Source: Micropruina glycogenica
GTDB taxonomy: Bacteria; Actinomycetota; Actinomycetes; Propionibacteriales; Propionibacteriaceae
Assembly: GCF_900289045.1 (NCBI RefSeq)
Contig: NZ_LT985188.1
Location: 1,488,001 to 1,552,000, forward strand
Length of the DNA: 64,000 bases
Direction of reading: 5' to 3'
Shown here: one piece after another, positions 1 to 64,000 of the stretch
Layout of the letters: every line of letters starts with the position of its first letter
How positions within the stretch are numbered: position 1 is the first letter of the stretch
Notes under the pieces: model-generated
What the model saw: the letters and a program-made list of their open reading frames with translations, nothing else
Databases searched by the model: none
What the model was told of the DNA's origin: nothing
Position numbers and translations under genes: made by a program

Positions 1-121
1 CCTGACGGATAGCGCCCCCGTTGTCGGCCTCAGGGCTCTCCCCCATTGCCGCCCCAACATGTCGGCGGCGCCTCGTTGGCCGCGCGCGCCGGGCATACAG
101 TGAGGCAACTTCGCGGAAGGC

Positions 122-949
122 ATGACGATGACGCTCCCCAACAAGCCCGCCGACCAGGCCCAACCCGAGTTTCCGCTCTACGACCCGACGGCTCACGCTG
201 ACGCCGACATCGACAACCCGCCACCAGAACTCGCGACGGCGCTCACGCCCCCCGCACCCGTACCACCGGCCCAGCGAGGGGTGTCGCGGCGCAGAATGCT
301 ATGGCTGGGCGCCGCTGGTATCGCCGCCGTGGGCGTGGCCATGGCCGGCAACAACGCCTTCGGCCCGCGCCGAGGGGGTACGTTCACGATTCCGGCGTCC
401 GCCAAGGTGCTCGTGATCACCACCGAGAGCGGCGACGTGCAACTGCGCGCGGCCGTGGGCACGCCGGTGGGCGAGTGGTCCGACAAGCTCGCGCCGGGCG
501 CCCAGACGCCCACCGTCATCATGGACGGTGACACCGCCCGCATCTCGGGCGATGGCCGCACCGACCTCACACTCGGCGTGGCGCAGGGCGTCGAGGTGCG
601 GGTCGAGACCCGCAGCGGCGACGTCACCGGCAGCGACCTCACCGCAGCCGGGGTGACTGTTCAGACCGCCAGTGGTGACGTGCAGTTGAGGCTCAGCAGC
701 GCCGGCGGGCAGGTGACGGTCAGCACCGCGTCCGGCGATGTGCAGGTGCGGCTGAGTGGTGCCCCCGAGGGCGTCACGGTCAGCACGGCGTCCGGCGACG
801 TGAGCATCACGCTGCCGCAACCGACCGGCGGTGACGGCTACCTGGTGACCACGCAGACCGCCTCGGGCGACGTGGACGCCATCGCCTCCGACGGCCGTCG
901 TCCGGTGACGGTGACCACTGCCAGTGGCGACATCAGCGTGCAGTACTGA
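122..949 (+). CDS. DUF4097-type beta-repeat membrane-anchored protein
   Basis: The product is 275 aa. A proline-rich N-terminus is followed by three arginines and one hydrophobic segment (about residues 59-77), which should anchor the protein in the membrane or act as an uncleaved signal. The rest is a ladder of short strands with the motif TASGDV or close variants repeated about seven times between residues 105 and 275. That is the signature of the DUF4097 adhesin-like beta-helix family, whose role is unknown. The GGAAGG ribosome site at 115-120 is too close to the ATG at 122 and better spaced for the second ATG at 128, so that may be the true start. It is convergent with the aminotransferase downstream. 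Confidence 0.85.
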   Translation: MTMTLPNKPADQAQPEFPLYDPTAHADADIDNPPPELATALTPPAPVPPAQRGVSRRRMLWLGAAGIAAVGVAMAGNNAFGPRRGGTFTIPASAKVLVITTESGDVQLRAAVGTPVGEWSDKLAPGAQTPTVIMDGDTARISGDGRTDLTLGVAQGVEVRVETRSGDVTGSDLTAAGVTVQTASGDVQLRLSSAGGQVTVSTASGDVQVRLSGAPEGVTVSTASGDVSITLPQPTGGDGYLVTTQTASGDVDAIASDGRRPVTVTTASGDISVQY

Positions 950-967
950 GCGTTCCCGACAGGCGGA

Positions 968-2125
968 TCAGCCCACGTAGCGCACCAGTCGATCGAGCCC
1001 CTCGTTGAGCTCGTCGGCGGTGCCGCAGAACGACAACCGCATGAACCTGCGCCCCTGCACCGGGTCGAAGTCGATGCCCGGAGTGAGCGCCACGCCCGTT
1101 TCGGCGAGCACCTGCGCGCACCACGCCTGCGAGTCGTCGGTCAGGTGCCCGATGTCGCACCAGGCGTAGAAGGCGCCGTCGGGCGGGGCGAAGCTGGTGA
1201 TGCCCAGCTCGGGCAGCCGGGCCAGCAGCAGGTCGCGGTTGGCCGCGTAGCGGCGCACGTGCCCGTCCAACTCGGCGCGTGCGTCCGGCCCGAAGGCAGC
1301 CACGCCGGCCGCCTGCGAGATCGCCGGAGCGCAGATGGCCAGGTTGCCCTGCAGCAACTCGACCGGTCTGCGCAAGGCGTCCGGCACGAGCAGCCAGCCG
1401 ACCCGCCAGCCCGTCATCGACTGGTACTTGCTCAGCGACCCCACCACCACCGACTCGCGGCCGAACTGCCAGGCGCTGTCGGTGGGCCGGTCGAAGCTGA
1501 TGCCGTGGTAGATCTCGTCACTGATCAGCAGCACATCGTTGGCCTCACACCACGCGCTGATCGCCGCGAGCTCGGAACGTTCGATGATCGTTCCGGTCGG
1601 GTTGGCCGGGCTGGCGATGACCAAACCCGACGGCTTCTCGGGTAGGCCCTCCAGCATCGCCACGGTCGGCTGGTAGCGCACCTCGGGCCCGCAGTCGAGT
1701 TCGAGCAGCCGGCAGCCGAGGCTGACGATGTCGTTGCGATAGGCCGGGTACCCCGGACGGGTGATCGCCACCAGGTCGCCGGCATCGAACGCCGCCAGCA
1801 GGGTGAGCAGAAAACCCCCGGACGATCCCGTCGTCACGATCACCTGATCGGGGTCGACCTCGATCCGGTACTGATCGGCGTAGTGACCGGCGATCGCCGT
1901 GCGCAGGGCCAGTGTGCCGACGGCCTCGGTGTAGCCGAGCGTGTCGGTGTTCAGGGCGTCGGCCGCGGCGCTCAGCACCACCTGCGTTGCCGGAGTCGAC
2001 GGCTGCCCCACGCAGAGCAGTACGACGTCGTCGTGGGTGCGGCGACGCTGGGCGACGGCCTTGAGCACCTCCATCACATGAAAGGGCTCCACCCCGCCGC
2101 GCCGTGACGCAGGCCTCGGGCTCAC
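968..2125 (-). CDS. PLP-dependent class I/II aminotransferase
   Basis: The 385-aa product fits the fold-type I aspartate aminotransferase family, cytosolic enzymes that move an amino group between an amino acid and a 2-oxo acid. Visible motifs are the substrate/PLP region with SPANPTGT, the DEIYHG stretch and the PLP-lysine segment SLSKYQSMTGWRVGW. The GTG start at 2125 overlaps the stop of the upstream YihY gene (GTGA), so the two are co-transcribed. Substrate specificity cannot be read from the sequence. Confidence 0.93.
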   Translation of the reverse strand: MSPRPASRRGGVEPFHVMEVLKAVAQRRRTHDDVVLLCVGQPSTPATQVVLSAAADALNTDTLGYTEAVGTLALRTAIAGHYADQYRIEVDPDQVIVTTGSSGGFLLTLLAAFDAGDLVAITRPGYPAYRNDIVSLGCRLLELDCGPEVRYQPTVAMLEGLPEKPSGLVIASPANPTGTIIERSELAAISAWCEANDVLLISDEIYHGISFDRPTDSAWQFGRESVVVGSLSKYQSMTGWRVGWLLVPDALRRPVELLQGNLAICAPAISQAAGVAAFGPDARAELDGHVRRYAANRDLLLARLPELGITSFAPPDGAFYAWCDIGHLTDDSQAWCAQVLAETGVALTPGIDFDPVQGRRFMRLSFCGTADELNEGLDRLVRYVG

Positions 2126-3204
2126 TTCTTGCGCACCGCCCGCGAGAACCAGCCCACGACGGCGGCCACCACGGCGCCGATGCCAACACCGGTCGCGGCA
2201 CCGATCACGTAACCCGTACCCATGCCCACTTTCATCGCCTTCTGCGCAACGGCCTCGCGCACCATCGGCACCGGCGGTTCGGCGAACTCCGCCGGTGCGT
2301 CGACCACGTCGGCGGCCAGCGGCGAGCGCACCACGGGCCCGGCCTGCGCGGTGGCCATCCAGGCCGCGAGGTACAGAATCAACGTGGCGAAGATGTTGAA
2401 GAACAGCATCAGCACGATGATCGGGCCGAAGATCGACGCGGCCGCGTTGCCCGAGAAGGTGCCCCAGATCAGGGTGGCGCCGTACTGCAGCACCGCAAGG
2501 CCGACAGAGCCCAGCGCTGATCCGATCAACCAGTGTCGCGTCGGTATGCGCCGCGGCGCCGCCGCCGCGTACAGAAAGGCGAACAGCCCGAATCCCACCG
2601 CCAGCGACACCGGCACCGGTGCGGCGTACACGGCTGCCCTGGCCAGGTAGCTGTCGGCGACGCCCAGCCAGCCCAGAATCAGCTCAGAGAAGGTGGTGGC
2701 CACCGAGGCCAGCGCGAACATCAGCAGCACGCTCACCAGCACCACCAGCAGGGTGCCCAGGTTGAGCAACGTCTCGGCGGCGATGTTGCCCTTCTTCTCA
2801 GGGTCACCGAGGTCGGCCCGCATCTGGGCGCGAATGGCGCTCTTCAGATTCGCCATCCACGAGGCGCCCGACCAGGCGAAGATGCCCAGCGAGATCACCG
2901 TGGTGGTGGCCCAACTGCTGAGCGCCCGCTCCATCACCGCGACCAACTGGTTGCCGATCGGATTGTTCTGAAACTGGTCGGTGATGAGCTGCCTGATCCA
3001 GTCGAGCAGGTCGGGTCGAAAGACGGTCAGCACCATGCCCAGCATCGAGAACGCGAACAGCAGAACCGGCACCAGCGACAGCACCGAGAAATAGGTCACT
3101 GCGGCCGCGAACTGATTGCCCAACCGCGCGGTGAACCGCTCCTGCATGCGCAGCAGGTGGGCGATCCACGGTTTGGCCTTGAGGTTCTCGATCCACTGCG
3201 GCAC
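2122..3204 (-). CDS. YihY/BrkB-family inner-membrane protein
   Basis: This multi-pass membrane protein has about six hydrophobic helices. It shows the family hallmarks: an N-terminal amphipathic stretch, FAAAVTYFSVLSLVPVLLFA in the first helix, and a WGTFSGNAAASIFGPIIVLM region late in the protein. YihY/BrkB proteins have no firmly established function; older annotation as ribonuclease BN is wrong. I chose the GTG at 3204 because AAGGGA lies just upstream. A TTG at 3222 would add six residues. The C-terminus is a glycine/valine-rich helix ending in basic residues. The gene is translationally coupled to the downstream aminotransferase. Confidence 0.88.
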   Translation of the reverse strand: MPQWIENLKAKPWIAHLLRMQERFTARLGNQFAAAVTYFSVLSLVPVLLFAFSMLGMVLTVFRPDLLDWIRQLITDQFQNNPIGNQLVAVMERALSSWATTTVISLGIFAWSGASWMANLKSAIRAQMRADLGDPEKKGNIAAETLLNLGTLLVVLVSVLLMFALASVATTFSELILGWLGVADSYLARAAVYAAPVPVSLAVGFGLFAFLYAAAAPRRIPTRHWLIGSALGSVGLAVLQYGATLIWGTFSGNAAASIFGPIIVLMLFFNIFATLILYLAAWMATAQAGPVVRSPLAADVVDAPAEFAEPPVPMVREAVAQKAMKVGMGTGYVIGAATGVGIGAVVAAVVGWFSRAVRKK

Positions 3205-3222
3205 CGGGCGTCCCTTCGTCAA

Positions 3223-3688
3223 ATGGGCCCGATCAGCCTAGCCGGACGCCGAGGGGGCGGCGCACACCGTTCTGGGCGGGTCTGCACGGTTTGTGCGGTG
3301 AGCACGCGACTGCCGCACTGGCGGCCCCGCCGCCGTCAGCCCGTGACCCTGATCGCGCGATCACTTGCCCGGCGGTGCTGAACCGGATCGCGACTTCCGT
3401 CGGGGGCCCATGCTCGAACCGCCTGAGCCCACGCCGCCAAGACATTGTGAATCTGACCCCCGTCTGGGGTGGTCCATTTCACACCATCGTGTCGGTAACG
3501 GTTGGGGTGGTGGGACCTTGGCGGCCAGCATGCGCACGCGCTCGAGCGCCGAATGGCGCTACCCGGGGGTTTCAACAAGCTCGATCAGCGGTGAGCTACG
3601 CGGCCGTACCCGAGGTCTCGACACGCTCGACCCACGGCTGAGCTACTCGACGCAGCTCAGGTCTCGGCGAGCTCGACCAGCGGCTGAG
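3223..3688. other. Gene-poor gap with dispersed repeats
   Basis: I see no convincing gene in this 466-bp gap between the yihY and gcvP genes. The gcvP-proximal half (about 3560-3703) holds three degenerate copies of the dispersed TCGA-rich repeat, two of them as near-direct copies 46 bp apart. The other half is unremarkable. Confidence 0.6.
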
Positions 3689-3703
3689 CTACTCGGCGTA
3701 GCT
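3625..3703. repeat. Two direct repeat copies, the second entering the gcvP 3' end
   Basis: The 33-bp segments at 3625-3657 and 3671-3703 match at about 29 positions; both contain CGGCTGAGCTACTCG. The second covers the gcvP stop codon and its last four sense codons. A more degenerate copy lies at about 3575-3600. Confidence 0.75.
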
Positions 3704-6541
3704 GTCGATGGGCGGGCACGAGCACACCAGGTTGCGGTCGCCGTACACGCCGTCGATGCGTGCGCTGGCCGGCCAGTACTTGTTGTTCGCCCCCGTGCCG
3801 ATGCTGCCCAACACCAGCCCGCCCGGGTAGACGGCCAGCCGGCGCGGGTACGGGTGCGGCCAATGGTCGGCGACCAGCCGGTTCTGGGTGTGCGGTGCGT
3901 TGTGCAACGGATTGTCGTCGGCCGGCCACTGCCCCGCCGCCACCGCGTCGGCCTCGGCCCGAATGGCGATCATGGCGTCGCAGAACCGGTCTAGCTCGGT
4001 CGCCGATTCTGACTCGGTGGGTTCGATCATCAACGTGCCCGAGACCGGAAAGCTCATCGTTGGCGCGTGAAACCCGTAGTCGATCAGGCGTTTGGCCACG
4101 TCGTCGACAGTCACCCCGGTGGCCTTGGTGAGCGGCCGCAAGTCGGCGATGCACTCATGGGCCACCAGTCCGTCGGCGCCGGTGTACAGAATCGGAAAGG
4201 CGCCACCGATGCGTTTGGCGACGTAGTTGGCGGCCAGCACCGCCGCCTGCCCCGACTCGCGCAGCCCGTCGGGCCCCAGCATGGCGATGAAGGCGTGGCT
4301 GATCGGCAACACGCCGGCCGACCCGAAGGGGGCGGCGCTCACCGGGCCGTACGACGTGACAGGCCCCGCCTCGGCCAGCAACGGATGATTGGGCAGGTAC
4401 GGGGCCAAGTGCTCGCGCACCGCCACCGGACCCACGCCGGGCCCACCGCCGCCGTGCGGAATGGCGAACGTCTTGTGCAGGTTGAGGTGGCTCACGTCGG
4501 CACCGAAGCGGCCTGGCTGGGCCAGCCCCAACAGCGCGTTGAGGTTCGCGCCGTCGACGTACACCTGGCCGCCGGCGTCGTGCACCAAGGCGCACAGTTG
4601 CCTGATGGTGTCTTCGTACACGCCGTGGGTGGACGGGTAGGTGACCATGATCGCGGCCAGTGTGTCGCGGTTGGCGTCGATCTTGGCGCGCAGGTCGTCC
4701 AGATCGACCGAACCGTCGTCGGCGGTCTTCACCACCACCACCTTCATGCCGGCCATCACCGCCGACGCGGCATTGGTGCCGTGCGCCGAGGCGGGAATCA
4801 GGCAGACCGTGCGCTGGTCGTCACCGTTGGCGAGGTGGTAGCTGCGAATGGCCATCAGGCCCGCGAACTCGCCCTGGCTACCGGCGTTGGGCTGCACCGA
4901 CACCCGGTCGTAGCCGGTGACGGCGGCCAGCGCGGCGCACAGCCGATCGATCATCACCAGGTAGCCCTGCGCGTCGGCCACCGGCGCGAACGGGTGCAGG
5001 TTGGCGAAGCCGGGCAGGCTGATCGCCTCCATCGACGTGGTGGGGTTCAGCTTCATGGTGCACGACCCGAGCGGAATCATGCCGCGGTCGAGGGCGAAAT
5101 CGCGGTCGGACAGTGCCCGCAGGTAGCGCAGCATCTCGGTTTCGCTGTGCCGGCTGTTGAACACCGGGTGGGTCAGATAGTCGATCGCGCGGTCGTGGCC
5201 GGCCAGATCGCCCAGGGTCGCTTCGCACGGTGCGGCGACGCCGAACGCGGTGCAGACCGCCGCCAGATCGGCCTCGGTGGTGTCTTCGCCGACGCTGACG
5301 CCCACGTGGTCGGCGTCCACCAAGCGCAGGTGGACGCCGCCCTGGGCGGCGGCCTCGACCACGCCCTCGGCCCGGCCGGGCACGGCGAGAGTGAGGGTGT
5401 CGAAGAACGATTCCGACGCGAGCGGCGCGACAGGTGCCAGGGCCGCGGCGAGGCGTCGGGCCTTGTGGTGCACCTGTTCGGCGATGGTCCGCAGCCCGTG
5501 CGGGCCGTGGTAGACGGCGTAGAACGAGGCCGTCACGGCCAGCAGCACCTGCGCGGTGCAGATGTTCGACGTGGCCCGGTCGCGGCGAATGTGCTGCTCG
5601 CGGGTCTGCAGCGCCAGCCGTAGCGCGGGGGTGCCGTCGGCGTCGACCGAGAGGCCGACGAGGCGTCCGGGCAGCTGACGCTCCAGCCCTTCGCGCACCG
5701 CGATGTAGGCGGCGTGCGGGCCGCCGTAGAACAGCGGCACGCCGAAGCGCTGGGTGCTGCCCACCGCGATGTCGGCGCCCCACTCAGCGGGCGCGGTGAT
5801 CATCGTGAGTGCCAGCAGATCGGCGGCCGCGATCACGGTGGCGTTGTTGTCGTGCGCGGTTGCGGCGATCGCCCGCAACTCATCAGCGCTGCGCAACGCC
5901 CCGTCGGCGCCCGGCACCTGCACCACGATCGCGAAGGCCTCGTGCGTCTGCAGCGCCTCGACCAGGTCACCGTCGACCACCACCACGTCGACGCCGGTCG
6001 CCAAGGCACGGGTGCGCACCACCGCCAGGGTCTGCGGCAACACAGCCGCGTCGACCAGAAACACCGAGCCCTTGCGGATCACCCGGCGGGCCATCGCCAT
6101 CGCCTCGGCCACCGCGGTGCCCTCGTCGAGCAGGCTTGCCCCCGACGTGGGCAGGCCGGTCAGATCGCTGATCATGGTCTGAAAGTTGAGCAGGGCCTCG
6201 AGCCGGCCCTGGCTGATCTCGGGCTGGTACGGGGTGTAGGCGGTGTACCAGGCGGGGTTCTCGAGCACGTTGCGGCGAATCACGGGCGGAGTGATGGTGC
6301 CGTGGTAGCCGAGGCCGATCATCGCCCGGCGGGGACGGTTCATGGCCGCGTAGCCGGCGAGTTCGGCAGCGGCGGCCGCCTCGTCGAGCGCGGGTGGCAG
6401 GTCGAGTGCGTCCTGCAGCAGAATGTCGCCGGGCACGGCCGCCGCGGTGAGGGCGTCCAACGAGTCGAAACCGACCGCCTCGAGCAGTTTCTCCCGGTCG
6501 TCGCCTACGGCACCGATGTGACGGTTCGTGAAAACTGCCAT
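3689..6541 (-). CDS. gcvP: Glycine dehydrogenase (P-protein of the glycine cleavage system)
   Basis: The 950-aa product is full length for the single-chain P-protein. It decarboxylates glycine on PLP and passes the aminomethyl group to lipoylated GcvH. The PLP-lysine motif [18 protein letters not shown] and the following GPVAVREHL are intact, as are the N-terminal HIGA and the STQRFGVP region of the first half. The start is supported by AGGAGCGC before the ATG. It ends the syntenic run that also contains gcvH; gcvT and lpd are not in the window. The last four residues (SYAE) lie inside a dispersed repeat copy, so the native C-terminus may have been slightly changed. Confidence 0.97.
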
Positions 6542-6649
6542 GCGCGCTCCTGTAGTTGTGCCGGACGCCTCGTGAGCGTCTCACACAACCTATCTCAGCG
6601 TCGCTTCAGTCCCCCACATGCACGAGCCGGAGTGTGACCCCACGAGCAG

Positions 6650-6722
6650 GAGATCCCGGCGGCGTTCCTCCGATAATCGAGGCGGGGCTGTACCGGAGAT
6701 CCCGGCGTGCGCCGGGACGACG
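6650..6722. repeat. REP-like palindromic repeat, two partial units
   Basis: Two copies of the GAGATCCCGGC...GCCGGGA(T/C)GACG palindrome lie between merR and gcvP (units near 6650 and 6695). The same family recurs at 34361-34410, 36390-36530 and 57109-57199. Confidence 0.7.
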
Positions 6723-6770
6723 TCTACAAGCCTGTTCGCGATCCGGGCATTGGCCGTGACGACGAGAAAC

Positions 6771-7346
6771 TCAACCGGCGGCCCGGGCGCGTCGGCGCTG
6801 CGAGAGCTCGTCGGCACCGTGCGCCTCGGCTTGGGGCTCTTCGTGGACGCGTTCGCTGGGCAGAGCCGACAGGCTGCCTTCGATGTCGCGCCAGACGCCG
6901 CCCAGAGCGATGCCGAACATGCCCTGACCGCCGCGCAGCAGGTCGATGACCTCGTCGTCGGACGTGCACTCGTACACCGACACCCCGTCACTCATCAGGG
7001 TGACCTGGGTGAGGTCTTGCACGCCGCGGGCGCGCAGGTGGTCGACCGCGGTGCGGATCTGCTGCAGCGAGATGCCCGCGTCGATGAGCCGCTTGATCAC
7101 CTTCAGCAGCAGAATGTCGCGAAAGCTGTAGAGCCGCTGGGTGCCCGACCCGCCGGCCGGCCGAATCTCGGGCACCACCAGGCCGGTGCGGGCCCAGTAG
7201 TCGAGTTGCCGATAGGTGATCTCGGCAGCACCGCAGGCGACCGGGCCACGAAAGCCGAGGTCTTCGGGCATCGGCGAGAAGTCGCCGTCGAAGAGCAGGT
7301 CCTGGGTATCCACGGGCTGTTCCGCCGCCTCGTCCAGACCGTTCAC
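6771..7346 (-). CDS. MerR-family regulator (Rv1830-type)
   Basis: The 191-aa product has a MerR winged helix at about residues 30-110 (ITYRQLDYWARTGLVVPEI, then RLYSFRDILLLKVIKRLIDAGISLQQI). The C-terminal half lacks cysteine clusters, so metal sensing is unlikely. It sits between DUF151 and gcvP, the place of Rv1830 in Mycobacterium, whose relatives regulate growth and division genes. The start is a GTG. About 120 bp upstream lies a 27-bp perfect dyad directly next to a TAGGCT -10-like hexamer, a layout typical of MerR-class operators, so autoregulation is plausible. Confidence 0.9.
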   Translation of the reverse strand: MNGLDEAAEQPVDTQDLLFDGDFSPMPEDLGFRGPVACGAAEITYRQLDYWARTGLVVPEIRPAGGSGTQRLYSFRDILLLKVIKRLIDAGISLQQIRTAVDHLRARGVQDLTQVTLMSDGVSVYECTSDDEVIDLLRGGQGMFGIALGGVWRDIEGSLSALPSERVHEEPQAEAHGADELSQRRRARAAG

Positions 7347-7468
7347 GTCGTCCGCCTTCGCTACCCAGGGTGTTCACCCGGCCGCGCCGGGTTGCTTGAC
7401 CTGCACGACGCTAGAACCGGCGCGCTGCAATGGTCAACGACACGCCGCACTGGTTCTGCCCAGCCTAC

Positions 7469-7495
7469 CAACCCTGAGGTTGTACCTCAGGGTTG
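7469..7495 (-). promoter_or_regulatory. Candidate MerR-type operator upstream of merR
   Basis: This is a perfect inverted repeat with 11-bp arms (CAACCCTGAGG and its complement) around TTGTA. On the minus strand it is followed immediately by TAGGCT (7467-7462), a plausible -10. MerR-family operators are dyads that sit between -35 and -10. No good -35 is visible, as expected for activated MerR promoters. Confidence 0.5.
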
Positions 7496-7504
7496 CCGAG
7501 GGTA

Positions 7505-7588
7505 CAGATCAATGTCTCGACAAGCCCTCTCCGGAAGGGTCTCGACCACAAGCCCAGCGAAGGTCTCGACAAGCGCGACCAACGCGGG
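7505..7588. repeat. Dispersed TCGA-type repeat
   Basis: Copies of GTCTCGACAAGC and GGTCTCGAC lie in the merR-DUF151 gap, right up to the DUF151 stop codon. They belong to the same family as the elements near 18.8, 22.1 and 59.9 kb. Confidence 0.6.
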
Positions 7589-8062
7589 TCAGAAGTCGTC
7601 GGGGTTCACCGAGTCGAGAAACTGCCTGAACTGCTCGACCTGGTCTTCGCTCGGCGGCTCCTCCTCGTCCTCGACGAGGGGTACCACCCCGACCGCGTCG
7701 AGCACGGCCTCGGCCACCTTGATCGGCACGCCCGCGCGCAACGCCACCGCGATGGCGTCGGACGGTCGGGCGTTCACCGGACGTCCGTCGATGATCAACT
7801 CGGCGTAGAAGACTCCCTCTTGGTGGCCCACGATGTGCGCCACCGACACCTCGCCGCCCAGGGAGTGCACCAGCGCCAGCATCAACTCATGGCTCGACGG
7901 GTGATCGGGGTCGGCCTCTTGTAGCGCGGTGAGAATGCCGGCGGCACCGGCTGCGCTCATCCAGATTGCGAGCTGCCGATCCCCCTCGACCTCGGCGAGG
8001 ATCAGCACCGGCGAGCCCTCGTCTTCGTCCAACCGAACCTCTACCACCGTCAACTCGCGCAT
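7589..8062 (-). CDS. Bifunctional nuclease family protein (DUF151)
   Basis: The 157-aa product has the DUF151 core: ELTVVEVRLDE at the start, the central HELMLALVHSLGG, then FYAELIID and RPSDAIAVALR. DUF151 relatives have been described as nucleases acting on RNA and DNA, but the role of this copy is not established. The C-terminal tail is acidic. It lies 8 bp downstream of the ftsR-like gene, in the same order as Rv1828-Rv1829-Rv1830. Confidence 0.93.
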   Translation of the reverse strand: MRELTVVEVRLDEDEGSPVLILAEVEGDRQLAIWMSAAGAAGILTALQEADPDHPSSHELMLALVHSLGGEVSVAHIVGHQEGVFYAELIIDGRPVNARPSDAIAVALRAGVPIKVAEAVLDAVGVVPLVEDEEEPPSEDQVEQFRQFLDSVNPDDF

Positions 8063-8070
8063 CAGGGCAC

Positions 8071-8772
8071 CTACTGGGGCATCGTCGATCGCATGATGGC
8101 GGCATGCGCGTGCATCACCAGTTGCATGACCTCTTGGGCCAGTTGCTGGGGGGATTGGCTGCGGCGCAGGTGCGGCGCGATGGCCTGTTCGATCAGCCCG
8201 ACCTCGCGTTCGGCGGCCTGTTTGACCACCCGCAGGTGCCGGGCGTCCATGCCGTACGCGGCCAGCTTGCGAGCCGCGACGGCGACTGTGAGTGCGTCGC
8301 GTCCGTAGTAGACGGTGCCGCGCCGCGGGCTGACCAGCGCGTGTCGTTCGAGCTCGGCCAGGCTCGCCTCGGAAAGCCCGCTCAGCTCGAGCAGTTCTCG
8401 CCTGGTGACTCTGATCGGACGTTTGGCGCCCCGCTGCTGCGGCACGGCGCCGGCCGCATTGGGCAACGGCACCTCGATGGCCGCTGCCGCCCCGGTGACA
8501 GGTTCGAGCCGGGGCGGGTCCTCGCCGCGATCCATCGCCTCGAGATGCTCGCGAATCACCTTCAGGGGCAGGTAGTGCGACTTCTGCACGGTCAGGATGT
8601 AGCGCAGCCGGGCGATGTCGGACTCGGCGTAGCGCCGATACCCCGACGGCGCCCGCTCGGGCGCGATGAGTCCTTCACTTTCGAGAAAGCGGATCTTCGA
8701 GATGGACACATCGGGAAAGTCCGCCTTCAAAACCGAGAGAACCTGCCCGATGCTGCGTAGTCCGTAAGGCAT
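8071..8772 (-). CDS. ftsR: MerR-family regulator, FtsR/Rv1828-like
   Basis: The 233-aa product has an N-terminal MerR helix-turn-helix (SISKIRFLESEGLIAPERA, SGYRRYAESDIARLRYIL) and a C-terminal all-helical domain. Position directly downstream of garA and upstream of DUF151 identifies it with Rv1828. The Corynebacterium counterpart FtsR activates ftsZ. That this copy regulates division is inferred from family and synteny. ATG start; 6 bp from the garA stop. Confidence 0.9.
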   Translation of the reverse strand: MPYGLRSIGQVLSVLKADFPDVSISKIRFLESEGLIAPERAPSGYRRYAESDIARLRYILTVQKSHYLPLKVIREHLEAMDRGEDPPRLEPVTGAAAAIEVPLPNAAGAVPQQRGAKRPIRVTRRELLELSGLSEASLAELERHALVSPRRGTVYYGRDALTVAVAARKLAAYGMDARHLRVVKQAAEREVGLIEQAIAPHLRRSQSPQQLAQEVMQLVMHAHAAIMRSTMPQ

Positions 8773-8778
8773 GTGCCG

Positions 8779-9276
8779 TCAGTTCGTATGGGTGAAGAAC
8801 AGCATGCGGAACTTACCGATCTGCACCTCGTCGCCGCGGCGCAGCGCGACCGGGCCGTCGATCAGGGTGCGGTTCACGTAGGTGCCGTTGAGGCTGTTCT
8901 CGTCCTCGACCCAGATGTGACCGTCGCGCCTGGTGAAACGCGCGTGGTTGCGCGAGACGGTGATGTCGTCGAGAAAGATGTCGCAGCGCGGGTGCCGTCC
9001 GGCCGTGGTGACGTCGGAGTTGACCAAGAACCGGGCACCGGCGGCCGGCCCCTGGCGAACGATCAGCAGGGCAGAGTTGGGCCGCAACTGGTTGATGGCC
9101 GACACGTCGTCGGCGCTGAGGTCTTCGCCGGTGATCTCTTCGGGGCTCTCGACCGCAGCAACGACCCGCGTGGTGTCACCGGTCGACTCGTGTCCGCCCG
9201 CCAGCGAGTGGCCGCAGTTGGTGCAGAAGTTGTTGGTGTCAGCGTTCTCGTGTCCGCAAGCGGGGCACCTGATCAT
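8779..9276 (-). CDS. garA: FHA-domain signalling protein GarA with an N-terminal zinc ribbon
   Basis: The 165-aa product ends in a forkhead-associated domain (about residues 70-160: GRHPRCDIFLDD, SRNHARF, NGTYVNR) that binds phosphothreonine. In Mycobacterium, GarA inhibits 2-oxoglutarate dehydrogenase and controls glutamate enzymes until kinase PknG/PknB phosphorylates its N-terminal ETTS threonines. Here the matching site reads DTTR (about residues 34-37). A CxxC...CxxC zinc ribbon (CPAC and CTNC) precedes it, absent from the short mycobacterial protein. Neighbours gcvH and ftsR fit the Rv1826-Rv1828 order. Confidence 0.95.
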   Translation of the reverse strand: MIRCPACGHENADTNNFCTNCGHSLAGGHESTGDTTRVVAAVESPEEITGEDLSADDVSAINQLRPNSALLIVRQGPAAGARFLVNSDVTTAGRHPRCDIFLDDITVSRNHARFTRRDGHIWVEDENSLNGTYVNRTLIDGPVALRRGDEVQIGKFRMLFFTHTN

Positions 9277-9350
9277 CGGCCAGACCTTTCTGCACGAATG
9301 CCGGGTTGGGTTTGGTTGGCTTCAGGCTAAGCCAGAGGTTGACGGTTCGC

Positions 9351-9731
9351 CTACTCCCCCGCCAGTTCGGCGTAGGCGTCTGCATCGAGAGTTTCATCGA
9401 GCTCGGACGGATCGCTGATCTCGAGCTCGAACATCCACCCGTCGCCGTAGGGGTCTGAGTTGATCACTTCGGGGGTGGTGTTGAGCATTTCGTTCACCGA
9501 GGTGATCACGCCCGAGGCGGGCGAGAACACGTCCGAGACGCTCTTGGTGGACTCGACCTCGACGCACGCGTCGTCTTTGGCCACCTCTTCACCCACCTGC
9601 GGCAACGACACGTACACCACGTCGCCCAGGGCGTCCGCGGCGTATGAAGTGATGCCGACCCTGACGGTGGAACCGTTGCCACTGCGCACCCACTCGTGCT
9701 TGTCGGTGTACTTCAGATCCTCGGGAAACAC
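9351..9731 (-). CDS. gcvH: Glycine cleavage system H protein
   Basis: The product is 126 aa from the GTG at 9731, chosen because GAGGAG lies six bases upstream; a longer reading frame to 9800 has no such support. It carries the lipoyl-lysine motif VEVESTKSVSDVFSP and the usual KYTDKHEW start. GcvH shuttles the aminomethyl group between the P, T and L proteins. Its gene lies upstream of garA on the same strand as gcvP, with three regulatory genes and DUF151 in between. Confidence 0.96.
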   Translation of the reverse strand: MFPEDLKYTDKHEWVRSGNGSTVRVGITSYAADALGDVVYVSLPQVGEEVAKDDACVEVESTKSVSDVFSPASGVITSVNEMLNTTPEVINSDPYGDGWMFELEISDPSELDETLDADAYAELAGE

Positions 9732-9827
9732 GGCGGACTCCTCAACTACGGCACGGATGCTGGTTCGGGTGCAATGCACCCTGGCGCAAACACTACCCAT
9801 AACGGGTGACGCGCACGCGCCCGTCGA

Positions 9828-10712
9828 TCAGGCGGGCTTGGCGAACTTTCCGATCGGCGGGCTGACGACCGCCTCGATCGTCACCTTCGGGTCGCTGACG
9901 ATGCTGACCGTGCCACCGACCCGCGAGTTCTGCACCTCGCTGACCAGGCCGCCCGAGAACCGCAGCGCCTCGGTGAGCGCGTGCGGCTCACCGATCACGT
10001 CGATCGAGATGGGAGCGGTGATGGTCTGGTCGTCGACCACGATGCCCCCGCGCCCGCTGGCGAACCAGGTGGACGCCACGACGCGAACGGTCTGATTGAT
10101 CGCGATCACCTCAGCGCCCGCGTCGCGCAACTCCTCGATGGTGTTGAGCAGCAGTTCGGGGGTGACCTTGTGATTCGGATCGTCGATCACCACCCTGATG
10201 CCAGAGCCCTGTGCGGGAGCGGTGCCCCCGAGGATCGCCAGCACGTCGAGGCGGCGCTGTGCCTCTTCGCGCGCGACCCGTTCGCTGTCGGCGCCGCTCT
10301 GCAGTTGGCGCTTGGTCTCTTCGAGTTGGGCGATCTCGGCCTCCAGCCGACGGCTCTCGGAGTTCAGGTCGTCCAGCAACTGCACGAGATCGGCGCGCCG
10401 CATGGTGGAGTAGTCGGTCTGCTGGGCCTGGCTGCGCACCTGCATGGCCACGCCGAGCCCCAAGATCAGCAGGATCGCGGCGAACACCACCTGGGCGCGG
10501 CCGGGCTTGACGAAGTCTCGGACGAGCTCACGCCAGTCCACCGGCGGGCGAGGGTCGGAGCCGTCCGGCTGGTCGAGCTTGTCTCGCTTGCTTTCGACAG
10601 GCTGGTCGAGCTTGTCGAGACCCTCGGCTTCGTCAGGCTCAACCGACTCGGTTTCGACAGGCTCAACCGACGACTCCTCGGTTGCGCCGTGCTTGGGCTC
10701 GTACTCAGGCAT
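9828..10712 (-). CDS. DUF881 membrane-anchored protein with repeat-derived N-terminal linker
   Basis: The 294-aa product has an acidic, low-complexity N-terminus, one transmembrane helix (about residues 77-96), a coiled coil (about 105-145) and the DUF881 domain, which faces outside. Its function is unknown; genomic linkage points to the envelope or division. Residues 11-50 are encoded by several in-frame copies of the dispersed TCGA repeat (10562-10680), giving motifs such as SVEPVE and LDKLDQ. It overlaps the sbp gene by 8 bp. A second DUF881 gene lies two genes upstream, as in Rv1823/Rv1825. Confidence 0.92.
   Translation of the reverse strand: MPEYEPKHGATEESSVEPVETESVEPDEAEGLDKLDQPVESKRDKLDQPDGSDPRPPVDWRELVRDFVKPGRAQVVFAAILLILGLGVAMQVRSQAQQTDYSTMRRADLVQLLDDLNSESRRLEAEIAQLEETKRQLQSGADSERVAREEAQRRLDVLAILGGTAPAQGSGIRVVIDDPNHKVTPELLLNTIEELRDAGAEVIAINQTVRVVASTWFASGRGGIVVDDQTITAPISIDVIGEPHALTEALRFSGGLVSEVQNSRVGGTVSIVSDPKVTIEAVVSPPIGKFAKPA
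10562..10680. repeat. Dispersed repeat copies inside the DUF881 coding region
   Basis: Four to five tandem copies of GGTCGAGCTTGTC / TTTCGACAGGCT(C/G) lie inside the reading frame. They are the same units seen in non-coding gaps elsewhere in the window. They keep the frame and encode an acidic linker before the membrane helix. Confidence 0.8.
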
Positions 10713-11037
10713 GGAACAACGCCCGCCTGATCGCCGCCGCGTTGGTGAAGATGCGAATGCCGAGCACCACCACCACGGCCGTCGACAGCTGCGCCCCCAC
10801 CCCGATCTGGTCGCCCACCCACACGATCAGGGCGGCGATCAGCACGTTGGACGTGAACGACACCACGAACACCTTGTCGTCGAAGACCCGCTCCAGGTAG
10901 GCGCGAAAGCCGCCGAACAACGCGTCCAAGGCGGCCACGATGGCGATCGGCAGGTACGGCTGCAGGCCGACGGGCAGGGTGGGTTCGAGGTAGATGCCGA
11001 GCGCGATGCCCAGAATCAGGCCGACGATGGCGAACAA
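10705..11037 (-). CDS. sbp: Small basic protein Sbp (DUF1290)
   Basis: The 110-aa product has three hydrophobic helices and the family motifs GIALGIYLEP and AALDALFGGFRA. Sbp genes accompany division genes in Firmicutes and a DUF881 pair in actinobacteria; the biochemical role is not known. The likely start is TTG at 11037, backed by GGAGGTGCC just upstream. It is nested between the two DUF881 genes and overlaps the downstream one. Confidence 0.92.
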   Translation of the reverse strand: MFAIVGLILGIALGIYLEPTLPVGLQPYLPIAIVAALDALFGGFRAYLERVFDDKVFVVSFTSNVLIAALIVWVGDQIGVGAQLSTAVVVVLGIRIFTNAAAIRRALFHA

Positions 11038-11046
11038 GGCACCTCC

Positions 11047-11856
11047 TCAGGGCTTCGTCTGGGCGACCCTGAGCCCTAGGCCGGGGTCTGCCTCCAGCCG
11101 CAGATTACCCGCCGTGCTCAGGTCGTACCGAATGCCGTAGTTCTGCTTCAGGTACGCCCACCATGCTCCCCCACCCGTGGCGGGAAAGGCCCGCAACAGG
11201 CCGTCGGGGTCGCCGATCGCTTCGATGTGGTAGGGCTGGGTGAGCGACCGGTAGTCGACGGTGATGGCGTCGCCCGCGCCGCGAATGGCGGTGCGCGACG
11301 ACAGCCGGTGCCCGTTGACCGCGATCGCCTCGGCACCTGCCTGCCACAACCCGTTGACCGCTTGCCGCAGATCGACATCGACCACCTTGCTGCCGCTCGC
11401 GACCGGGCTCTCGGCGTCGTCGGCGACCAGCACCACGCCGGGGCCGGTGACCGCCTGCATGCCGGTGGCCGGGGCGAGCGCGTCGATCTGACGCTGCACC
11501 GCGACCGCCGCGGGATCGTTACCCAGCGCTGCGTCCGACAGTGCCTTGTTCTCGGCGTTCAGCGTGGCCACTCGCGCCCGCAGGGCGTCCGAAGCCGCGT
11601 TGGCCTGCTCGATGCGCTGCACCAACTGTTCGCGCTCCTGCTGCTCGGCGGGCGCCGCCCTGAGTCGCTCCCCCACGGATCCGCCGATCATCAGCCCGAT
11701 CACCACCGTCGCCGACGCGACGACCCACCAACGCCCGCGGCGGGGTGCGGCGGTGCGGTAGCCGGGGTCGAGGGCGTCGCGCGACAGGTCGGTGAGCAGG
11801 TTCATGCTTTCGTCGACCCGACGGACGGCCCTGAGGGCCCGGGTGCGCGGGCTCAT
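11047..11856 (-). CDS. DUF881 family protein
   Basis: The 269-aa product has a membrane helix at about residues 45-65, a coiled coil (about 70-110) and an extracytoplasmic DUF881 domain with VDVDLRQAVNGLWQAGAEAIAVNG. It is the counterpart of Rv1823. The ATG start overlaps the stop of the upstream phosphatidyltransferase (ATGA), so the genes are translationally coupled. Function unknown. Confidence 0.92.
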   Translation of the reverse strand: MSPRTRALRAVRRVDESMNLLTDLSRDALDPGYRTAAPRRGRWWVVASATVVIGLMIGGSVGERLRAAPAEQQEREQLVQRIEQANAASDALRARVATLNAENKALSDAALGNDPAAVAVQRQIDALAPATGMQAVTGPGVVLVADDAESPVASGSKVVDVDLRQAVNGLWQAGAEAIAVNGHRLSSRTAIRGAGDAITVDYRSLTQPYHIEAIGDPDGLLRAFPATGGGAWWAYLKQNYGIRYDLSTAGNLRLEADPGLGLRVAQTKP

Positions 11857-12485
11857 CCGGTGACCGCGGCCGTGGTCGAGGGACGATCACCCTTGCCCAC
11901 GGGCGGAAATCGGCGCAGCACGTCGAGGGTCTGGCCGAAGTACATCAACCCGGCGCACCAGTAGAGACCCGCTCCCCACAGCGCGAAGGCCCAGCCGATC
12001 ACCCGGAACCACAGCTGCCACGGTTCGGGGCCGGCGCCCAGCAACACCATCGGAAAGGCGTACAACAGGCAGAACGTGGCCGTCTTGCCAAGAAAGTGCA
12101 CCGGTAGGGTGACGAAACCCCGGCGGCGCAGCAGCGGCAGCACGACCGCGGCCATCAGCACGTCACGAGAGACCAGCAGCAGCACCATCCACCACGGAAT
12201 GATGCCGCGAATGGCCAGCCCGATCAGGGTCGCCAGAATGTAGAGCCGGTCGGCCAGCGGGTCGAGCACCTGGCCCAGCTTCGAGCGCTGGTGGTACTTG
12301 CGGGCGAGGTAGCCGTCCACCCAGTCGGTGGCACCCAGAAAGACCAGTGCGGCCACGGCCCACAGGTCGTACTGCCGGGCGAGCAGTAGCCAGAGAAACA
12401 GCGGAACACCCAGCAGCCGAATGAAACTCAACACATTGGGCAACGTGACGATGCGCTCGGTGTCGTACGGCTCGCCGGTGGTCAC
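11853..12485 (-). CDS. CDP-alcohol phosphatidyltransferase (PgsA2-like)
   Basis: The 210-aa membrane enzyme transfers a phosphatidyl group from CDP-diacylglycerol to an alcohol. The diagnostic motif DGxxARxxxxxSxxGxxxDxxAD is seen as DGYLARKYHQRSKLGQVLDP followed by LAD (about residues 59-81). Several hydrophobic helices follow. Its place upstream of the DUF881 trio matches PgsA2 (Rv1822). The acceptor (glycerophosphate or inositol phosphate) cannot be decided from sequence. Confidence 0.9.
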   Translation of the reverse strand: MTTGEPYDTERIVTLPNVLSFIRLLGVPLFLWLLLARQYDLWAVAALVFLGATDWVDGYLARKYHQRSKLGQVLDPLADRLYILATLIGLAIRGIIPWWMVLLLVSRDVLMAAVVLPLLRRRGFVTLPVHFLGKTATFCLLYAFPMVLLGAGPEPWQLWFRVIGWAFALWGAGLYWCAGLMYFGQTLDVLRRFPPVGKGDRPSTTAAVTG

Positions 12486-12566
12486 CGCCCCAGACTAACG
12501 CCGACGCCCCACGCGACCCGGTTGACGAGACCGGCGGGCACCACCAGGATCGGCGGACGCAGGGAC

Positions 12567-12675
12567 GTGAGCCGTAATGGGGACGGTTCTAGATTCTGGC
12601 TCAGAGAGCCCTCCCTGAGCCAAAACGAGAACCGTCCCCTGAGCCAAAACGAGAACCGTCCCCTTTACGGCTCAC
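12567..12675. repeat. Palindromic MITE-like element overlapping the HIT stop codon
   Basis: A 109-bp element has terminal inverted repeats of about 24 bp (GTGAGCCGTAATGGGGACGG at the left, its near-complement at the right). Inside are two perfect tandem 24-bp units starting CTGAGCCAAAACGAGAACCG at 12615 and 12639. The right end supplies the TGA of the HIT gene. It contains no coding sequence. Confidence 0.8.
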
Positions 12676-13238
12676 GCGGCGCTCGACCAGGCGTCGGCGA
12701 GCAGGGCGCGGGTGTCACCCAACAGTTGCGGAATCGCCTTGGTCTGGGCGATCACGGGTAGGAAGTTCATGTCGCCCTGCCACCGCGGCACGACGTGCTG
12801 ATGCAGATGGGCGGCGATGCCTGCCCCGGCCACGTCGCCCTGGTTGATGCCCAGGTTGAAGCCGGCCGGACGGCTGACCGAACGGATCACCCGCATGGCT
12901 TGCCGAGTCAGCGCCGCGATCTCGTGCGACTCGGCGTCGGTCACCTCGGTGTAGTCGGACACGTGCCGGTAGGGGCAGACCAGCAGGTGGCCGGGCGAAT
13001 AGGGGTACAGGTTCAGCACCACGTAGGCCGCCTCGCCGCGATGCACGATCAGCCCGTCGTCGTCGGATCGACCGGGTGCTCGGCAGAACGGGCACTGACT
13101 TTCGGTGGCGTCCAGCGGTTTGTTCTCGCCGCCGATGTACACCATGCGGTGCGGCGTCCAGAGCCGCTGAAACGGGTCGGGCACCCCGGGGCGCTCGCCG
13201 CTGGGCTCGACGGCGGCGCGCTCGGGGTGATCGGTCAT
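12672..13238 (-). CDS. HIT-family nucleotide hydrolase/phosphorylase
   Basis: The 188-aa product has the histidine triad HLHQHVVPRW (about residues 145-154), the CPFCRAPG zinc-ribbon-like pair and the NLGINQGDVAGAG motif. It belongs to the branch represented by Rv2613c, an Ap4A phosphorylase. It follows thrS by 9 bp, as in many actinobacteria. The C-terminal residues after WSSAA are cut by a stop that lies in the palindromic repeat, so the original end may have been different. Confidence 0.92.
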   Translation of the reverse strand: MTDHPERAAVEPSGERPGVPDPFQRLWTPHRMVYIGGENKPLDATESQCPFCRAPGRSDDDGLIVHRGEAAYVVLNLYPYSPGHLLVCPYRHVSDYTEVTDAESHEIAALTRQAMRVIRSVSRPAGFNLGINQGDVAGAGIAAHLHQHVVPRWQGDMNFLPVIAQTKAIPQLLGDTRALLADAWSSAA

Positions 13239-13247
13239 GACAGCGGG

Positions 13248-15266
13248 TCAGGCCGCGGTCGGGTCGGCGTTCGACCGACTGGTCACGTGGTCGACGATCA
13301 GCTGGACGGCCTCGTCGATCGGCACGCCGTTGCGCTGCAAACCGTCGCGGTAGCGGAACGACACTGCGCCGGCGTCGCGGTCGTCGCCACCGGCGATCAG
13401 CACGAACGGCGCCTTGGCCTTGCTGGCGTTGCGGATCTTCTTGCCGAACCGGTCGTCGGACGCGTCCAGTTCGACGCGGATGCCGCGGGCCTTCAGCTGG
13501 TCGAGCACCCCGCCCAGGTAGTCGTTGAACTCGTCGGCCACCGGCAGCCCGATCACCTGCACCGGCGCCAGCCAGGCCGGGAACGCACCCGCGTAGTGCT
13601 CGGTGAGCACGCCGAAGAACCGCTCGATCGACCCGAACAGGGCCCGGTGGATCATCACCGGCCGCTTGCGGCTGCCGTCGGGCGCGGTGTATTCGAGCTC
13701 GAACCGCTCGGGCTCGAAGAAGTCGAGCTGAATGGTCGACATCTGCCACGTGCGGCCGATCGCGTCACGCGCCTGCACCGAAATCTTCGGCCCGTAGAAC
13801 GCCGCGCCGCCCGGGTCGGGCACGAGTTCGAGGCCCGAGCGCTCGGCCACCTCTTGCAGGGTGCGGGTGGCCACCTGCCAGGTCTCGTCGTCGCCGATGG
13901 ACTTGTCGGGGTTGCGCGTGCTGAGCTCGAGGTAGAAATCCTCGAGGCCGTAGTCGGCCAGCAGTTTGAGCACGAAGGTGAGCAGCCGCTCCAACTCGGC
14001 ACCCACCTGCTCCTGCGTGGTGTAGATGTGCGCGTCGTCCTGCGTGAAGCCGCGGGCCCTGGTCAGGCCGTGCACCACGCCCGACTTCTCATAGCGGTAC
14101 ACGGTGCCGAACTCGAACAGTCGCAGCGGCAACTCGCGGTACGACCGTCCGCGCGAGCGGTAGATCAGGCAGTGCATCGGGCAGTTCATCGGCTTCATGT
14201 AGTAGTCCTGACCCTGCCGGCGCACGTTGCCGTCGGCGTCCACCTCTTCGTCGAGGTGCATGGGCGGGTACATGCCGTCGGCGTACCAGTCGAGGTGACC
14301 GGACGTCTCGAACAGCTGCGCCTTGGTGAGGTGCGGGGTGTAGGCGAACTCGTAGCCCTCTTCGACATGCCGGCGGCGGCTGTAGTCCTCCATCTCCATG
14401 CGCACGATCGCGCCCTTGGGGTGGAAGACGGGCAGGCCCGAGCCGATGTCGTCGGGAAAGCTGAACAGGTCGAGTTCGGTGCCGAGCTTGCGGTGGTCGC
14501 GCTTGGCGGCCTCCTCGAGCCGGAACTTGTAAGCCTTCAGGTCGTCCCTGGTGGGCCAGGAGGTGCCGTAGACCCTCTGCAGCTGGGCGTTGCGCTGGTC
14601 GCCGCGCCAGTAGGCGGCCGACGTGCGCATCAACGAGTAGGCGTTCAGGTAGCCGGTGTGCGGCACGTGCGGGCCGCGGCACAGGTCTTTCCAGGCCACG
14701 CTGCCGTCGCGGCGCACGTTGTCGTAGATGGTCAGTTCGCCGCCGCCCACCTCGACGCTCGCGCCCTCGGTGTCGACGGAGTTGCCCTTGATGCCGATCA
14801 GTTCGAGCTTGTACGGCTCGTTCGCCAGTTCGGCGCGAGCCTCGTCGTCGCTGACCACGCGGCGCACGAACTTCTGTCGCTCGCGCACGATCTGGCCCAT
14901 CTGCTTCTCGATGGCCGCCACGTCGTCTGGGGTGAACGGACGGGCGGCGTCGAAGTCGTAGTAGTAGCCGTCGGTGATGAAGGGCCCGATGCCGAGCTTG
15001 GTGTCGGGGTACAGCGCCTGGACGGCCTGCGCCGTCACGTGCCCGGTGGAGTGCCGCAGGATGTTCAGCCCGTCCGGACTGTCGATCGCCACCGGCTCCA
15101 CCTCGTCGTCGGCGGCCAGTTCACGGGCCAGGTCGCGCAACTCGCCGTTGACCCGCATCGCGACGACCGTGCGGTCGGCGCCGAAGATGTCGAGCCCGGT
15201 GGTCGCAGTCTCGACCACCTGGGGTTCGCGCGAATCGGGGCGCACCACGGTGATGGAGACAGACAC
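13248..15266 (-). CDS. thrS: Threonyl-tRNA synthetase
   Basis: The 672-aa product has the TGS domain, the editing domain with [12 protein letters not shown], and the class II core: motif 2 region [23 protein letters not shown], then [13 protein letters not shown] and the C-terminal anticodon-binding domain. Zinc ligands around [10 protein letters not shown] are present. I chose the GTG at 15266 because AAAGGAAG precedes it by eight bases; the longer frame adds unsupported sequence. It heads the run towards HIT and pgsA. A stable hairpin lies about 100 nt upstream. Confidence 0.97.
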
Positions 15267-15590
15267 GACGGGACTTCCTTTCGAAACGGGATCCTGCGCC
15301 TCCAGCCGGGCGCGGCCTCCATTGTGCCGCAACCAGCCCGGCGCGTCGTGCGTAGACGCGACAAGACCGGGCTCCGATCCCCCCGGTCGGAACCCGGTCT
15401 CGTACAAATCAGGTGAAAGACTCTGTGAGCCCTACCCTCCCGTTGCGCAACCCCTGTGTCTTCTTCCCCCCGGTGAAGATCTTGGAGGTCGTCCCCCGCT
15501 GACAGAAACATTATGCGGGCTGCCGCTTCCGGTTCCACTCAAAACTGTCCCCCCCGCGGGTGACTTCCACACGGTCGCGGAGCACCAGCA
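15267..15590. other. thrS-tetR divergent intergenic region
   Basis: This 324-bp gap holds no supported gene. The thrS side contains a strong hairpin (15365-15399) and G-rich tracts on the transcribed strand. I looked for a T-box and did not find the conserved GGGTGGNACCGCG element. The tetR GTG at 15591 is preceded by GGAG. Confidence 0.6.
15365..15399 (-). promoter_or_regulatory. Strong hairpin in the thrS 5' leader
   Basis: Arms GACCGGG (15365-15371) and CCCGGTC (15393-15399) continue inward as TCCGA/TCGGA after one mismatch, giving a stem of about 12 bp with a 9-nt loop. On the thrS strand it lies about 100 nt before the start codon. No clear U-tract follows, so attenuation or protein binding is only a suggestion. 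Confidence 0.5.
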
Positions 15591-16232
15591 GTGACCGGCG
15601 GCGCCGACACCCGCGAGCGCCTGCTGCAGGCCACCATCGAGTTGCTCGCCGGGCCCGGCATGGCGGCGGTGTCGGCGCGGGGCATCGCCGCCCGCGCCGA
15701 GGTGAACCAGGGCCTGGTGTTCTACCACTTCGGCTCGGTGACTGCTCTGGTGGCCCAGGCGACCCGCCTGAGCACCGAGAACACGGTCATGTTGTACCGC
15801 GCCGCCCTGCGCTACGAGGGCTCGTTCGGCGAGCCCTTGGCGGTGGGGCGTCGGCTGCACGCCGAGGCGGCCTCGGTGGGATCGGTGCGGGTGATGGCAC
15901 AGCTGCTGGCCGCAGGACAGTCCGACCCCGCCTACGCCGACGTCGCGCGGCAAAGTCTGGACCTGTGGTTCGCCGAAGTCACCGCTGCGGTCGAGCGGCT
16001 GCTCGACGACTCACCGATGCGCGACCTGGTGGACGTGCCTGCCCTGGCCCGCGCGGTCGGAGCCTCGTTCGTCGGTCTCGAGCTCTACGAGGGCGTGGAC
16101 GCAGGCGGCGCCGCCCAGGCGCTTGACGCGCTGGCCCAACTCACCGTGCTGATCGACGTGCTGGACGGCCTCGGGCCCGTCGAGCGCCGCCTGCTCACGT
16201 CGCGACTGCGCGCGGCGAAAGCACGACGCTGA
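15591..16232 (+). CDS. TetR-family transcriptional regulator
   Basis: The 213-aa product has a canonical TetR N-terminal helix-turn-helix (TRERLLQATIELLAGPGMAA, then VNQGLVFYHFGSVTALVAQA). The C-terminal ligand domain is helical. The start is GTG with GGAG upstream. It is divergent from thrS and precedes the truncated M15 gene by 107 bp. Its targets cannot be named. Confidence 0.92.
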   Translation: MTGGADTRERLLQATIELLAGPGMAAVSARGIAARAEVNQGLVFYHFGSVTALVAQATRLSTENTVMLYRAALRYEGSFGEPLAVGRRLHAEAASVGSVRVMAQLLAAGQSDPAYADVARQSLDLWFAEVTAAVERLLDDSPMRDLVDVPALARAVGASFVGLELYEGVDAGGAAQALDALAQLTVLIDVLDGLGPVERRLLTSRLRAAKARR

Positions 16233-16339
16233 CCCTTGCCCCCGCGGCTGATGCATCACGGCGCGTCCGACCCCCTCTTCACAGTGTGTCCGCCTGAATC
16301 CGGCGGCCCGAGCCGACGTGGCGAGGCGAGGAGGACGTG

Positions 16340-17725
16340 ATGCCGAAGGCCAACGAAACCGAGTACCTGGTGACACTGCCCGGGGGTGGCCGATTGCGGG
16401 GCGATGCCGCGGCCTCGTACCTGCGCATGCGTGCCGACGGCATGCCCGCCGGCGGCGTCGACGTGTTCTACCGCAGTCTGGCCAAACAGGCTGAGCTGTA
16501 TCGGCTCTATCTGGCGGGCAAGGGCAACCTGGCCGCCAAGCCGAGCCGGCACGCGCCCCACGTGCGCGGCATGGCCATGGACCTGAGCACCGGCGGCAAG
16601 GGCCCGTACAAGCCGTCCGAGGCGCACAAGTGGCTCACCAAGGGCGGCAACGGCAAGCTCCAGCCCCAGCCCGGCGAAAAGCTGCGAGCGCACGCCTACG
16701 GCTGGCGGCGCACGGTGCCGTCGGAGCGTTGGCACTTCGGCTACTCCCGGGCCGGCGACACCGAGCGCGCCGCCGATCTGAGGGCGCGGCTGCTTATGCT
16801 CGGTTTCGAGATGGTCGAGGACTTTCAGCGCGAGCAGGGCTTGAAGATCGACGGCGAGGACGGTCCGGCCACCTGGCAGGCGCTGCTGGCCATGACCGGT
16901 ATGGGCGGTGCAGCAGCGATGCCACCCGCGGCCCTGAAGTTTCGCTTCGGGCACTCCGGCTTGGGTGACTTGGCCGGCGGCGCACCGGGCCCGGGCGCCT
17001 GGCTTTCCACGCAGCTCGACTGTTCGGTGTACGCGCTGACCGGCGTTTCGGAGTCGGTTCGCAACGCGATTCGCGACGCGCTGGGCGGGCAGGACCGCTG
17101 GAAGGTCTACCCGATCGGCACCACCACGGTGCTCTGGAACGCAGACAAGTGGTTGCACTCCGGCCGGGCCGACGTCACCTTCGCCCACGCTGAACCCGCC
17201 GGGGCCGTTCGGGCGCAACTGACCTCTCGATCGAATGGACGATCGCTCGACGTGATCGCCGTGCAGGCCCGGGCAGCCGACGGCTTCGCGACACCGGGGC
17301 ACGCCGCGGCGGGCCAGCAGGGTGACCTGACAATGGCGCTCGACACGCTGCGACGCGCGAAGGTGCCGACCATTCTGGCCGGCGACGTCGGTGCGGCGGC
17401 GCCGTCGATGCTGACCGAACGAGGCTTCACCCGCGCATCGGCCGAGGTGGCGGGTCAGGCCGGACGGCAGGTGTGGCTGTCGCAGGGCATCGCGATGCGA
17501 ACCGCCACGCCGTTCGAAGACCCCGCCGTGCTGGCCGCCTGGCGGCTGCACCTCACCCTGTCGCGGCCTAAGGGAACCGCTGATCAACGTGCCATTCGTG
17601 GCGTGAGTGACGGTGATCGTGCTCTTGGAGGGGTTGGGTGTGGGCGTTGTCGGCTGATCGATTCGCTGCGGGGGGCCTGTTGGGGCGGTTTCGGGCAGGC
17701 TGACGCTATGCCGCCGCCGTGGTGA
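16340..17725 (+). CDS. M15-like peptidase/peptidoglycan-binding protein, 3' end replaced by an IS
   Basis: The start is ATG 16340 with GAGGAGG at 16328-16334. Residues 1-140 look like a VanY/M15 D-Ala-D-Ala carboxypeptidase: the zinc-site motif HAPHVRGMAMD and SERWHFGY are visible. A short peptidoglycan-binding-like helix pair follows (DFQREQGLKIDGEDGPATWQ). The rest (about 215-410) is of uncertain family; LAGDVG and VLWNADKW faintly recall the endonuclease/exonuclease/phosphatase fold. No secretion signal is seen. Native sequence ends at 17571; the last roughly 50 residues come from IS DNA, so the gene is truncated or has a hybrid tail. Confidence 0.75.
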   Translation: MPKANETEYLVTLPGGGRLRGDAAASYLRMRADGMPAGGVDVFYRSLAKQAELYRLYLAGKGNLAAKPSRHAPHVRGMAMDLSTGGKGPYKPSEAHKWLTKGGNGKLQPQPGEKLRAHAYGWRRTVPSERWHFGYSRAGDTERAADLRARLLMLGFEMVEDFQREQGLKIDGEDGPATWQALLAMTGMGGAAAMPPAALKFRFGHSGLGDLAGGAPGPGAWLSTQLDCSVYALTGVSESVRNAIRDALGGQDRWKVYPIGTTTVLWNADKWLHSGRADVTFAHAEPAGAVRAQLTSRSNGRSLDVIAVQARAADGFATPGHAAAGQQGDLTMALDTLRRAKVPTILAGDVGAAAPSMLTERGFTRASAEVAGQAGRQVWLSQGIAMRTATPFEDPAVLAAWRLHLTLSRPKGTADQRAIRGVSDGDRALGGVGCGRCRLIDSLRGACWGGFGQADAMPPPW

Positions 17726-18765
17726 GAGCGACGGCACGTGCCCGCATCAGCCAGTTCGCCAACGCGAACGCGACGTGGAGACGATGGAGATTCTTCGCCA
17801 GGCCGCGGTAGCGGGTCTTGGTGAACCCGAAGTCTCGTTTGACTATCAGGAACGCGTGCTCGACCTTGGCCCGCACCCCGGCCTTGCGGGACTCGATCGC
17901 CCGCTCATGAGGATGCATCCTCGCCAACTGGCTCTTGCGGGCTGCAATGTGCCAGGTGACGCCGGCGAGGTGGGGATCGCCGGTGATCTCCTCGCGTTTG
18001 TCGATACCCAGGTAACCGGCATCGCCCCACCCGGCAGTGTCATCGGGCCGCATCAGATGGGCAGCCTCGGTGATGTCGGACACGTTCGCTGCGGTGGCGG
18101 TGACCGAGTGCACATATCCGGTGCCGGCATCGGTACCGATGTGGGCCTTCATCCCGAAGTACCACTGATTGCCCTTGCGGGTCTGGTGCATCTCGGGGTC
18201 CCTGGCACCGGTGGCGTTCTTGGTCGATGACGGTGCCGCAATGATCGTGGCGTCCACGATCGTGCCGCCCCGCATGATCCAACCCTCACGCTCAAACAGG
18301 TCGTTCTGCGCCGCCAGCAGTCTCTGGCCAAGCTGGCCTTCTCCAACAGGTGACGAAAGTGCAGCAGTGTGGTCGCGTCGGGCACCTGCTCCACCGTGAA
18401 GTCCACACCCAGGAACCGGCGCATCGCGAACGAGTCGTAGATCGCGTCCTCGACCCCCTCATCGGACAGGTTGAACCAGACCTGCAGCAAATACATGCGC
18501 AGCATCATCGCCAGCGGCTTCGCCTTCCGACCCGTCTTACCTGGCCGGTCCAGGTAGTAGTACGGCTCGATCAGATCGATCCACACCTGCCACGGGATCG
18601 TGGCCTCCATCTGCTCCAAGAACTGCTCACGCTTGGAAACCCGCCGACGATTGCCATACTCGACATCGGCGAAAGAAGGCTGCTCGCTGTCCATACCCCA
18701 ACAATTTCGCGTCCCAACAGCCGAAGCCAGCCACCGAACCGCACACCACAAAAATCAGCGCATCC
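17572..18765 (-). mobile_element. IS5-family insertion sequence (1194 bp)
   Basis: The ends are imperfect inverted repeats: GGGAACCGCTGATCAACGTG at the left and GGATGCGCTGATTTTTGTGG read inward from the right. The flanks CTAA (17568-17571) and TTAG (18766-18769) both fit the YTAR target of IS5 but are not identical, so a simple target duplication is not seen. Length matches IS5 (about 1.2 kb). The transposase is frameshifted. It is inserted at the 3' end of the M15-like gene. Confidence 0.9.
17706..18694 (-). pseudogene. IS5-type DDE transposase with a frameshift
   Basis: The start is the ATG at 18694 (MDSEQPSFADVEYGN), typical of IS5 transposases. The N-terminal part runs to HLLEKASLA at about 18320. 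The continuation (GQRLLAAQNDLFEREGWIM, then VDATIIAAPSSTKN) is in the -1 frame. The catalytic residues are all in the second part: D in VDATII, D in WGDAGYLG and E in VRAKVEHAF. No classical A-rich slippery heptamer is at the junction, so an inactivating indel is more likely than programmed frameshifting. A sequencing error is also possible. Confidence 0.85.
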
Positions 18766-18768
18766 TTA

Positions 18769-18906
18769 GGAAACCGCTGGTCGAGCGTGTCGTCCAACGA
18801 CCCGCCGCGCTGGTCGAGCTTGTCGAGACCCATTGCCGCGAGGGGTTTCGACGAGCCCAACCAACGTCAAGCCCAACCAACGACCCGCGCGTTGATCAGC
18901 GATGCC
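18769..18906. repeat. MITE-like copy of the TCGA repeat, adjoining the IS5 right end
   Basis: The segment starts GGAAACCGCTGGTCGAGC and ends in sequence whose complement reads GGCATCGCTGATCAACGCGC. These ends resemble the left end of the neighbouring IS5-type element and both ends of the 98-bp element at 59903. The interior carries GGTCGAGCTTGTCGAGACCC. Confidence 0.65.
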
Positions 18907-18929
18907 GTTGGGGGTAGCGGGCCGGGGTG

Positions 18930-18960
18930 AATGAAAGGCCCGGTTCACCGAACCGGGCCT
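18930..18960 (-). terminator. Intrinsic terminator after the tRNA cluster
   Basis: Perfect 11-bp arms AGGCCCGGTTC / GAACCGGGCCT with a 3-nt loop (18936-18960) are followed on the minus strand by TTTCATTC. It lies directly downstream of tRNA-Val(GAC), the last gene of the minus-strand tRNA group. Confidence 0.85.
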
Positions 18961-18966
18961 GCGCTC

Positions 18967-19042
18967 TGGTGGGCGATACCAGACTTGAACTGATGACCTC
19001 TTCCGTGTCAGGGAAGCGCGCTACCAACTGCGCCAATCGCCC
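18967..19042 (-). tRNA. tRNA-Val(GAC)
   Basis: The cloverleaf is complete: acceptor GGGCGAT/ATCGCCC, anticodon stem CTTCC/GGAAG with loop CTGACAC (anticodon GAC), T-loop TTCAAGT. The CCA end is encoded. It is last of three minus-strand tRNA genes. Confidence 0.95.
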
Positions 19043-19043
19043 G

Positions 19044-19114
19044 AGGTGGAGACGGGATTTGAACCCGTGTACACGGATTTGCAGTCCGTTGCCTCGCCTC
19101 TCGGCCACTCCACC
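19044..19114 (-). tRNA. tRNA-Cys(GCA)
   Basis: The acceptor stem is GGTGGAG/CTCCACC with discriminator U, as expected for tRNA-Cys. The anticodon loop CTGCAAA gives GCA. CCA is not encoded. It is one base away from tRNA-Val(GAC). Confidence 0.96.
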
Positions 19115-19157
19115 GGTGAGACCCGGCCTCGTCGCGGCAGGTACGAGACCAACTCCG

Positions 19158-19230
19158 AGCGGACGACGGGATTCGAACCCGCGACCCTCACCTTGGCAAG
19201 GTGATGCTCTACCAACTGAGCCACGTCCGC
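19158..19230 (-). tRNA. tRNA-Gly(GCC)
   Basis: The acceptor is GCGGACG/CGTCCGC, the discriminator U and the anticodon loop TTGCCAA (GCC). CCA is not encoded. It is first in the Gly-Cys-Val order. The second IS lies about 80 bp upstream. Confidence 0.96.
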
Positions 19231-19308
19231 ATGCTTTCCGCGACCCCTCTGGGCCGTGGTGCGCATGCAACGATAACAACCCGCCGACGGGGCAGGCAAA
19301 CCGACGAC

Positions 19309-20667
19309 TTGACTCACGTAAAAGGTCCGGGAAGGGCAGCGCGTGCCTCACATGAGGATGTCCGCCTAGCTGTTGGGGTTCCCTGGCCCTGTGAGCAGGG
19401 AGTTGTCGATGGCGTCGCGCCGTGATGTGACCAAGAAGTTCGCCCGCGAATACGCGAAGGCGGACAGAGCTGAGAAGAGCCGTATCCTCGACGCGCTAGT
19501 GGCGTCGACGGGCTGGACCCGCGATCACGCCCGCCGAGCGATCCGGGCCGCGGCCACCCGCAAGGGCGCGGCCCGCGACCAGCAGCGGAAACCACGCCCA
19601 CGCAAGTACTCCTACGATGCGCTGATCGTGTTGCAGGAGGTGTGGCGGCTGGCCGGTCAACCATCGGGCAAGTACCTGGCCGTGGTGATGGAGGACACCC
19701 TGTGTCGGCTGGTTCGAGACCGTGAGCTCGGCAAGGTCGCCGACCGGGTCAGCGACACGGTGATCGACGAACTAAGGTCGATGTCGGCAGCCACGATCGA
19801 CCGTTACCTGAAACCGCACAAGGCTGCCGGCTACCCCGCCGCCGGCCTGTCCAGCACCCGACCCTCGCACATCCTGCGGTCCTCGATCCCGCTGCGCACC
19901 GCGACCGACGACCCGATCACCGTGCCCGGGTTTCTGGAGTTGGACACTGTCGCTCACTGCGGCCACACACTCAAAGGCGAGTTCCTTCGCACCTTGTCAG
20001 CAACCGATCCGGTGACCGGCTGGACCATGCTGCGCAGCATCCGCAACAACGCGTTCGTGCACGTCCACGCCGGCCTGGAATGGATCGCCAAACTGGCACC
20101 CCTCCCGATCGCCGGCATGGACTTCGACAACGGCTCCGAGTTCATGAACTGGTCCGTGATCGCCTGGTGCGACGACCACCACATCCCGATCACCCGCGGC
20201 CGGCCCTACCACCACAACGACAACGCCCACATCGAGCAACGCAACGGCGACTGGGTCCGCCGCCACGCCTTCCGCTACCGCTACGAAACCGACACCGAAC
20301 TCGCCCTGCTCAACCAACTCTGGGACCTGGTCATGGCCCGCAAGAACCACCTGCTGCCCTGCGTCAAAGCCGTCGACTGGACCCAGACCCGCAGCGGCCG
20401 CAAGAAGCGTGTCTACGACAAACCCAAAACCCCCTACCAGCGGCTCCTCGACACCGGCCCGCCCGACCCCGCGACCCGTGCCCGGCTCGCAGCCGAACAC
20501 GACAAGCTCAACCCAGCACGCATCACCCGAGGCATCAACCACATCCAGCAACAACTCATCGACCTAGCCAAAGCACGCACCCTCGGCACCCGCCCCGCCG
20601 CCTAACCATCCGGACATTTCATATGAGGCACGCGCCAATCACCCGCGGACATCTTGACGTGAGGCAA
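19309..20667 (+). mobile_element. 1359-bp insertion sequence with doubled terminal repeats and 6-bp target duplication
   Basis: The ends TTGACTCACGTAAAAGGTCC and, read inward from the right, TTGCCTCACGTCAAGATGTC are inverted repeats. Both are flanked by GACGAC (19303-19308 and 20668-20673), a clean 6-bp target duplication. A second pair of related repeats lies inside: GCGCGTGCCTCACATGAGGA from 19339 and its counterpart ending at 20635. The element carries one rve-type transposase and separates the minus-strand tRNA group from tRNA-Val(CAC). Confidence 0.88.
19409..20605 (+). CDS. Integrase-core (rve) DDE transposase
   Basis: The product is 398 aa from the ATG at 19409, supported by AGGGAG; an upstream start at 19373 is possible. 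An N-terminal helix-turn-helix region (VTKKFAREYAKADRAEKSRI, DHARRAIRAAA) precedes the catalytic core: D in ELDTVAHCG, D in MDFDNGSEF, and E in NAHIEQRNGDWVRR. The DTVAHCG variety occurs in unclassified (ISNCY/IS1202-like) elements; I cannot name the family with certainty. All catalytic residues are intact and there is no frameshift, so the element may be active. Confidence 0.88.
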   Translation: MASRRDVTKKFAREYAKADRAEKSRILDALVASTGWTRDHARRAIRAAATRKGAARDQQRKPRPRKYSYDALIVLQEVWRLAGQPSGKYLAVVMEDTLCRLVRDRELGKVADRVSDTVIDELRSMSAATIDRYLKPHKAAGYPAAGLSSTRPSHILRSSIPLRTATDDPITVPGFLELDTVAHCGHTLKGEFLRTLSATDPVTGWTMLRSIRNNAFVHVHAGLEWIAKLAPLPIAGMDFDNGSEFMNWSVIAWCDDHHIPITRGRPYHHNDNAHIEQRNGDWVRRHAFRYRYETDTELALLNQLWDLVMARKNHLLPCVKAVDWTQTRSGRKKRVYDKPKTPYQRLLDTGPPDPATRARLAAEHDKLNPARITRGINHIQQQLIDLAKARTLGTRPAA

Positions 20668-20746
20668 GACGACCGAGCAGTGAGCACCCCGCCCCACGGC
20701 CACGATGTGCGCACAGCCCGACGGATCGGCTATCGTGAGTCCTCGC

Positions 20747-20818
20747 GGGCGATTGGCGCAGTGGTAGCGCGCTTCGTTCACACCGAAGAGGTCACTGGTT
20801 CGAACCCAGTATCGCCCA
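20747..20818 (+). tRNA. tRNA-Val(CAC)
   Basis: The acceptor is GGGCGAT/ATCGCCC and the anticodon loop TTCACAC (CAC). CCA is not encoded (ACCG follows). It is close in sequence to tRNA-Val(GAC) at 18967 but inverted relative to it, with the rve-type IS between them. A TATCGT hexamer at 20731 may be its -10. Confidence 0.95.
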
Positions 20819-21178
20819 CCGCATAAATGCTTGCCAGGCCCATGTCGGCAGCGATGATGGCACTCCGGGTGCGTTGACGAATGCATTCGAGTGCTCACAC
20901 CCCGGTTCTATGGCTGCCTGCTCGATCTGTTCCAGAGCCGCACTCCCCAGCAGTGACCAGAACGGCTGCGCCCCCTCAGCGCAGACCACAGCGACACCCA
21001 AGGTGCGCGAGTGCGCCCAAGTGGGCCCGCCGCAGGCCAGGCCTTTGGACGGTCTGGTGCTCAGCCAGCGAGACGAATGGGACTGCACAAGGAGTCTCGA
21101 CCCAGTTGGTCCGCAGTGAGAGCAGGGTTGTCTCGAATATTGGAACTCATAACCACATGTCGGACACGCGATTTGCAT
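20792..21178 (-). CDS. Possible zinc-ribbon protein remnant running into tRNA-Val
   Basis: From the ATG at 21178 a 128-aa frame begins with a convincing zinc ribbon, CPTCGYEFQYSRQPCSHCG (two CxxC pairs). A helical stretch follows (LLGSAALEQIEQAA). The last ten residues are antisense of the tRNA-Val(CAC) 3' half, so the native C-terminus is missing or the frame is accidental there. No clear ribosome site is seen. Codon use is less GC-biased than in neighbours, which suggests acquired DNA. It could be a fragment left at a tRNA-associated recombination site. Confidence 0.35.
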   Translation of the reverse strand: MQIACPTCGYEFQYSRQPCSHCGPTGSRLLVQSHSSRWLSTRPSKGLACGGPTWAHSRTLGVAVVCAEGAQPFWSLLGSAALEQIEQAAIEPGCEHSNAFVNAPGVPSSLPTWAWQAFMRWAILGSNQ

Positions 21179-21260
21179 CTGGTAGTGCTGACCAGAAAGG
21201 CTGAGCCCCGCAAGTGCCGGCAATGGAGCCGCAGGACATGTGACGCAAGAGAGGCACATC

Positions 21261-22061
21261 ATGACCGCTCCAGCCTTGGTGATGGTGGGAATGGGCAGTA
21301 CTGATGCCCAAGTGGCCCAAGTCGCGCACTCGTTGCGGCAGGGTCTGCAACGTATGCGAGCCGGCCTGTCCGTGCATTGCGCGTTCCTCGAACATTGCTC
21401 TCCCACACCCGCACAGGTCGTCGGCCAGTTGGTGAAGCAGGGCATCACCGAAATCGTGCTGGTGCCCCTGCAACTCACCCACGCCATCGACCCCGACGAG
21501 CGCGCGCTCGTCCAGGCCACCAAGCTGCGCACGGTGCACCCCGAGCTGCGCATTCAGGTGTCGCGGCCGATCGGCCCCGAGGTCAGCCTGCTCACCGTGC
21601 TCGACCAGCGGCTACGGTCGTCGCTGAGCACCAGCCGAGTGCTCGAACTGGACGGCCTGGTGCTCAGCTCGGCCCGCAGCGGCGACGTGCGCGGCAACGC
21701 GTTGCTGGCCCGTCGCGCCCGGCAATGGTCGACGCACCACCGGCTGCCCTGCCTCACCGGGGTCGCCGACGGCTCGGGGCCGTCCGTCGCCCAAGCCATT
21801 CAGGGCCTGCGCGCCCAGGGCCGCCGGCACATCGCGGTCGGATCGTTCTTTCTCACCGCCACCGAGCTGTTCCACGCCCAGGCCGACTTGGCCGAGCGTT
21901 GTGGCGCGGTGTCGGTCAGCGAGCCGCTGGGTTCGGCCCGCGAGGTGATGGACCTGATTCTGGCCCGCTACGCCTTTGCGGCCATGGATCTGCTCGACAT
22001 CGGCTTCGACGATCTCGACGAGGACGTGCCCGCACGTCACCTGAGCATCGTCAGCGCCTGA
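21261..22061 (+). CDS. CbiX/sirohydrochlorin chelatase-like protein
   Basis: The product is 266 aa from the ATG at 21261, preceded by GAGAGG. It has two chelatase-like halves: LVMVGMGSTDAQVAQVA at the start, EIVLVPLQLTHA, then LVLSSARSGD and HIAVGSFFLTATELFHAQAD. CbiX-type enzymes insert metal into sirohydrochlorin for sirohaem or cobalamin. The usual first-half HGS motif reads MGS, so the metal-binding histidine is replaced, while the later LFHAQ histidine remains. No other tetrapyrrole genes are nearby. A non-catalytic or altered role is possible. Confidence 0.8.
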   Translation: MTAPALVMVGMGSTDAQVAQVAHSLRQGLQRMRAGLSVHCAFLEHCSPTPAQVVGQLVKQGITEIVLVPLQLTHAIDPDERALVQATKLRTVHPELRIQVSRPIGPEVSLLTVLDQRLRSSLSTSRVLELDGLVLSSARSGDVRGNALLARRARQWSTHHRLPCLTGVADGSGPSVAQAIQGLRAQGRRHIAVGSFFLTATELFHAQADLAERCGAVSVSEPLGSAREVMDLILARYAFAAMDLLDIGFDDLDEDVPARHLSIVSA

Positions 22062-22075
22062 CGATGAGCTGAATC

Positions 22076-22210
22076 GCTGGTCGAGCTTGTCGAAAGCCCT
22101 GGTCACGAGGGTCTCGACAAGCTTGACCAACAACAGCCCTGTCTCGACAAGCTCGACCAACCGGTCTCGACGAGCTCGACCAACCGCCCTGTCTCGACAG
22201 GCTCAACTCA
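22076..22210. repeat. Array of dispersed TCGA repeats
   Basis: About five alternating copies of GGTCGAGCTTGTCGA and GTCTCGACAAGCTCGACCAA fill the gap between the convergent CbiX-like gene and the small membrane protein gene. No coding capacity is supported. Confidence 0.8.
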
Positions 22211-22221
22211 CCGACTCGTGG

Positions 22222-22365
22222 TCAGTGGAAGATGCTCACGCCGCCCGGCCCCACCAGCAGCCCGACGACGATCAGCACGATGCCCCACATCACCTGCTTG
22301 CGAATGATGGCCAGGATTCCCGAGACGACCAGCACCGCCGCGATGAGCCACAACACCGTTGTCAT
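22222..22365 (-). CDS. Small two-helix membrane protein
   Basis: The product is 47 aa from the ATG at 22365, which has a perfect AGGAGG six bases upstream. It has two hydrophobic helices separated by IRKQVMWG and a C-terminal GPGGVSIFH. Short proteins with the GPGGxSIF ending are common in actinobacteria and have no known function. It stands alone, with about 110 bp between it and the upstream chromosomal genes. Confidence 0.8.
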   Translation of the reverse strand: MTTVLWLIAAVLVVSGILAIIRKQVMWGIVLIVVGLLVGPGGVSIFH

Positions 22366-22521
22366 GCCAACCTCCTGATTCGGTCGCACCGCGCCCGATT
22401 GGGGCACGCAGCGAAGATCACGCGAAGCGGTTCACTTCGCTACGCCTATGCGTACGCCTGTTCGGCGCCGCGGCGATACCCAACAAAGGGTGTGGTCGAA
22501 GCCCAGGCCCTCGCGGGTCGC

Positions 22522-23424
22522 TCAGGACCTGGCGACCCGCGCCTTCTCGGCGGCCACGTCGAAGGTGGCCTCGGGCCAGCTCAGATCCATGCCCACCAAG
22601 TGCTCGCGCAGCAACTGGGCGACCGCCCAGTTGCGGTACCACTTGCGGTCGGCGGGAATGACGAACCAGGGTGCGTAGTCGGTGTTGCACCGCTCCAGCG
22701 CGTCGGCGTACGCCTGCTGATAAGCCGGCCACTTGGCCCGGGCGTCGACGTCGCCCGGGTTGTACTTCCAGTACTTGTCGGGGCTGGCCAGGCGCGCCGC
22801 CAAGCGCGCCTTCTGTTCGTCGAACGACACATGCAAGAAGCACTTGATGATCGTGGTGCCCTCGTCGGCGGCCTTCTTCTCGAACGTGTTGATCTCGTCG
22901 TAGCGCTTGTTCCACTCGCTGACCGGCACCAACTGCTCGACCCGCACCACCAGCACGTCTTCGTACTGCGAGCGGTCGAAGATGCCGATCATGCCGGGGT
23001 CGGGCAGCGCCCGGCGAATGCGCCACAGGTAATGGTGTTTGCGCTCCTCGTCGGTCGGCACCTTGAACGAGGTGAGCTGAATGCCCTGCGGGTCGACCAT
23101 GCCCATGGCGTGCCTGATCACCCCGCCCTTGCCCGAGGTGTCCATGCCCTGCAGCACCACGAGCACCCGTTTGGCGTTCTCGGGGTCGGATCGCCCGTTG
23201 GCGTACAGCCGCTCCTGCAGGTCGCTGATCTCGGGCGCCAGCGCCTGGGTGAGCGCTGGGCCGTCCTCTTTGCCCTTGCCGGGAAAGCCGTGGGTGGCTG
23301 CGGTGTCGAGTGAACTGAGATCGACCGGGCCGGACGGCAGTCGCAACAGTTGGCTGAGCGGCTTGGTTGCCCGCTGGGGTGACTTCGATTTCGACGTTGA
23401 CTTCGACTTCTTCTTGGCTGCCAT
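22522..23424 (-). CDS. ppk2: PPK2-family polyphosphate kinase
   Basis: The 300-aa cytosolic enzyme transfers phosphate between polyphosphate and nucleotides. It has the Walker A motif GMDTSGKGG, the lid-region arginines (FKVPTDEERKHHYLWRI) and the Walker B-like GIFDRSQYEDVL. A lysine-rich tail (about residues 1-20) precedes the domain. Length and motifs fit the polyphosphate:nucleotide phosphotransferase branch; preference for AMP, ADP or GDP cannot be read. Single gene, flanked by the DNA ligase gene on the same strand. Confidence 0.95.
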   Translation of the reverse strand: MAAKKKSKSTSKSKSPQRATKPLSQLLRLPSGPVDLSSLDTAATHGFPGKGKEDGPALTQALAPEISDLQERLYANGRSDPENAKRVLVVLQGMDTSGKGGVIRHAMGMVDPQGIQLTSFKVPTDEERKHHYLWRIRRALPDPGMIGIFDRSQYEDVLVVRVEQLVPVSEWNKRYDEINTFEKKAADEGTTIIKCFLHVSFDEQKARLAARLASPDKYWKYNPGDVDARAKWPAYQQAYADALERCNTDYAPWFVIPADRKWYRNWAVAQLLREHLVGMDLSWPEATFDVAAEKARVARS

Positions 23425-23489
23425 CTACGTAGTGTGGCGCAGCATCGCACCACGATGCAGTAGGCCGGACCGATTGCCTGTGGCGTCGC

Positions 23490-24566
23490 TCAAGACTTCA
23501 GCGCCAGAATTTCGGCCAGGTCGTAGCTCACCGGCTCGTCCAGCTGCTCGTAGGTGCACGAGCGTGGGTCGCGGTCGGGCCGCCAGCGGTTGAACTGGGC
23601 GGTGTGCCTGAACCGGACGCCCTCCATGTGCTCGTAGCGCACCTCGACCACCAGTTCGGGCCGCAACGGGGTGAACGACAGGTCTTTGCCGTTGTTCCAG
23701 CGGCTGCCCGCGGAGTTCTGCGGGGTGCGCGTGCCTTGCTCTTGCTTCGCCCACGCCCACGGGTGGTCGTCGAAGGTGGTGACCAGCGGCTGCAACTCGG
23801 TGAACAACTCCTTGCGCCGGGCCGCCGGAAACGCCCCGATCACCCCCACCGAGGCAAGCTCGCCCTCGTCGTTGTAGAGGCCGAGCAGCAGCGAGCCGAT
23901 CGCGTCCGGCCCGCTGGCGTGCACCCGGTAGCCGGCCACCACGCAGTCGGCCGTGCGCTGGTGCTTGATCTTGAACATGGTGCGCTTGTCGGGCTGATAG
24001 GTGCCGACCAGCGGCTTGGCCACCACGCCGTCGAGACCCGCCCCCTCGAACTGGCTGAACCACTGCTGCGCCAGCTCGGGGTCGCGGGTGGCCGGGGTGA
24101 GGTGCACCGGTGCGGCCGCGTCGGTCAGCGCCTGTTCAAGTGCGGCACGGCGCTGTTCGAAGGGTCGCGAAGTAAGGTCGTCGTCGCCCAGCGCGAGCAG
24201 GTCGAAGGCGACGAAGCTGGCCGGGGTCTGCGCGCTCAGCATGGTGATGCGGCTGGCCGCGGGATGAATGCGCTGCGAGAGCACCTCGAACTGCAGCCGA
24301 TCGCCGACCACGACGATGATCTCGCCGTCGACGACGCAACGCTCGGGCAGGTTGGCCTTCACCGCCTCGACGAGTTCGGGGAAGTACCGGGTCAGCGGAC
24401 GCTCGTTGCGTGACCCGATCTCTACCTCGTCACCGTCGCGAAAGACGATCGAGCGAAAGCCGTCCCATTTGGGCTCATAACTGAGTTCGCCGGTGGGAAT
24501 GGTGGGCACCAACTTGGCCAGCATCGGCTTGACGGGGGGCATCACGGGCAACTGCATGGGTGCCAT
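23490..24566 (-). CDS. ligC: ATP-dependent DNA ligase, LigC type
   Basis: The product is about 355-358 aa, depending on whether ATG 24566 or 24557 is used; neither has a strong ribosome site. The adenylation lysine lies in YEPKWDGFRS. The motif RNERPLTRYFPE, VVDGEIIV and the C-terminal OB fold (VCVVEVRYEH-like, GVRFRHTAQF) follow. Length and lack of extra domains match mycobacterial LigC rather than multidomain LigD. It probably acts in repair together with the polymerase-domain protein encoded 0.8 kb away. Confidence 0.93.
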   Translation of the reverse strand: MAPMQLPVMPPVKPMLAKLVPTIPTGELSYEPKWDGFRSIVFRDGDEVEIGSRNERPLTRYFPELVEAVKANLPERCVVDGEIIVVVGDRLQFEVLSQRIHPAASRITMLSAQTPASFVAFDLLALGDDDLTSRPFEQRRAALEQALTDAAAPVHLTPATRDPELAQQWFSQFEGAGLDGVVAKPLVGTYQPDKRTMFKIKHQRTADCVVAGYRVHASGPDAIGSLLLGLYNDEGELASVGVIGAFPAARRKELFTELQPLVTTFDDHPWAWAKQEQGTRTPQNSAGSRWNNGKDLSFTPLRPELVVEVRYEHMEGVRFRHTAQFNRWRPDRDPRSCTYEQLDEPVSYDLAEILALKS

Positions 24567-24652
24567 TGTGCAGCGCCGGTGCGACATCGTGCGCCGAGCC
24601 GCAGGGAGTGGTTCGATGGACTCATCGGGGAACCACTCAACGAGGAGAACCC

Positions 24653-25270
24653 ATGTCTGACGAGACCCTGACCCTTGACCCGGCCAAGACCGCATTGGTG
24701 CTGATCGAGTACCAGAACGAGTTCACCACCGACGGCGGTGTGCTGCACGGCGCCGTCGCCGAGGTGATGGATTCGACCGGCATGCTCGACAACACCAAGG
24801 CGTTCGTCGAGAAGGCCCGGGCGGCCGGCGTGACGATCATGCACGCGCCGATCACTTTCGCCCCCGGCTACGCCGAACTCACCCGGCACCCGTACGGCAT
24901 TCTGGCCGGCGTGGTGGGCGGCAACGCGTTCGTGAAAGGCACGTGGGGCGCCGCGATCGTGGACGACTTGACCCCCGCTGAGGGCGACATTCTGATCGAG
25001 GGCAAGCGCGGCCTGGACACCTTCGCCAGCACTAATCTCGACTTCATTCTGCGCAGCAAGGGCATCGACACCGTGATTCTCGGCGGCTTTCTGACCAACT
25101 GTTGCGTCGAGTCGACCATGCGCAGCGCCTACGAGAACGGCTACCGGGTGATCACCCTGACCGACTGCCTCGCAGCGACGTCACAGGCCGAGCACGACAA
25201 CGCGATCGCCTTCGACTACCCGATGTTCAGCCATCCGCTGAGCTCGGGCGAGGTGGCGGCTGCGCTCTAG
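24653..25270 (+). CDS. Cysteine hydrolase, isochorismatase-like
   Basis: The product is 205 aa from ATG 24653 with GAGGAGAACC upstream. The fold is recognised by ALVLIEYQNEF, the lysine in KRGLDTF and the catalytic cysteine in LTNCCVESTMRSAYENGY. The usual first catalytic aspartate (IDxQ) is a glutamate here (IEYQ), seen in some relatives. The substrate is unknown. Divergent from ligC and convergent with the polymerase-domain gene. Confidence 0.9.
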   Translation: MSDETLTLDPAKTALVLIEYQNEFTTDGGVLHGAVAEVMDSTGMLDNTKAFVEKARAAGVTIMHAPITFAPGYAELTRHPYGILAGVVGGNAFVKGTWGAAIVDDLTPAEGDILIEGKRGLDTFASTNLDFILRSKGIDTVILGGFLTNCCVESTMRSAYENGYRVITLTDCLAATSQAEHDNAIAFDYPMFSHPLSSGEVAAAL

Positions 25271-25274
25271 GTCG

Positions 25275-25335
25275 AACCACCGCCGGTCGAGCTTGTCGAG
25301 ACCACCGCACGTGGATCTCGACAAGCTCGATCAAC
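25275..25335. repeat. Dispersed TCGA repeat pair between convergent genes
   Basis: An inverted pair of GGTCGAGCTTGTCGAGACC and ATCTCGACAAGCTCGATCAA lies between the stops of the hydrolase and the polymerase gene. It could form a long hairpin in either transcript. Confidence 0.75.
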
Positions 25336-25340
25336 GGTCT

Positions 25341-26393
25341 TTACTGCCAGTTGGCTTCGTTCTTCTTCGACGGCTGCACCCGCGGGGGCTCGCCCGGCAT
25401 CTTGGGGTAGTCGGGCGGGTAGGGCATCTCTGCTCCCCCGCCGGCATCGTCGCGGGCGTACCACGCCAGGGCGGTCGTGATCGGCGCAGGATCGCTCGCA
25501 TACAGCGGCGCCCACAGGTCGCCGCGCTCGGTGAACCGCGCCGGCATGGTGACGACGGTGAAGTCGTCGGGGCTCACCGACGCCAGCTCGTCCCAGGTCA
25601 GCGGTGCCGACACCCGGCCGGCCGGCGTGGGCCGAATCGAGTACGCCGACGTCATCAGCCGGTCGCGCGCCATCTGGTTGAAGTCGACGAAGATGCGCTC
25701 GCCGCGCTCCTCCTTCCACCAGTTGACGGTCACCTCATCGGGCAGGCGGCGTGCCAGTTCCCGTCCGATCGCGATGGTGGCGTGCCGGGCGTCGATGAAG
25801 TCCGAGGGCACGATCGGCGCGAACACGTGCAGGCCGCGGCCTCCACTGGTTTTGGCGAAGCCGGTCAGCCCCGCCTCGGTGAGCACCTCGCGCAGCACCA
25901 GGGCCGCTGCCACCGCGTCGGCGAAATCCGTGCCCGGCTGCGGGTCGAGATCGATGCGCAACTGGTCGACCAGGTCTGTCTGCGGCGCCCGCACCGGCCA
26001 CGGGTGAAAGCGCACCGTGCCCAGGTTCACCATCCACACGATCGTGGCCAGGTCGGCCGGGCAGACCTGTACGGCGGGGCGTCCGGACGGAAAACGCACG
26101 GTGGCGGTCTGCACCCAATCGGGCATGCCCTTCGGGGCGCGCTTCTGGTAGAACGCGTCGCCGTCGGGATTCGACGGGCTGACCAGTGACGAGCCCTCGC
26201 CGACCCCGTTGGGCCAACGCTCCATGGTTGTGGGTCGGTCTTTCAACGCGGCCAGAATGCCCGGCCCGACGGCCAGGAAATAGTGGGCCACCTGCAGTTT
26301 GTTGAGCCCCAAGCCAGGAAAGTACGGCTTGCTGGGGCTCGAGATGCGAACGGTGCGTCCGTCAACGTTCAACTCCACCGGGGCCTCGGGCAT
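25341..26393 (-). CDS. LigD-type DNA polymerase (AEP primase-polymerase) domain protein
   Basis: The product is 350 aa from ATG 26393. It matches the stand-alone polymerase domain of LigD: RWPNGVGEGS-type motif near residue 60, the metal-binding pair in LRIDLDP, KTSGGRGLHVF, and the third acidic residue in FVDFNQMARD. These enzymes fill and join broken ends with ribonucleotides in bacterial end joining. With LigC nearby, it forms a split version of the LigD functions. No Ku gene is in the window. A second in-frame ATG at 26411 is possible. Confidence 0.94.
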   Translation of the reverse strand: MPEAPVELNVDGRTVRISSPSKPYFPGLGLNKLQVAHYFLAVGPGILAALKDRPTTMERWPNGVGEGSSLVSPSNPDGDAFYQKRAPKGMPDWVQTATVRFPSGRPAVQVCPADLATIVWMVNLGTVRFHPWPVRAPQTDLVDQLRIDLDPQPGTDFADAVAAALVLREVLTEAGLTGFAKTSGGRGLHVFAPIVPSDFIDARHATIAIGRELARRLPDEVTVNWWKEERGERIFVDFNQMARDRLMTSAYSIRPTPAGRVSAPLTWDELASVSPDDFTVVTMPARFTERGDLWAPLYASDPAPITTALAWYARDDAGGGAEMPYPPDYPKMPGEPPRVQPSKKNEANWQ

Positions 26394-26462
26394 GCCGTTC
26401 AGACTACGCACCTACGCTGACATCACCAGCCAGGGCCGGCACCGATCACGAAGGAGCATGCC

Positions 26463-26876
26463 ATGCAACTCGACCCGAAGCAGTTCAAGACCCCCGAACA
26501 GTGGCGGGCCCAACTGACCCCGCAGGAATACCACGTGCTGCGCGAGGCGGGCACCGAGCGTCCGTTCACCGGCGAGTACACCGACACCCAGACCAAAGGC
26601 ACGTACTACTGCAAGGGGTGCGGCGCCAAGCTGTTCACCAGCGACACCAAGTTCGAGTCGCACTGCGGTTGGCCGAGCTTCTTCATGCCCGAAACCGACT
26701 CGGTGCGCTACATCGAAGACAAGTCGCTGTGGCAGACCCGCACCGAGGTGCGCTGCGCCACCTGCGACAGTCATCTGGGCCACGTGTTCACCGGTGAGGG
26801 CTACGACACGCCCACCGACCGGCGCTACTGCATCAACTCGATCTGCCTGGTGCTCGAGCCCGAGACGGCGCGGTGA
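26463..26876 (+). CDS. msrB: Peptide-methionine (R)-S-oxide reductase
   Basis: The 137-aa cytosolic enzyme repairs oxidised methionine. Zinc ligands are CKGCG and CATCDSHLGH, and the catalytic cysteine is in RRYCINSICL. The ATG is preceded by GAAGGAGCATGCC. It is divergent from the polymerase gene with a 69-bp shared promoter region. Confidence 0.97.
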   Translation: MQLDPKQFKTPEQWRAQLTPQEYHVLREAGTERPFTGEYTDTQTKGTYYCKGCGAKLFTSDTKFESHCGWPSFFMPETDSVRYIEDKSLWQTRTEVRCATCDSHLGHVFTGEGYDTPTDRRYCINSICLVLEPETAR

Positions 26877-26960
26877 CGGTTGCCCTCCCCCCGGCGAGTC
26901 CCGGTTGCGGACGGCCGGGCCGCGGCTAGATTCACATGCGTGGGAGGAGCGCGCAGAACC

Positions 26961-27530
26961 ATGGCTGAAAGCCCTCGGTTGTTCGACGAAGCGGTTGCCG
27001 CGCTGCAAGCCATGCACTGGCGGCCCGAACTGGTGATCGAAGAGATTCCGGCACCGCAGCGCATCGCCCCACACGCCGTGGCCGTTGCCGCCGAGGTGGT
27101 GTCGGGCGGCGACGACCTGGGCAACGGAAGGCTCGTGCTGCTGCACGACCCGGCCGGCAACCCCTCGTGGGACGGCGACTTTCGCTGCGTCACCTACGCC
27201 CGCGCCGACGTGGACGCCGAGATGGTCGCCGACCCGCTGCTCACCGAGGTGGGCTGGTCGTGGCTCACCGACGCCCTGGAACGTTACGACGCCGCCTATA
27301 CCGCACCCAGCGGCACGGTGACCGCGGTGTCGTCGCGGGCGTTCGGCGCCATGTCGGCCGACCCGTCCCGCGCCGAGGTCGAAATCAGGGCCTCGTGGAC
27401 GCCGGTGATCACCTCATCAGACGACGTCACCCGCCACCTGATGAGCTGGTCGGAGTTGCTGTGCACCACCGCGGGCTTGCCACCGCTGCCCGAGGGCGTC
27501 GTCGTCATGTCGGCGCGGCGCCGGCGGTGA
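26961..27530 (+). CDS. DUF3000 domain protein
   Basis: The product is 189 aa from ATG 26961, with GGAGGAG upstream. It contains the DUF3000 features WRPELVIEEIPAPQRIAPHA and FRCVTYARADVDAEM. No enzymatic motif is evident. Order with the following HRDC gene and dxs matches Rv2680-Rv2681-Rv2682c. Its stop overlaps the next start (GTGA). Confidence 0.9.
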   Translation: MAESPRLFDEAVAALQAMHWRPELVIEEIPAPQRIAPHAVAVAAEVVSGGDDLGNGRLVLLHDPAGNPSWDGDFRCVTYARADVDAEMVADPLLTEVGWSWLTDALERYDAAYTAPSGTVTAVSSRAFGAMSADPSRAEVEIRASWTPVITSSDDVTRHLMSWSELLCTTAGLPPLPEGVVVMSARRRR

Positions 27531-28777
27531 CCGACCCGGTCGAGGCCGAACTACCCGTCCTCGAAGCGCCGGCCGATGGGGTGCCGGCGGTGGTCGACAC
27601 CCCCGAGGCTCTCGCTGCGGCCGCCGCGGCCCTGGCCGGCGGCACCGGCCCGGTCGCGATCGACACCGAGCGTGCGCACGGGTTTCGCTACTCGCCCCGG
27701 GCTTACCTGATTCAGTTGCGCCGGGCCGGCGCCGGCACCGTGTTGCTCGACCCGATTCCGTTCGCCACCAACGACGCTCCGGCCGACCTGTCGGCGCTCG
27801 CGCAGGTGCTGAGCGACGCCGAGTGGATTCTGCACGCCGCCACGCAGGATCTGCCCTGTCTGGTCGAAGTGGGCATGGTGCCGGGGCGGTTGTTCGACAC
27901 CGAACTGGCCGCCCGGCTGACGGGTATGCCGCGGGTCGCGCTGGGCACGCTGATCGAAGAGGCGTTCGGGCTGCGGTTACGCAAGGAGCACTCGGCGGCC
28001 GACTGGTCGCGCCGTCCGCTGCCCGACGACTGGCTCAACTACGCCGCCCTCGACGTCGAGTTGCTGATCGACCTGCGCGACTGGCTGGCCGACAAGCTCG
28101 ACGACCAGGGCAAGACCGAGTGGGCCGCGCAGGAGTTCGCGCACCTGATCGCGCAGGCGCAGGTGGTGCCGCCGCCGCGCCCCGACCCGTGGCGACGTAC
28201 GTCCGGCCTGCACGCCGTGCACAGCGCGCGGGCGCTGGCGGTGGTGCGCGAACTCTGGACCACGCGAGACCAGCTGGCCTCGAGCATGGACCGCGCCCCG
28301 GGCAAGATCCTGCCCGACCGGGCGATCAGCGGCCTCGCCGCTCGGCTGAACTCGCCCGAGGTGAAGCGGCTCGGGCCACAGGACCTGTCGGCGATCAGCG
28401 AGTTCTCGTGGCGGGCACCGTCAAGGTACCGCGCGCGCTGGCTGGCCGCGCTCGATCGAGCGGCGGCGCTCACCCGCGATCAGTTGCCGCCCAAGCAGCT
28501 ATCCTCCGACGGCCCGCCGCCGCCCCGTACGTGGGAAACGCGCAACCCAGAGGCGGCTCAGCGGTGGAACGCGGTGCGTCCGGCGGTGATCGGACGCGCC
28601 GAACAGCTCGAACTGCCGGTCGAGAACCTGGTCAGCCCCGACGCGCTGCGGCGGGTGCTCTGGAAACCCCCCATGCCCTTGACCGCCGAGAGCCTGGACG
28701 CGGCGCTTGAAGCCGAACTGGTGCGGCCCTGGCAGCGCGAGCTGCTGATTCCGCTGATGCTCACGCAACTGTGCTGA
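27527..28777 (+). CDS. Ribonuclease D-like 3'-5' exonuclease with HRDC domain
   Basis: The product is 416 aa from GTG 27527. The DEDD exonuclease domain occupies about residues 35-215: AIDTERAHGFRYS (DxE), WILHAATQDLPCL and NYAALDVELLIDL. An HRDC domain follows at about 230-310 (VVRELWTTRDQLASSMDRAP), then a second helical domain. Family members trim tRNA and other RNA 3' ends. The counterpart in Mycobacterium is Rv2681. The gene is translationally coupled to the DUF3000 gene. Confidence 0.94.
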   Translation: MTDPVEAELPVLEAPADGVPAVVDTPEALAAAAAALAGGTGPVAIDTERAHGFRYSPRAYLIQLRRAGAGTVLLDPIPFATNDAPADLSALAQVLSDAEWILHAATQDLPCLVEVGMVPGRLFDTELAARLTGMPRVALGTLIEEAFGLRLRKEHSAADWSRRPLPDDWLNYAALDVELLIDLRDWLADKLDDQGKTEWAAQEFAHLIAQAQVVPPPRPDPWRRTSGLHAVHSARALAVVRELWTTRDQLASSMDRAPGKILPDRAISGLAARLNSPEVKRLGPQDLSAISEFSWRAPSRYRARWLAALDRAAALTRDQLPPKQLSSDGPPPPRTWETRNPEAAQRWNAVRPAVIGRAEQLELPVENLVSPDALRRVLWKPPMPLTAESLDAALEAELVRPWQRELLIPLMLTQLC

Positions 28778-28810
28778 GTCAGCGCAACTGAGTCTGCCTA
28801 TAGTGAGTGC

Positions 28811-30646
28811 GTGACAGACCCCGGCCATCGCATTCCCGGGTTGTCCGGCGGCCCGCCCCCTCAGTGGGCCGCTCCGCACCGGGTGCCGCCGCCGCAGCCA
28901 CCCGCCGGCCCGTCCCGCCCGATTCGTGAGCATCGGCTGCCGGCCACGATTCTGCTGATCGTCACCACGCTGGCTTTGTTCGCCGCCTCGGCGGTGGTCG
29001 GACGACCCGATGACGGCCGATCGCGCTCACCGGTGATGGCGTACCTGCCGCCGTCCGGTACCCGGGTGGTGCTGCAGACCTCCGACGGCAAAGACGAGGT
29101 CGACGAGTACTACACCACCGTGGGCATGGCGTTCAGCCAGAGCGGCCCCAGCGCCCTCGGCTACGGCATCGAGAGCGTCGAAGAAGCCCAAACCACCACG
29201 TGGCTACGGGTCTTCGTGACGATCGCGGACGCAGCCGGCACGGTGGCCGAGCGGCAGACCCAGTTGTACGCCGTGAAGCCCACCGGCCTCGAGCTGCGGG
29301 TGGCCGCCTGGCCCGACCGCTTTCTGATGTTCAAGCCCGGCCTGCTGATGCTGCCGGCCGGCGTGCAGCCCGGGCACACCTGGTCGGTGGCCGGCACCGC
29401 AGGGCTGGGCAGCGGGGCCGCGGTCACCCTCGAAAGCCCGATGAGCGCGTCGTTCAGCGCGACCGCTGCCGGTGACGGGTGCGTCGTCGTCGCCGGTGAC
29501 CTGAGCGTCGGCAGTGGCACCGCTGCGGTGCGCAGCCGGTCGTCGATGACCTGGTGCCAGGGCCGGGGCGCAGTGGCGGGCAGCGACAGCACCCGCACCG
29601 TCACGGCGGTGCAGCGTCCGCCGGTCTGGGGTTCGGCGTTCCAGCCGTCCGAGCGCGGGCCGCTGCCCGATCCGGTGGCCGGCGGACGACTCGAGGGTCG
29701 CGACATGACCGGGCTGCCGCCCATGGCGCTGGCCGCTAGGCTGCCCCCGGTGGTGCTGCCCGGTCGGGTGCTCGTCTACCCCAATCAACTCAATGGTGAC
29801 CTGGTCGCCCGCGGCTGGGACGACGGCATGGTCGACGCACGCTGGGCGGCCCAGCCCGGCGGCAGCATCACCGGCCTGCTGGCGATCGACCGCATCGTGG
29901 TCGCCACCACCAGCGAGCGTCGCGTCGTCGCCTACGGCGACCAGGGCCAGTACCTGTGGCAAGCCACCCTGCCCGATGCCGCCGAGGCCGACCCGGTACG
30001 GTTCGGACGCCTCGTGGTGGTCGGCGGGCTGGACGGCACGGTGAGCGCCTACGACGCCGCCACCGGCACCCTGGCCTGGCGCACGCACACGCCGAACGAG
30101 ATCCGCCAGCCGCCGGTGGTCACCGATAGCGGGGTCACCGTGCTCGATCAGGCCGGCAACCTGCTCACCCTGGCCGCCGACGGCTCGACCCTGGCCAGCT
30201 TCAGCACCGAGCCGCCGGAGTCGTTCACGGTGCGCGACGGGCTGGTGGTGGTGGCCGGACGCACCGACGGCGTCGTGCGTGCGTATCGACTGCCGGACGG
30301 CTCGATCGCCTGGCGCACCCCGGTGCTGGGTGCGCGCAACAGCCTCACGCCGGTCGGCGGGGTGATCGTCGTGCAGCAGAACGACAACCTGCGTGCCCTG
30401 CGCACCACCGACGGCACGGACGCCTGGTCGAAGTCGCTGCGACCCACCGCCCTGGCCGCCCTCGGCGACAGCCTGGTGGTCAGCGACGTCAGCAGCGTGT
30501 ACCGGCTGGGCGCCGACGGCAGCACCCTGGCCACCTGGCCGACCGACGCCACCAACCTCGACGAGAGCTTCACCGGCCTCGAAGTCGGCACGTCCGACCT
30601 GTTCCTGTTGCACAACAACCAGGCCTACCTCTGGGTGGCCCGGTGA
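28811..30646 (+). CDS. PQQ-type beta-propeller protein with N-terminal membrane anchor
   Basis: The 611-aa product starts at a GTG. A proline-rich cytosolic tail is followed by one transmembrane helix (about residues 44-63). The first extracytoplasmic region is of unknown type (about 70-290). Then comes an eight-bladed-type propeller of PQQ-like repeats, with GDQGQYLWQATLPDA, TGTLAWRTHTPNE, DGSIAWRTPVLG and DGTDAWSKSL marking successive blades. BamB-like propellers act as scaffolds. It overlaps the following membrane protein gene by 4 bp, so the pair may form one complex. Confidence 0.85.
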   Translation: MTDPGHRIPGLSGGPPPQWAAPHRVPPPQPPAGPSRPIREHRLPATILLIVTTLALFAASAVVGRPDDGRSRSPVMAYLPPSGTRVVLQTSDGKDEVDEYYTTVGMAFSQSGPSALGYGIESVEEAQTTTWLRVFVTIADAAGTVAERQTQLYAVKPTGLELRVAAWPDRFLMFKPGLLMLPAGVQPGHTWSVAGTAGLGSGAAVTLESPMSASFSATAAGDGCVVVAGDLSVGSGTAAVRSRSSMTWCQGRGAVAGSDSTRTVTAVQRPPVWGSAFQPSERGPLPDPVAGGRLEGRDMTGLPPMALAARLPPVVLPGRVLVYPNQLNGDLVARGWDDGMVDARWAAQPGGSITGLLAIDRIVVATTSERRVVAYGDQGQYLWQATLPDAAEADPVRFGRLVVVGGLDGTVSAYDAATGTLAWRTHTPNEIRQPPVVTDSGVTVLDQAGNLLTLAADGSTLASFSTEPPESFTVRDGLVVVAGRTDGVVRAYRLPDGSIAWRTPVLGARNSLTPVGGVIVVQQNDNLRALRTTDGTDAWSKSLRPTALAALGDSLVVSDVSSVYRLGADGSTLATWPTDATNLDESFTGLEVGTSDLFLLHNNQAYLWVAR

Positions 30647-32340
30647 AGACGCTCGCGGCTTTCGGCCGGGTGCTGCGCGACCTGGTGCTGCTCACCATCG
30701 TCGCGCCGGTGCGCGAGGGCCGTCCACGCACGGCCGGCTGGCCAGCCGGGTTGCGTGCGCTGCTGGTGTTGAGCCTGGCGGTCTATGCCGCGCTCACCCT
30801 GGCTGTGGTGTTCGCGGCGCCCCTGCGGGCCGTCGATCGGCTGATCGTGCTGAGTCGCGGCGGCCTGGTGCCCGAGACCGGCGCGATGCTGCTGATCGGC
30901 GCGAACGTGTTCGCCCTGGCGCTGCTGCTGACCGCGGCGCTGCATCTGAGCTGGTGGGCGAAGCTGCTGGCCTGGCTGCTCGTCACGTCGGTGGTGCTGT
31001 ACTTCACCCTCGGGGCGTCCGTCGATCCGCCGACCCTGCTGTGGTCGGGCGGTGGGTTGTTGGTGCTGCTGATCATGATCGTGGTGCGCTGGCGGCGCCG
31101 GTACGCCTGGTGGGAGTTCGTGGCGGTCGCGGCGGCCCTGGCCGCTGCCCTGTTCGGCCCGACGCTGACCAGCGAAACCCAGCGGGGCGTCAACGTCGAC
31201 TTTCGCGGCATTGCCCTCGAGGGCACGCTGCAGGCGATGACCAGCATGGCGATGCCGGCCCTGTTCGTGGCTGGCGCGGCCCTGGCCCAGATCGCGGTCT
31301 CGGCCTCCTTCGCGGGCGTGTCGTCGAGCGTGCGCGAACTGCCCCGCCCGGTCATCGTCGGGCTGGCCTGGCTGGTGCCGCTGGCCGCGGTGGTGACCGT
31401 GGTGTTCGCCCTCGGCGATGCCGAGAACAGCCCGCTGGGTTGGGTCGGCGCGGTGGGCGTGCTGCTGGTGATCGGTGCCTTGGCCACGGCCGCCACCGCA
31501 GCCGCGGGACGTCCGCCGGCCTGGTCGGACCTGGACGAGGACTCGACGGCGCTCAACTACCTGGTCGCCCTGTGTTCGGTCGCGTTGGCCCTGGTGGGGC
31601 TGGCGACGATTCCACTGCAGGCCGTGGTGCCACTGCTGCACGTCGAGGCTCTGCAGTCGCTGCTGGACGGCTACAACTTCATCGCGCGGCAGGACGCCAC
31701 AACATCGATTCTGCGGATGCTCGTGGGCGGTGTCGGTTTCGTGCTGGCCCTACCGCTGGCTCGGCGGGGACGGCCGTGGCCGGCGATGTTTCTGGCCGCG
31801 GTGTTCGCACTGGCCGGCCTCGCCCTGGTGCGGCTGCTCAGTCGCACAGGCATCGGCGCGCCGGTCGCCCAGGTGGCCGGAGTGCTGACCGTCGCGCTGC
31901 TGGTGATCGGCGGTTGGCTGCTGGCCACCTCGCGGTTGAGCCGCCAGGGGGCGGTCGCGCTGACCTGCGGGCTGGTGCTGTGCCTGGTGTACCCGCATCG
32001 GGCGATTCTGGACGACCCGGTGAGTGCCGCGCTCGGCTTCACCGGCATGGGTGCGGTGCTGTTCGGGCTGATCTGGCGGCTGCTCACCGAGGGCGAGATC
32101 ACCCGCGGCGACAGTCCGCGCTGGCCGATGCCGGCCCGGGTGATGCTGTACTGCGCCAGCGCGCTGCTGGCCGTGACGTCGACGGCTTATGTGGCGCTGA
32201 CCCGGCAGAGCGGCGGCGACACCGACATCTCGATCTTCACCGACGCCGGCGACTCGCTGCTGGGCACTCCCCTGTTCATCACCGCGGTGCTCGGCTGCAT
32301 CGGCATCGCGGTGGCCAGGCAGGCCGGTCAGCCGCGCTGA
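30643..32340 (+). CDS. Large polytopic membrane protein of unknown function
   Basis: The 565-aa product starts at a GTG that overlaps the preceding stop. I count about 13-14 hydrophobic segments over its whole length. No transporter signature or soluble domain is recognisable. It is co-translated with the PQQ-propeller protein and convergent with dxs (12-bp overlap of 3' ends). I cannot assign a function; a membrane partner for the propeller is a guess from the overlap. Confidence 0.8.
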   Translation: MKTLAAFGRVLRDLVLLTIVAPVREGRPRTAGWPAGLRALLVLSLAVYAALTLAVVFAAPLRAVDRLIVLSRGGLVPETGAMLLIGANVFALALLLTAALHLSWWAKLLAWLLVTSVVLYFTLGASVDPPTLLWSGGGLLVLLIMIVVRWRRRYAWWEFVAVAAALAAALFGPTLTSETQRGVNVDFRGIALEGTLQAMTSMAMPALFVAGAALAQIAVSASFAGVSSSVRELPRPVIVGLAWLVPLAAVVTVVFALGDAENSPLGWVGAVGVLLVIGALATAATAAAGRPPAWSDLDEDSTALNYLVALCSVALALVGLATIPLQAVVPLLHVEALQSLLDGYNFIARQDATTSILRMLVGGVGFVLALPLARRGRPWPAMFLAAVFALAGLALVRLLSRTGIGAPVAQVAGVLTVALLVIGGWLLATSRLSRQGAVALTCGLVLCLVYPHRAILDDPVSAALGFTGMGAVLFGLIWRLLTEGEITRGDSPRWPMPARVMLYCASALLAVTSTAYVALTRQSGGDTDISIFTDAGDSLLGTPLFITAVLGCIGIAVARQAGQPR

Positions 32341-34262
32341 TCGGCCTGGTCGGGGGCCGGTTCGGGGTCGCCGGCCAGCACGGTTTCGGTGGCCAGCCGG
32401 GCCAACTGCTGGGCGGTCAGGCACAGGTCGTCGAGAATGCCGGCGCGGGTGCCGTGGTCGATGAACCGCTGCGGAATGCCGAACTCGCGCACGTCGGCCC
32501 GCACCCCGGCCAGCCGGCACTCCTGGGCCAGCCGCGAGCCCAGACCGCCGGCCAGGCCGCCGTCCTCGATGGTGAGCACCAGGTCGTGCGCGCCGGCCTG
32601 GGCGATCAGGGCCTTCGGGGTGGGCAGGGCCCAGACGGGGTCGACCACGCGCACGCCGATGCCCTGCTGGGCGAGCCGGTTGCCCACCTCGACGGCCATG
32701 GTGGCGAACTGGCCCCAGCCCACCACGAGCACCCGGGGGTCGCCGTGTTCGACCAGCACGTCGAGGCCGTCCTCGTGTCGCACGGGGCGCAACGCAGCGG
32801 GCAGCGGATCTTTCGAGAACCTGATCGCCGACGGACCGTCGTCGATGCGCACGCATGCCTGCAAGGCCTCTTGCAGCCGCTGCTCGTCGCGGGGCACAGC
32901 CAGCCGCAGGCCCGGCACCAGGCCGAGCAGCGCCAGGTCCCACATGCCGTGGTGGCTGGCGCCGTCCGGACCGGTGATGCCCGCCCGATCGAGCACGAAC
33001 GTCACGCCCTCGCCGTGCAGGGCCACGTCCATCAGCAGCTGGTCGAAGGCGCGGTTGAGAAAGGTGGCGTAGATCGCCACCACCGGGTGCAGCCCGGCGC
33101 GGGCGAGGCCGGCGGCCGAGGCGACGGCGTGCTGCTCGGCGATGCCCACGTCGAAGGTGCGCTCGGGAAAGTGCTTGGCGAACCGGGTGAGCCCGGTGGG
33201 GTGCAGCATCGCGGCGGTGATCGCCACCACCCGGTCGTCGGTGGCGCCGATGCGGGCGAGCTCGTCGCCGAAGGCCTGGGTCCAGGTGCGGGCCGACGAG
33301 GTGGTCAGCGGTTCGCCGGTCACCTGGTCGATCGGGCCGACGGCGTGAAAGCGGTCTTCTTCGTGCTGCTCGGCGGCGGCGAACCCACGGCCCTTCTGGG
33401 TGATGGCGTGCACGATCACCGGGCCGCCGTCGAACTGTTTGGCCTGCTCGAAGGCCAGTTCGAGAGACTTCAGGTCGTGGCCGTCGATCGGCCCGAGGTA
33501 CTTGATGCCCAGGTCGGAGTACATGCCCTGGGGCGCGAGCACGTCCTTCACCCCGGCCTTGAAGCCGTGCATCAGGTCGTAGGCCGGCTCGCCGACCACG
33601 GGGGTGCGGTTCACCCAGCGCTTGATGCGGGCCAGCGCGCGTTCGTAGCGCCGGTCGGTGCGAATGGCCGACAGTTGCTGCCCCAGGCCGTGCAGCCGGG
33701 TGGCGAGGCCGCCGATGGTGGGGTTGTACGAGCGGCCGTTGTCGTTGACCACGATCACCAACCGCAGGTCGGGCTCGACCGCGATGTTGTTGAGCGCCTC
33801 CCAGGTCATGCCACCGGTCAGGGACCCGTCGCCCACGATGGCCACCACGGTGCGCGGCTCGCCCTTGAGCGCGAACCCCTTGGCCATGCCCTCGGCCCAC
33901 GACAAGGCGGATGATGCGTGCGAGCTCTCCACCCAGTCGTGCTCGGACTCGGCCCGGCTCGGGTAACCCGACAGGCCACCGGGTTTGCGCAAGGTGTCGA
34001 AGCGGTGCTGCCGTCCGGTGAGCATCTTGTGCACGTAGCTCTGGTGGCCGGTGTCGAAGATCAGCGGGTCGCGGGGCGAGTCGAACACCCGGTGCAGCGC
34101 GATGGTGAGCTCGACGGCACCGAGGTTGGGGCCGAGGTGGCCGCCGGTGCGCGACACGTTGGCGATCAGCGAGGCGCGAATCTCTTGGGCCAGCGTCACC
34201 AACTGATCGTTGGTGAGGTCACGCAGGTCGCGGGGGCCGGTGATCCGTTCGAGCAGCGCCAT
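32328..34262 (-). CDS. dxs: 1-Deoxy-D-xylulose-5-phosphate synthase
   Basis: The 644-aa thiamine-diphosphate enzyme joins pyruvate and glyceraldehyde 3-phosphate in the first step of the MEP isoprenoid pathway. Visible motifs are GGHLGPNLGAVELTIALH, the ThDP site GDGSLTGGMTWEALNN, the second-domain DVGIAEQHAV and the C-terminal RVVDPVWALPT. Length is standard. Its place opposite the DUF3000/HRDC pair mirrors Rv2680-2682c. Confidence 0.97.
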   Translation of the reverse strand: MALLERITGPRDLRDLTNDQLVTLAQEIRASLIANVSRTGGHLGPNLGAVELTIALHRVFDSPRDPLIFDTGHQSYVHKMLTGRQHRFDTLRKPGGLSGYPSRAESEHDWVESSHASSALSWAEGMAKGFALKGEPRTVVAIVGDGSLTGGMTWEALNNIAVEPDLRLVIVVNDNGRSYNPTIGGLATRLHGLGQQLSAIRTDRRYERALARIKRWVNRTPVVGEPAYDLMHGFKAGVKDVLAPQGMYSDLGIKYLGPIDGHDLKSLELAFEQAKQFDGGPVIVHAITQKGRGFAAAEQHEEDRFHAVGPIDQVTGEPLTTSSARTWTQAFGDELARIGATDDRVVAITAAMLHPTGLTRFAKHFPERTFDVGIAEQHAVASAAGLARAGLHPVVAIYATFLNRAFDQLLMDVALHGEGVTFVLDRAGITGPDGASHHGMWDLALLGLVPGLRLAVPRDEQRLQEALQACVRIDDGPSAIRFSKDPLPAALRPVRHEDGLDVLVEHGDPRVLVVGWGQFATMAVEVGNRLAQQGIGVRVVDPVWALPTPKALIAQAGAHDLVLTIEDGGLAGGLGSRLAQECRLAGVRADVREFGIPQRFIDHGTRAGILDDLCLTAQQLARLATETVLAGDPEPAPDQADQRG

Positions 34263-34289
34263 GCGCCGAGTCTAGGGGGACGATTCGCC

Positions 34290-34410
34290 GGTAGAGCTTG
34301 TCGAGACCCCGTTCACAACCGACGCACGTCACCGGGTGTGATTCGGCAACAGTTCGTGCCGTCATCCCGGCGAACGCCATCCCCGTCATCCCGGCGAACG
34401 CCGGGATCTC
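34290..34410. repeat. TCGA repeat and REP-like palindromes downstream of the SOS-linked gene
   Basis: One TAGAGCTTGTCGAGACC copy at about 34292 is followed by two REP-like units GTCATCCCGGCGAACGCC (34361 and 34385). The second continues into GGGATCTC and so forms a full palindrome. They fill the gap between dxs and the 137-aa gene. Confidence 0.75.
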
Positions 34411-34420
34411 AAGCAGGCCC

Positions 34421-34834
34421 CTACATCTTGCGCACCCAGTTCTTGCCGCGCAGCGCCTCTTCGACCAGCGTCACCTCGCGCTGCACCCGCACCAGCCACG
34501 CCTGCTGCTGCGACCACACGTCCACCGCCTCGGTCACCACCTCGGGCGGCACCAGTTCGGCCAGGCTCACCCGGACGCCGCCGAGCCCGTCGCGTCCGGC
34601 CTGCACCTGCGCGTTGACGAAGGTGACGGCGAACCGCGCCAGCACCACCGGGTGCCGCCGCAGCAACTGGTAGCGCCGGTAGTCGGCCGGGCAGCAGTCG
34701 AGCAGAAACTCGGTGGCCGTCACCTCCCAGTCGGGCGCCCCCGGTGGACGCACCCGCTCGGGCCACCCGGGCGGTGTGTAGATCGTGGTCTCTTGCCGCT
34801 GCATGGCCCTGCGGCGGTCGGCCAGTGACGCCAT
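34421..34834 (-). CDS. 137-aa conserved-looking protein behind a perfect SOS box
   Basis: ATG 34834 has AGGAGG seven bases upstream. The product has a basic N-terminus (ADRRRAMQRQE), a middle part with CCPADYRRYQLLRRHPVVLARF, then helices rich in Q and E and a basic end (GKNWVRKM). No signal, membrane helix or known domain is seen. Just upstream (34850-34865) lies TCGAACGTTTGTTCGA, the full actinobacterial LexA-box consensus, at a distance typical for direct repression. A DNA-damage role is inferred from this box alone. Confidence 0.8.
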   Translation of the reverse strand: MASLADRRRAMQRQETTIYTPPGWPERVRPPGAPDWEVTATEFLLDCCPADYRRYQLLRRHPVVLARFAVTFVNAQVQAGRDGLGGVRVSLAELVPPEVVTEAVDVWSQQQAWLVRVQREVTLVEEALRGKNWVRKM

Positions 34835-34849
34835 CGGTTCCTCCTGTGA

Positions 34850-34865
34850 TCGAACGTTTGTTCGA
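34850..34865 (-). promoter_or_regulatory. LexA (SOS) box
   Basis: TCGAACGTTTGTTCGA is a perfect palindrome that fits the mycobacterial/actinobacterial LexA consensus TCGAAC-N4-GTTCGA at all defined positions. One more base pairs on each side. It sits 16 bp before the start codon of the 137-aa gene. Confidence 0.88.
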
Positions 34866-34876
34866 TTCTAGGTTCG

Positions 34877-34935
34877 TTGATCGAGCTTGTCGAGACTGAG
34901 CCCGGGGAGCGGTCTCGACCGGCTCGACCAGCGCT
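34877..34935. repeat. Dispersed TCGA repeat pair
   Basis: GATCGAGCTTGTCGAGACTG and GGTCTCGACCGGCTCGACCA lie between the SOS box and the stop of the 13E12 gene. They may form a hairpin that ends the 13E12 transcript. Confidence 0.7.
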
Positions 34936-34937
34936 TG

Positions 34938-36281
34938 TCAGGTGCGCATGGGTGCTGTGTATCGGGCGTGGACTCTGGGTCGTTGGGTGGGGTCGACGCG
35001 TTTGGGTGGGATCACGTGGGGTGGGCCGTCGGAGGGGAGTCGTACTTGCCAGCGGTCGACTTTGGGGTTGTGGCCGGGTTCGACAATGCCGTGGTGGTGG
35101 GGGCAGACGAGTACCAGGTTATGTAAGGCGGTCACTCCCCCGGCCCACCAGGGCACGATGTGGTGCGCATGGCAGCTGGTCGGCTGCTTGTCGCAGCCCG
35201 GAAACACACACCCTTGATCGCGAACCTCGAGCGCCGCACGAATCGGGGCCGTGACGAGCCGTTGCGCCCGGCCCACATCCAACACCTGTGAGGGTGACCC
35301 GAGCACGGCGGGCATGACGTCGGCATCACACAACAACTGCCGCAGCGTGGACGCGGCGATCGGCTCACCGGTGCCGATCAGTTCACCCCTGAGCAGCCCG
35401 GCGTCGGTGGCGGTCTTCACCATCACGTCGTAACTCAACGTGACCACGACCCGGGGCCGGTCACCACCATGACTCGGGGCGAGCGCGTTGGCCAGGTGCC
35501 GATCGACCAGCGCCATCAGCGCGTCGGCGCGACGTTGCGCGGGCGTGAGGTTCGGCGCGAGCGGGTCGAGTCTGTCCAGCGCGCGGGATGCTTGGGCTGT
35601 GTAGCTGTCGATCAGTTTGATGAATGGCTCCGCATCGGCCACCGGCAGGCTGCCCCTGATGCGCACCGACCCATGATGGTCATGAGCAAAGGTGAGATGC
35701 CGATTGTGCTCAGCGGTGCGTAGGTCACGCTCCAACCGGGCCGCTTCACGCGCATCAGCGGTGTCGGGGTCGAGCACCTCCAACAGATACCGCGACAAGG
35801 CACGCAAATCGGCCGCATTGTGGGTGTCAGCGAACCCCACCATGAGTTCTTCAGCCTGCCGCAACTGGTCGGTGTCGAAGTCGTCCGGTAGATCCTGCAA
35901 CACCTGCGTGATCGCCTGCACCTGCTCCGGCACCAAGGCGCCCGCTGCAGCAGCCTGTGCCACGATCGGGAAGCGTTGCAGCCGCTCACCCTCGATCACC
36001 ATGCGGCCCGCCGCACGCCGAGTCATACGCACCGCGTCAACCAACCACGTCACCGTCGAGGTGCCATGCTCCTGCACGGCGATCTCGCCACGCTCGATTT
36101 CCGCGGCGAGCGCCGACAGCCACGCCGTCAGGCGGGCGTCCAACCGCACCGCGTCAGCCAACAGGTCTAGCTTCTGCTTGCCGGTCGACAGCCGCACCCG
36201 ACCATCGCCAAGAGCCGACAGAGCAGCATCCATCACGGCCACCAGGGCCGCATCGTCCAACTGCTCGAAATCCAACTCCAT
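34938..36281 (-). CDS. 13E12/DUF222 HNH endonuclease family protein
   Basis: The 447-aa product has an N-terminal DUF222 helical domain (about residues 10-330) and a C-terminal HNH nuclease fold: FPGCDKQPTSCHAHHIVPWW, then LVLVCPHHHGIVE. Members occur in many copies in actinobacteria as the 13E12 repeat family. Several mycobacterial copies belong to the LexA regulon. Upstream of this ATG, at 36313-36328, is a partial LexA box. Target DNA and biological role are unknown. Confidence 0.93.
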   Translation of the reverse strand: MELDFEQLDDAALVAVMDAALSALGDGRVRLSTGKQKLDLLADAVRLDARLTAWLSALAAEIERGEIAVQEHGTSTVTWLVDAVRMTRRAAGRMVIEGERLQRFPIVAQAAAAGALVPEQVQAITQVLQDLPDDFDTDQLRQAEELMVGFADTHNAADLRALSRYLLEVLDPDTADAREAARLERDLRTAEHNRHLTFAHDHHGSVRIRGSLPVADAEPFIKLIDSYTAQASRALDRLDPLAPNLTPAQRRADALMALVDRHLANALAPSHGGDRPRVVVTLSYDVMVKTATDAGLLRGELIGTGEPIAASTLRQLLCDADVMPAVLGSPSQVLDVGRAQRLVTAPIRAALEVRDQGCVFPGCDKQPTSCHAHHIVPWWAGGVTALHNLVLVCPHHHGIVEPGHNPKVDRWQVRLPSDGPPHVIPPKRVDPTQRPRVHARYTAPMRT

Positions 36282-36312
36282 GACTAGAGGCTACGCGGCG
36301 CGACTGACAGTT

Positions 36313-36328
36313 TCGAACATACGTACAG
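36313..36328 (-). promoter_or_regulatory. Degenerate LexA box upstream of the 13E12 gene
   Basis: TCGAACATACGTACAG keeps one perfect half-site (TCGAAC) and three of six positions in the other. It lies 32 bp before the ATG at 36281. Binding would need testing. Confidence 0.45.
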
Positions 36329-36389
36329 TTATCCACAAGGCTTTTCGAGATGAATATCGGCTGTGGACAACTTAGCCTTCCAAGACTTT

Positions 36390-36530
36390 GGAGATCCCGA
36401 CTTTCGCCGGGATGACGGGTTGGGCGGCATGGAGATCCCGGCTTTCGCCGGGATGACGAAAGTTGGGAGATCCCGGCATTTCGCCCGGATGGCGAAAATT
36501 GGGAGATCCTGGCATTCCGCCGGGACGACG
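36390..36530. repeat. Four-unit REP-like palindrome array
   Basis: GAGATCCCGGC(T/A)TTCGCCGGGATGACG-type units start near 36391, 36432, 36467 and 36503. The intervals are 41, 35 and 36 bp and each unit is a self-complementary hairpin. The gap between the 13E12 gene and the antiporter pseudogene has no other content. Confidence 0.85.
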
Positions 36531-36587
36531 AGTTGAGGAGACGCCTGGATGACGGAGCACGCCCTCGGGTTGCGAGGCGAAGCTGGC

Positions 36588-37778
36588 TCAACCGTCGCGA
36601 TCGGGCACGCCGGCGATGTCTTCGACGTCAAAGAGCCGTGCCACCGGTACGTCGGTACTCGAGTGCGCCACGATGCTGAGCGCGATACACACCACGACCA
36701 GTTCATAGACCTCGACGGCGTTGGGTATGCCCGAGTGCAGCACCAGCAGCCCGTACGCCACAGAGGCGAAACCCTTCGGGCCGAACCAGGCTGCGGCGAA
36801 CAACTCCCGACGAGTCAGGTCGGCGCCCACCCAGCGAGGCGGCCAGCGAGGCCGGCCGAACCAGCACCAGGGCGAGGGTGGCCACCATCCACCCACCGAA
36901 GCCGATGCTCACGAACAGTTGGGGCCTGAGCAGGGCTCCAAACACCAGCAGGGCGGCGAACTTGGCCAACTCGGCCAGCATCTCGCCCAACTGCTCGAAC
37001 GCTTCCTGGGCCTTCGGACTGAGCCTCGCGGTCATGAAGCCGCCGGCGAAGGCGGCCAGGTAGGGGTTGGCTCCGGTGAGGTGCGCGATGCCGTAGAGCA
37101 TGATGGCGATGGCGACCGGCCTCAGCGGCTGCAACCGAGGCTCGGCACCGAGACCCGGAATGCGCAGCAACTGATGCACCGCGAGCGGAAGCAGCACGCC
37201 CAGAGCCAGGCCGCCGACCAGTTCCAGCGCCACCAGGCCCAGGTCACTGTGCTCCTGCGTCGTGCCGGCCGCGCTGATCAGCAGGAGCACCACAGGCAGG
37301 GCGATTCCGTCGTTCAGACCGCTCTCAACGCTCAGCAGCCTGCGCAGCCTGGCTGGGACGTCCTTGCGGCCCACGATCGCCGAGGCGAACACCGGGTCGG
37401 TCGGAGCCAGCACTGCACCGACCAGCATGACTGTGATCCAGTCGAACCCGGCGAAGAGTGCGCCAGCAGGGTGACGCCGACGAACGCCAGGGGCATGCCG
37501 ATACCGAGTGCCCGCGCGGCGTGCAGCCAGCTGCCCTGGCCGCGCGGCGCACGCAGCGCACCGCCGTCGGTGAACAGCACGGTGAACAGCGCCAGGTCGG
37601 CCAGCGCACCAACGATCTCGCTGTCGGCGTTCAGGTCGACCAGGCCCAGACCGCCCTGGCCGATGACGGCCCCCGAGACAAGGAACACCAGGGTGGTCGA
37701 GAGCACCGTGCGGGCGGCGACGCCCGAGACCAGGACGGACACCAGTAGGCACGCCCCGTACAGCAGCGCCAGCATCAT
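36588..37778 (-). pseudogene. Cation:proton antiporter (CPA1/NhaP type), two frameshifts
   Basis: Three reading frames together give one antiporter. The N-terminal part from 37778 runs MMLALLYGACLLV to GVTLLAH. The middle part (DWITVMLVGAVLAPTDPVFA, VESGLNDGIALPVVLLL) is in a second frame. The C-terminal part (FAAAWFGPKGFASVAYGLL) is in a third and stops at 36588. The shifts lie near 37460 and 36845. The key DPVFA and SGLNDG motifs are intact, so inactivation is recent or two base errors are present. It would exchange Na+ or K+ for protons. Confidence 0.85.
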
Positions 37779-37976
37779 CGGGCTTCACAGCCCCATTCGG
37801 CAGGTTCACGGCACCCGACCACGGCCGGCTCAGGCCGCCGCACATGCGCGGTGAGCCGGGACGGCGGCAAAGCCGTCATCCTTGCACGGCGCGCGAACCC
37901 CGGCCGCGATGCGAGCGCAAAGAGATCACCCTCCGGCGCACCCACGTCCTGGCCTCGGTGCTCACGCGGCCCGCCC

Positions 37977-38438
37977 TCAGTCGAGGCAGAACTCGTTGCC
38001 CTCGGGGTCTTGCATCACGATGAACCCGTCGCTCACGTACGGCTCGGCCTCGAACCGCTGCACCCGGGTGGCACCCAGTGCGACCAGCCGGTGACACTCC
38101 ACCTCGAGCGCGGCCAGCCGATCAGCGCCGCGCAGGCCCGGGGCCGCTCGGATGTCGAGATGCAGCCGGTTCTTGACGGTCTTGGCCTCGGGCACCTGTT
38201 GAAAGAAGATGCGCGGCCCCTTGCCGGTCGGATCCTCCAACGCCGAGCGGGTGTTGCGCTCCTCGACCGGCACGTTCATGCGTTCGAGGAACTCGTCCCA
38301 GGCGTCCAGGGGATCGGCACCCTCGGGCACCTCGACTCCGGGTGGGCCTGGGTGAACGTAGCCCAACGCGTCGCGCCAGAACCGCGACAGCGCGGCCGGG
38401 TCGTGGCAATCGAAGGTCACCTGAAACTCGAACGTCAT
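37977..38438 (-). CDS. VOC-superfamily (glyoxalase-like) protein
   Basis: The product is 153 aa from ATG 38438. It has the paired beta-alpha-beta-beta-beta modules of the vicinal-oxygen-chelate fold: VTFDCHDPAALSRFWRDALG at the start, RIFFQQVPE and HLDIRA in the middle, and the C-terminal GFIVMQDPEGNEFCLD. The metal ligands look partly conserved, but no substrate can be inferred. The longer upstream frame crosses dispersed repeats and is rejected. Confidence 0.88.
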   Translation of the reverse strand: MTFEFQVTFDCHDPAALSRFWRDALGYVHPGPPGVEVPEGADPLDAWDEFLERMNVPVEERNTRSALEDPTGKGPRIFFQQVPEAKTVKNRLHLDIRAAPGLRGADRLAALEVECHRLVALGATRVQRFEAEPYVSDGFIVMQDPEGNEFCLD

Positions 38439-38787
38439 GCGCGCCACCCTAGAACGCGTGTGCGACAGTTTGGGATTCGCCAACGGGAGACCCCCCCGGG
38501 GGGCCTCGACGAGCTCGACCAACGAGAGGGTTCTGGACAAGCTCGACCAGCGAGAGCGAAACGCAACAGTGAAGCGGAGTGGAGGCGCCACGGTCAGGGC
38601 GTGGTCGGGCGTGTGCTGCACTGCGAGGCTTTAGAGCCGAGCAGTCTCGCAAGGGCGAGACAGGGGCACGTCCGCTCCGCGGCAAACAGGCCGGTCTCGA
38701 CAAGCTCGACCAACGAGACGGGTGTCGACCACCTCGACCAACGAGACGGGCCCAGACAAGCTCGACCAACGACCAGCTCGACCAGCG
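38439..38787. repeat. Repeat-filled gap between VOC and MATE genes
   Basis: At least six copies of the TCGA repeat (GAGCTCGACCAACGAGAG, GTCTCGACAAGCTCGACCAA and variants) occupy 38500-38545 and 38690-38786. The stretch between them holds no supported gene. Confidence 0.75.
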
Positions 38788-40131
38788 TCAGACGCCCGTC
38801 ACCAGCCACCTGTCGCCGCGCTCACGCCACCACAGCGTCGCCGCCCTGATCAGCATGAACACGGTGAAACCCAGCCACAATGCGGCCGTCGCAACGGACG
38901 GTCCCTGCGCTGCCAACCACGCCGAGCTCAGTCGAAGCACGGCGACCACCGGCAGGTAGGCGATCAGCACCACGGTCATGCCCAGAGCCAGCCAGCGGCC
39001 GTCGCCCGCGCCGATCAGCACCCCGTCGAGCACGAACACGTACCCGGCGATCGGCTGGCCCACACCCACCACGATCAGCGCCGCCACCACCGCCGCCCGC
39101 ACCGCCGGATCACTGCTGAACAGGGGTGCGATCAACGGCCCGGCCAGGCCGACAGCGAGGCCGACCGCCGCTCCCCCGACCAGGCCCCAGCGCACCATCA
39201 GCCGGGTCGCCTCGCGCACCCCGGCGACGTCCGCCGCGCCAAGCCCCTTGCCGGTGAGCGCCTGCCCGGCGATCGCGAGGGCATCCAGGGCGAACGCCAG
39301 CAGCGTCCACACGGTGAAGGCAACCTGATGCGCGGCCAAGGTCACCTCGCCAAGGCCGGCCGCCACCCAGGTGGTGAGCAGCAGGATCGCGCGCAGCGCC
39401 AGCGTCCGGACGATCAGCGGCACTCCGTTCACCGCCGCCGACAGCACCCCGGCAGGGTGCAGTCGCACCGCCATTCCCGCCCGCCGCACCCGCACCAACC
39501 ACACCGCGACCAGCGCCACCGCCATCGCGTACTGGGTAGCCACCGTGCCCCAGGCCGAGCCGGCGATGCCCCAGCCCAGCCCGTAGACCAGGGCCAGGTT
39601 GAGCACCGCGTTGAGCGGAAAGCCGATCAGCGAGACGACCAGCGGCGTGCGGGTGTCTTGCACACCGCGCAGGGCGCCGGTGATGGCCATCATGGTCAGC
39701 ATCGCCGGCAGGCCGATCGCAGAGATACGCAGGTAGATCACGGCCTGCACGAGCACCTCGCCCGTGCCGCCCAGCGCCGCACAGAGCCATTCGGCTCCGA
39801 AACCGACCAGTACGCCGACGACGGTGCCCAGGCCGATGGCGAGCACGGTGCCGTCCACACCGGCGGCCACCACCTTGTCGTCGGCACCGGCCCCGAGGGC
39901 ACGGGCGACACTGGCGGTGGTGCCGTAGGCGAGAAACACGAACACACCCGCGGCGGTGCCCAGCACCGAGCCGGCGACCCCCAACCCGGCCAGTTGCGGC
40001 GTGCCGAGATGCCCCACGATGGCCGAATCGACGAGCAGGAACAGCGGCTCGGCCACGAGAGCGAAGAACGCCGGGACGGCCAGGCCCAGAATCTGCCTGG
40101 TCAGGCCGCGGTTGCCGGTCATGCGCGTCAC
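38788..40131 (-). CDS. MATE-family multidrug efflux transporter
   Basis: The 447-aa product has about twelve hydrophobic helices in two homologous halves. DinF/NorM-type features are PAFFALVAEPLFLLVDSAIV at the start, GALRGVQDTRTPL in the middle and AGQALTGKGLGAAD in the second half. Such proteins export cationic drugs or other organics in exchange for Na+ or H+. The start could be GTG 40131 or ATG 40122. Transcribed alone. Confidence 0.93.
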   Translation of the reverse strand: MTRMTGNRGLTRQILGLAVPAFFALVAEPLFLLVDSAIVGHLGTPQLAGLGVAGSVLGTAAGVFVFLAYGTTASVARALGAGADDKVVAAGVDGTVLAIGLGTVVGVLVGFGAEWLCAALGGTGEVLVQAVIYLRISAIGLPAMLTMMAITGALRGVQDTRTPLVVSLIGFPLNAVLNLALVYGLGWGIAGSAWGTVATQYAMAVALVAVWLVRVRRAGMAVRLHPAGVLSAAVNGVPLIVRTLALRAILLLTTWVAAGLGEVTLAAHQVAFTVWTLLAFALDALAIAGQALTGKGLGAADVAGVREATRLMVRWGLVGGAAVGLAVGLAGPLIAPLFSSDPAVRAAVVAALIVVGVGQPIAGYVFVLDGVLIGAGDGRWLALGMTVVLIAYLPVVAVLRLSSAWLAAQGPSVATAALWLGFTVFMLIRAATLWWRERGDRWLVTGV

Positions 40132-40362
40132 CGTAGTGGAGCATGCGCAGAAACCGAGATTCAGGTGCGAGCCGGGCCGGCTTGCGGCACCATCGAACGC
40201 ACACCCCGTCCGTCGACCTACCTGCTGAGAAGGATCCCCGGGTACCCGTCATGAAGAACACCGGTCGTGCTCGAGCAGCCATCTGCCTGGACGCACTGGA
40301 CGGCCCTCGCCACGACCGCACCGTGCCGACTCCGGCCCGAGGGCCGGGCGACTGAGTGCCCG

Positions 40363-41637
40363 ATGCCGACCACCGCGCCGCCAGCAGACGACTCCGCAGA
40401 GCCTGCTCTCGCACGCCGGTTGACCCTGCCGGACGCGATCGTGATCGGGCTCAGTTCAATGATCGGAGCCGGCGTCTTCGCGGTGTGGGCACCGGCAGCG
40501 CAGGCAGCCGGGCCGGGCTTACTGCTGGGCCTGTTGGTTGCGGGCGCGGTGGCGCTGTGCAACGCGACTTCGTCAGCTCAACTCGCCGCACAGTTCCCGC
40601 ACGCGGGTGGTAGCTACCTGTATGGCCGACAGTTACTGGGCGAGTGGCCAGGCTTTCTGGCGGGCTGGTCATTCGTCGTGGGCAAGACGGCGAGCTCGGC
40701 GGCCATGGCATTGACGTTCTCGGCGTACGCCGTGCCCACGCCATGGCAGAAGCCGGTCGCCGTGGCTGCCGTGGTGGCGCTCGCGGTGGTCAACAGCCTG
40801 GGCGTCACCCGCACCGTGGCGATGGCCCGGGTGAGCGTCACTATCGCGCTCGTGGCGTTGGCGGTTGCGGCCACGATCGGCTTCACCCACCCGTTACCCA
40901 CTGCGCGCGCCATGCCATGGGACGGGAACCCGGGAGGGGTGCTGCAGTCGGCCGGACTGTTGTTCTTCGCCTTCGCCGGATATGCCCGGATCGCCACCCT
41001 GGGCGAGGAGGTCGTCGAGCCCGCCCGCACCATTCCCCGCGCGGTCGCGATCTCACTCGCACTCGTGCTGGTGGCCTATCTGACCGTCGGCCTGGCCGCC
41101 CTTGGTTCGCTCGGAGCGCCGGCGTTGGCCGCCTCGACCGCCCCGCTGGCCGACGTGTCGGCACTGGCATCGTGGGGCTGGGCGGTTCCGCTGGTCAGTA
41201 TCGGCGCCGCGGCAGCTGCGCTGGGCGCCCTGCTCGCCATGATCGCCGGAATCGGGCGCACCAGCTTGGCGATGGCGCGCACAGGTGACCTGCCGGGTTG
41301 GTTCGGCGCGGTGCACCCCCGGTTCGGCGTGCCGCACCGGGCCGAACTCGGCGTTGGTGCCGTCGTCGCGGCCTTGGTGGTGCTGACCGACCTGCGGGGA
41401 GCGATCGGCTTCTCGTCGGTCGGCGTGCTGCTCTACTACCTGGTCGCAAACGCGGCGGCGCTGCGTCAGGCCGCCGAGAACCGGCTCTATCCCCGGCTCC
41501 TCGCCGCGTTGGGTGTAGTGGGTTGTGTGGTCGTGATGGCCAGCCTGCCCACCGATTCGGTGGTAGCCGGGCTGACCATGGTCGCGGCCGGCGTGGGCTA
41601 TCGCTGGGCGCGGCGCCACCTGACCCGGCACCGTTGA
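40363..41637 (+). CDS. APC-superfamily amino acid permease
   Basis: The product is 424 aa from ATG 40363. Twelve hydrophobic helices are predicted, with the APC signature IVIGLSSMIGAGVF in helix 1 and FFAFAGYARIATLGEEVVEP in helix 6, which form the substrate site in this fold. The substrate is unknown. Divergent from the MATE gene across 231 bp and convergent with the VIT1-like gene. Confidence 0.93.
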   Translation: MPTTAPPADDSAEPALARRLTLPDAIVIGLSSMIGAGVFAVWAPAAQAAGPGLLLGLLVAGAVALCNATSSAQLAAQFPHAGGSYLYGRQLLGEWPGFLAGWSFVVGKTASSAAMALTFSAYAVPTPWQKPVAVAAVVALAVVNSLGVTRTVAMARVSVTIALVALAVAATIGFTHPLPTARAMPWDGNPGGVLQSAGLLFFAFAGYARIATLGEEVVEPARTIPRAVAISLALVLVAYLTVGLAALGSLGAPALAASTAPLADVSALASWGWAVPLVSIGAAAAALGALLAMIAGIGRTSLAMARTGDLPGWFGAVHPRFGVPHRAELGVGAVVAALVVLTDLRGAIGFSSVGVLLYYLVANAAALRQAAENRLYPRLLAALGVVGCVVVMASLPTDSVVAGLTMVAAGVGYRWARRHLTRHR

Positions 41638-41643
41638 GCCGCG

Positions 41644-42387
41644 TCATCCCAGGGTGTGGCCGACCAGCCGTCCGATGCCGTAGGTGACAGCCATGGCCAG
41701 CAGCCCACCGACCACGTTGCGCAGGATGGCCCGGGCCACCCGGGTGCCTCCCGCGCGGGCACTCAAGAACCCGGTCAACACCAGCGCCGCCACGACGGCC
41801 AACACGGTGACGATCAGTTTCGAATCAGCGGGGGCCAGCACGATGGCCAGTAGGGGCAGGATCGACCCCACCGTGAACGAGATCGCCGACGAGAAGGCAG
41901 CCACCCATGGGTTGGTCAGGTCGTTCGGGTCGATGCCCAGTTCGGTCTCGGCGTGCGCTGCCAGGGCATCGTGGGCGTGCAACTGTTCGGCCACCTGACG
42001 AGCCAGTTCGGGCGCGAGGCCCTTCTGCACGTACAGGTCGGCCAACTCGGCCAGTTCCTCCTCGGGCATCTCGGCCAGTTCGCGCCGCTCCAGGTCGAGC
42101 AGCGCCTGCTCGGTATCACGCTGGGCGCTCACCGACACGTACTCGCCCACCGCCATCGACAGCGCGCCGGCGGTCAGGCCGGCGACCCCGGCCGCCAGAA
42201 TTGCGAACGCATCGGTGGTGGCGCCGGCCACCCCGATCACGATGCCGGCCGTCGACACGATGCCGTCGTTCGCCCCCAGCACGGCGGCACGCAGGCTGTT
42301 CAGCCGGCCCTGGTGCGAACCCGCCGCGGCTTCGGCCGACTGATAGCCGACGGGATCCCCGCCGCTCAGGGGTGGTCGTTGCGCCAC
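41644..42387 (-). CDS. VIT1/CCC1-family iron/manganese transporter
   Basis: The 247-aa product starts at a GTG backed by GGAGGTGAAGA. It shows the family helix 1 motif LRAAVLGANDGIVSTAGIVIGVAGA, the cytoplasmic acidic metal-binding loop (about residues 85-145, rich in E) and three C-terminal helices. VIT1-like proteins move Fe2+ or Mn2+ out of the cytosol. Separate transcription unit. Confidence 0.93.
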   Translation of the reverse strand: MAQRPPLSGGDPVGYQSAEAAAGSHQGRLNSLRAAVLGANDGIVSTAGIVIGVAGATTDAFAILAAGVAGLTAGALSMAVGEYVSVSAQRDTEQALLDLERRELAEMPEEELAELADLYVQKGLAPELARQVAEQLHAHDALAAHAETELGIDPNDLTNPWVAAFSSAISFTVGSILPLLAIVLAPADSKLIVTVLAVVAALVLTGFLSARAGGTRVARAILRNVVGGLLAMAVTYGIGRLVGHTLG

Positions 42388-42444
42388 TCTTCACCTCCGT
42401 GCCTCAGCCGCCCGAAGGGGGTACCGGCCCAGGTGTACCTCAGA

Positions 42445-43257
42445 CTAGGCGAGGGTGCCGATCAAGAACTGCTTGAGTTCGGCAGCCGGACGGCTCTGGC
42501 CACCGTGCTGGTTGTCGAACGCCGAACTGCCGTCCTTGCCGCACAGGCCGAGAATGGGGCGCTGGCCGCCGGGGTGCCGGGTGATCCAGTCGGTGACGTC
42601 GTACACGTTGCCGTCGATGGCCGTCCAGCACGATGACGCCGTGCCGTGCTTGGCCACGTCGGCCAGCGTGTAGCTGTTCGACTTCGAGCTGGGGGTCGCC
42701 TTGCTCGACGTCGTGGTCGTCGACGGTTGGGGCGTGGCGGATGTCGACGGCGCGGCGTCGCTCGACGGCTGATCGGTCTGAGCGGTCACGTCACCCCAGG
42801 CCGCCTGGGCGCCGCTGTGGCCCACCAGGACGGTGACGGCGGTGACGATCACCGCCATGATGGCGGCAAGGACCCCAACGACCGGTGCGGCGGGTGAGCG
42901 ATCGGCAGGCCCGCCGTTCGACGGCCGGCGCAAGAAGAACCACGCGAGGGCCAGCACCAGCAGCGCCACGGCCAGCCACGGCAGCCGATCCCCCCACGAC
43001 GCGTGCGTCTGCGGCTCGCCCACCTTGGCGGCCAGGGCCTCGCCGGACTCCTTCGCCACGAAGGCGGCACCGGTTCCGACCGCGATCGCGCCCACGGTCA
43101 GCCAGCCGTACCGGTCGGCCCACTTGGGCACCAGCACGAGCACGACGAGCCCGAGCGCGCCCAGCGGTAGCAGCACCACGGCGAAGTGCACGACCAGCGG
43201 GTGCAACGGCAGCCCCGCGATGGAGTCGAATAGGGACGAATCGAGCGGAATCGGCAT
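42445..43257 (-). CDS. DUF2231 membrane domain fused to cytochrome b5-like haem domain
   Basis: The product is 270 aa from ATG 43257. Four helices of DUF2231 type come first (LPLHPLVVHFAVVLLPLGAL; histidines suited to haem or metal). A Ser/Thr/Pro linker follows (about 165-200). The C-terminal cytochrome b5-like domain (about 200-265) has YTLADVAKHG, the haem-ligand HPGG motif and a second histidine in NQHGG. If the linker is outside, the haem domain is extracytoplasmic. A perfect CCTCAAG direct repeat precedes the gene. Electron transfer is inferred. Confidence 0.87.
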   Translation of the reverse strand: MPIPLDSSLFDSIAGLPLHPLVVHFAVVLLPLGALGLVVLVLVPKWADRYGWLTVGAIAVGTGAAFVAKESGEALAAKVGEPQTHASWGDRLPWLAVALLVLALAWFFLRRPSNGGPADRSPAAPVVGVLAAIMAVIVTAVTVLVGHSGAQAAWGDVTAQTDQPSSDAAPSTSATPQPSTTTTSSKATPSSKSNSYTLADVAKHGTASSCWTAIDGNVYDVTDWITRHPGGQRPILGLCGKDGSSAFDNQHGGQSRPAAELKQFLIGTLA

Positions 43258-43280
43258 GACCGCAACGGTAGGCAAACCGA

Positions 43281-43298
43281 CCTCAAGTCAACCTCAAG
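43281..43298 (-). promoter_or_regulatory. 7-N4-7 direct repeat upstream of the DUF2231-cytochrome b5 gene
   Basis: CCTCAAG-TCAA-CCTCAAG is a perfect tandem repeat with 11-bp period, 24 bp before the start codon at 43257. OmpR/PhoB-family regulators bind tandem sites of this spacing. Confidence 0.5.
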
Positions 43299-43330
43299 GA
43301 CGCTTTAAACCTCGCCCAAGAAGCGTGCGG

Positions 43331-43714
43331 TCATCCGCGCTGGAACACGGGGCTGCCGTTGCGGCAGGTGGCGAAGACCTTCACCTCGGGGTTGTCGTCG
43401 GCGTCGGTGGACTCGAAGTCGACCCGTAGCGTTCGCGGGCCGCGGTCATACACCTTGACCCAGAAGCCCACCTCGGGCACGGCCGACACCAGTGCCACCG
43501 ATCCGTCGGAACAGGCGGCAGTCAGTCGCCCGGCCTTGCCGGTCCAGGTTGCCTGGCTCTCGGTCGGCACCGCCGACGGGGTCGTGGTCACCAGCCGGAC
43601 GGGGTTTCCGACCCGCGCACCCGCGCTGGCGATCACCGTCCACGTCACCGTGGACGCGGCCGCCACGGTCAGCAACCAGACTGCGGCAATGACCCATAAC
43701 CTGCGCCCAGCCAT
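43331..43714 (-). CDS. Small secreted or anchored protein, unknown
   Basis: The 127-aa product begins with a signal-anchor helix (residues 6-28) and then a small extracytoplasmic domain with two cysteines (ACSDGS and TCRNGS), which may form a disulphide. The domain has the look of a beta-sandwich (GFWVKVYDRGPRTLRVDFES). I recognise no family. It is divergent from the response regulator gene across 50 bp, so it may be under its control. Confidence 0.75.
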   Translation of the reverse strand: MAGRRLWVIAAVWLLTVAAASTVTWTVIASAGARVGNPVRLVTTTPSAVPTESQATWTGKAGRLTAACSDGSVALVSAVPEVGFWVKVYDRGPRTLRVDFESTDADDNPEVKVFATCRNGSPVFQRG

Positions 43715-43764
43715 TGACCCATCATGGCATGGGGAAGGCCGCCGCCCACGGTACGTTACCTGCC

Positions 43765-44454
43765 ATGACTCGCGTGCTCGTCGTCGAGGACGATGCCGCC
43801 ATCGGCCGGCTGATTCGACGCAGCCTCAGTGACGCGGGCAATGCCGTGGCCTTGGCCGCCGACGGCGCGACCGGGCTCGCCCTGGCACTCAGCGAGCAGC
43901 CCGACGTGGTGCTGCTCGATCTGGGCCTGCCCGACCTCGACGGACGGCAGGTGCTGCGCATGCTGCGAGCCGTGAGCGGCGTACCGGTGATCGTGATCAC
44001 CGCCCAGGATGACGACCGCACGGTGGTCGACGCCCTGGACGCGGGTGCCGACGATTACCTGGTGAAGCCGTTCGGCGGGGAGCAGTTGGCGGCCCGGATC
44101 CGGGCGGTGCTCAGGCGCACCCAGCCTGCGACCGCTGCCGCCGGCACCCGGGTTGGCGAACTCGAGATCGACCCCGCCGCCCGCCGAGTCACCCTCGCCG
44201 GAGCGCCGATCGAGCTGTCCCGCAAAGAGTTCGATCTGCTGTGGCTGCTCGCTTCGCGAGCCGGTGAGGTGGTCACCAAGCGTGAGCTGCTGGCCGAGGT
44301 GTGGGGGTTGCCGCTCGGCGGAGGCGACCGGACCGTCGACGTCCACGTCAGCTGGTTGCGACGCAAACTCGGCGAGACGGCCGCAGCGCCGCGCTATCTC
44401 GAAACGGTTCGCGGCGTCGGCCTGCGCCTCGTCGCACCGTCCGGGGACGCGTGA
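43765..44454 (+). CDS. OmpR-family response regulator
   Basis: The product is 229 aa from ATG 43765. The receiver domain has the acidic pocket VVEDD, phospho-acceptor D in VVLLDLGLPDLDG and K in DYLVKPFG. The C-terminal winged helix is of the OmpR/PhoB type (ELSRKEFDLLWLLASRAGEVV, VDVHVSWLRRKLGE). The stop overlaps the kinase start. 7-N4-7 direct repeats in three nearby promoters are candidate binding sites. Confidence 0.97.
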   Translation: MTRVLVVEDDAAIGRLIRRSLSDAGNAVALAADGATGLALALSEQPDVVLLDLGLPDLDGRQVLRMLRAVSGVPVIVITAQDDDRTVVDALDAGADDYLVKPFGGEQLAARIRAVLRRTQPATAAAGTRVGELEIDPAARRVTLAGAPIELSRKEFDLLWLLASRAGEVVTKRELLAEVWGLPLGGGDRTVDVHVSWLRRKLGETAAAPRYLETVRGVGLRLVAPSGDA

Positions 44455-45713
44455 TGCGTCGCCAGGTGAGCACCCTCGTGGCCTTGATCAGCACGGCCAT
44501 CGTCGCGTCGTTCGTCATACCCCTGCTGCTGCTGGTGAGTTCGCTGGCCGCTGATCGCGGTATGGCCGTGGCAGGGCAGCAGGCCAACTCGGTGGCCATG
44601 CTCGTGGCCGGTCTGAACCGCGACGTGCGCCTGCCCGAGTTGCTCTCGCCGGCACTCGCGAGTTCGCCGGCGGCGACCTCTGTGGTGCTCGCCGACGGCA
44701 CCGTGCTGGGGGTGGCTTGGCCCGATTTCGGTACCGATCCCGGCTACCGTCGAGCCCGCGGGGGCGAGGCGTTCTCGACCCGCGACGACCAGGGCGGCCA
44801 TGTATTCGTGCCGGTACTGGTCGACGGCGGAGTGGCGGTGATTCGCAGCTCGGTGACCCCGGACCAGTTGAATCAAGGAGTGCCGCTGGCGTGGACGAGC
44901 ATCATCGCGCTCGGCCTGCTGCTCAGCGGCGTTGCCGTGTTCGTCGCCGACCGGGCCGCGCGCGCGGTGAGTCGTCCGTTACAGGACGTCGCAGCCACCG
45001 CGCATCGGTTGCGTGAAGGTGACCTGGCCGCCCGGGCCCCCATGGCGGGCCCGCCCGAGACCGTCGAGCTTGGCTCGGCCCTCAACGGGCTCGCCGAGCG
45101 CGTCGGCGAGGTGCTCGAGGCCGAACGCGACAGTGTCCGCGGCTTGGCCCACCGGCTGCGGACGCCGGTGACCGCACTGCGTCTGCAGGCCGAGCAGCTT
45201 GCCGACGATGACCTCGCCCAGCTCGTGAGCCAGCTGCAGGTCGCGATCGACCGCGTGGTGACCGAAGCCCGGCGACCCTTGCGCGAGGACCTGCCGGTCG
45301 GCTGCGACGCGCGCGAGGTCACGGCGACGCGCATCGAGTACTGGCGCCCGCTGGCAGAGGATCAGAACCGCACGCTCGCCGTCACCCTGCCCGACGGGCC
45401 GGCCCCGGTGGCGCTGAGCGCGCTCGATCTGGCCGACGTGATCGACATCTGCATCGATAACGTTTTCGCACATACGCCCGAAGGCACTGGTTTCGCCGTC
45501 TCGCTTGAGGTGGTCAACGGCCGGCTGCGGCTGGCGGTCACCGATCAGGGCCCCGGGTTTGCCGCGGCGGCGTCCGGTCCACGGCCCGGCACGTCCGGGC
45601 TGGGCCTGCAACTCGCCCGCCGCACGATCGAACGGGCGGGGGGAACGGTCGCCATGTCTGCACCGGGGCGCTCACCCGCAGAGGTGCTGATCGAGTTGCC
45701 GGTGGCCGGGTGA
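44454..45713 (+). CDS. Sensor histidine kinase
   Basis: The 419-aa product has two transmembrane helices (about residues 10-28 and 142-162) around an extracytoplasmic sensor of about 110 aa. A HAMP domain follows (SRPLQDVAATAHRLREGDLA), then the dimerisation helix with phospho-acceptor histidine in RGLAHRLRTPV and an ATPase domain (IDNVFAHTPEG, DQGPGF, GLGLQLAR). It is coupled to the regulator gene by TGATG overlap. The sensed signal is unknown. Confidence 0.95.
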   Translation: MRRQVSTLVALISTAIVASFVIPLLLLVSSLAADRGMAVAGQQANSVAMLVAGLNRDVRLPELLSPALASSPAATSVVLADGTVLGVAWPDFGTDPGYRRARGGEAFSTRDDQGGHVFVPVLVDGGVAVIRSSVTPDQLNQGVPLAWTSIIALGLLLSGVAVFVADRAARAVSRPLQDVAATAHRLREGDLAARAPMAGPPETVELGSALNGLAERVGEVLEAERDSVRGLAHRLRTPVTALRLQAEQLADDDLAQLVSQLQVAIDRVVTEARRPLREDLPVGCDAREVTATRIEYWRPLAEDQNRTLAVTLPDGPAPVALSALDLADVIDICIDNVFAHTPEGTGFAVSLEVVNGRLRLAVTDQGPGFAAAASGPRPGTSGLGLQLARRTIERAGGTVAMSAPGRSPAEVLIELPVAG

Positions 45714-45739
45714 CCGCGCACAGTCGCCACGCGGCCGGC

Positions 45740-45757
45740 ACTCAGCAAACTCACAGC
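45740..45757 (+). promoter_or_regulatory. PhoP-like direct repeat before the DUF2271 lipoprotein gene
   Basis: ACTCAGC-AAAC-TCACAGC has a 7-N4-7 layout and its second half equals the mycobacterial PhoP half-site TCACAGC. A TAGCCT hexamer follows at 45767-45772, which puts the repeat over the -35 region as expected for an activator. Confidence 0.6.
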
Positions 45758-45824
45758 CTGGCTCCGTAGCCTGACGACCGAAGCCACAACAACTGTGGCC
45801 GTCACCGGAAAGGTCGCTCATCGA

Positions 45825-46457
45825 ATGCCCGTGTCACGTTATTCCGAGGTCACCCGTCGAGCCTTTCTCGGTGGCCTGTCGCTCGCCGCCATCGCCGGCG
45901 TGGTCGGCTGCAGCGCGGCGGCTAGCGCCAGCCCTTCTGCCACCAGTGCCACGGCATCGGCCACTTCGAGCGCCAGCGCATCGGCCACGGCTTCGGCGAG
46001 TGCCGGCACGAGCAAGTCGCTGCCGAGCGCGGCGAAGGCCACGGTGGCTTGGACGTTCTCGTCCAGCGGGGGCGGCATGGGCGGGCGTAACCCGTACATG
46101 GCGGTCTGGCTCGAGGACGCCAGCGGCAACTTCGTCAAGACCCTCGCCCTCTATCACAAGGCCAACGGCGACAACTGGCTCAACGAGCTGAGCGCGTGGT
46201 ACAGCGCCTCGGGCGGCACCGACACCACCACCAGCGGCACCGTGCCCGCGGGCAGCTTCACCGCCAACTGGGACGGCACCACCGCCTCGGGCGATCGCGC
46301 CACGCAGGGCACCTACACCGTGTGCATCGAGTCGGCGGTCGAGCACGGGTCAGAGAGCCTGATCAGGCAGCAGGTGACCTTCGGCGCCTCGTCGGCCATG
46401 ACGGCGCTGACCGATTCTGGCCAGCTCAGCGCCGCCTCGGTGGCCTACACGGTCTGA
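45825..46457 (+). CDS. DUF2271 lipoprotein with Tat-type signal
   Basis: The product is 210 aa from ATG 45825. Twin arginines (TRRAFLGG) precede a hydrophobic stretch ending in the lipobox GVVGC, so it is probably exported by Tat and lipidated. An Ala/Ser/Thr linker leads to DUF2271 (about residues 65-195: YMAVWLEDASGNFVKTLALY, WDGTTASGDRATQGTY). DUF2271 genes are usually near ApbE and flavin-dependent redox genes, as here. Confidence 0.88.
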   Translation: MPVSRYSEVTRRAFLGGLSLAAIAGVVGCSAAASASPSATSATASATSSASASATASASAGTSKSLPSAAKATVAWTFSSSGGGMGGRNPYMAVWLEDASGNFVKTLALYHKANGDNWLNELSAWYSASGGTDTTTSGTVPAGSFTANWDGTTASGDRATQGTYTVCIESAVEHGSESLIRQQVTFGASSAMTALTDSGQLSAASVAYTV

Positions 46458-46504
46458 GGAACCGGGCCGCGCGGCGGGGCGCATCGTGGCGAGCGCGGCG
46501 CGGC

Positions 46505-47428
46505 TCACCAGGCCCCGCAGGTGAGCACCTCGCCGGACTCGTCGACGACCAGGCAGCCGGCCGCCGGCGAGGCCGACACGATGGCGGCCGCAGTTGGCCA
46601 ATCGAGCACCCCGGCCACCGTGGCCAGGGCGTCGGCGGTCATCGCGTCGGGTGCCCGCACGGTGGTCGAGGGACGCCCGGCCACCGGTCGTCCGGTGCGC
46701 GGGTCGAGCACGTGGCCGTACCAGTGTCGTCCGACCCGAAAGCCGCGGTGCACCGGCCCGCTGGTGGCCAGGGCGCCCTCCCCCACCTCGACCACCTGCA
46801 GCGGCACACCTCCCGGCTGCCGCGGGTCTTCCACCCCCACGCGCAGGGACTGGTCACCGATGTGCCGAAGGTCACCGCCGGCGTTCACCAGCACGTCCAC
46901 CACCCCGGGCTGCGCCGCCGCCGCCTCGGCGGCCCGGTCGACGATGTAGCCCTTGGCGATCGCGTTCAGGTCGAGCCCCGTGCAATCACCCACCCGCTGC
47001 ACGCCGGCGTCGGTGATGGTGAACGGCAGCGCCGCCAGCTGCACCACCAGGTGCGCCAACTCGGCGGCCGAGGGTGGCACGCCGTCGGTCTCGGCCCGCA
47101 ACCATCGCCCGCGCAGCCGCTCAGTGACCGGGTGAAAGGCTCCGCCGGACACCCGCCACCAGTGCTCGGCCGCCCGCAACACCTCGGTCAACTCAGGACT
47201 GACCTCGTCGATCTCGGCCGCACGCCAGCGGCACAACTCACTGGTCGCCTCGTAGGTGGTGAACACCGACTGCAGGTGCACGATACGGTTCACGGCGACG
47301 GTCTCGGCCGCCTCGGCCAGCGCATACGCGGCCGGCACTGTCGCCGCCCGGGCGATCACCCGCACCTCGACATTCGTGCCCAGCAACGGGTGATAGGTGC
47401 CGCGTGACGTGGCGTGCTGGGTGCTCAC
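46505..47428 (-). CDS. apbE: FAD:protein FMN transferase (ApbE)
   Basis: The 307-aa product has the ApbE core: LDLNAIAKGYIVDRAAEAA, NAGGDLRHIG, HVLDPRTGRPVAG and a C-terminal AMTADALATVAGV. It attaches FMN covalently to a threonine or serine of target proteins. There is no lipoprotein signal; it starts near the domain, so it may be cytosolic. A TAGGGT -10-like element lies just before the GTG, suggesting a leaderless transcript. No FMN-binding-domain target gene is in the window. Confidence 0.94.
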   Translation of the reverse strand: MSTQHATSRGTYHPLLGTNVEVRVIARAATVPAAYALAEAAETVAVNRIVHLQSVFTTYEATSELCRWRAAEIDEVSPELTEVLRAAEHWWRVSGGAFHPVTERLRGRWLRAETDGVPPSAAELAHLVVQLAALPFTITDAGVQRVGDCTGLDLNAIAKGYIVDRAAEAAAAQPGVVDVLVNAGGDLRHIGDQSLRVGVEDPRQPGGVPLQVVEVGEGALATSGPVHRGFRVGRHWYGHVLDPRTGRPVAGRPSTTVRAPDAMTADALATVAGVLDWPTAAAIVSASPAAGCLVVDESGEVLTCGAW

Positions 47429-47472
47429 CCAGGCACCCTAGCCGTCCAACGCATCGTCGGTTCACGGACGCC

Positions 47473-47490
47473 TCACAGCAGAGCCACAGG
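47473..47490. promoter_or_regulatory. PhoP-like direct repeat between apbE and the ferric-reductase gene
   Basis: TCACAGC-AGAG-CCACAGG is a 7-N4-7 direct repeat with 11-bp period. Its first half is the exact mycobacterial PhoP half-site and its second half differs at two positions. It could serve either divergent gene; its distance to the apbE -10 suits activation. Confidence 0.6.
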
Positions 47491-47511
47491 GGCGGTGGCG
47501 AGCATGAGGTC

Positions 47512-48927
47512 ATGACGATCACCGCACAGCGCCCGCGCACGTCGAGGGTGCTGCCGGTCGGCGCTCCGACCACGGACGAACTCGCTGCCGGCATGACGGC
47601 CCGACGACTCGCGAGGTTGCTGGTCACCGGTGTGGGGTGGGCGACCATGGCGATGACCGTCGTGCTGTTCGCCACCGAGAGTCCGCTCGCGCGGTTCTCA
47701 GACCTTGGCAGCGCGCTCAACTCAGTCGGCATCATCGCCGGCCTGGTCGCCACCAACGCGCTCGTGCTGATGCTGCTGCTCGCCGCTCGAGTGCCGCTGG
47801 TCGACCGGGCACTCGGGCAGCCCGCCGCCGTCGCGCTGCATGCAAAGCTCGGCAACTGGGTGGTCGGCGGGCTGGCCGTGCACGCCGCCTTCGTGTTGAT
47901 CGGCGGCGCCGTGCTCGACGGTGCCGACCTGTTCAGCGAGTTCGGCCTGCTGTGGGATTCGACCACCGACTTCATGCTCGCGGTGGCCGGCATGGCGCTG
48001 CTGCTGGTCGTGATCGTGAGCTCGATCGCAGCCGCCCGGCGCCGACTGCCCTACGAGGTCTGGCACGTCATCCACCTGCTCAGCTACGCGGCGGTCGGTT
48101 TGGCGATTCCGCACATGTTCTCGATGAGCGGACTGCTCGGCGAGGGCTCGTGGCAGCGCGGCTACTGGATCGCCCTGCTCAGCATCGCCGGCGCTGCGCT
48201 GGTGGTGTTCCGGTTCGTTCAGCCGCTCGTGGCCTCCTTGCGGCACGGGCTCGTTGTGGCCGCGATCATTCCAGCGGGCCCGGACGCCTTCTCGATCGAG
48301 TTCACCGGCCGCCGGCTGGACGCCCTGCGCGCCGAGGCCGGCCAGTATGTGCACTGGCGCTTTCTCACCCGCGGCCTGTGGTGGCAGCAGCACCCGTTCT
48401 CACTGTCGGCCGCCCCCACCGCCAATGGGCTGCGAATCACCGTCCGCGGCCTCGGCCGCGGCTCGCGCGAGCTGCGAGCGCTGCGCCCGGGCACCCGCGT
48501 CTGGATCGAGGGCCCGTACGGCGGCTTCACCGGACGGGCTCGCACCACCCACCGGGTCGCCCTGATTGGCGCGGGCATCGGCATCACGCCCATCCGCGCC
48601 CTGCTCGAGACACTCGCGTTCGCCCCGGGCCAGGCCACCGTGATTCTGCGCGCCTCGGCCGCCGACCAGCTCTACCTGCTCGACGAGATCGAGCGGTTGT
48701 GCGAGGTGCGCGGCGCACGACTGGTCACTTTGCTCGGGCACCGTGAGCCGGGCCGGTGGGTGCCCGAGGGCTCTCGCGCCTTGCGTCTGGACGACCTCGT
48801 GCCCAACCTCTGCGACACCGATCTGTACGTCTGCGGCCCCAAGGGTTTCGCTCGCACCGTGATCGGCGAGGCCGAGGCGGCGGGTGTGCCACGCGACCGG
48901 ATCAACGTCGAAGAACTGGCCTGGTGA
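47512..48927 (+). CDS. Ferric reductase-like flavohaem oxidoreductase
   Basis: The product is 471 aa from ATG 47512. The N-terminal half has six helices with paired histidines in LGNWVVGGLAVHAAF and WHVIHLLSYAAVGLAIPH, which can bind haem as in ferric reductase/NOX proteins. The C-terminal half is a ferredoxin-reductase-type module: FAD motif HPFSLSAAP, GPYGGFTGRA, NAD(P) motif IGAGIGITPIRALLE and the terminal CGPKGFAR. It probably moves electrons from NAD(P)H across the membrane. Confidence 0.92.
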   Translation: MTITAQRPRTSRVLPVGAPTTDELAAGMTARRLARLLVTGVGWATMAMTVVLFATESPLARFSDLGSALNSVGIIAGLVATNALVLMLLLAARVPLVDRALGQPAAVALHAKLGNWVVGGLAVHAAFVLIGGAVLDGADLFSEFGLLWDSTTDFMLAVAGMALLLVVIVSSIAAARRRLPYEVWHVIHLLSYAAVGLAIPHMFSMSGLLGEGSWQRGYWIALLSIAGAALVVFRFVQPLVASLRHGLVVAAIIPAGPDAFSIEFTGRRLDALRAEAGQYVHWRFLTRGLWWQQHPFSLSAAPTANGLRITVRGLGRGSRELRALRPGTRVWIEGPYGGFTGRARTTHRVALIGAGIGITPIRALLETLAFAPGQATVILRASAADQLYLLDEIERLCEVRGARLVTLLGHREPGRWVPEGSRALRLDDLVPNLCDTDLYVCGPKGFARTVIGEAEAAGVPRDRINVEELAW

Positions 48928-48934
48928 CCCTCGA

Positions 48935-49531
48935 TCAGTTCGCGAACGCGTACCACCACACGGCGTAGCCAACCGTGAGCGCCGCGGCGCCCACCAGTAC
49001 CCACCAGTGCCAGTTCGTGATGCGGGGCCGTCCGAACGGCCAGCTCACCGCGGCGGCCAGCGGCGGCAGCAGCACCAGCGCCGCCCACCACCACCAGTCG
49101 CCGATCGAGGCCACCACCAGCAGCGGCGCGACACCCGCCACGTAGGCGACCCAGAACCAGATGCCCAGCCCGCCGATGGCGCACGCCGGCAGCAGCGCCA
49201 ACAGGTAGCCGAGCGCGCCGATCACCAGCAGCCACCCCACGCCGCAGGTGCCGTCGTCATTCGGGCACAAGGCGGGCACCACCGCCGACCCGATCGCCAG
49301 GGCCAGCCCCGCCCCCACCATGGCGGCCAGTGCCGCGACCATCGACCAGGCCACCCGTTCGGCCAGCTCGCCACCGAGACCCCTGCGGGTCGCGCCGCTG
49401 CCGGCCATTGTTGGACGCCGCCGCGCCGTCCCCCTGGATGCCGCGGACGGCACCCCGCCGGCCGTCTTGGCCCGCGCGGCGACGTCTCGCTCATGCCGGC
49501 CGCGTTCGGCCCTGGTCAGGCGTTTCGCCAA
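48935..49531 (-). CDS. Membrane protein of unknown function downstream of acn
   Basis: The 198-aa product starts at a TTG at 49531 with GAGG nearby. A basic N-terminal tail of about 55 residues precedes four hydrophobic helices (about 60-80, 100-125, 130-150 and 175-195). Two cysteines lie in the first external loop (CPNDDGTCG). I recognise no family. Only 7 bp separate it from the acn stop, so the genes share a transcript. Confidence 0.75.
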   Translation of the reverse strand: MAKRLTRAERGRHERDVAARAKTAGGVPSAASRGTARRRPTMAGSGATRRGLGGELAERVAWSMVAALAAMVGAGLALAIGSAVVPALCPNDDGTCGVGWLLVIGALGYLLALLPACAIGGLGIWFWVAYVAGVAPLLVVASIGDWWWWAALVLLPPLAAAVSWPFGRPRITNWHWWVLVGAAALTVGYAVWWYAFAN

Positions 49532-49538
49532 GACGGCC

Positions 49539-52199
<2,661 letters not shown>

Positions 52200-52229
52200 G
52201 CGGGTCCTCCTGTGGTGCCGTCCGAAAAG

Positions 52230-52247
52230 TATCTCGATATCGAGATA
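52230..52247 (-). promoter_or_regulatory. 18-bp perfect palindrome in the acn promoter
   Basis: TATCTCGATATCGAGATA is fully self-complementary. On the minus strand it overlaps TATTAT, a good -10, and ends 30 bp before the acn start, so a repressor bound there would block transcription. It does not look like the CAGNAC-type AcnR site of Corynebacterium. I cannot name the regulator. Confidence 0.7.
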
Positions 52248-52319
52248 ATACCCTCCAACCGCCGAACGCGGTAACTGGCATCGTTGCGCGTTCGGCGGCT
52301 TAACTCTAGGACCTTCGCG

Positions 52320-53570
52320 TTACGCCTTGGTAAGCATCGCCACCGCCTCGAGGTGGTGGGTCATGCCGAACAGGTCGAAACCCCTGATCTCGGACGCTTC
52401 GTACCCCAGCCCCCGCGCGGTGCCAAGGTCGCGGGCCAGCGCCGCCGGGTCGCACGCCACGTACGCGATCGCGCGGGGTCGCAGCCGCGCCACCGCCGCC
52501 ATCACGGCCTTGCCCGCGCCGGTGCGTGGCGGGTCGAGCACCACCAGGTCTGCCCGGTTCGGCAGCCTGCGCAGCGTGCGCCCGACGTCGCCGGTGAAGA
52601 AGGACGCCGGCGGCACGTTGCGCCGCGCGTGCTCGATCGCGGCCTTGTTTCCCTCCACTCCCCAGACCCGGCAGCCGGCGTCGACCAGCGCGCCCGCGAA
52701 CACGCCCACCCCGCAGTACAGGTCGAACGCCCGCTCGCCCGGCTGTGGTTGCAGCCCTTGCAGCACGGCTCGGGTGAGCACCTCGGCAGCGGCGAGGTGC
52801 GACTGCCAGAAGCCGTCCGCCGAAACCTCGAAGGTGCGCTCCCCCACCCGCTGCGTCACCACGTCATGGGACGCCGCCGAGCCGGACGCCACCAGCCGTC
52901 CACCTTGGTCGCTGACCACCCCGAGTAGTTCGGCTTCCGTTGATCGACCTTGTCGTAGTTCGGCCCCCGTTGATCGAGCTTGTCGAGATCCTGCGGGAGG
53001 GGTCTCGACGAGCTCGACCGGCGAGGGTGCGGGTGCGGCCTCAACGAGTTCGACCGGCGGGGTTTCGCCCAGCTCGATCGGCATCATCGGGTGCGCGATG
53101 CGGCAGCCGTCGTCAGGCAGGGGGACGACCTCGTGCGACCGGTGCGCCCGCAACCCGAGCCGTCCGTCACCCGTGCCGACGAACCGCATGCGCGTGCGCG
53201 ACCCCAGCACCGGTGGCACCTGCTCGACCTCGCCGTGCCACTCGATGCCCGCTAGCCGGTGCAGTTGTTCGGCCAGCACCCGTCGTTTCAACTCGGCCTG
53301 AAACGCCGGCTCGACGTGCTGAAAGTCGCAGCCGCCACATCGTCCTGCGACCGGACACGGCGGACTCACCCGCTGCGGCGCCGCGACCACCGCCTCGACC
53401 GCGTCGCCACGCGCGAACCGGCTGGCCACCTCGGTGATCCGCAGCACCACCTGCTCACCCGGCAGGGCGTGCCGCACGAAAACCACCCGGCCGTCGACCC
53501 GACTGACGCAGTGCCCGCCGTGGGCGATCGCACCGACCTCGACCGGGCCGATCAGGTCGCCGGGCTGCAC
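52320..53570 (-). CDS. TrmA/RumA-type RNA (uracil-5-) methyltransferase with repeat-derived insert
   Basis: The 416-aa product starts at a GTG one base after the permease stop. A TRAM domain (residues 1-60) precedes the Fe-S cysteines in CPVAGRCGGCDFQH. The SAM-binding FDLYCGVGVFAGALV, VLDPPRTGAGK, the catalytic cysteine in YVACDPAALARD and the final HHLEAVAML follow. Synteny matches Rv2689c. Residues of about 163-216 are encoded by dispersed repeats and are not expected in the family. The catalytic parts are intact, so it is probably functional. Confidence 0.93.
   Translation of the reverse strand: MQPGDLIGPVEVGAIAHGGHCVSRVDGRVVFVRHALPGEQVVLRITEVASRFARGDAVEAVVAAPQRVSPPCPVAGRCGGCDFQHVEPAFQAELKRRVLAEQLHRLAGIEWHGEVEQVPPVLGSRTRMRFVGTGDGRLGLRAHRSHEVVPLPDDGCRIAHPMMPIELGETPPVELVEAAPAPSPVELVETPPAGSRQARSTGAELRQGRSTEAELLGVVSDQGGRLVASGSAASHDVVTQRVGERTFEVSADGFWQSHLAAAEVLTRAVLQGLQPQPGERAFDLYCGVGVFAGALVDAGCRVWGVEGNKAAIEHARRNVPPASFFTGDVGRTLRRLPNRADLVVLDPPRTGAGKAVMAAVARLRPRAIAYVACDPAALARDLGTARGLGYEASEIRGFDLFGMTHHLEAVAMLTKA
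52924..53082. repeat. Dispersed TCGA repeats inside the methyltransferase gene
   Basis: At least five copies in both orientations (GTTGATCGAGCTTGTCGAGA, GGTCTCGACGAGCTCGACCG and variants) lie within the reading frame. They encode PVELVE and related motifs and add about 50 residues between the substrate-binding and catalytic regions without breaking the frame. Confidence 0.8.
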
Positions 53571-53571
53571 A

Positions 53572-55602
53572 TCACTCCGAACTCAGGTGCTGGCCCGAAT
53601 GGACGGCGCCGGTGCCGGTGCTCCGCCAGGCCGCTGGATTCCGCTTGGCCCTGGCCACCGCGTACTTGGACGAGGCGAGCAGGTACGGCACCGAAGTCAC
53701 CATCACGCCCTGCATGAAGTTCAGCCTGGTTTTGAGAATCAGCGAGGTCTGGTTGTGCAGCAACTGCTCCCACCAGTGCCCCACCACGTACTCGGGAATG
53801 TAGACGCACAGAACGTCACGCGGGCTGTCCGAGCGAACCCCCTTGACGAACTCCAGAATCGGCCCCACCACCTCGCGGTACGGCGAGGCGATCACCCGCA
53901 GCGGCACGCCCAGGTCTTCGACGTACCACTCGTCGAGCAGTTCCTTGGTCTCGTCGGCGTCCACCGACACCGTCACCGCCTCGACCGAACTCGGCCTGGA
54001 CGCCTTGGCGAAGTTCACCGCGCGCACCGTGGGCTTGTTGATGCCCAGCACCACGATCACCGCACGCACCCGGCTGGGCAGCAGGTTGCGCTCGCCGGGC
54101 TCGACGGCGATCTCGGCGTCGACCTTCTTGTAGTGGTTGTTGATGCCGCGCATCATGACGAACAGAATCGCCATGGCCAAAATGGCGATCCACGCACCGA
54201 GCAGGAACTTCACCCACAGCACGATCACCAGCACGGTCGCGGTGCAGGTCAGCCCGATCGTGTTCACCACCCGCGAGCGCTGCATCTTGCGGCGCTCCAG
54301 CGGGTCGGTCTCGGTCTTCAGGTGTCGTGACCAGTGCCGCAGCATGCCCGCCTGGCTCACCGTGAACGACACGAAGACGCCCACCACGTACAGGTTGATC
54401 AGCGCCGTCACCGACGCGTTGAAGGCCAGCACCAGCGCCACCGCGGCGACTGCCAGCAGCAGAATGCCGTTGCTGTAGGCGAGCCGGTCACCGCGGGTGT
54501 AGAGCGCCTTGGGCAGAAAGCCGTCGCGGGCCAGAATCGAGCCGAGCACCGGAAAACCGTTGAAGGCGGTGTTCGCGGCGAGAAACAGAATGATGAACGT
54601 GACGATGATCACGAAGTAGAACCCGGGCGGGAAGTTGTCGAACACCGTCGCCGCCAACTGACCCATCGCGGTGCCGACGTCGCGTTCGACGATCTGGCCG
54701 TTCTCGAGAAAGTGGCTGTGGCCGTCGGGGTCGACGAGCTTCAGCCCGGTGAGGTTCGACAGCAGAATGATGCCGCCCAGCATCGAGATGGCAATGCTGG
54801 CCAGCAGGGTCAGCGTCATGGCGGCGTTGTGGCTCTTGGGCGGCTTGAAGGCCGGCACACCGTTGCTGATCGCCTCGATACCGGTCAACGCCGCACAGCC
54901 CGACGAGAACGCCCGGGCCAACAGCGCGACCATGGCGAAGCCGACGAACGGGTCGTACATGGCCGAGCCGACCACGTCGAGCGACTTGGTGGGGGCCTCG
55001 AGGTTGTCGCCGAAGCCGAAGATGCGAATGAGCCCCCAGCCGGTCATGCCCAGCACGGCGATCATGAAGCCGTAGGTGGGTATGGCGAACACGGTGCCCG
55101 ACTCGCGAACCCCGCGCAGGTTCATGGTCATCAGCAGCAGAATCAGGGCTGCCGCCACCAGACCCTCGTGGCCCTGAATCCACGGCAGCATCGCCTCGGC
55201 GTTCTGTACGCCCGACGACGTCGACACGGCCACGGTGAGCACGTAGTCGACGAGCAGGGCGCTGGCCACCGTGAGCCCGGCGTTGGGGCCGAAGTTGACC
55301 GTGGCCACCTCGTAGTCGCCGCCGCCCGAGGGGTAGGCGTGCACGTTCTGCCGGTACGACAGCACTACGATGAACATCACGAAAGCCACGGCGACGGCGA
55401 TGGGCCACGAGTACGAGAAGCCGACGATGCCGGCCATCGACAGGGTCAGCAGAATCTCATCGGGAGCGTAGGCGACTGAGCTCAGGGCGTCCGAGGCGAA
55501 GACGGGTAGGGCGATGCGCTTGGGTAGCAGGGTCTCGCCCAGCTGGGTGCTGGCCAGCTTTCGGCCGACCAGTAGGCGTTTGACCGCATCGGTGGTGCTC
55601 AC
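53572..55602 (-). CDS. APC-superfamily permease (Rv2690c-like)
   Basis: The product is 676 aa from GTG 55602 (VSTTDAVKRLL). About twelve helices begin with LPVFASDALSSVAYAPDEILLTLSMAG. A soluble C-terminal region of about 170 residues follows. Mycobacterial Rv2690c has the same length and place next to two TrkA genes, so a K+ or amino-acid transport role gated by TrkA is possible. The longer upstream frame runs antisense through the first TrkA gene and is rejected. Confidence 0.93.
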   Translation of the reverse strand: MSTTDAVKRLLVGRKLASTQLGETLLPKRIALPVFASDALSSVAYAPDEILLTLSMAGIVGFSYSWPIAVAVAFVMFIVVLSYRQNVHAYPSGGGDYEVATVNFGPNAGLTVASALLVDYVLTVAVSTSSGVQNAEAMLPWIQGHEGLVAAALILLLMTMNLRGVRESGTVFAIPTYGFMIAVLGMTGWGLIRIFGFGDNLEAPTKSLDVVGSAMYDPFVGFAMVALLARAFSSGCAALTGIEAISNGVPAFKPPKSHNAAMTLTLLASIAISMLGGIILLSNLTGLKLVDPDGHSHFLENGQIVERDVGTAMGQLAATVFDNFPPGFYFVIIVTFIILFLAANTAFNGFPVLGSILARDGFLPKALYTRGDRLAYSNGILLLAVAAVALVLAFNASVTALINLYVVGVFVSFTVSQAGMLRHWSRHLKTETDPLERRKMQRSRVVNTIGLTCTATVLVIVLWVKFLLGAWIAILAMAILFVMMRGINNHYKKVDAEIAVEPGERNLLPSRVRAVIVVLGINKPTVRAVNFAKASRPSSVEAVTVSVDADETKELLDEWYVEDLGVPLRVIASPYREVVGPILEFVKGVRSDSPRDVLCVYIPEYVVGHWWEQLLHNQTSLILKTRLNFMQGVMVTSVPYLLASSKYAVARAKRNPAAWRSTGTGAVHSGQHLSSE

Positions 55603-55725
55603 GTCCCACGAGCATAAGACGACCTGAGGGCGCATGCACCCTTGGTCTGCGCCTGAAGTGCAGGCTTGGGCTCCATATACTGAGGCCGCGGCCAACACCC
55701 GGGCCGACCTGGCAGGAGGCTGTGC

Positions 55726-56388
55726 GTGCACATCGTGATCATGGGTTGTGGACGAGTGGGCTCGTCGCTGGCCCGCAGCCTCGAACGCCGCGGGCATTCG
55801 GTGGCCGTGATCGACTCGATTCAAGACGCGTTCCGGCGCCTGGGCCCGACCTTTCAGGGCAAGACCGTGAAGGGCGTCGGGTTCGACCGTAGCGTGCTGA
55901 TCAAGGCCGGCATCGACCGGGCGGACGGGTTCGCCGCGGTTTCGAGCGGTGACAACTCCAACATTCTCGCCGCCCGGGTGGTGCGTGAGACGTTCGGGGT
56001 GCACAACGTGGTGGCCCGCATCTACGACGAGGGCCGCGCCGAGGTGTACGAGCGGCTCGGCATTCCGTCGGTCGCGACGGTGCGGTGGGCGTCCGACCAG
56101 GTGTTGCGCAGGCTGTTGCCCGAGGGCGCCGAACCGCAGTGGCGCGACCCGTCCGGCACCGTGCGGCTCTCAGAGATGCACGTCGATTCGGGCTGGGTGG
56201 GCACCACCATCGGCGACATGCAGCGCGCCTCGCACTGCCCCATTCCCTTCTTGACCCGGTTCGGCGTCGGCCAGGTGCCCAGCGAGTCGACGATCTACCA
56301 GGACGGCGACCTGCTGTACGTCGCCGTGCACAACGACCGCGAGGCCGACGTCGAGAAGCTGTTCGACGCGCCGCCGGCGAAGCACTGA
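55726..56388 (+). CDS. trkA: TrkA-family K+ uptake regulatory protein (first copy)
   Basis: The 220-aa product has an N-terminal Rossmann RCK domain (MHIVIMGCGRVGSSLARSLE, NAD+ binding GxGxxG) and a C-terminal TrkA_C domain. The GTG is preceded by AGGAGG. It is the equivalent of CeoB (Rv2691). It is divergent from the permease gene, with a shared 123-bp promoter region. Confidence 0.95.
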   Translation: MHIVIMGCGRVGSSLARSLERRGHSVAVIDSIQDAFRRLGPTFQGKTVKGVGFDRSVLIKAGIDRADGFAAVSSGDNSNILAARVVRETFGVHNVVARIYDEGRAEVYERLGIPSVATVRWASDQVLRRLLPEGAEPQWRDPSGTVRLSEMHVDSGWVGTTIGDMQRASHCPIPFLTRFGVGQVPSESTIYQDGDLLYVAVHNDREADVEKLFDAPPAKH

Positions 56389-56400
56389 AAGGTATCTCTG

Positions 56401-57087
56401 ATGCGTGTCGTGATCGCCGGAGCCGGCAACGTCGGCCGTTCGATCGCCCGGGAACTCATCGCCAACGGCCACCAGGTGCTGCTGGTCGACAAGGCGCCCG
56501 AGGCGATCAAGACCGCCAGCGTGCCCGAGGCCGAGTGGCTGCTGGCCGACGCCTGTGAGTTGGCCTCGTTGGAAGAGGCAGAGCTCGAAACCTGTGACGT
56601 GGCGATCGCCGCCACCGGCGACGACAAGACCAACCTGGTGCACTCGCTGCTCGCCAAGACCGAGTTCGGGGTGCCGCGCACCGTGGCCCGGGTGAACCAC
56701 CCCAGCAACGAGTGGATGTTCGACGACTTGTGGGGTGTCGACGTGGCAGTGTCGACGCCGCGGTTGATGTGTGCCCTGGTCGAAGAGGCGGTCACGGTGG
56801 GCGACCTGGTGCGGCTGCTCAGCTTCCGCGGTGGCCACGCCAACCTGGTCGAGATGACCCTGCCCGAGTCGAGCCCCCGCGTGGGGGTGCGGGTCGGCGA
56901 CCTGACTCTGCCGGGCGACGCGGTGCTGGTGGCGATCATTCGCGACGGCACGGCCCGCGCACCCGAGCGCGACGGCGCGGTCGAGGCGTCCGATGAGTTG
57001 CTGTTCGTGGTCGACCCTGAGTTCGAGGCCGAACTCGCGTACTACCTGAGCCCGCGCGACCGGGCCGCGGTGGTCGTCGACGCCTGA
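56401..57087 (+). CDS. trkA: TrkA-family K+ uptake regulatory protein (second copy)
   Basis: The 228-aa product has RCK_N (MRVVIAGAGNVGRSIARELI) and TrkA_C domains. It lies 12 bp downstream of the first copy and is the CeoC (Rv2692) equivalent. The two probably form a heteromeric ring that binds NAD(H) or nucleotides and gates a transporter. No TrkH membrane subunit is in the window, so the partner may be the adjacent permease or a distant TrkH. Confidence 0.95.
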   Translation: MRVVIAGAGNVGRSIARELIANGHQVLLVDKAPEAIKTASVPEAEWLLADACELASLEEAELETCDVAIAATGDDKTNLVHSLLAKTEFGVPRTVARVNHPSNEWMFDDLWGVDVAVSTPRLMCALVEEAVTVGDLVRLLSFRGGHANLVEMTLPESSPRVGVRVGDLTLPGDAVLVAIIRDGTARAPERDGAVEASDELLFVVDPEFEAELAYYLSPRDRAAVVVDA

Positions 57088-57108
57088 ACCTGAGCGTTCG
57101 GCCCGGTT

Positions 57109-57199
57109 GGGAGATCCCGGCGTTCGCCCAGAAGACGGGGTGGAGCGCTACGCCGACTGGCTGCAGGTCGGCAGATCCCGGCGTTCGCACGGCGGGAGG
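57109..57199. repeat. REP-like units between convergent genes
   Basis: Two truncated GAGATCCCGGCGTTCGC units (57111 and 57173) lie between the TrkA and OB-fold genes. They keep the left arm but have lost most of the right arm. Confidence 0.65.
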
Positions 57200-57210
57200 T
57201 CAGAACCCAA

Positions 57211-57585
57211 TCAGCCGCTGACCGAGCCCAGCAGCTCGTAGAACGGGTTGTACATGCGGCGTTGGCCATCAACCCACGACACCCGGCCGGTGACCTTCAG
57301 CTCGCGCCCGGCCACCATTCCGGCGATCTCGCGCCGCCCCATCCAGATCAGCGTGATCGTGCCCGAACCGTCCGAGAACTCGGCCTCAAGCCACGGGGTG
57401 CCACTGCGAGGTCGCAGGGTGAGCACCGAAATGCGTCCACGCAGCGTGGCGCGCTGCCGATCGCGCACCTCGGCGATCGGCGTGCACCCCGACTGCGCCA
57501 CCGTGCGCAGGGTCTGTTCCGAGTCGATCTCTTCAGTCGACCGGCGTAACCAGTCGACCGCGCGCCGGAACGGGTTGGACGCCAC
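57211..57585 (-). CDS. OB-fold nucleic acid-binding protein (Rv2694c-like)
   Basis: The 124-aa product has a helical N-terminus and an OB-fold of RecG-wedge type: RATLRGRISVLTLRP, LEAEFSDGSGTITLIWMGRR, LKVTGRVSWVDGQRRMYNP. Such folds bind single-stranded DNA or RNA. The start is GTG 57585, 3 bp from the DUF3710 stop. Position between TrkA and DUF3710 matches Mycobacterium. Confidence 0.88.
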   Translation of the reverse strand: MASNPFRRAVDWLRRSTEEIDSEQTLRTVAQSGCTPIAEVRDRQRATLRGRISVLTLRPRSGTPWLEAEFSDGSGTITLIWMGRREIAGMVAGRELKVTGRVSWVDGQRRMYNPFYELLGSVSG

Positions 57586-57588
57586 GAC

Positions 57589-58428
57589 TCAGCCCTGCGG
57601 CACCGTCGGCATCGTCATCGCGATCACCTCGCCCGGCACCCGGGGGGCATCGCCGCGACGCACGACCACGTTACGGAAGAACTCGACGAAGGGCGCCGCC
57701 GCACCCTCGTCATCTTCGGTGAGTCCGGCCTCACCCAACAGCGTGCCGCGGAGCAGCCACCGCGGCCCCTCGGCGAACCACGTGCGGCTCACCTGAAACA
57801 GCTGCTCACCGGCCGGCCCCTCGGCCGGGAGCACCCGGCGCAGCTCGGGCCCGAAAGGCCCGTCGGCGGTGGACGAGCTGCCGCCGGCCTGTTCGGCCTC
57901 TTCGGTCAGGTCTTCACGCAGTTCATCGGCCAGGCCGCCGTTGGTCGGGGCGGCCAACAGCGCCAGTTCGAGGCCCGACTGCTCCCAGAACGCCAGCGCC
58001 GCCACCACCTGGTCGGTGCCCTCCTGCACCTGCAACTGCAGGCCCATGCCCTGCCAGGGCGTGAGGATCAACGCGCCCAGATCGAGCCTTTCCACCTCGT
58101 CGGCGGTCAGATCGACCTCGTCGTAGTCGAAGGGTCCGTCGGCACGCCATTCGACCTCCTCGACCTCTTCTTCGTCGTCGACGTCGGCTTCTTCGTCGAG
58201 TTCGTCGTCGTCCTCACCCACCTCGTCATTCGACTCGGCGTCATCGGGCTCGGAGTCATCGGCAAGCTCGTCGTCGGAGGCTTCGGCATCGGCCTCGTCG
58301 ACGTCGGCCTCGACCGGAGCCTCGTCGTCGACCGCTTCGTCCGCAGCGTCGAGCTCGTCGGTCGGCTCGGTGAGCTGCTCATCGGGCTCCTCGACCGGTT
58401 CGGCCTTCCGTTTGCGTCCAAAGATCAC
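57589..58428 (-). CDS. DUF3710 protein with very acidic N-terminus
   Basis: The product is 279 aa from GTG 58428, with GAAGGAG upstream. Residues 5-95 are mostly Asp, Glu and Ala and look disordered. The DUF3710 domain follows ([37 protein letters not shown]). Family function is unknown. The start overlaps the dut stop by 2 bp. The match to Rv2696c is by synteny. Confidence 0.9.
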
Positions 58429-58919
58429 GCCTGCTCCTTCGTAGTGTCGGTGGCTGAGCGCCACGCATCGATTCCTCCGGTCGAGCCGTGGCCGGCATCG
58501 CCGCGTTCACTCGACGGTAGCCGCTGCACCTCGACGAACCGCGCCTGGGCCACCCGCTGCACCACCAGTTGGGCGATCAGATCGCCGCGGCGCAACGCGA
58601 TGGTGTGCCGCGGGTCGGTGTTCAACAGGCACACCTTGATTTCGCCCCGATACCCCGAGTCGACGGTGCCGGGGGCGTTGACGATGGTCAACCCGTGCCG
58701 CGCCGCCAGGCCCGAGCGCGGGTGCACCAGGCCCACCCAACCGGCGGGCAGTGCCAGCGCGACTCCGGTGCCCACGAGCACCCGCTCGCCGGGCGCGATC
58801 TCGACGTTCTCGGTGGTGGCCAGGTCGGCTCCGGCGTCACCGTCACGCGCGTACTGCGGTGCCGGCACACCCGGGTCGAGCCGCAGCAACGCCACGTCGA
58901 CGATCTCGGAGCCGCTCAC
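58425..58919 (-). CDS. dut: dUTP diphosphatase
   Basis: The 164-aa trimeric enzyme hydrolyses dUTP to dUMP and keeps uracil out of DNA. All five motifs are visible: [30 protein letters not shown] (motifs 2-3), [21 protein letters not shown], and the C-terminal [11 protein letters not shown] (usually RGxGGFGSTG, here with DAGHG). The GTG start overlaps the DUF3093 stop. Confidence 0.96.
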
Positions 58920-59416
58920 GCGCCGGAGTCTAGTGCCGACTGCGCGGCCGTCTCGGCGCCGTTCGCAGGCCGGTTGCGCTCGATCGCGTCCACCAGTTCG
59001 TCGGGGTGCCGACTCGACACCATCCAGCACAGGTGGGGGTCGGCACGGTCGCTCACGCCGACCACGACGACACCGGTGATGTAGGGCCGCAGGGCCAGAA
59101 AGACGTCGTCACGCGCGAGCACCCGGCGCCGCTGCTCGACGTCCACCGCGGTCGCCCGGCCGACGTAGGGCCAGTCCAGCCGACTACGGCCGACCTGCAC
59201 CCCCGAGCCGTCCACGGTGATGGTCTGCGCTCCCCAACCGATCAACGTCCAGGCGATCAGCGCGGTGGCGGTCAGGGTGCTCGCGATCAGCACGGCATCG
59301 CCGAGCATGAAGGTCACGGCGGTCACGAAGGTCAACCCGAAGAACAGTGCGATCGCCCAGTACGAGAACGGCACCCGCACGCGTTCGGTGTAGTAGACCG
59401 GCTCGCTCCTGCTCAC
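58916..59416 (-). CDS. DUF3093 membrane protein
   Basis: The product is about 166 aa from GTG 59416; an upstream ATG at 59461 is possible, and neither has an ideal ribosome site. Two helices near the N-terminus (about 15-55) are followed by a soluble domain with [19 protein letters not shown]. It corresponds to Rv2698, next to dut, but here lies on the same strand as dut. Confidence 0.83.
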
Positions 59417-59608
59417 CTCTTGACCATAGTGTGCGCGACTCGCCCATCGTGACCGGTTCACGAACGAGCCTCACCCGCTGCCATCGGGTGCGGCACGAGC
59501 TGCGCCGCCCGACCGATCGAGGACCTGCTTCATGCCAGGGGGTGGACCACGGCCAGTCTGCGCTGACTAGACTCGACGCGTCCGCAGGTTCGAACCCAGG
59601 AGTCGTCG

Positions 59609-59902
59609 ATGAACGTGTCGCAGAAGCTGCTCTGGAACATCTACGCCGGCGCGGTCGGTGCGCTGTCAGCCGTGGTCGCCCAGAAGGCCGTGCGAGGCGC
59701 CTGGAAGGTCGCCACGGGTGACGAGCCGCCCGACCCCAACGATCCGGCCACCCCGCTCAGCGAGGCCCTGATCTGGGCCCTGGCCGGTGGCATCGGCATC
59801 GGCATCGCCCAACTGCTGACGAACCGCTTCGCCGCCCAGAGGTGGGAGAAGGCGATGGGCACGCCGGCGCCCAGCCGGTCGTCGATCAGCTTCCGCTTCT
59901 GA
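59609..59902 (+). CDS. DUF4235 small membrane protein
   Basis: The 97-aa product has two hydrophobic helices (about 10-27 and 52-70) around the family motif WKVATGDEPPDPNDP. Function is unknown. Its stop codon TGA directly adjoins the first base of the 98-bp MITE-like element. Confidence 0.88.
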   Translation: MNVSQKLLWNIYAGAVGALSAVVAQKAVRGAWKVATGDEPPDPNDPATPLSEALIWALAGGIGIGIAQLLTNRFAAQRWEKAMGTPAPSRSSISFRF

Positions 59903-60000
59903 GGACGCGCTGATTTTTCGCTGGTCGAGCTTGTCGAGACCGGCTGCGGCCAGGGTTTTCGACCAGCTCAACCAACGACCCGCGTTGATCAGCGGTTCCC
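59903..60000. mobile_element. 98-bp MITE with the termini of the IS5-type element
   Basis: The left end GGACGCGCTGATTTTT matches the right end of the IS at 17572-18765 in 15 of 16 positions. The right end, read inward, is GGGAACCGCTGATCAACG, identical over 18 bp to the left end of the same IS. The interior is the TCGA repeat (GGTCGAGCTTGTCGAGACC ... CGACCAGCTCAACCAACG). No coding capacity. Flanks CTGA and TGGG give no clear target duplication. Confidence 0.85.
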
Positions 60001-60208
60001 TGGGCGACCAAGACTCGTCCAAGAATCTTGTTCGGCGAGCCCTGGGGCGACTTGTCGCACCCATGACCAGGCAGAGTCTGCGTGCGCCCGACCAGCGATA
60101 GCGGCTGACCCGTGGGTCACAAACCCTGTGTGCCCCACCAAGCAGGCACGCCGGGCGTGCGGCTTTGCAGCAGGGATCGAAGAGTCGCGTGGGTGCGCGG
60201 CCTCGAAA
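60001..60208. other. Non-coding gap downstream of DUF4193
   Basis: With the adjacent MITE this makes a gene-free stretch of 306 bp. I see no supported gene, RNA or regulatory motif in it. Confidence 0.5.
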
Positions 60209-60505
60209 TCAGTCGGCGCAGTCGACGCAGTACGAGTGGCCGTTGCGGGTGACGGCGATCTGGCTGCGGTGCTTGACGAGAAAGCATGAGTAGCAGGTGA
60301 ACTCGTCGGCTTGGCGCGGCAGCACCCGCACCGTCAATTCCTCGTGCGACAGGTCCGCGCCGGGCAGCTCGAAGGACTCGGCAGCCTCGACCTCGTCCTC
60401 GTCGACCTTGCCGCTGTTCTTGTCGTTGCGGCGGGTCTTGAGTTCTTCGATGCTGTCTTCGCTCTCTTCGTCGGTCTTCCGCGGAGCGTCGTAGTCGGTT
60501 GCCAT
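60209..60505 (-). CDS. DUF4193 zinc-binding protein
   Basis: The 98-aa product has a charged N-terminus (RKTDEESEDSIEELKTRR) and a C-terminal four-cysteine site: CYSC and CVDC with RSQIA between. This is the Rv2699c family of unknown role. It is divergent from sepH. GGAG precedes the ATG. Confidence 0.92.
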   Translation of the reverse strand: MATDYDAPRKTDEESEDSIEELKTRRNDKNSGKVDEDEVEAAESFELPGADLSHEELTVRVLPRQADEFTCYSCFLVKHRSQIAVTRNGHSYCVDCAD

Positions 60506-60731
60506 CTTTTCGTAAACTCCATCCTCAGCGCCGCCCGGCTGGGCTCGAACGCTCAGTTTTACCGTGGTGATCTCAAAGCGTCGGACGCATACATATCACA
60601 CGAGCCCAAAACGAACGCCGCTGGCGGCGGGTATCTCAACCACAGGACGCCCCGGCGGTATTCCCTGGCGGGCCGTGAGGCGTTCGACCCGGTAGGTTAC
60701 GCCATAACGAACACAGGAGAGCGATCGAGCG

Positions 60732-62156
60732 ATGCGCACCGCCCGGCCCCTGGGGCTCAGCCCCGACGGCAGGAGCCTGATCGTCGTCGTTGACGGCGAG
60801 CAACTGGCGATTCCGGCCGACGACAGGCTGCGGGCGGCACTGCGCAACGACCGAGCGCGCATGGGACAACTGGAGATCGAGATGGAAAGTGCACTGCGGC
60901 CGCGCGACATCCAGGCCCGAATCAGGGCCGGGGAGTCGCTGGAAGCGGTGGCGCAGGCGGCCGGGGTTCCCATGGCGCAGATCGAGCCGTTCGCGGCGCC
61001 GGTGATCGCCGAGCGGGAGCACATCGCCGGGCTCGCCCAGAGCAATCCGGTGCGCCGGGCCGGTGACGCCGTGGCGCACCGCAGCCTGCGCGCGGTGGTG
61101 AGCGATCGGCTGCTGTCGCGCGGCATCGACGCCGACTCGGTCGATTGGGACGCCTGGCGCAGCGGCGAGCGGCGCTGGACCGTCCGATTGTCGTACAAGT
61201 CGGGCTCGGCACACCGGCAGGCCGACTTCACCTACGACCAGACCGGACGGTTCTCGGTGGCGGCCAACGAAGACGCCCGCTGGCTGACCGGCGAGCATTC
61301 CAGTTCGCACGGCCCGCAGCCGGGCCGCAAGCGTCACACCGACGAGGCGAGCGACGAGCGCAGCCACGACGACAACGACGAACTGGCCATCGTGCGCGCC
61401 ATTCAGCCGCAGTTCGAAGTGACCCCCGACATCGACGATGACGATGACCTGCTCACCGACAGCCCCGACAACGAAGACGCCTTCGCCGAGGGTGACCTGG
61501 CCGAGGTCGACGGCGTCTACGACATCATTCCCGGCGACCGTTCGAACATGGACGTGCTCTACGACATGCTGTCGACCTTCGACGAGGACTCGGTGCAGAT
61601 CTACGCCGGGCTGGTGCGTCCGGCGCCTGACCAGGACGCGGCACCCGTGGTCGACCCCGGCGTCGAAACCGTGGTGGTCGTCGAGAGCGTCGAGGTGATC
61701 GAGCTCGAGCTCGACGACGATGCCCAGCCCGCCGTCGGCGAGGCCGGGGCGACCGATGTGCCCACCGAGCGGCTGCCGTCCGGCGACGATGAGGCGAGTG
61801 CGTCCGAGGACGGTGAAGAAGCGATCTTCGCGGAGGTGCCCATCGTGCACTCCCCCCTGGCCGACGAGCCGCCCCACGAAGACTTCGAGGCGGAGCAAAC
61901 CGAGCCCGAGCCCGAGGTCAGCGTCGTCGCAGACGAGCCTGAGGCGGTCGAAGAACCCGAACCCGCGCCCAAGCCGTCCCGGCCGACCGGACGCAAGCGC
62001 ACGCCGGCCGCCGCGCCGATCACCGAGCCCGAGCAGCCCAGCCTGGTCGACGAGGCCGCCAACGAGCCGTCGCGGCCGATCAAGCGCAAGCGCGCCTCGG
62101 TGCCGAGCTGGGACGAGATCATGTTCGGCTCCCCCGCTCCCAAACCCAAGGACTGA
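60732..62156 (+). CDS. sepH: Septation protein SepH
   Basis: The 474-aa product has the N-terminal DUF3071 domain with a helix-turn-helix (IQARIRAGESLEAVAQAAGV, PMAQIEPFAAPVIAEREH) that in Streptomyces and Mycobacterium binds FtsZ and promotes Z-ring assembly. A long acidic, probably disordered, middle part (about 200-440) leads to the conserved C-terminal motif VPSWDEIMFG. A ribosome site AGGAGAG lies upstream. Synteny with DUF4193 is standard. Confidence 0.95.
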   Translation: MRTARPLGLSPDGRSLIVVVDGEQLAIPADDRLRAALRNDRARMGQLEIEMESALRPRDIQARIRAGESLEAVAQAAGVPMAQIEPFAAPVIAEREHIAGLAQSNPVRRAGDAVAHRSLRAVVSDRLLSRGIDADSVDWDAWRSGERRWTVRLSYKSGSAHRQADFTYDQTGRFSVAANEDARWLTGEHSSSHGPQPGRKRHTDEASDERSHDDNDELAIVRAIQPQFEVTPDIDDDDDLLTDSPDNEDAFAEGDLAEVDGVYDIIPGDRSNMDVLYDMLSTFDEDSVQIYAGLVRPAPDQDAAPVVDPGVETVVVVESVEVIELELDDDAQPAVGEAGATDVPTERLPSGDDEASASEDGEEAIFAEVPIVHSPLADEPPHEDFEAEQTEPEPEVSVVADEPEAVEEPEPAPKPSRPTGRKRTPAAAPITEPEQPSLVDEAANEPSRPIKRKRASVPSWDEIMFGSPAPKPKD

Positions 62157-62164
62157 CCCCGGTC

Positions 62165-62335
62165 AAAGCCGTCGGTGGTCGAGTTTGTCGAGACCCGACA
62201 CCCACTGGTCGAGCCTGTCCATGGTCGTGTTGTCGAGACCCACACCCGCTGGTCGAGCCTGTCGAGACCGCAGCCGCAAGGGGTTTCGACGACCTCAACG
62301 GCCGGCACGGCGATCGACGAGCCTGTCGTCGACCC
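62165..62335. repeat. Dispersed TCGA repeats after sepH
   Basis: About six copies (GGTCGAGTTTGTCGAGACCC, GGTCGAGCCTGTCGAGACCG and variants) follow the sepH stop. They extend towards the start of the lipoprotein gene, where an upstream open frame is made only of repeats and is not coding. Confidence 0.78.
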
Positions 62336-62372
62336 GCCTAGACTTGCGGCCCGACCGACGAAGAGGAAGCGC

Positions 62373-63452
62373 ATGCGCACCCCCTGCTCTGCTCTCGTGC
62401 TTGCACTGGTGCTGCTGGCCGGCTGCTCGCCCAGCGCCCCGCCGAGCCCGTCGCCAAGGCCCACGACCGCGATCACGGCCCAGGTGCTGGGCCAGATTCT
62501 CGACGAGCACGCACCCGGCGCCTTCGCGATCGCAGGGGGTGACGGAGTGCTCAGCGCCAATCAGCCGACGGAGTTCGTGCGGGGCATCGAGGCCACCGCC
62601 TATCACCGCGCCACGCCCGGGCACCCGGCCCAGACGCTCACCGTTCGCTACTCGCCCACACCCTTCAACGACACCGTTCTTTGCCCGGCGAAGAGCTGCA
62701 CCGAACGCGACGGCGTGCTGGTACGGCTTCGCGACCAGCGGCCCGTCGATGTGATCGCGCAGCGCGCGGAAGGCCTCGTGCAGGTCACCGGGTCGGTGGG
62801 CTGGTTCACCACCGATCGGCTGCCCACGGCGATCGCGCTGGCCAAGGACGCCCGCATCGGACCCAGCGTCGATGCGTCCCTGGCCACCGAGGCGGCCGCG
62901 AACCCGCGCTGGCGCACTGCCGACCAGTTGACCTGCGGGTCGGCGGCCACGCAGCCGCCCATCGCCCTGCCCGGTGCCGCCGGCGCCGTCGAGCAGGTCA
63001 CGCCGCAAGCGCTGGCGGCCGTGCTGGCCAGTCACGTGCCCGCCGCCTGCGCGGGCGACGACAGCGTGCAGGATCGCATCGGGGGCACCGTCTACCTGGG
63101 CTCGGATGCCGAACGCGTCAGTCTGGCCGTTACCGACGTGCCGTTCGACTGCAAGGGCTACGACCGCTGCCGCACCACCGACGGCCTGCGCGTCGCCGAG
63201 CAATCCGACGTGCCCGACGACTCGTACCCCTACCATCTGGTGGTGGCCCGGCAGTTGAGCGACGGCGAGCACTGGGTGGTCGTCGACGAGGCGAGCGTCG
63301 TGGCGCACAAGGGCGACTTCCCCGTGGCGCTGGACGTGCTGAAGCAGATCGCCATCGACCCTCGGGTCGGCGCCAGCGTCGATGCGGCGCTCAACCAGGC
63401 GGGCAATGACCTGCCGCTGCGCTGGCGGGTGGCAGCCCGCACCGCCGAGTGA
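62373..63452 (+). CDS. Putative lipoprotein of unknown function
   Basis: The product is 359 aa from ATG 62373 (GAGGAAG upstream). The signal peptide ends in the lipobox LLAGC. A Ser/Pro-rich linker precedes two similar halves (about 40-180 and 195-350) that share the sequence of strands, VTGSVGW/LVVARQL-type strands and a helix with PSVDASL / ASVDAALNQ, which suggests internal duplication. Six cysteines may form disulphides. No family is recognised. Confidence 0.78.
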   Translation: MRTPCSALVLALVLLAGCSPSAPPSPSPRPTTAITAQVLGQILDEHAPGAFAIAGGDGVLSANQPTEFVRGIEATAYHRATPGHPAQTLTVRYSPTPFNDTVLCPAKSCTERDGVLVRLRDQRPVDVIAQRAEGLVQVTGSVGWFTTDRLPTAIALAKDARIGPSVDASLATEAAANPRWRTADQLTCGSAATQPPIALPGAAGAVEQVTPQALAAVLASHVPAACAGDDSVQDRIGGTVYLGSDAERVSLAVTDVPFDCKGYDRCRTTDGLRVAEQSDVPDDSYPYHLVVARQLSDGEHWVVVDEASVVAHKGDFPVALDVLKQIAIDPRVGASVDAALNQAGNDLPLRWRVAARTAE

Positions 63453-63515
63453 CCGATTTGCCGGTCGGGCTCGTCGAGATCCGATGCCTGGTCGGTCGAG
63501 AACGACCGACCGCAC

Positions 63516-64000
63516 TCACTCGAACGGCAGCGGCTCGGGGTTGAGCGTGACGCGGCCCACGGCTGCGGTCATCCGACGCCGGTGGTGCCGACGGCACAGC
63601 ACCTCGTACGCCACGTCACCCTGCTCACCCACCACGTCGCCGACCACCACCTGGCTGCCTTCGGTGACCATCCGGCCGTCCACCGTGCGGGCGTTGTGCG
63701 TGGCCGGCTCGCCGCACCAGCAGCGCGGACGCACCTGCAGCAGCTCCATTCGGTCGCACAGTTCGACCAGCCGCCTCGTGGCCGGGAACAGTTCGGTGCG
63801 AAAGTCGGTGAGAATGCCGAAGCAGTACACGTCGAGTTGCAACTCGTCGACCACGCGCGCCAGCTGGTCGATGTGGGCCGCGGTGTAGAACTGGGCCTCG
63901 TCGCAGATCAGGTAGTCGACCCGAGAACCGTGGGTGAGTTCGTGTATCACGAACGCCCAGAAGTCGAACCCGTCGTTCACCTCGATGGCGTGCTGGTCGA
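63516..64000 (-). CDS. tdk: Thymidine kinase, N-terminus beyond the window
   Basis: The visible C-terminal 161 residues belong to a type II thymidine kinase, which phosphorylates thymidine with ATP for the salvage pathway. DYLICDEAQFY (Walker B and catalytic region), the lasso region DVYCFGILTDFRTELFP and the zinc ligands CWCG and LCRRHH are visible. The frame continues through position 64000; the P-loop lies outside the window. A TCGA repeat flanks its 3' end (about 63460). Confidence 0.93.
   Translation of the reverse strand, partial: DQHAIEVNDGFDFWAFVIHELTHGSRVDYLICDEAQFYTAAHIDQLARVVDELQLDVYCFGILTDFRTELFPATRRLVELCDRMELLQVRPRCWCGEPATHNARTVDGRMVTEGSQVVVGDVVGEQGDVAYEVLCRRHHRRRMTAAVGRVTLNPEPLPFE

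Follow-up and report, generated by a model that had tools for sequence, protein, structure and literature searches.

The closest described counterparts of the locus analysed here belong to two actinobacterial damage pathways. Passages of PMC4181829 give the LexA box of Mycobacterium tuberculosis as TCGAAC(N)4GTTCGA and name HNH genes of the 13E12 family among the LexA targets. Five putative HNH endonucleases are described as RecA-dependent in section 15 of PMC8151990, and other passages of this source give the PafBC/RecA-NDp motif of M. tuberculosis as TGTCGG or TGTCAG-10N-TA-3N-T. The regulon read through this motif is also treated in parts of PMC6789036, PMC8223512 and PMC5656591. According to section 7 of PMC9380542, most of the genes with a LexA site in S. 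venezuelae are without known function.

The gene under study, labelled F throughout, is a 137-aa open reading frame of Micropruina glycogenica, a member of the Propionibacteriaceae and not a mycobacterium. It lies at 34421–34834 on the minus strand of a 64-kb stretch of the chromosome, which is called the window below. The ATG start codon of F is separated by 15 nt from a perfect LexA (SOS) box, TCGAACGTTTGTTCGA, at 34850–34865. The window has no second exact copy of this palindrome of the form TCGAAC-N4-GTTCGA, and 16 LexA-like sites with up to two mismatches are present in it against 2.6 expected. The sequence and the position of the box are as given in a preliminary description of the locus; only the distance to the gene, reported as 16 bp, has to be corrected. 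The ribosome-binding site AGGAGG, read from the sequence, is found between the start codon and the box (34840–34845, minus strand). A promoter scan of the region 34200–36500 returned a single sigma70-like promoter, that of F, where shuffled sequences gave an expectation of 0.1. Its predicted core, TCGACA-N17-TAGAAT (34865–34893, minus strand), has its final base in common with the terminal base of the LexA box, and the perfect operator thus overlaps the −10 element. By eye, the −35 hexamer of this promoter appears to be supplied by a repeat-looking unit of the TCGAGCTTGTCGAGAC type (34866–34915). Other repeat-looking units, of the CCGGGATGACG and CCCGGCGAACGCCGGGAT types, flank F and the neighbouring HNH gene at 34380–34420 and 36390–36540, likewise by eye.

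The 3.84-Mb genome contains six exact LexA boxes, that of F included. One is located between lexA, assigned by its Pfam model, and a divergent neighbour recognised by eye. This neighbour belongs to a locus separate from F and gave no Pfam hit in the stretch scanned. The identical 16-mer of the F box also precedes the operon of DUF6504 (Pfam model) and dnaE2 (by eye). The remaining exact boxes are one inside a lepA-like gene, named by eye, and two more. LexA itself is encoded in the genome, as judged from the Pfam S24 and LexA DNA-binding domains. F resembles the members of the actinobacterial LexA/SOS regulon in having the same operator overlapping a core promoter in a genome that encodes LexA, but differs from them in that its product belongs to no known family. 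From these features we infer that LexA binds the box of F and that the gene is induced when LexA is inactivated.

Conservation of the operator among homologues of F had been proposed as a check of the SOS assignment, and the homologues bear it out. F is present in 25 of 57 relatives, the own genome counted among them, and a class-wide profile search detected it in 156 of 393 genomes, with 64 of the 123 genera represented; nearly every genome having it has one copy. Within 400 nt upstream of F in the 25 genomes, the best box has at most two mismatches in 24 and is perfect in 18. A scan of named contigs revealed 457 relatives of F, the best 80 of which were kept as named loci. Within 300 nt of F, the best box of these 80 loci shows no mismatch in 40, one in 22, two in nine, and three or more in nine, so that 62 loci have a box with at most one mismatch and 71 a box with at most two; one of the nine box-less loci has Ns in its upstream sequence. 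Among random windows (n = 1829, with 312 start positions each) there was no perfect box, and boxes with at most one and at most two mismatches occurred in 0.33% and 5.0%, respectively. For 599 other open reading frames at the same named loci the corresponding counts for zero, one, two, and three or more mismatches are 11, 8, 21 and 559. Among the 11 with a perfect box, nine are divergent from F and share its box, the sole perfect one of the locus, and the other two flank a single box at the locus L130. In an alignment of the 71 boxed loci, the 12 specified positions of the box reach 1.4–2.0 bits and the flanks mostly remain below 0.6. As these rows were chosen for a box with at most two mismatches, the high values are partly due to construction and only the fall-off at the flanks is informative. 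An A immediately 5′ of the box reaches 1.1 bits.

A further 59 F loci were sampled, 19 of them from the family of Microbispora (f18) and 40 from elsewhere; 20 of the 59 are shared with the 100-locus set. The box is retained with at most two mismatches at all 19 f18 loci. Two of these (L113 and L131) duplicate named Microbispora loci, and further loci of the named set are from Microbispora as well. Outside f18, the box is kept at only five of the 40 loci and absent from 35, which implies that LexA control of F is lineage-restricted. It is also absent from five F loci of one genus, probably Streptomyces. Overall, 95 of 139 F loci have a box with at most two mismatches (93 of 137 once the two duplicates are removed); the locus sets behind these counts overlap, and the loci are related rather than independent. 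Judged from the upstream regions, the putative LexA control of F is thus spread over distant families, yet lineage-restricted, and within these lineages the operator is conserved in the orthologues.

The box does not stand in a fixed relation to the promoter. In 78 boxed loci of the 100-locus set, a TANNNT hexamer starts at offset −5 from the box start in 29 loci, its final base being the first of the box; it starts at +7 in seven, at +16, immediately behind the box, in 16, and at +24, 8 nt after the box, in six. The background of this hexamer is 0.0007 per base. A −35-like hexamer with at least four matches at 16–18 nt accompanies 18 of the 29 hexamers at −5, compared with 6.4% of random places. 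The variation of the offset implies that the operator stays in place while the promoter register changes. This bears on the possibility that F is expressed constitutively, as a housekeeping gene in the interval between acn and dxs, with the box being a local accident. The 35 box-less loci among the 40 sampled outside f18 and the named set would fit such a gene. Since the box is present at 71 of the 80 named and all 19 f18 loci in differing promoter registers and other open reading frames there do not have it, we consider an accident extremely unlikely. An acn-like open reading frame, named by eye, was placed in the vicinity of F by clustering at 51 of 101 loci. In several box-less lineages, F starts close behind such a gene in the upstream sequences inspected by eye, and there it may be constitutive. 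A PafBC-type motif does not take the place of the box: it precedes F at none of the 44 box-less loci, and the three of 139 loci that have it are all boxed too.

Downstream of F, at a distance of 158 nt, lies a co-directional dxs-like gene, named by eye (32328–34262, minus strand), and this gene order recurs in many actinobacteria. A relative of dxs is found at 96 of the 139 F loci, in 94 of them on the same strand as F. The distance between the two genes, with starts called by open reading frame length, is at most 132 nt in 45 of the 59 measured named loci, with 27 of those falling between 12 and 58 nt. Such spacing would suit an SOS-controlled F–dxs operon, in which the box serves dxs, and with it the synthesis of isoprenoid and thiamine precursors, and F is a leader gene. 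The 158-nt gap in the window argues against this reading, and so do the dxs genes themselves: of 61 dxs open reading frames, only one has a perfect box in the 300 nt preceding it, and this one is divergent and shares the box of F. Moreover, no relative of dxs is present in the 3.9–8.5 kb of sequence available for each of the 19 f18 loci or at any of the six named Microbispora or Planotetraspora loci. All 25 of these dxs-less loci have the box, which implies that the box belongs to F, and we regard an operon built around dxs as unlikely. The presence of F was also compared with that of the mutasome marker DUF6504. In 33 genomes of the own family both are present in 14, F alone in seven, DUF6504 alone in three and neither in nine. 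The two are associated within this family, but a dependence was rejected, because DUF6504 is found without F in all eight genomes of a second family.

On the other side of F lies a gene at 34938–36281 on the minus strand, which had been described as a DUF222/HNH gene. Pfam identified both domains (PF02720, E 4.1e-30; PF01844, 23.0 bits at a cut-off of 21.4), and the gene is accordingly of the 13E12 type. The genome has four near-full-length, dispersed copies, this gene included; the remaining three share 79–86% protein identity with it, and the conserved stretch covers about 1.48 kb. The gene had been regarded as a further LexA target on account of a half-perfect box 32 bp upstream. This degenerate box, CTGTACGTATGTTCGA (36313–36328, minus strand), is indeed present, at 31 nt. 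It has three mismatches, only its GTTCGA half being perfect, and the same number of mismatches is found in all four own copies. The best LexA-like sites upstream of three orthologues have four (G006), five (G003) and five (G002) mismatches, with nothing comparable at the place of the near-box. A few-mismatch, conserved upstream operator is thus not seen for this gene, in contrast to the 13E12-family genes listed as LexA targets, and it was judged to lie outside the LexA unit. The start codon of the orthologue is overlapped by a LexA-like site with one mismatch in G006 and with two mismatches in G002, and these sites could conceivably act as operators.

The promoter of the HNH gene points to the other pathway. 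A PafBC-type (RecA-NDp) motif, TGTCAG-N10-TAGCCT, is located 6 nt before its start codon (36288–36309, minus strand). The pattern TGTCRG-N10-TANNNT occurs 6–7 nt before the ATG of all four own copies. If these are counted in, 12 of 14 homologues with an identity of 43% or more have it. In a more distant set of 12 homologues, two have the PafBC-type motif and three others have a LexA box with no or one mismatch upstream. These counts come from 24 of 30 homologue loci and two own copies, with six loci containing partial matches left out. The background of the motif, 4.4% of windows, is inflated, as the windows could include the motif itself; a slightly wider pattern at F loci gave 1/2780. The HNH gene seems to be wired to DNA damage through the PafBC-type, RecA-independent pathway and not through LexA. 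The earlier idea of a damage-induced nuclease may still be right as to the induction, by way of this pathway, but not as to LexA. Upstream of the HNH gene, on the minus strand, are also two 9-mers, TTGTCCACA (36362–36370) and TGTGGATAA (36329–36337), which we take to resemble DnaA boxes. Similar pairs are found at the own copies at 271924 and 2801922 and at the G003 homologue; the copy at 3473256 has one such 9-mer and the G006 and G002 homologues have none.

The same pattern recurs at genes of DNA metabolism. The genome contains 47 exact TGTCRG-N10-TANNNT sites, compared with seven for the reversed pattern. Of 30 sites examined as loci, 19 stand 6–7 nt before a start codon, the open reading frame being picked by length. 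Among these 19 are the sites of two HNH copies and of uvrA, uvrB, uvrC, polA, recG, ligA, priA, a ligD polymerase-domain gene and a gyrB/parE-like gene; pcrA, recC, phoH and recA are among the genes with sites at other distances. The names correspond to the best NCBIfam match, for stretches that are mostly cut and with many scores below the cut-offs. The HNH promoter thus matches the PafBC regulon in its exact motif and in the spacing that it shares with uvrA, uvrB, uvrC, polA, recG, ligA and priA of the same genome. The candidates for pafB and pafC are two tandem open reading frames that overlap each other, are 316 and 320 aa long and coincide with two WYL matches; they received no NCBIfam name and have no open reading frame of pafA size upstream on the same strand. 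Within the window, a second PafBC-type site, TGTCAG-N10-TAGTCT (26401–26422, minus strand), precedes a ligD polymerase-domain gene of 350 aa at a distance of 7 nt. At recA (G000:C1:1618178-1618287), a PafBC-type site and a LexA-like site with one mismatch are 72 nt apart; mycobacterial recA is placed under both damage pathways in parts of PMC8223512.

The preliminary description had further combined F and the HNH gene into one damage-inducible repair or mobile-element system under LexA. The two genes are adjacent and co-directional in the window, and each has a damage-type promoter. At other loci they rarely occur together: a DUF222-type gene is near F at three of 139 (L116 and L152 by BLAST, L130 by eye), and at L116 and L152 the relative of the HNH protein is encoded on the strand opposite to F. 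Only at L130 (L130:4489-5998, Nocardioides sediminis) is the gene upstream and co-directional. There, F is overlapped at its start by a 496-aa DUF222-like open reading frame, for which Pfam gave no hit, and the perfect LexA box precedes this frame and not F directly. This arrangement keeps a joint system alive as an explanation, and the start-codon sites of the G006 and G002 orthologues and the boxes of the three distant homologues are in keeping with it. Against it stand the dispersed four-copy nature of the HNH family, the three mismatches of the near-box in every copy and the PafBC-type motif of 12 of the 14 close homologues. We consider one common system to be decidedly improbable; most likely, F and the HNH gene are neighbours and not partners.

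The product of F had been called a protein of no known family, and the searches agree with this: the window protein matched no family in Pfam, NCBIfam, PADLOC or PHROGs at E ≤ 1. When 76 homologues were compared with Pfam at E ≤ 0.1, the commonest match was ThcOx, with six members and a best E of 8e-4, a relation that was judged to be due to chance. The sequences of the PDB gave just three weak matches (E 0.7–0.9). The gene does not appear to be phage-borne, as a single-sequence tblastn against 50,697 phage records gave no match; among 72,556 plasmid records there were five, all below 60% identity, and three of these five records exceed 3 Mb. No description of F was recognised in titles and abstracts, for a gene that has no searchable name. 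Likewise, no gene recognisable as F appears in section 7 of PMC9380542 or section 15 of PMC8151990, which for a nameless gene is no test.

An AlphaFold2 model of F, computed from a 76-row alignment, is all-helical with a mean pLDDT of 88.8. It consists of helices at residues 36–47, 50–54 and 56–60 and two long helices at 62–92 and 97–128, with a short helix at 4–13 in the low-confidence N-terminus. The residues W24, P25, P49 and L65 do not vary in an alignment of 135 sequences, in which conservation is 96–99% for L44, P31, A40, A127 and R53. A Foldseek search with the model retrieved nothing at E ≤ 0.001 from the PDB (best E 1.4) or BFVD (best 0.59), and a weak hit to M. tuberculosis primase (5z51, E 5.8), in the domain that binds the helicase, was judged uninformative. 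The top hit of VIA-align, at Z 7.6, is a designed helical protein, and such values are commonplace for helical bundles. The protein had also been described as small and basic. This holds for the window protein, with a pI of 9.2, but not for the core of the family, which has a median pI of 7.0; a conserved basic charge was sought across the family and not found. The neutral core favours protein–protein contact over DNA binding, and with low confidence we assume that F contacts a protein. Small SOS-controlled proteins are known among the actinobacterial division inhibitors, Rv2719c/ChiZ and DivS, which are membrane or LysM proteins. F is like them in size and in its predicted SOS control, and unlike them in having no Pfam domain and a compact helical model.

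We propose that in undamaged cells LexA dimers would occupy the box at 34850–34865. As this box takes in the last part of the −10 element and the position at which transcription is expected to begin, the promoter would be blocked. After DNA damage, RecA filaments would trigger the cleavage of LexA and F would be transcribed; in relatives with short gaps between F and dxs, some of the transcript may reach dxs. The neighbouring DUF222/HNH gene would be a separate multicopy gene of the 13E12 type with its own PafBC-type damage promoter. We hold this reading, with F as a LexA-repressed SOS gene and the HNH gene apart from it, to be highly probable; in all likelihood, DNA damage turns F on via LexA. 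What the protein does is a matter of more tentative proposals. It may bind a partner through an arm with the near-invariant pattern W-P...PP...W and an LRRHP segment, and act as an SOS effector that modulates a checkpoint or repair. This effector role through protein contact is a guess, and a rather doubtful one. It is possible, although we would not expect it, that the chromosomal gene F encodes an uncharacterised SOS effector, retained under LexA by two distant families or more, that acts on replication, division or RecA by means of the W-P arm.

The analysed sequences make it very likely that F is a new conserved LexA target, of no known family, beside a damage gene of the PafBC type. At this locus, the LexA and the PafBC-type damage pathway of actinobacteria would stand next to each other, and the comparison points to 13E12/DUF222 genes being able to answer to either of them. 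Should F prove to be an effector, it would represent a kind of SOS effector without counterpart among the families searched. The conservation of its box in Propionibacteriaceae, Nocardioidaceae and a distant family marks F out as a promising candidate for a genuine SOS function as yet unstudied.
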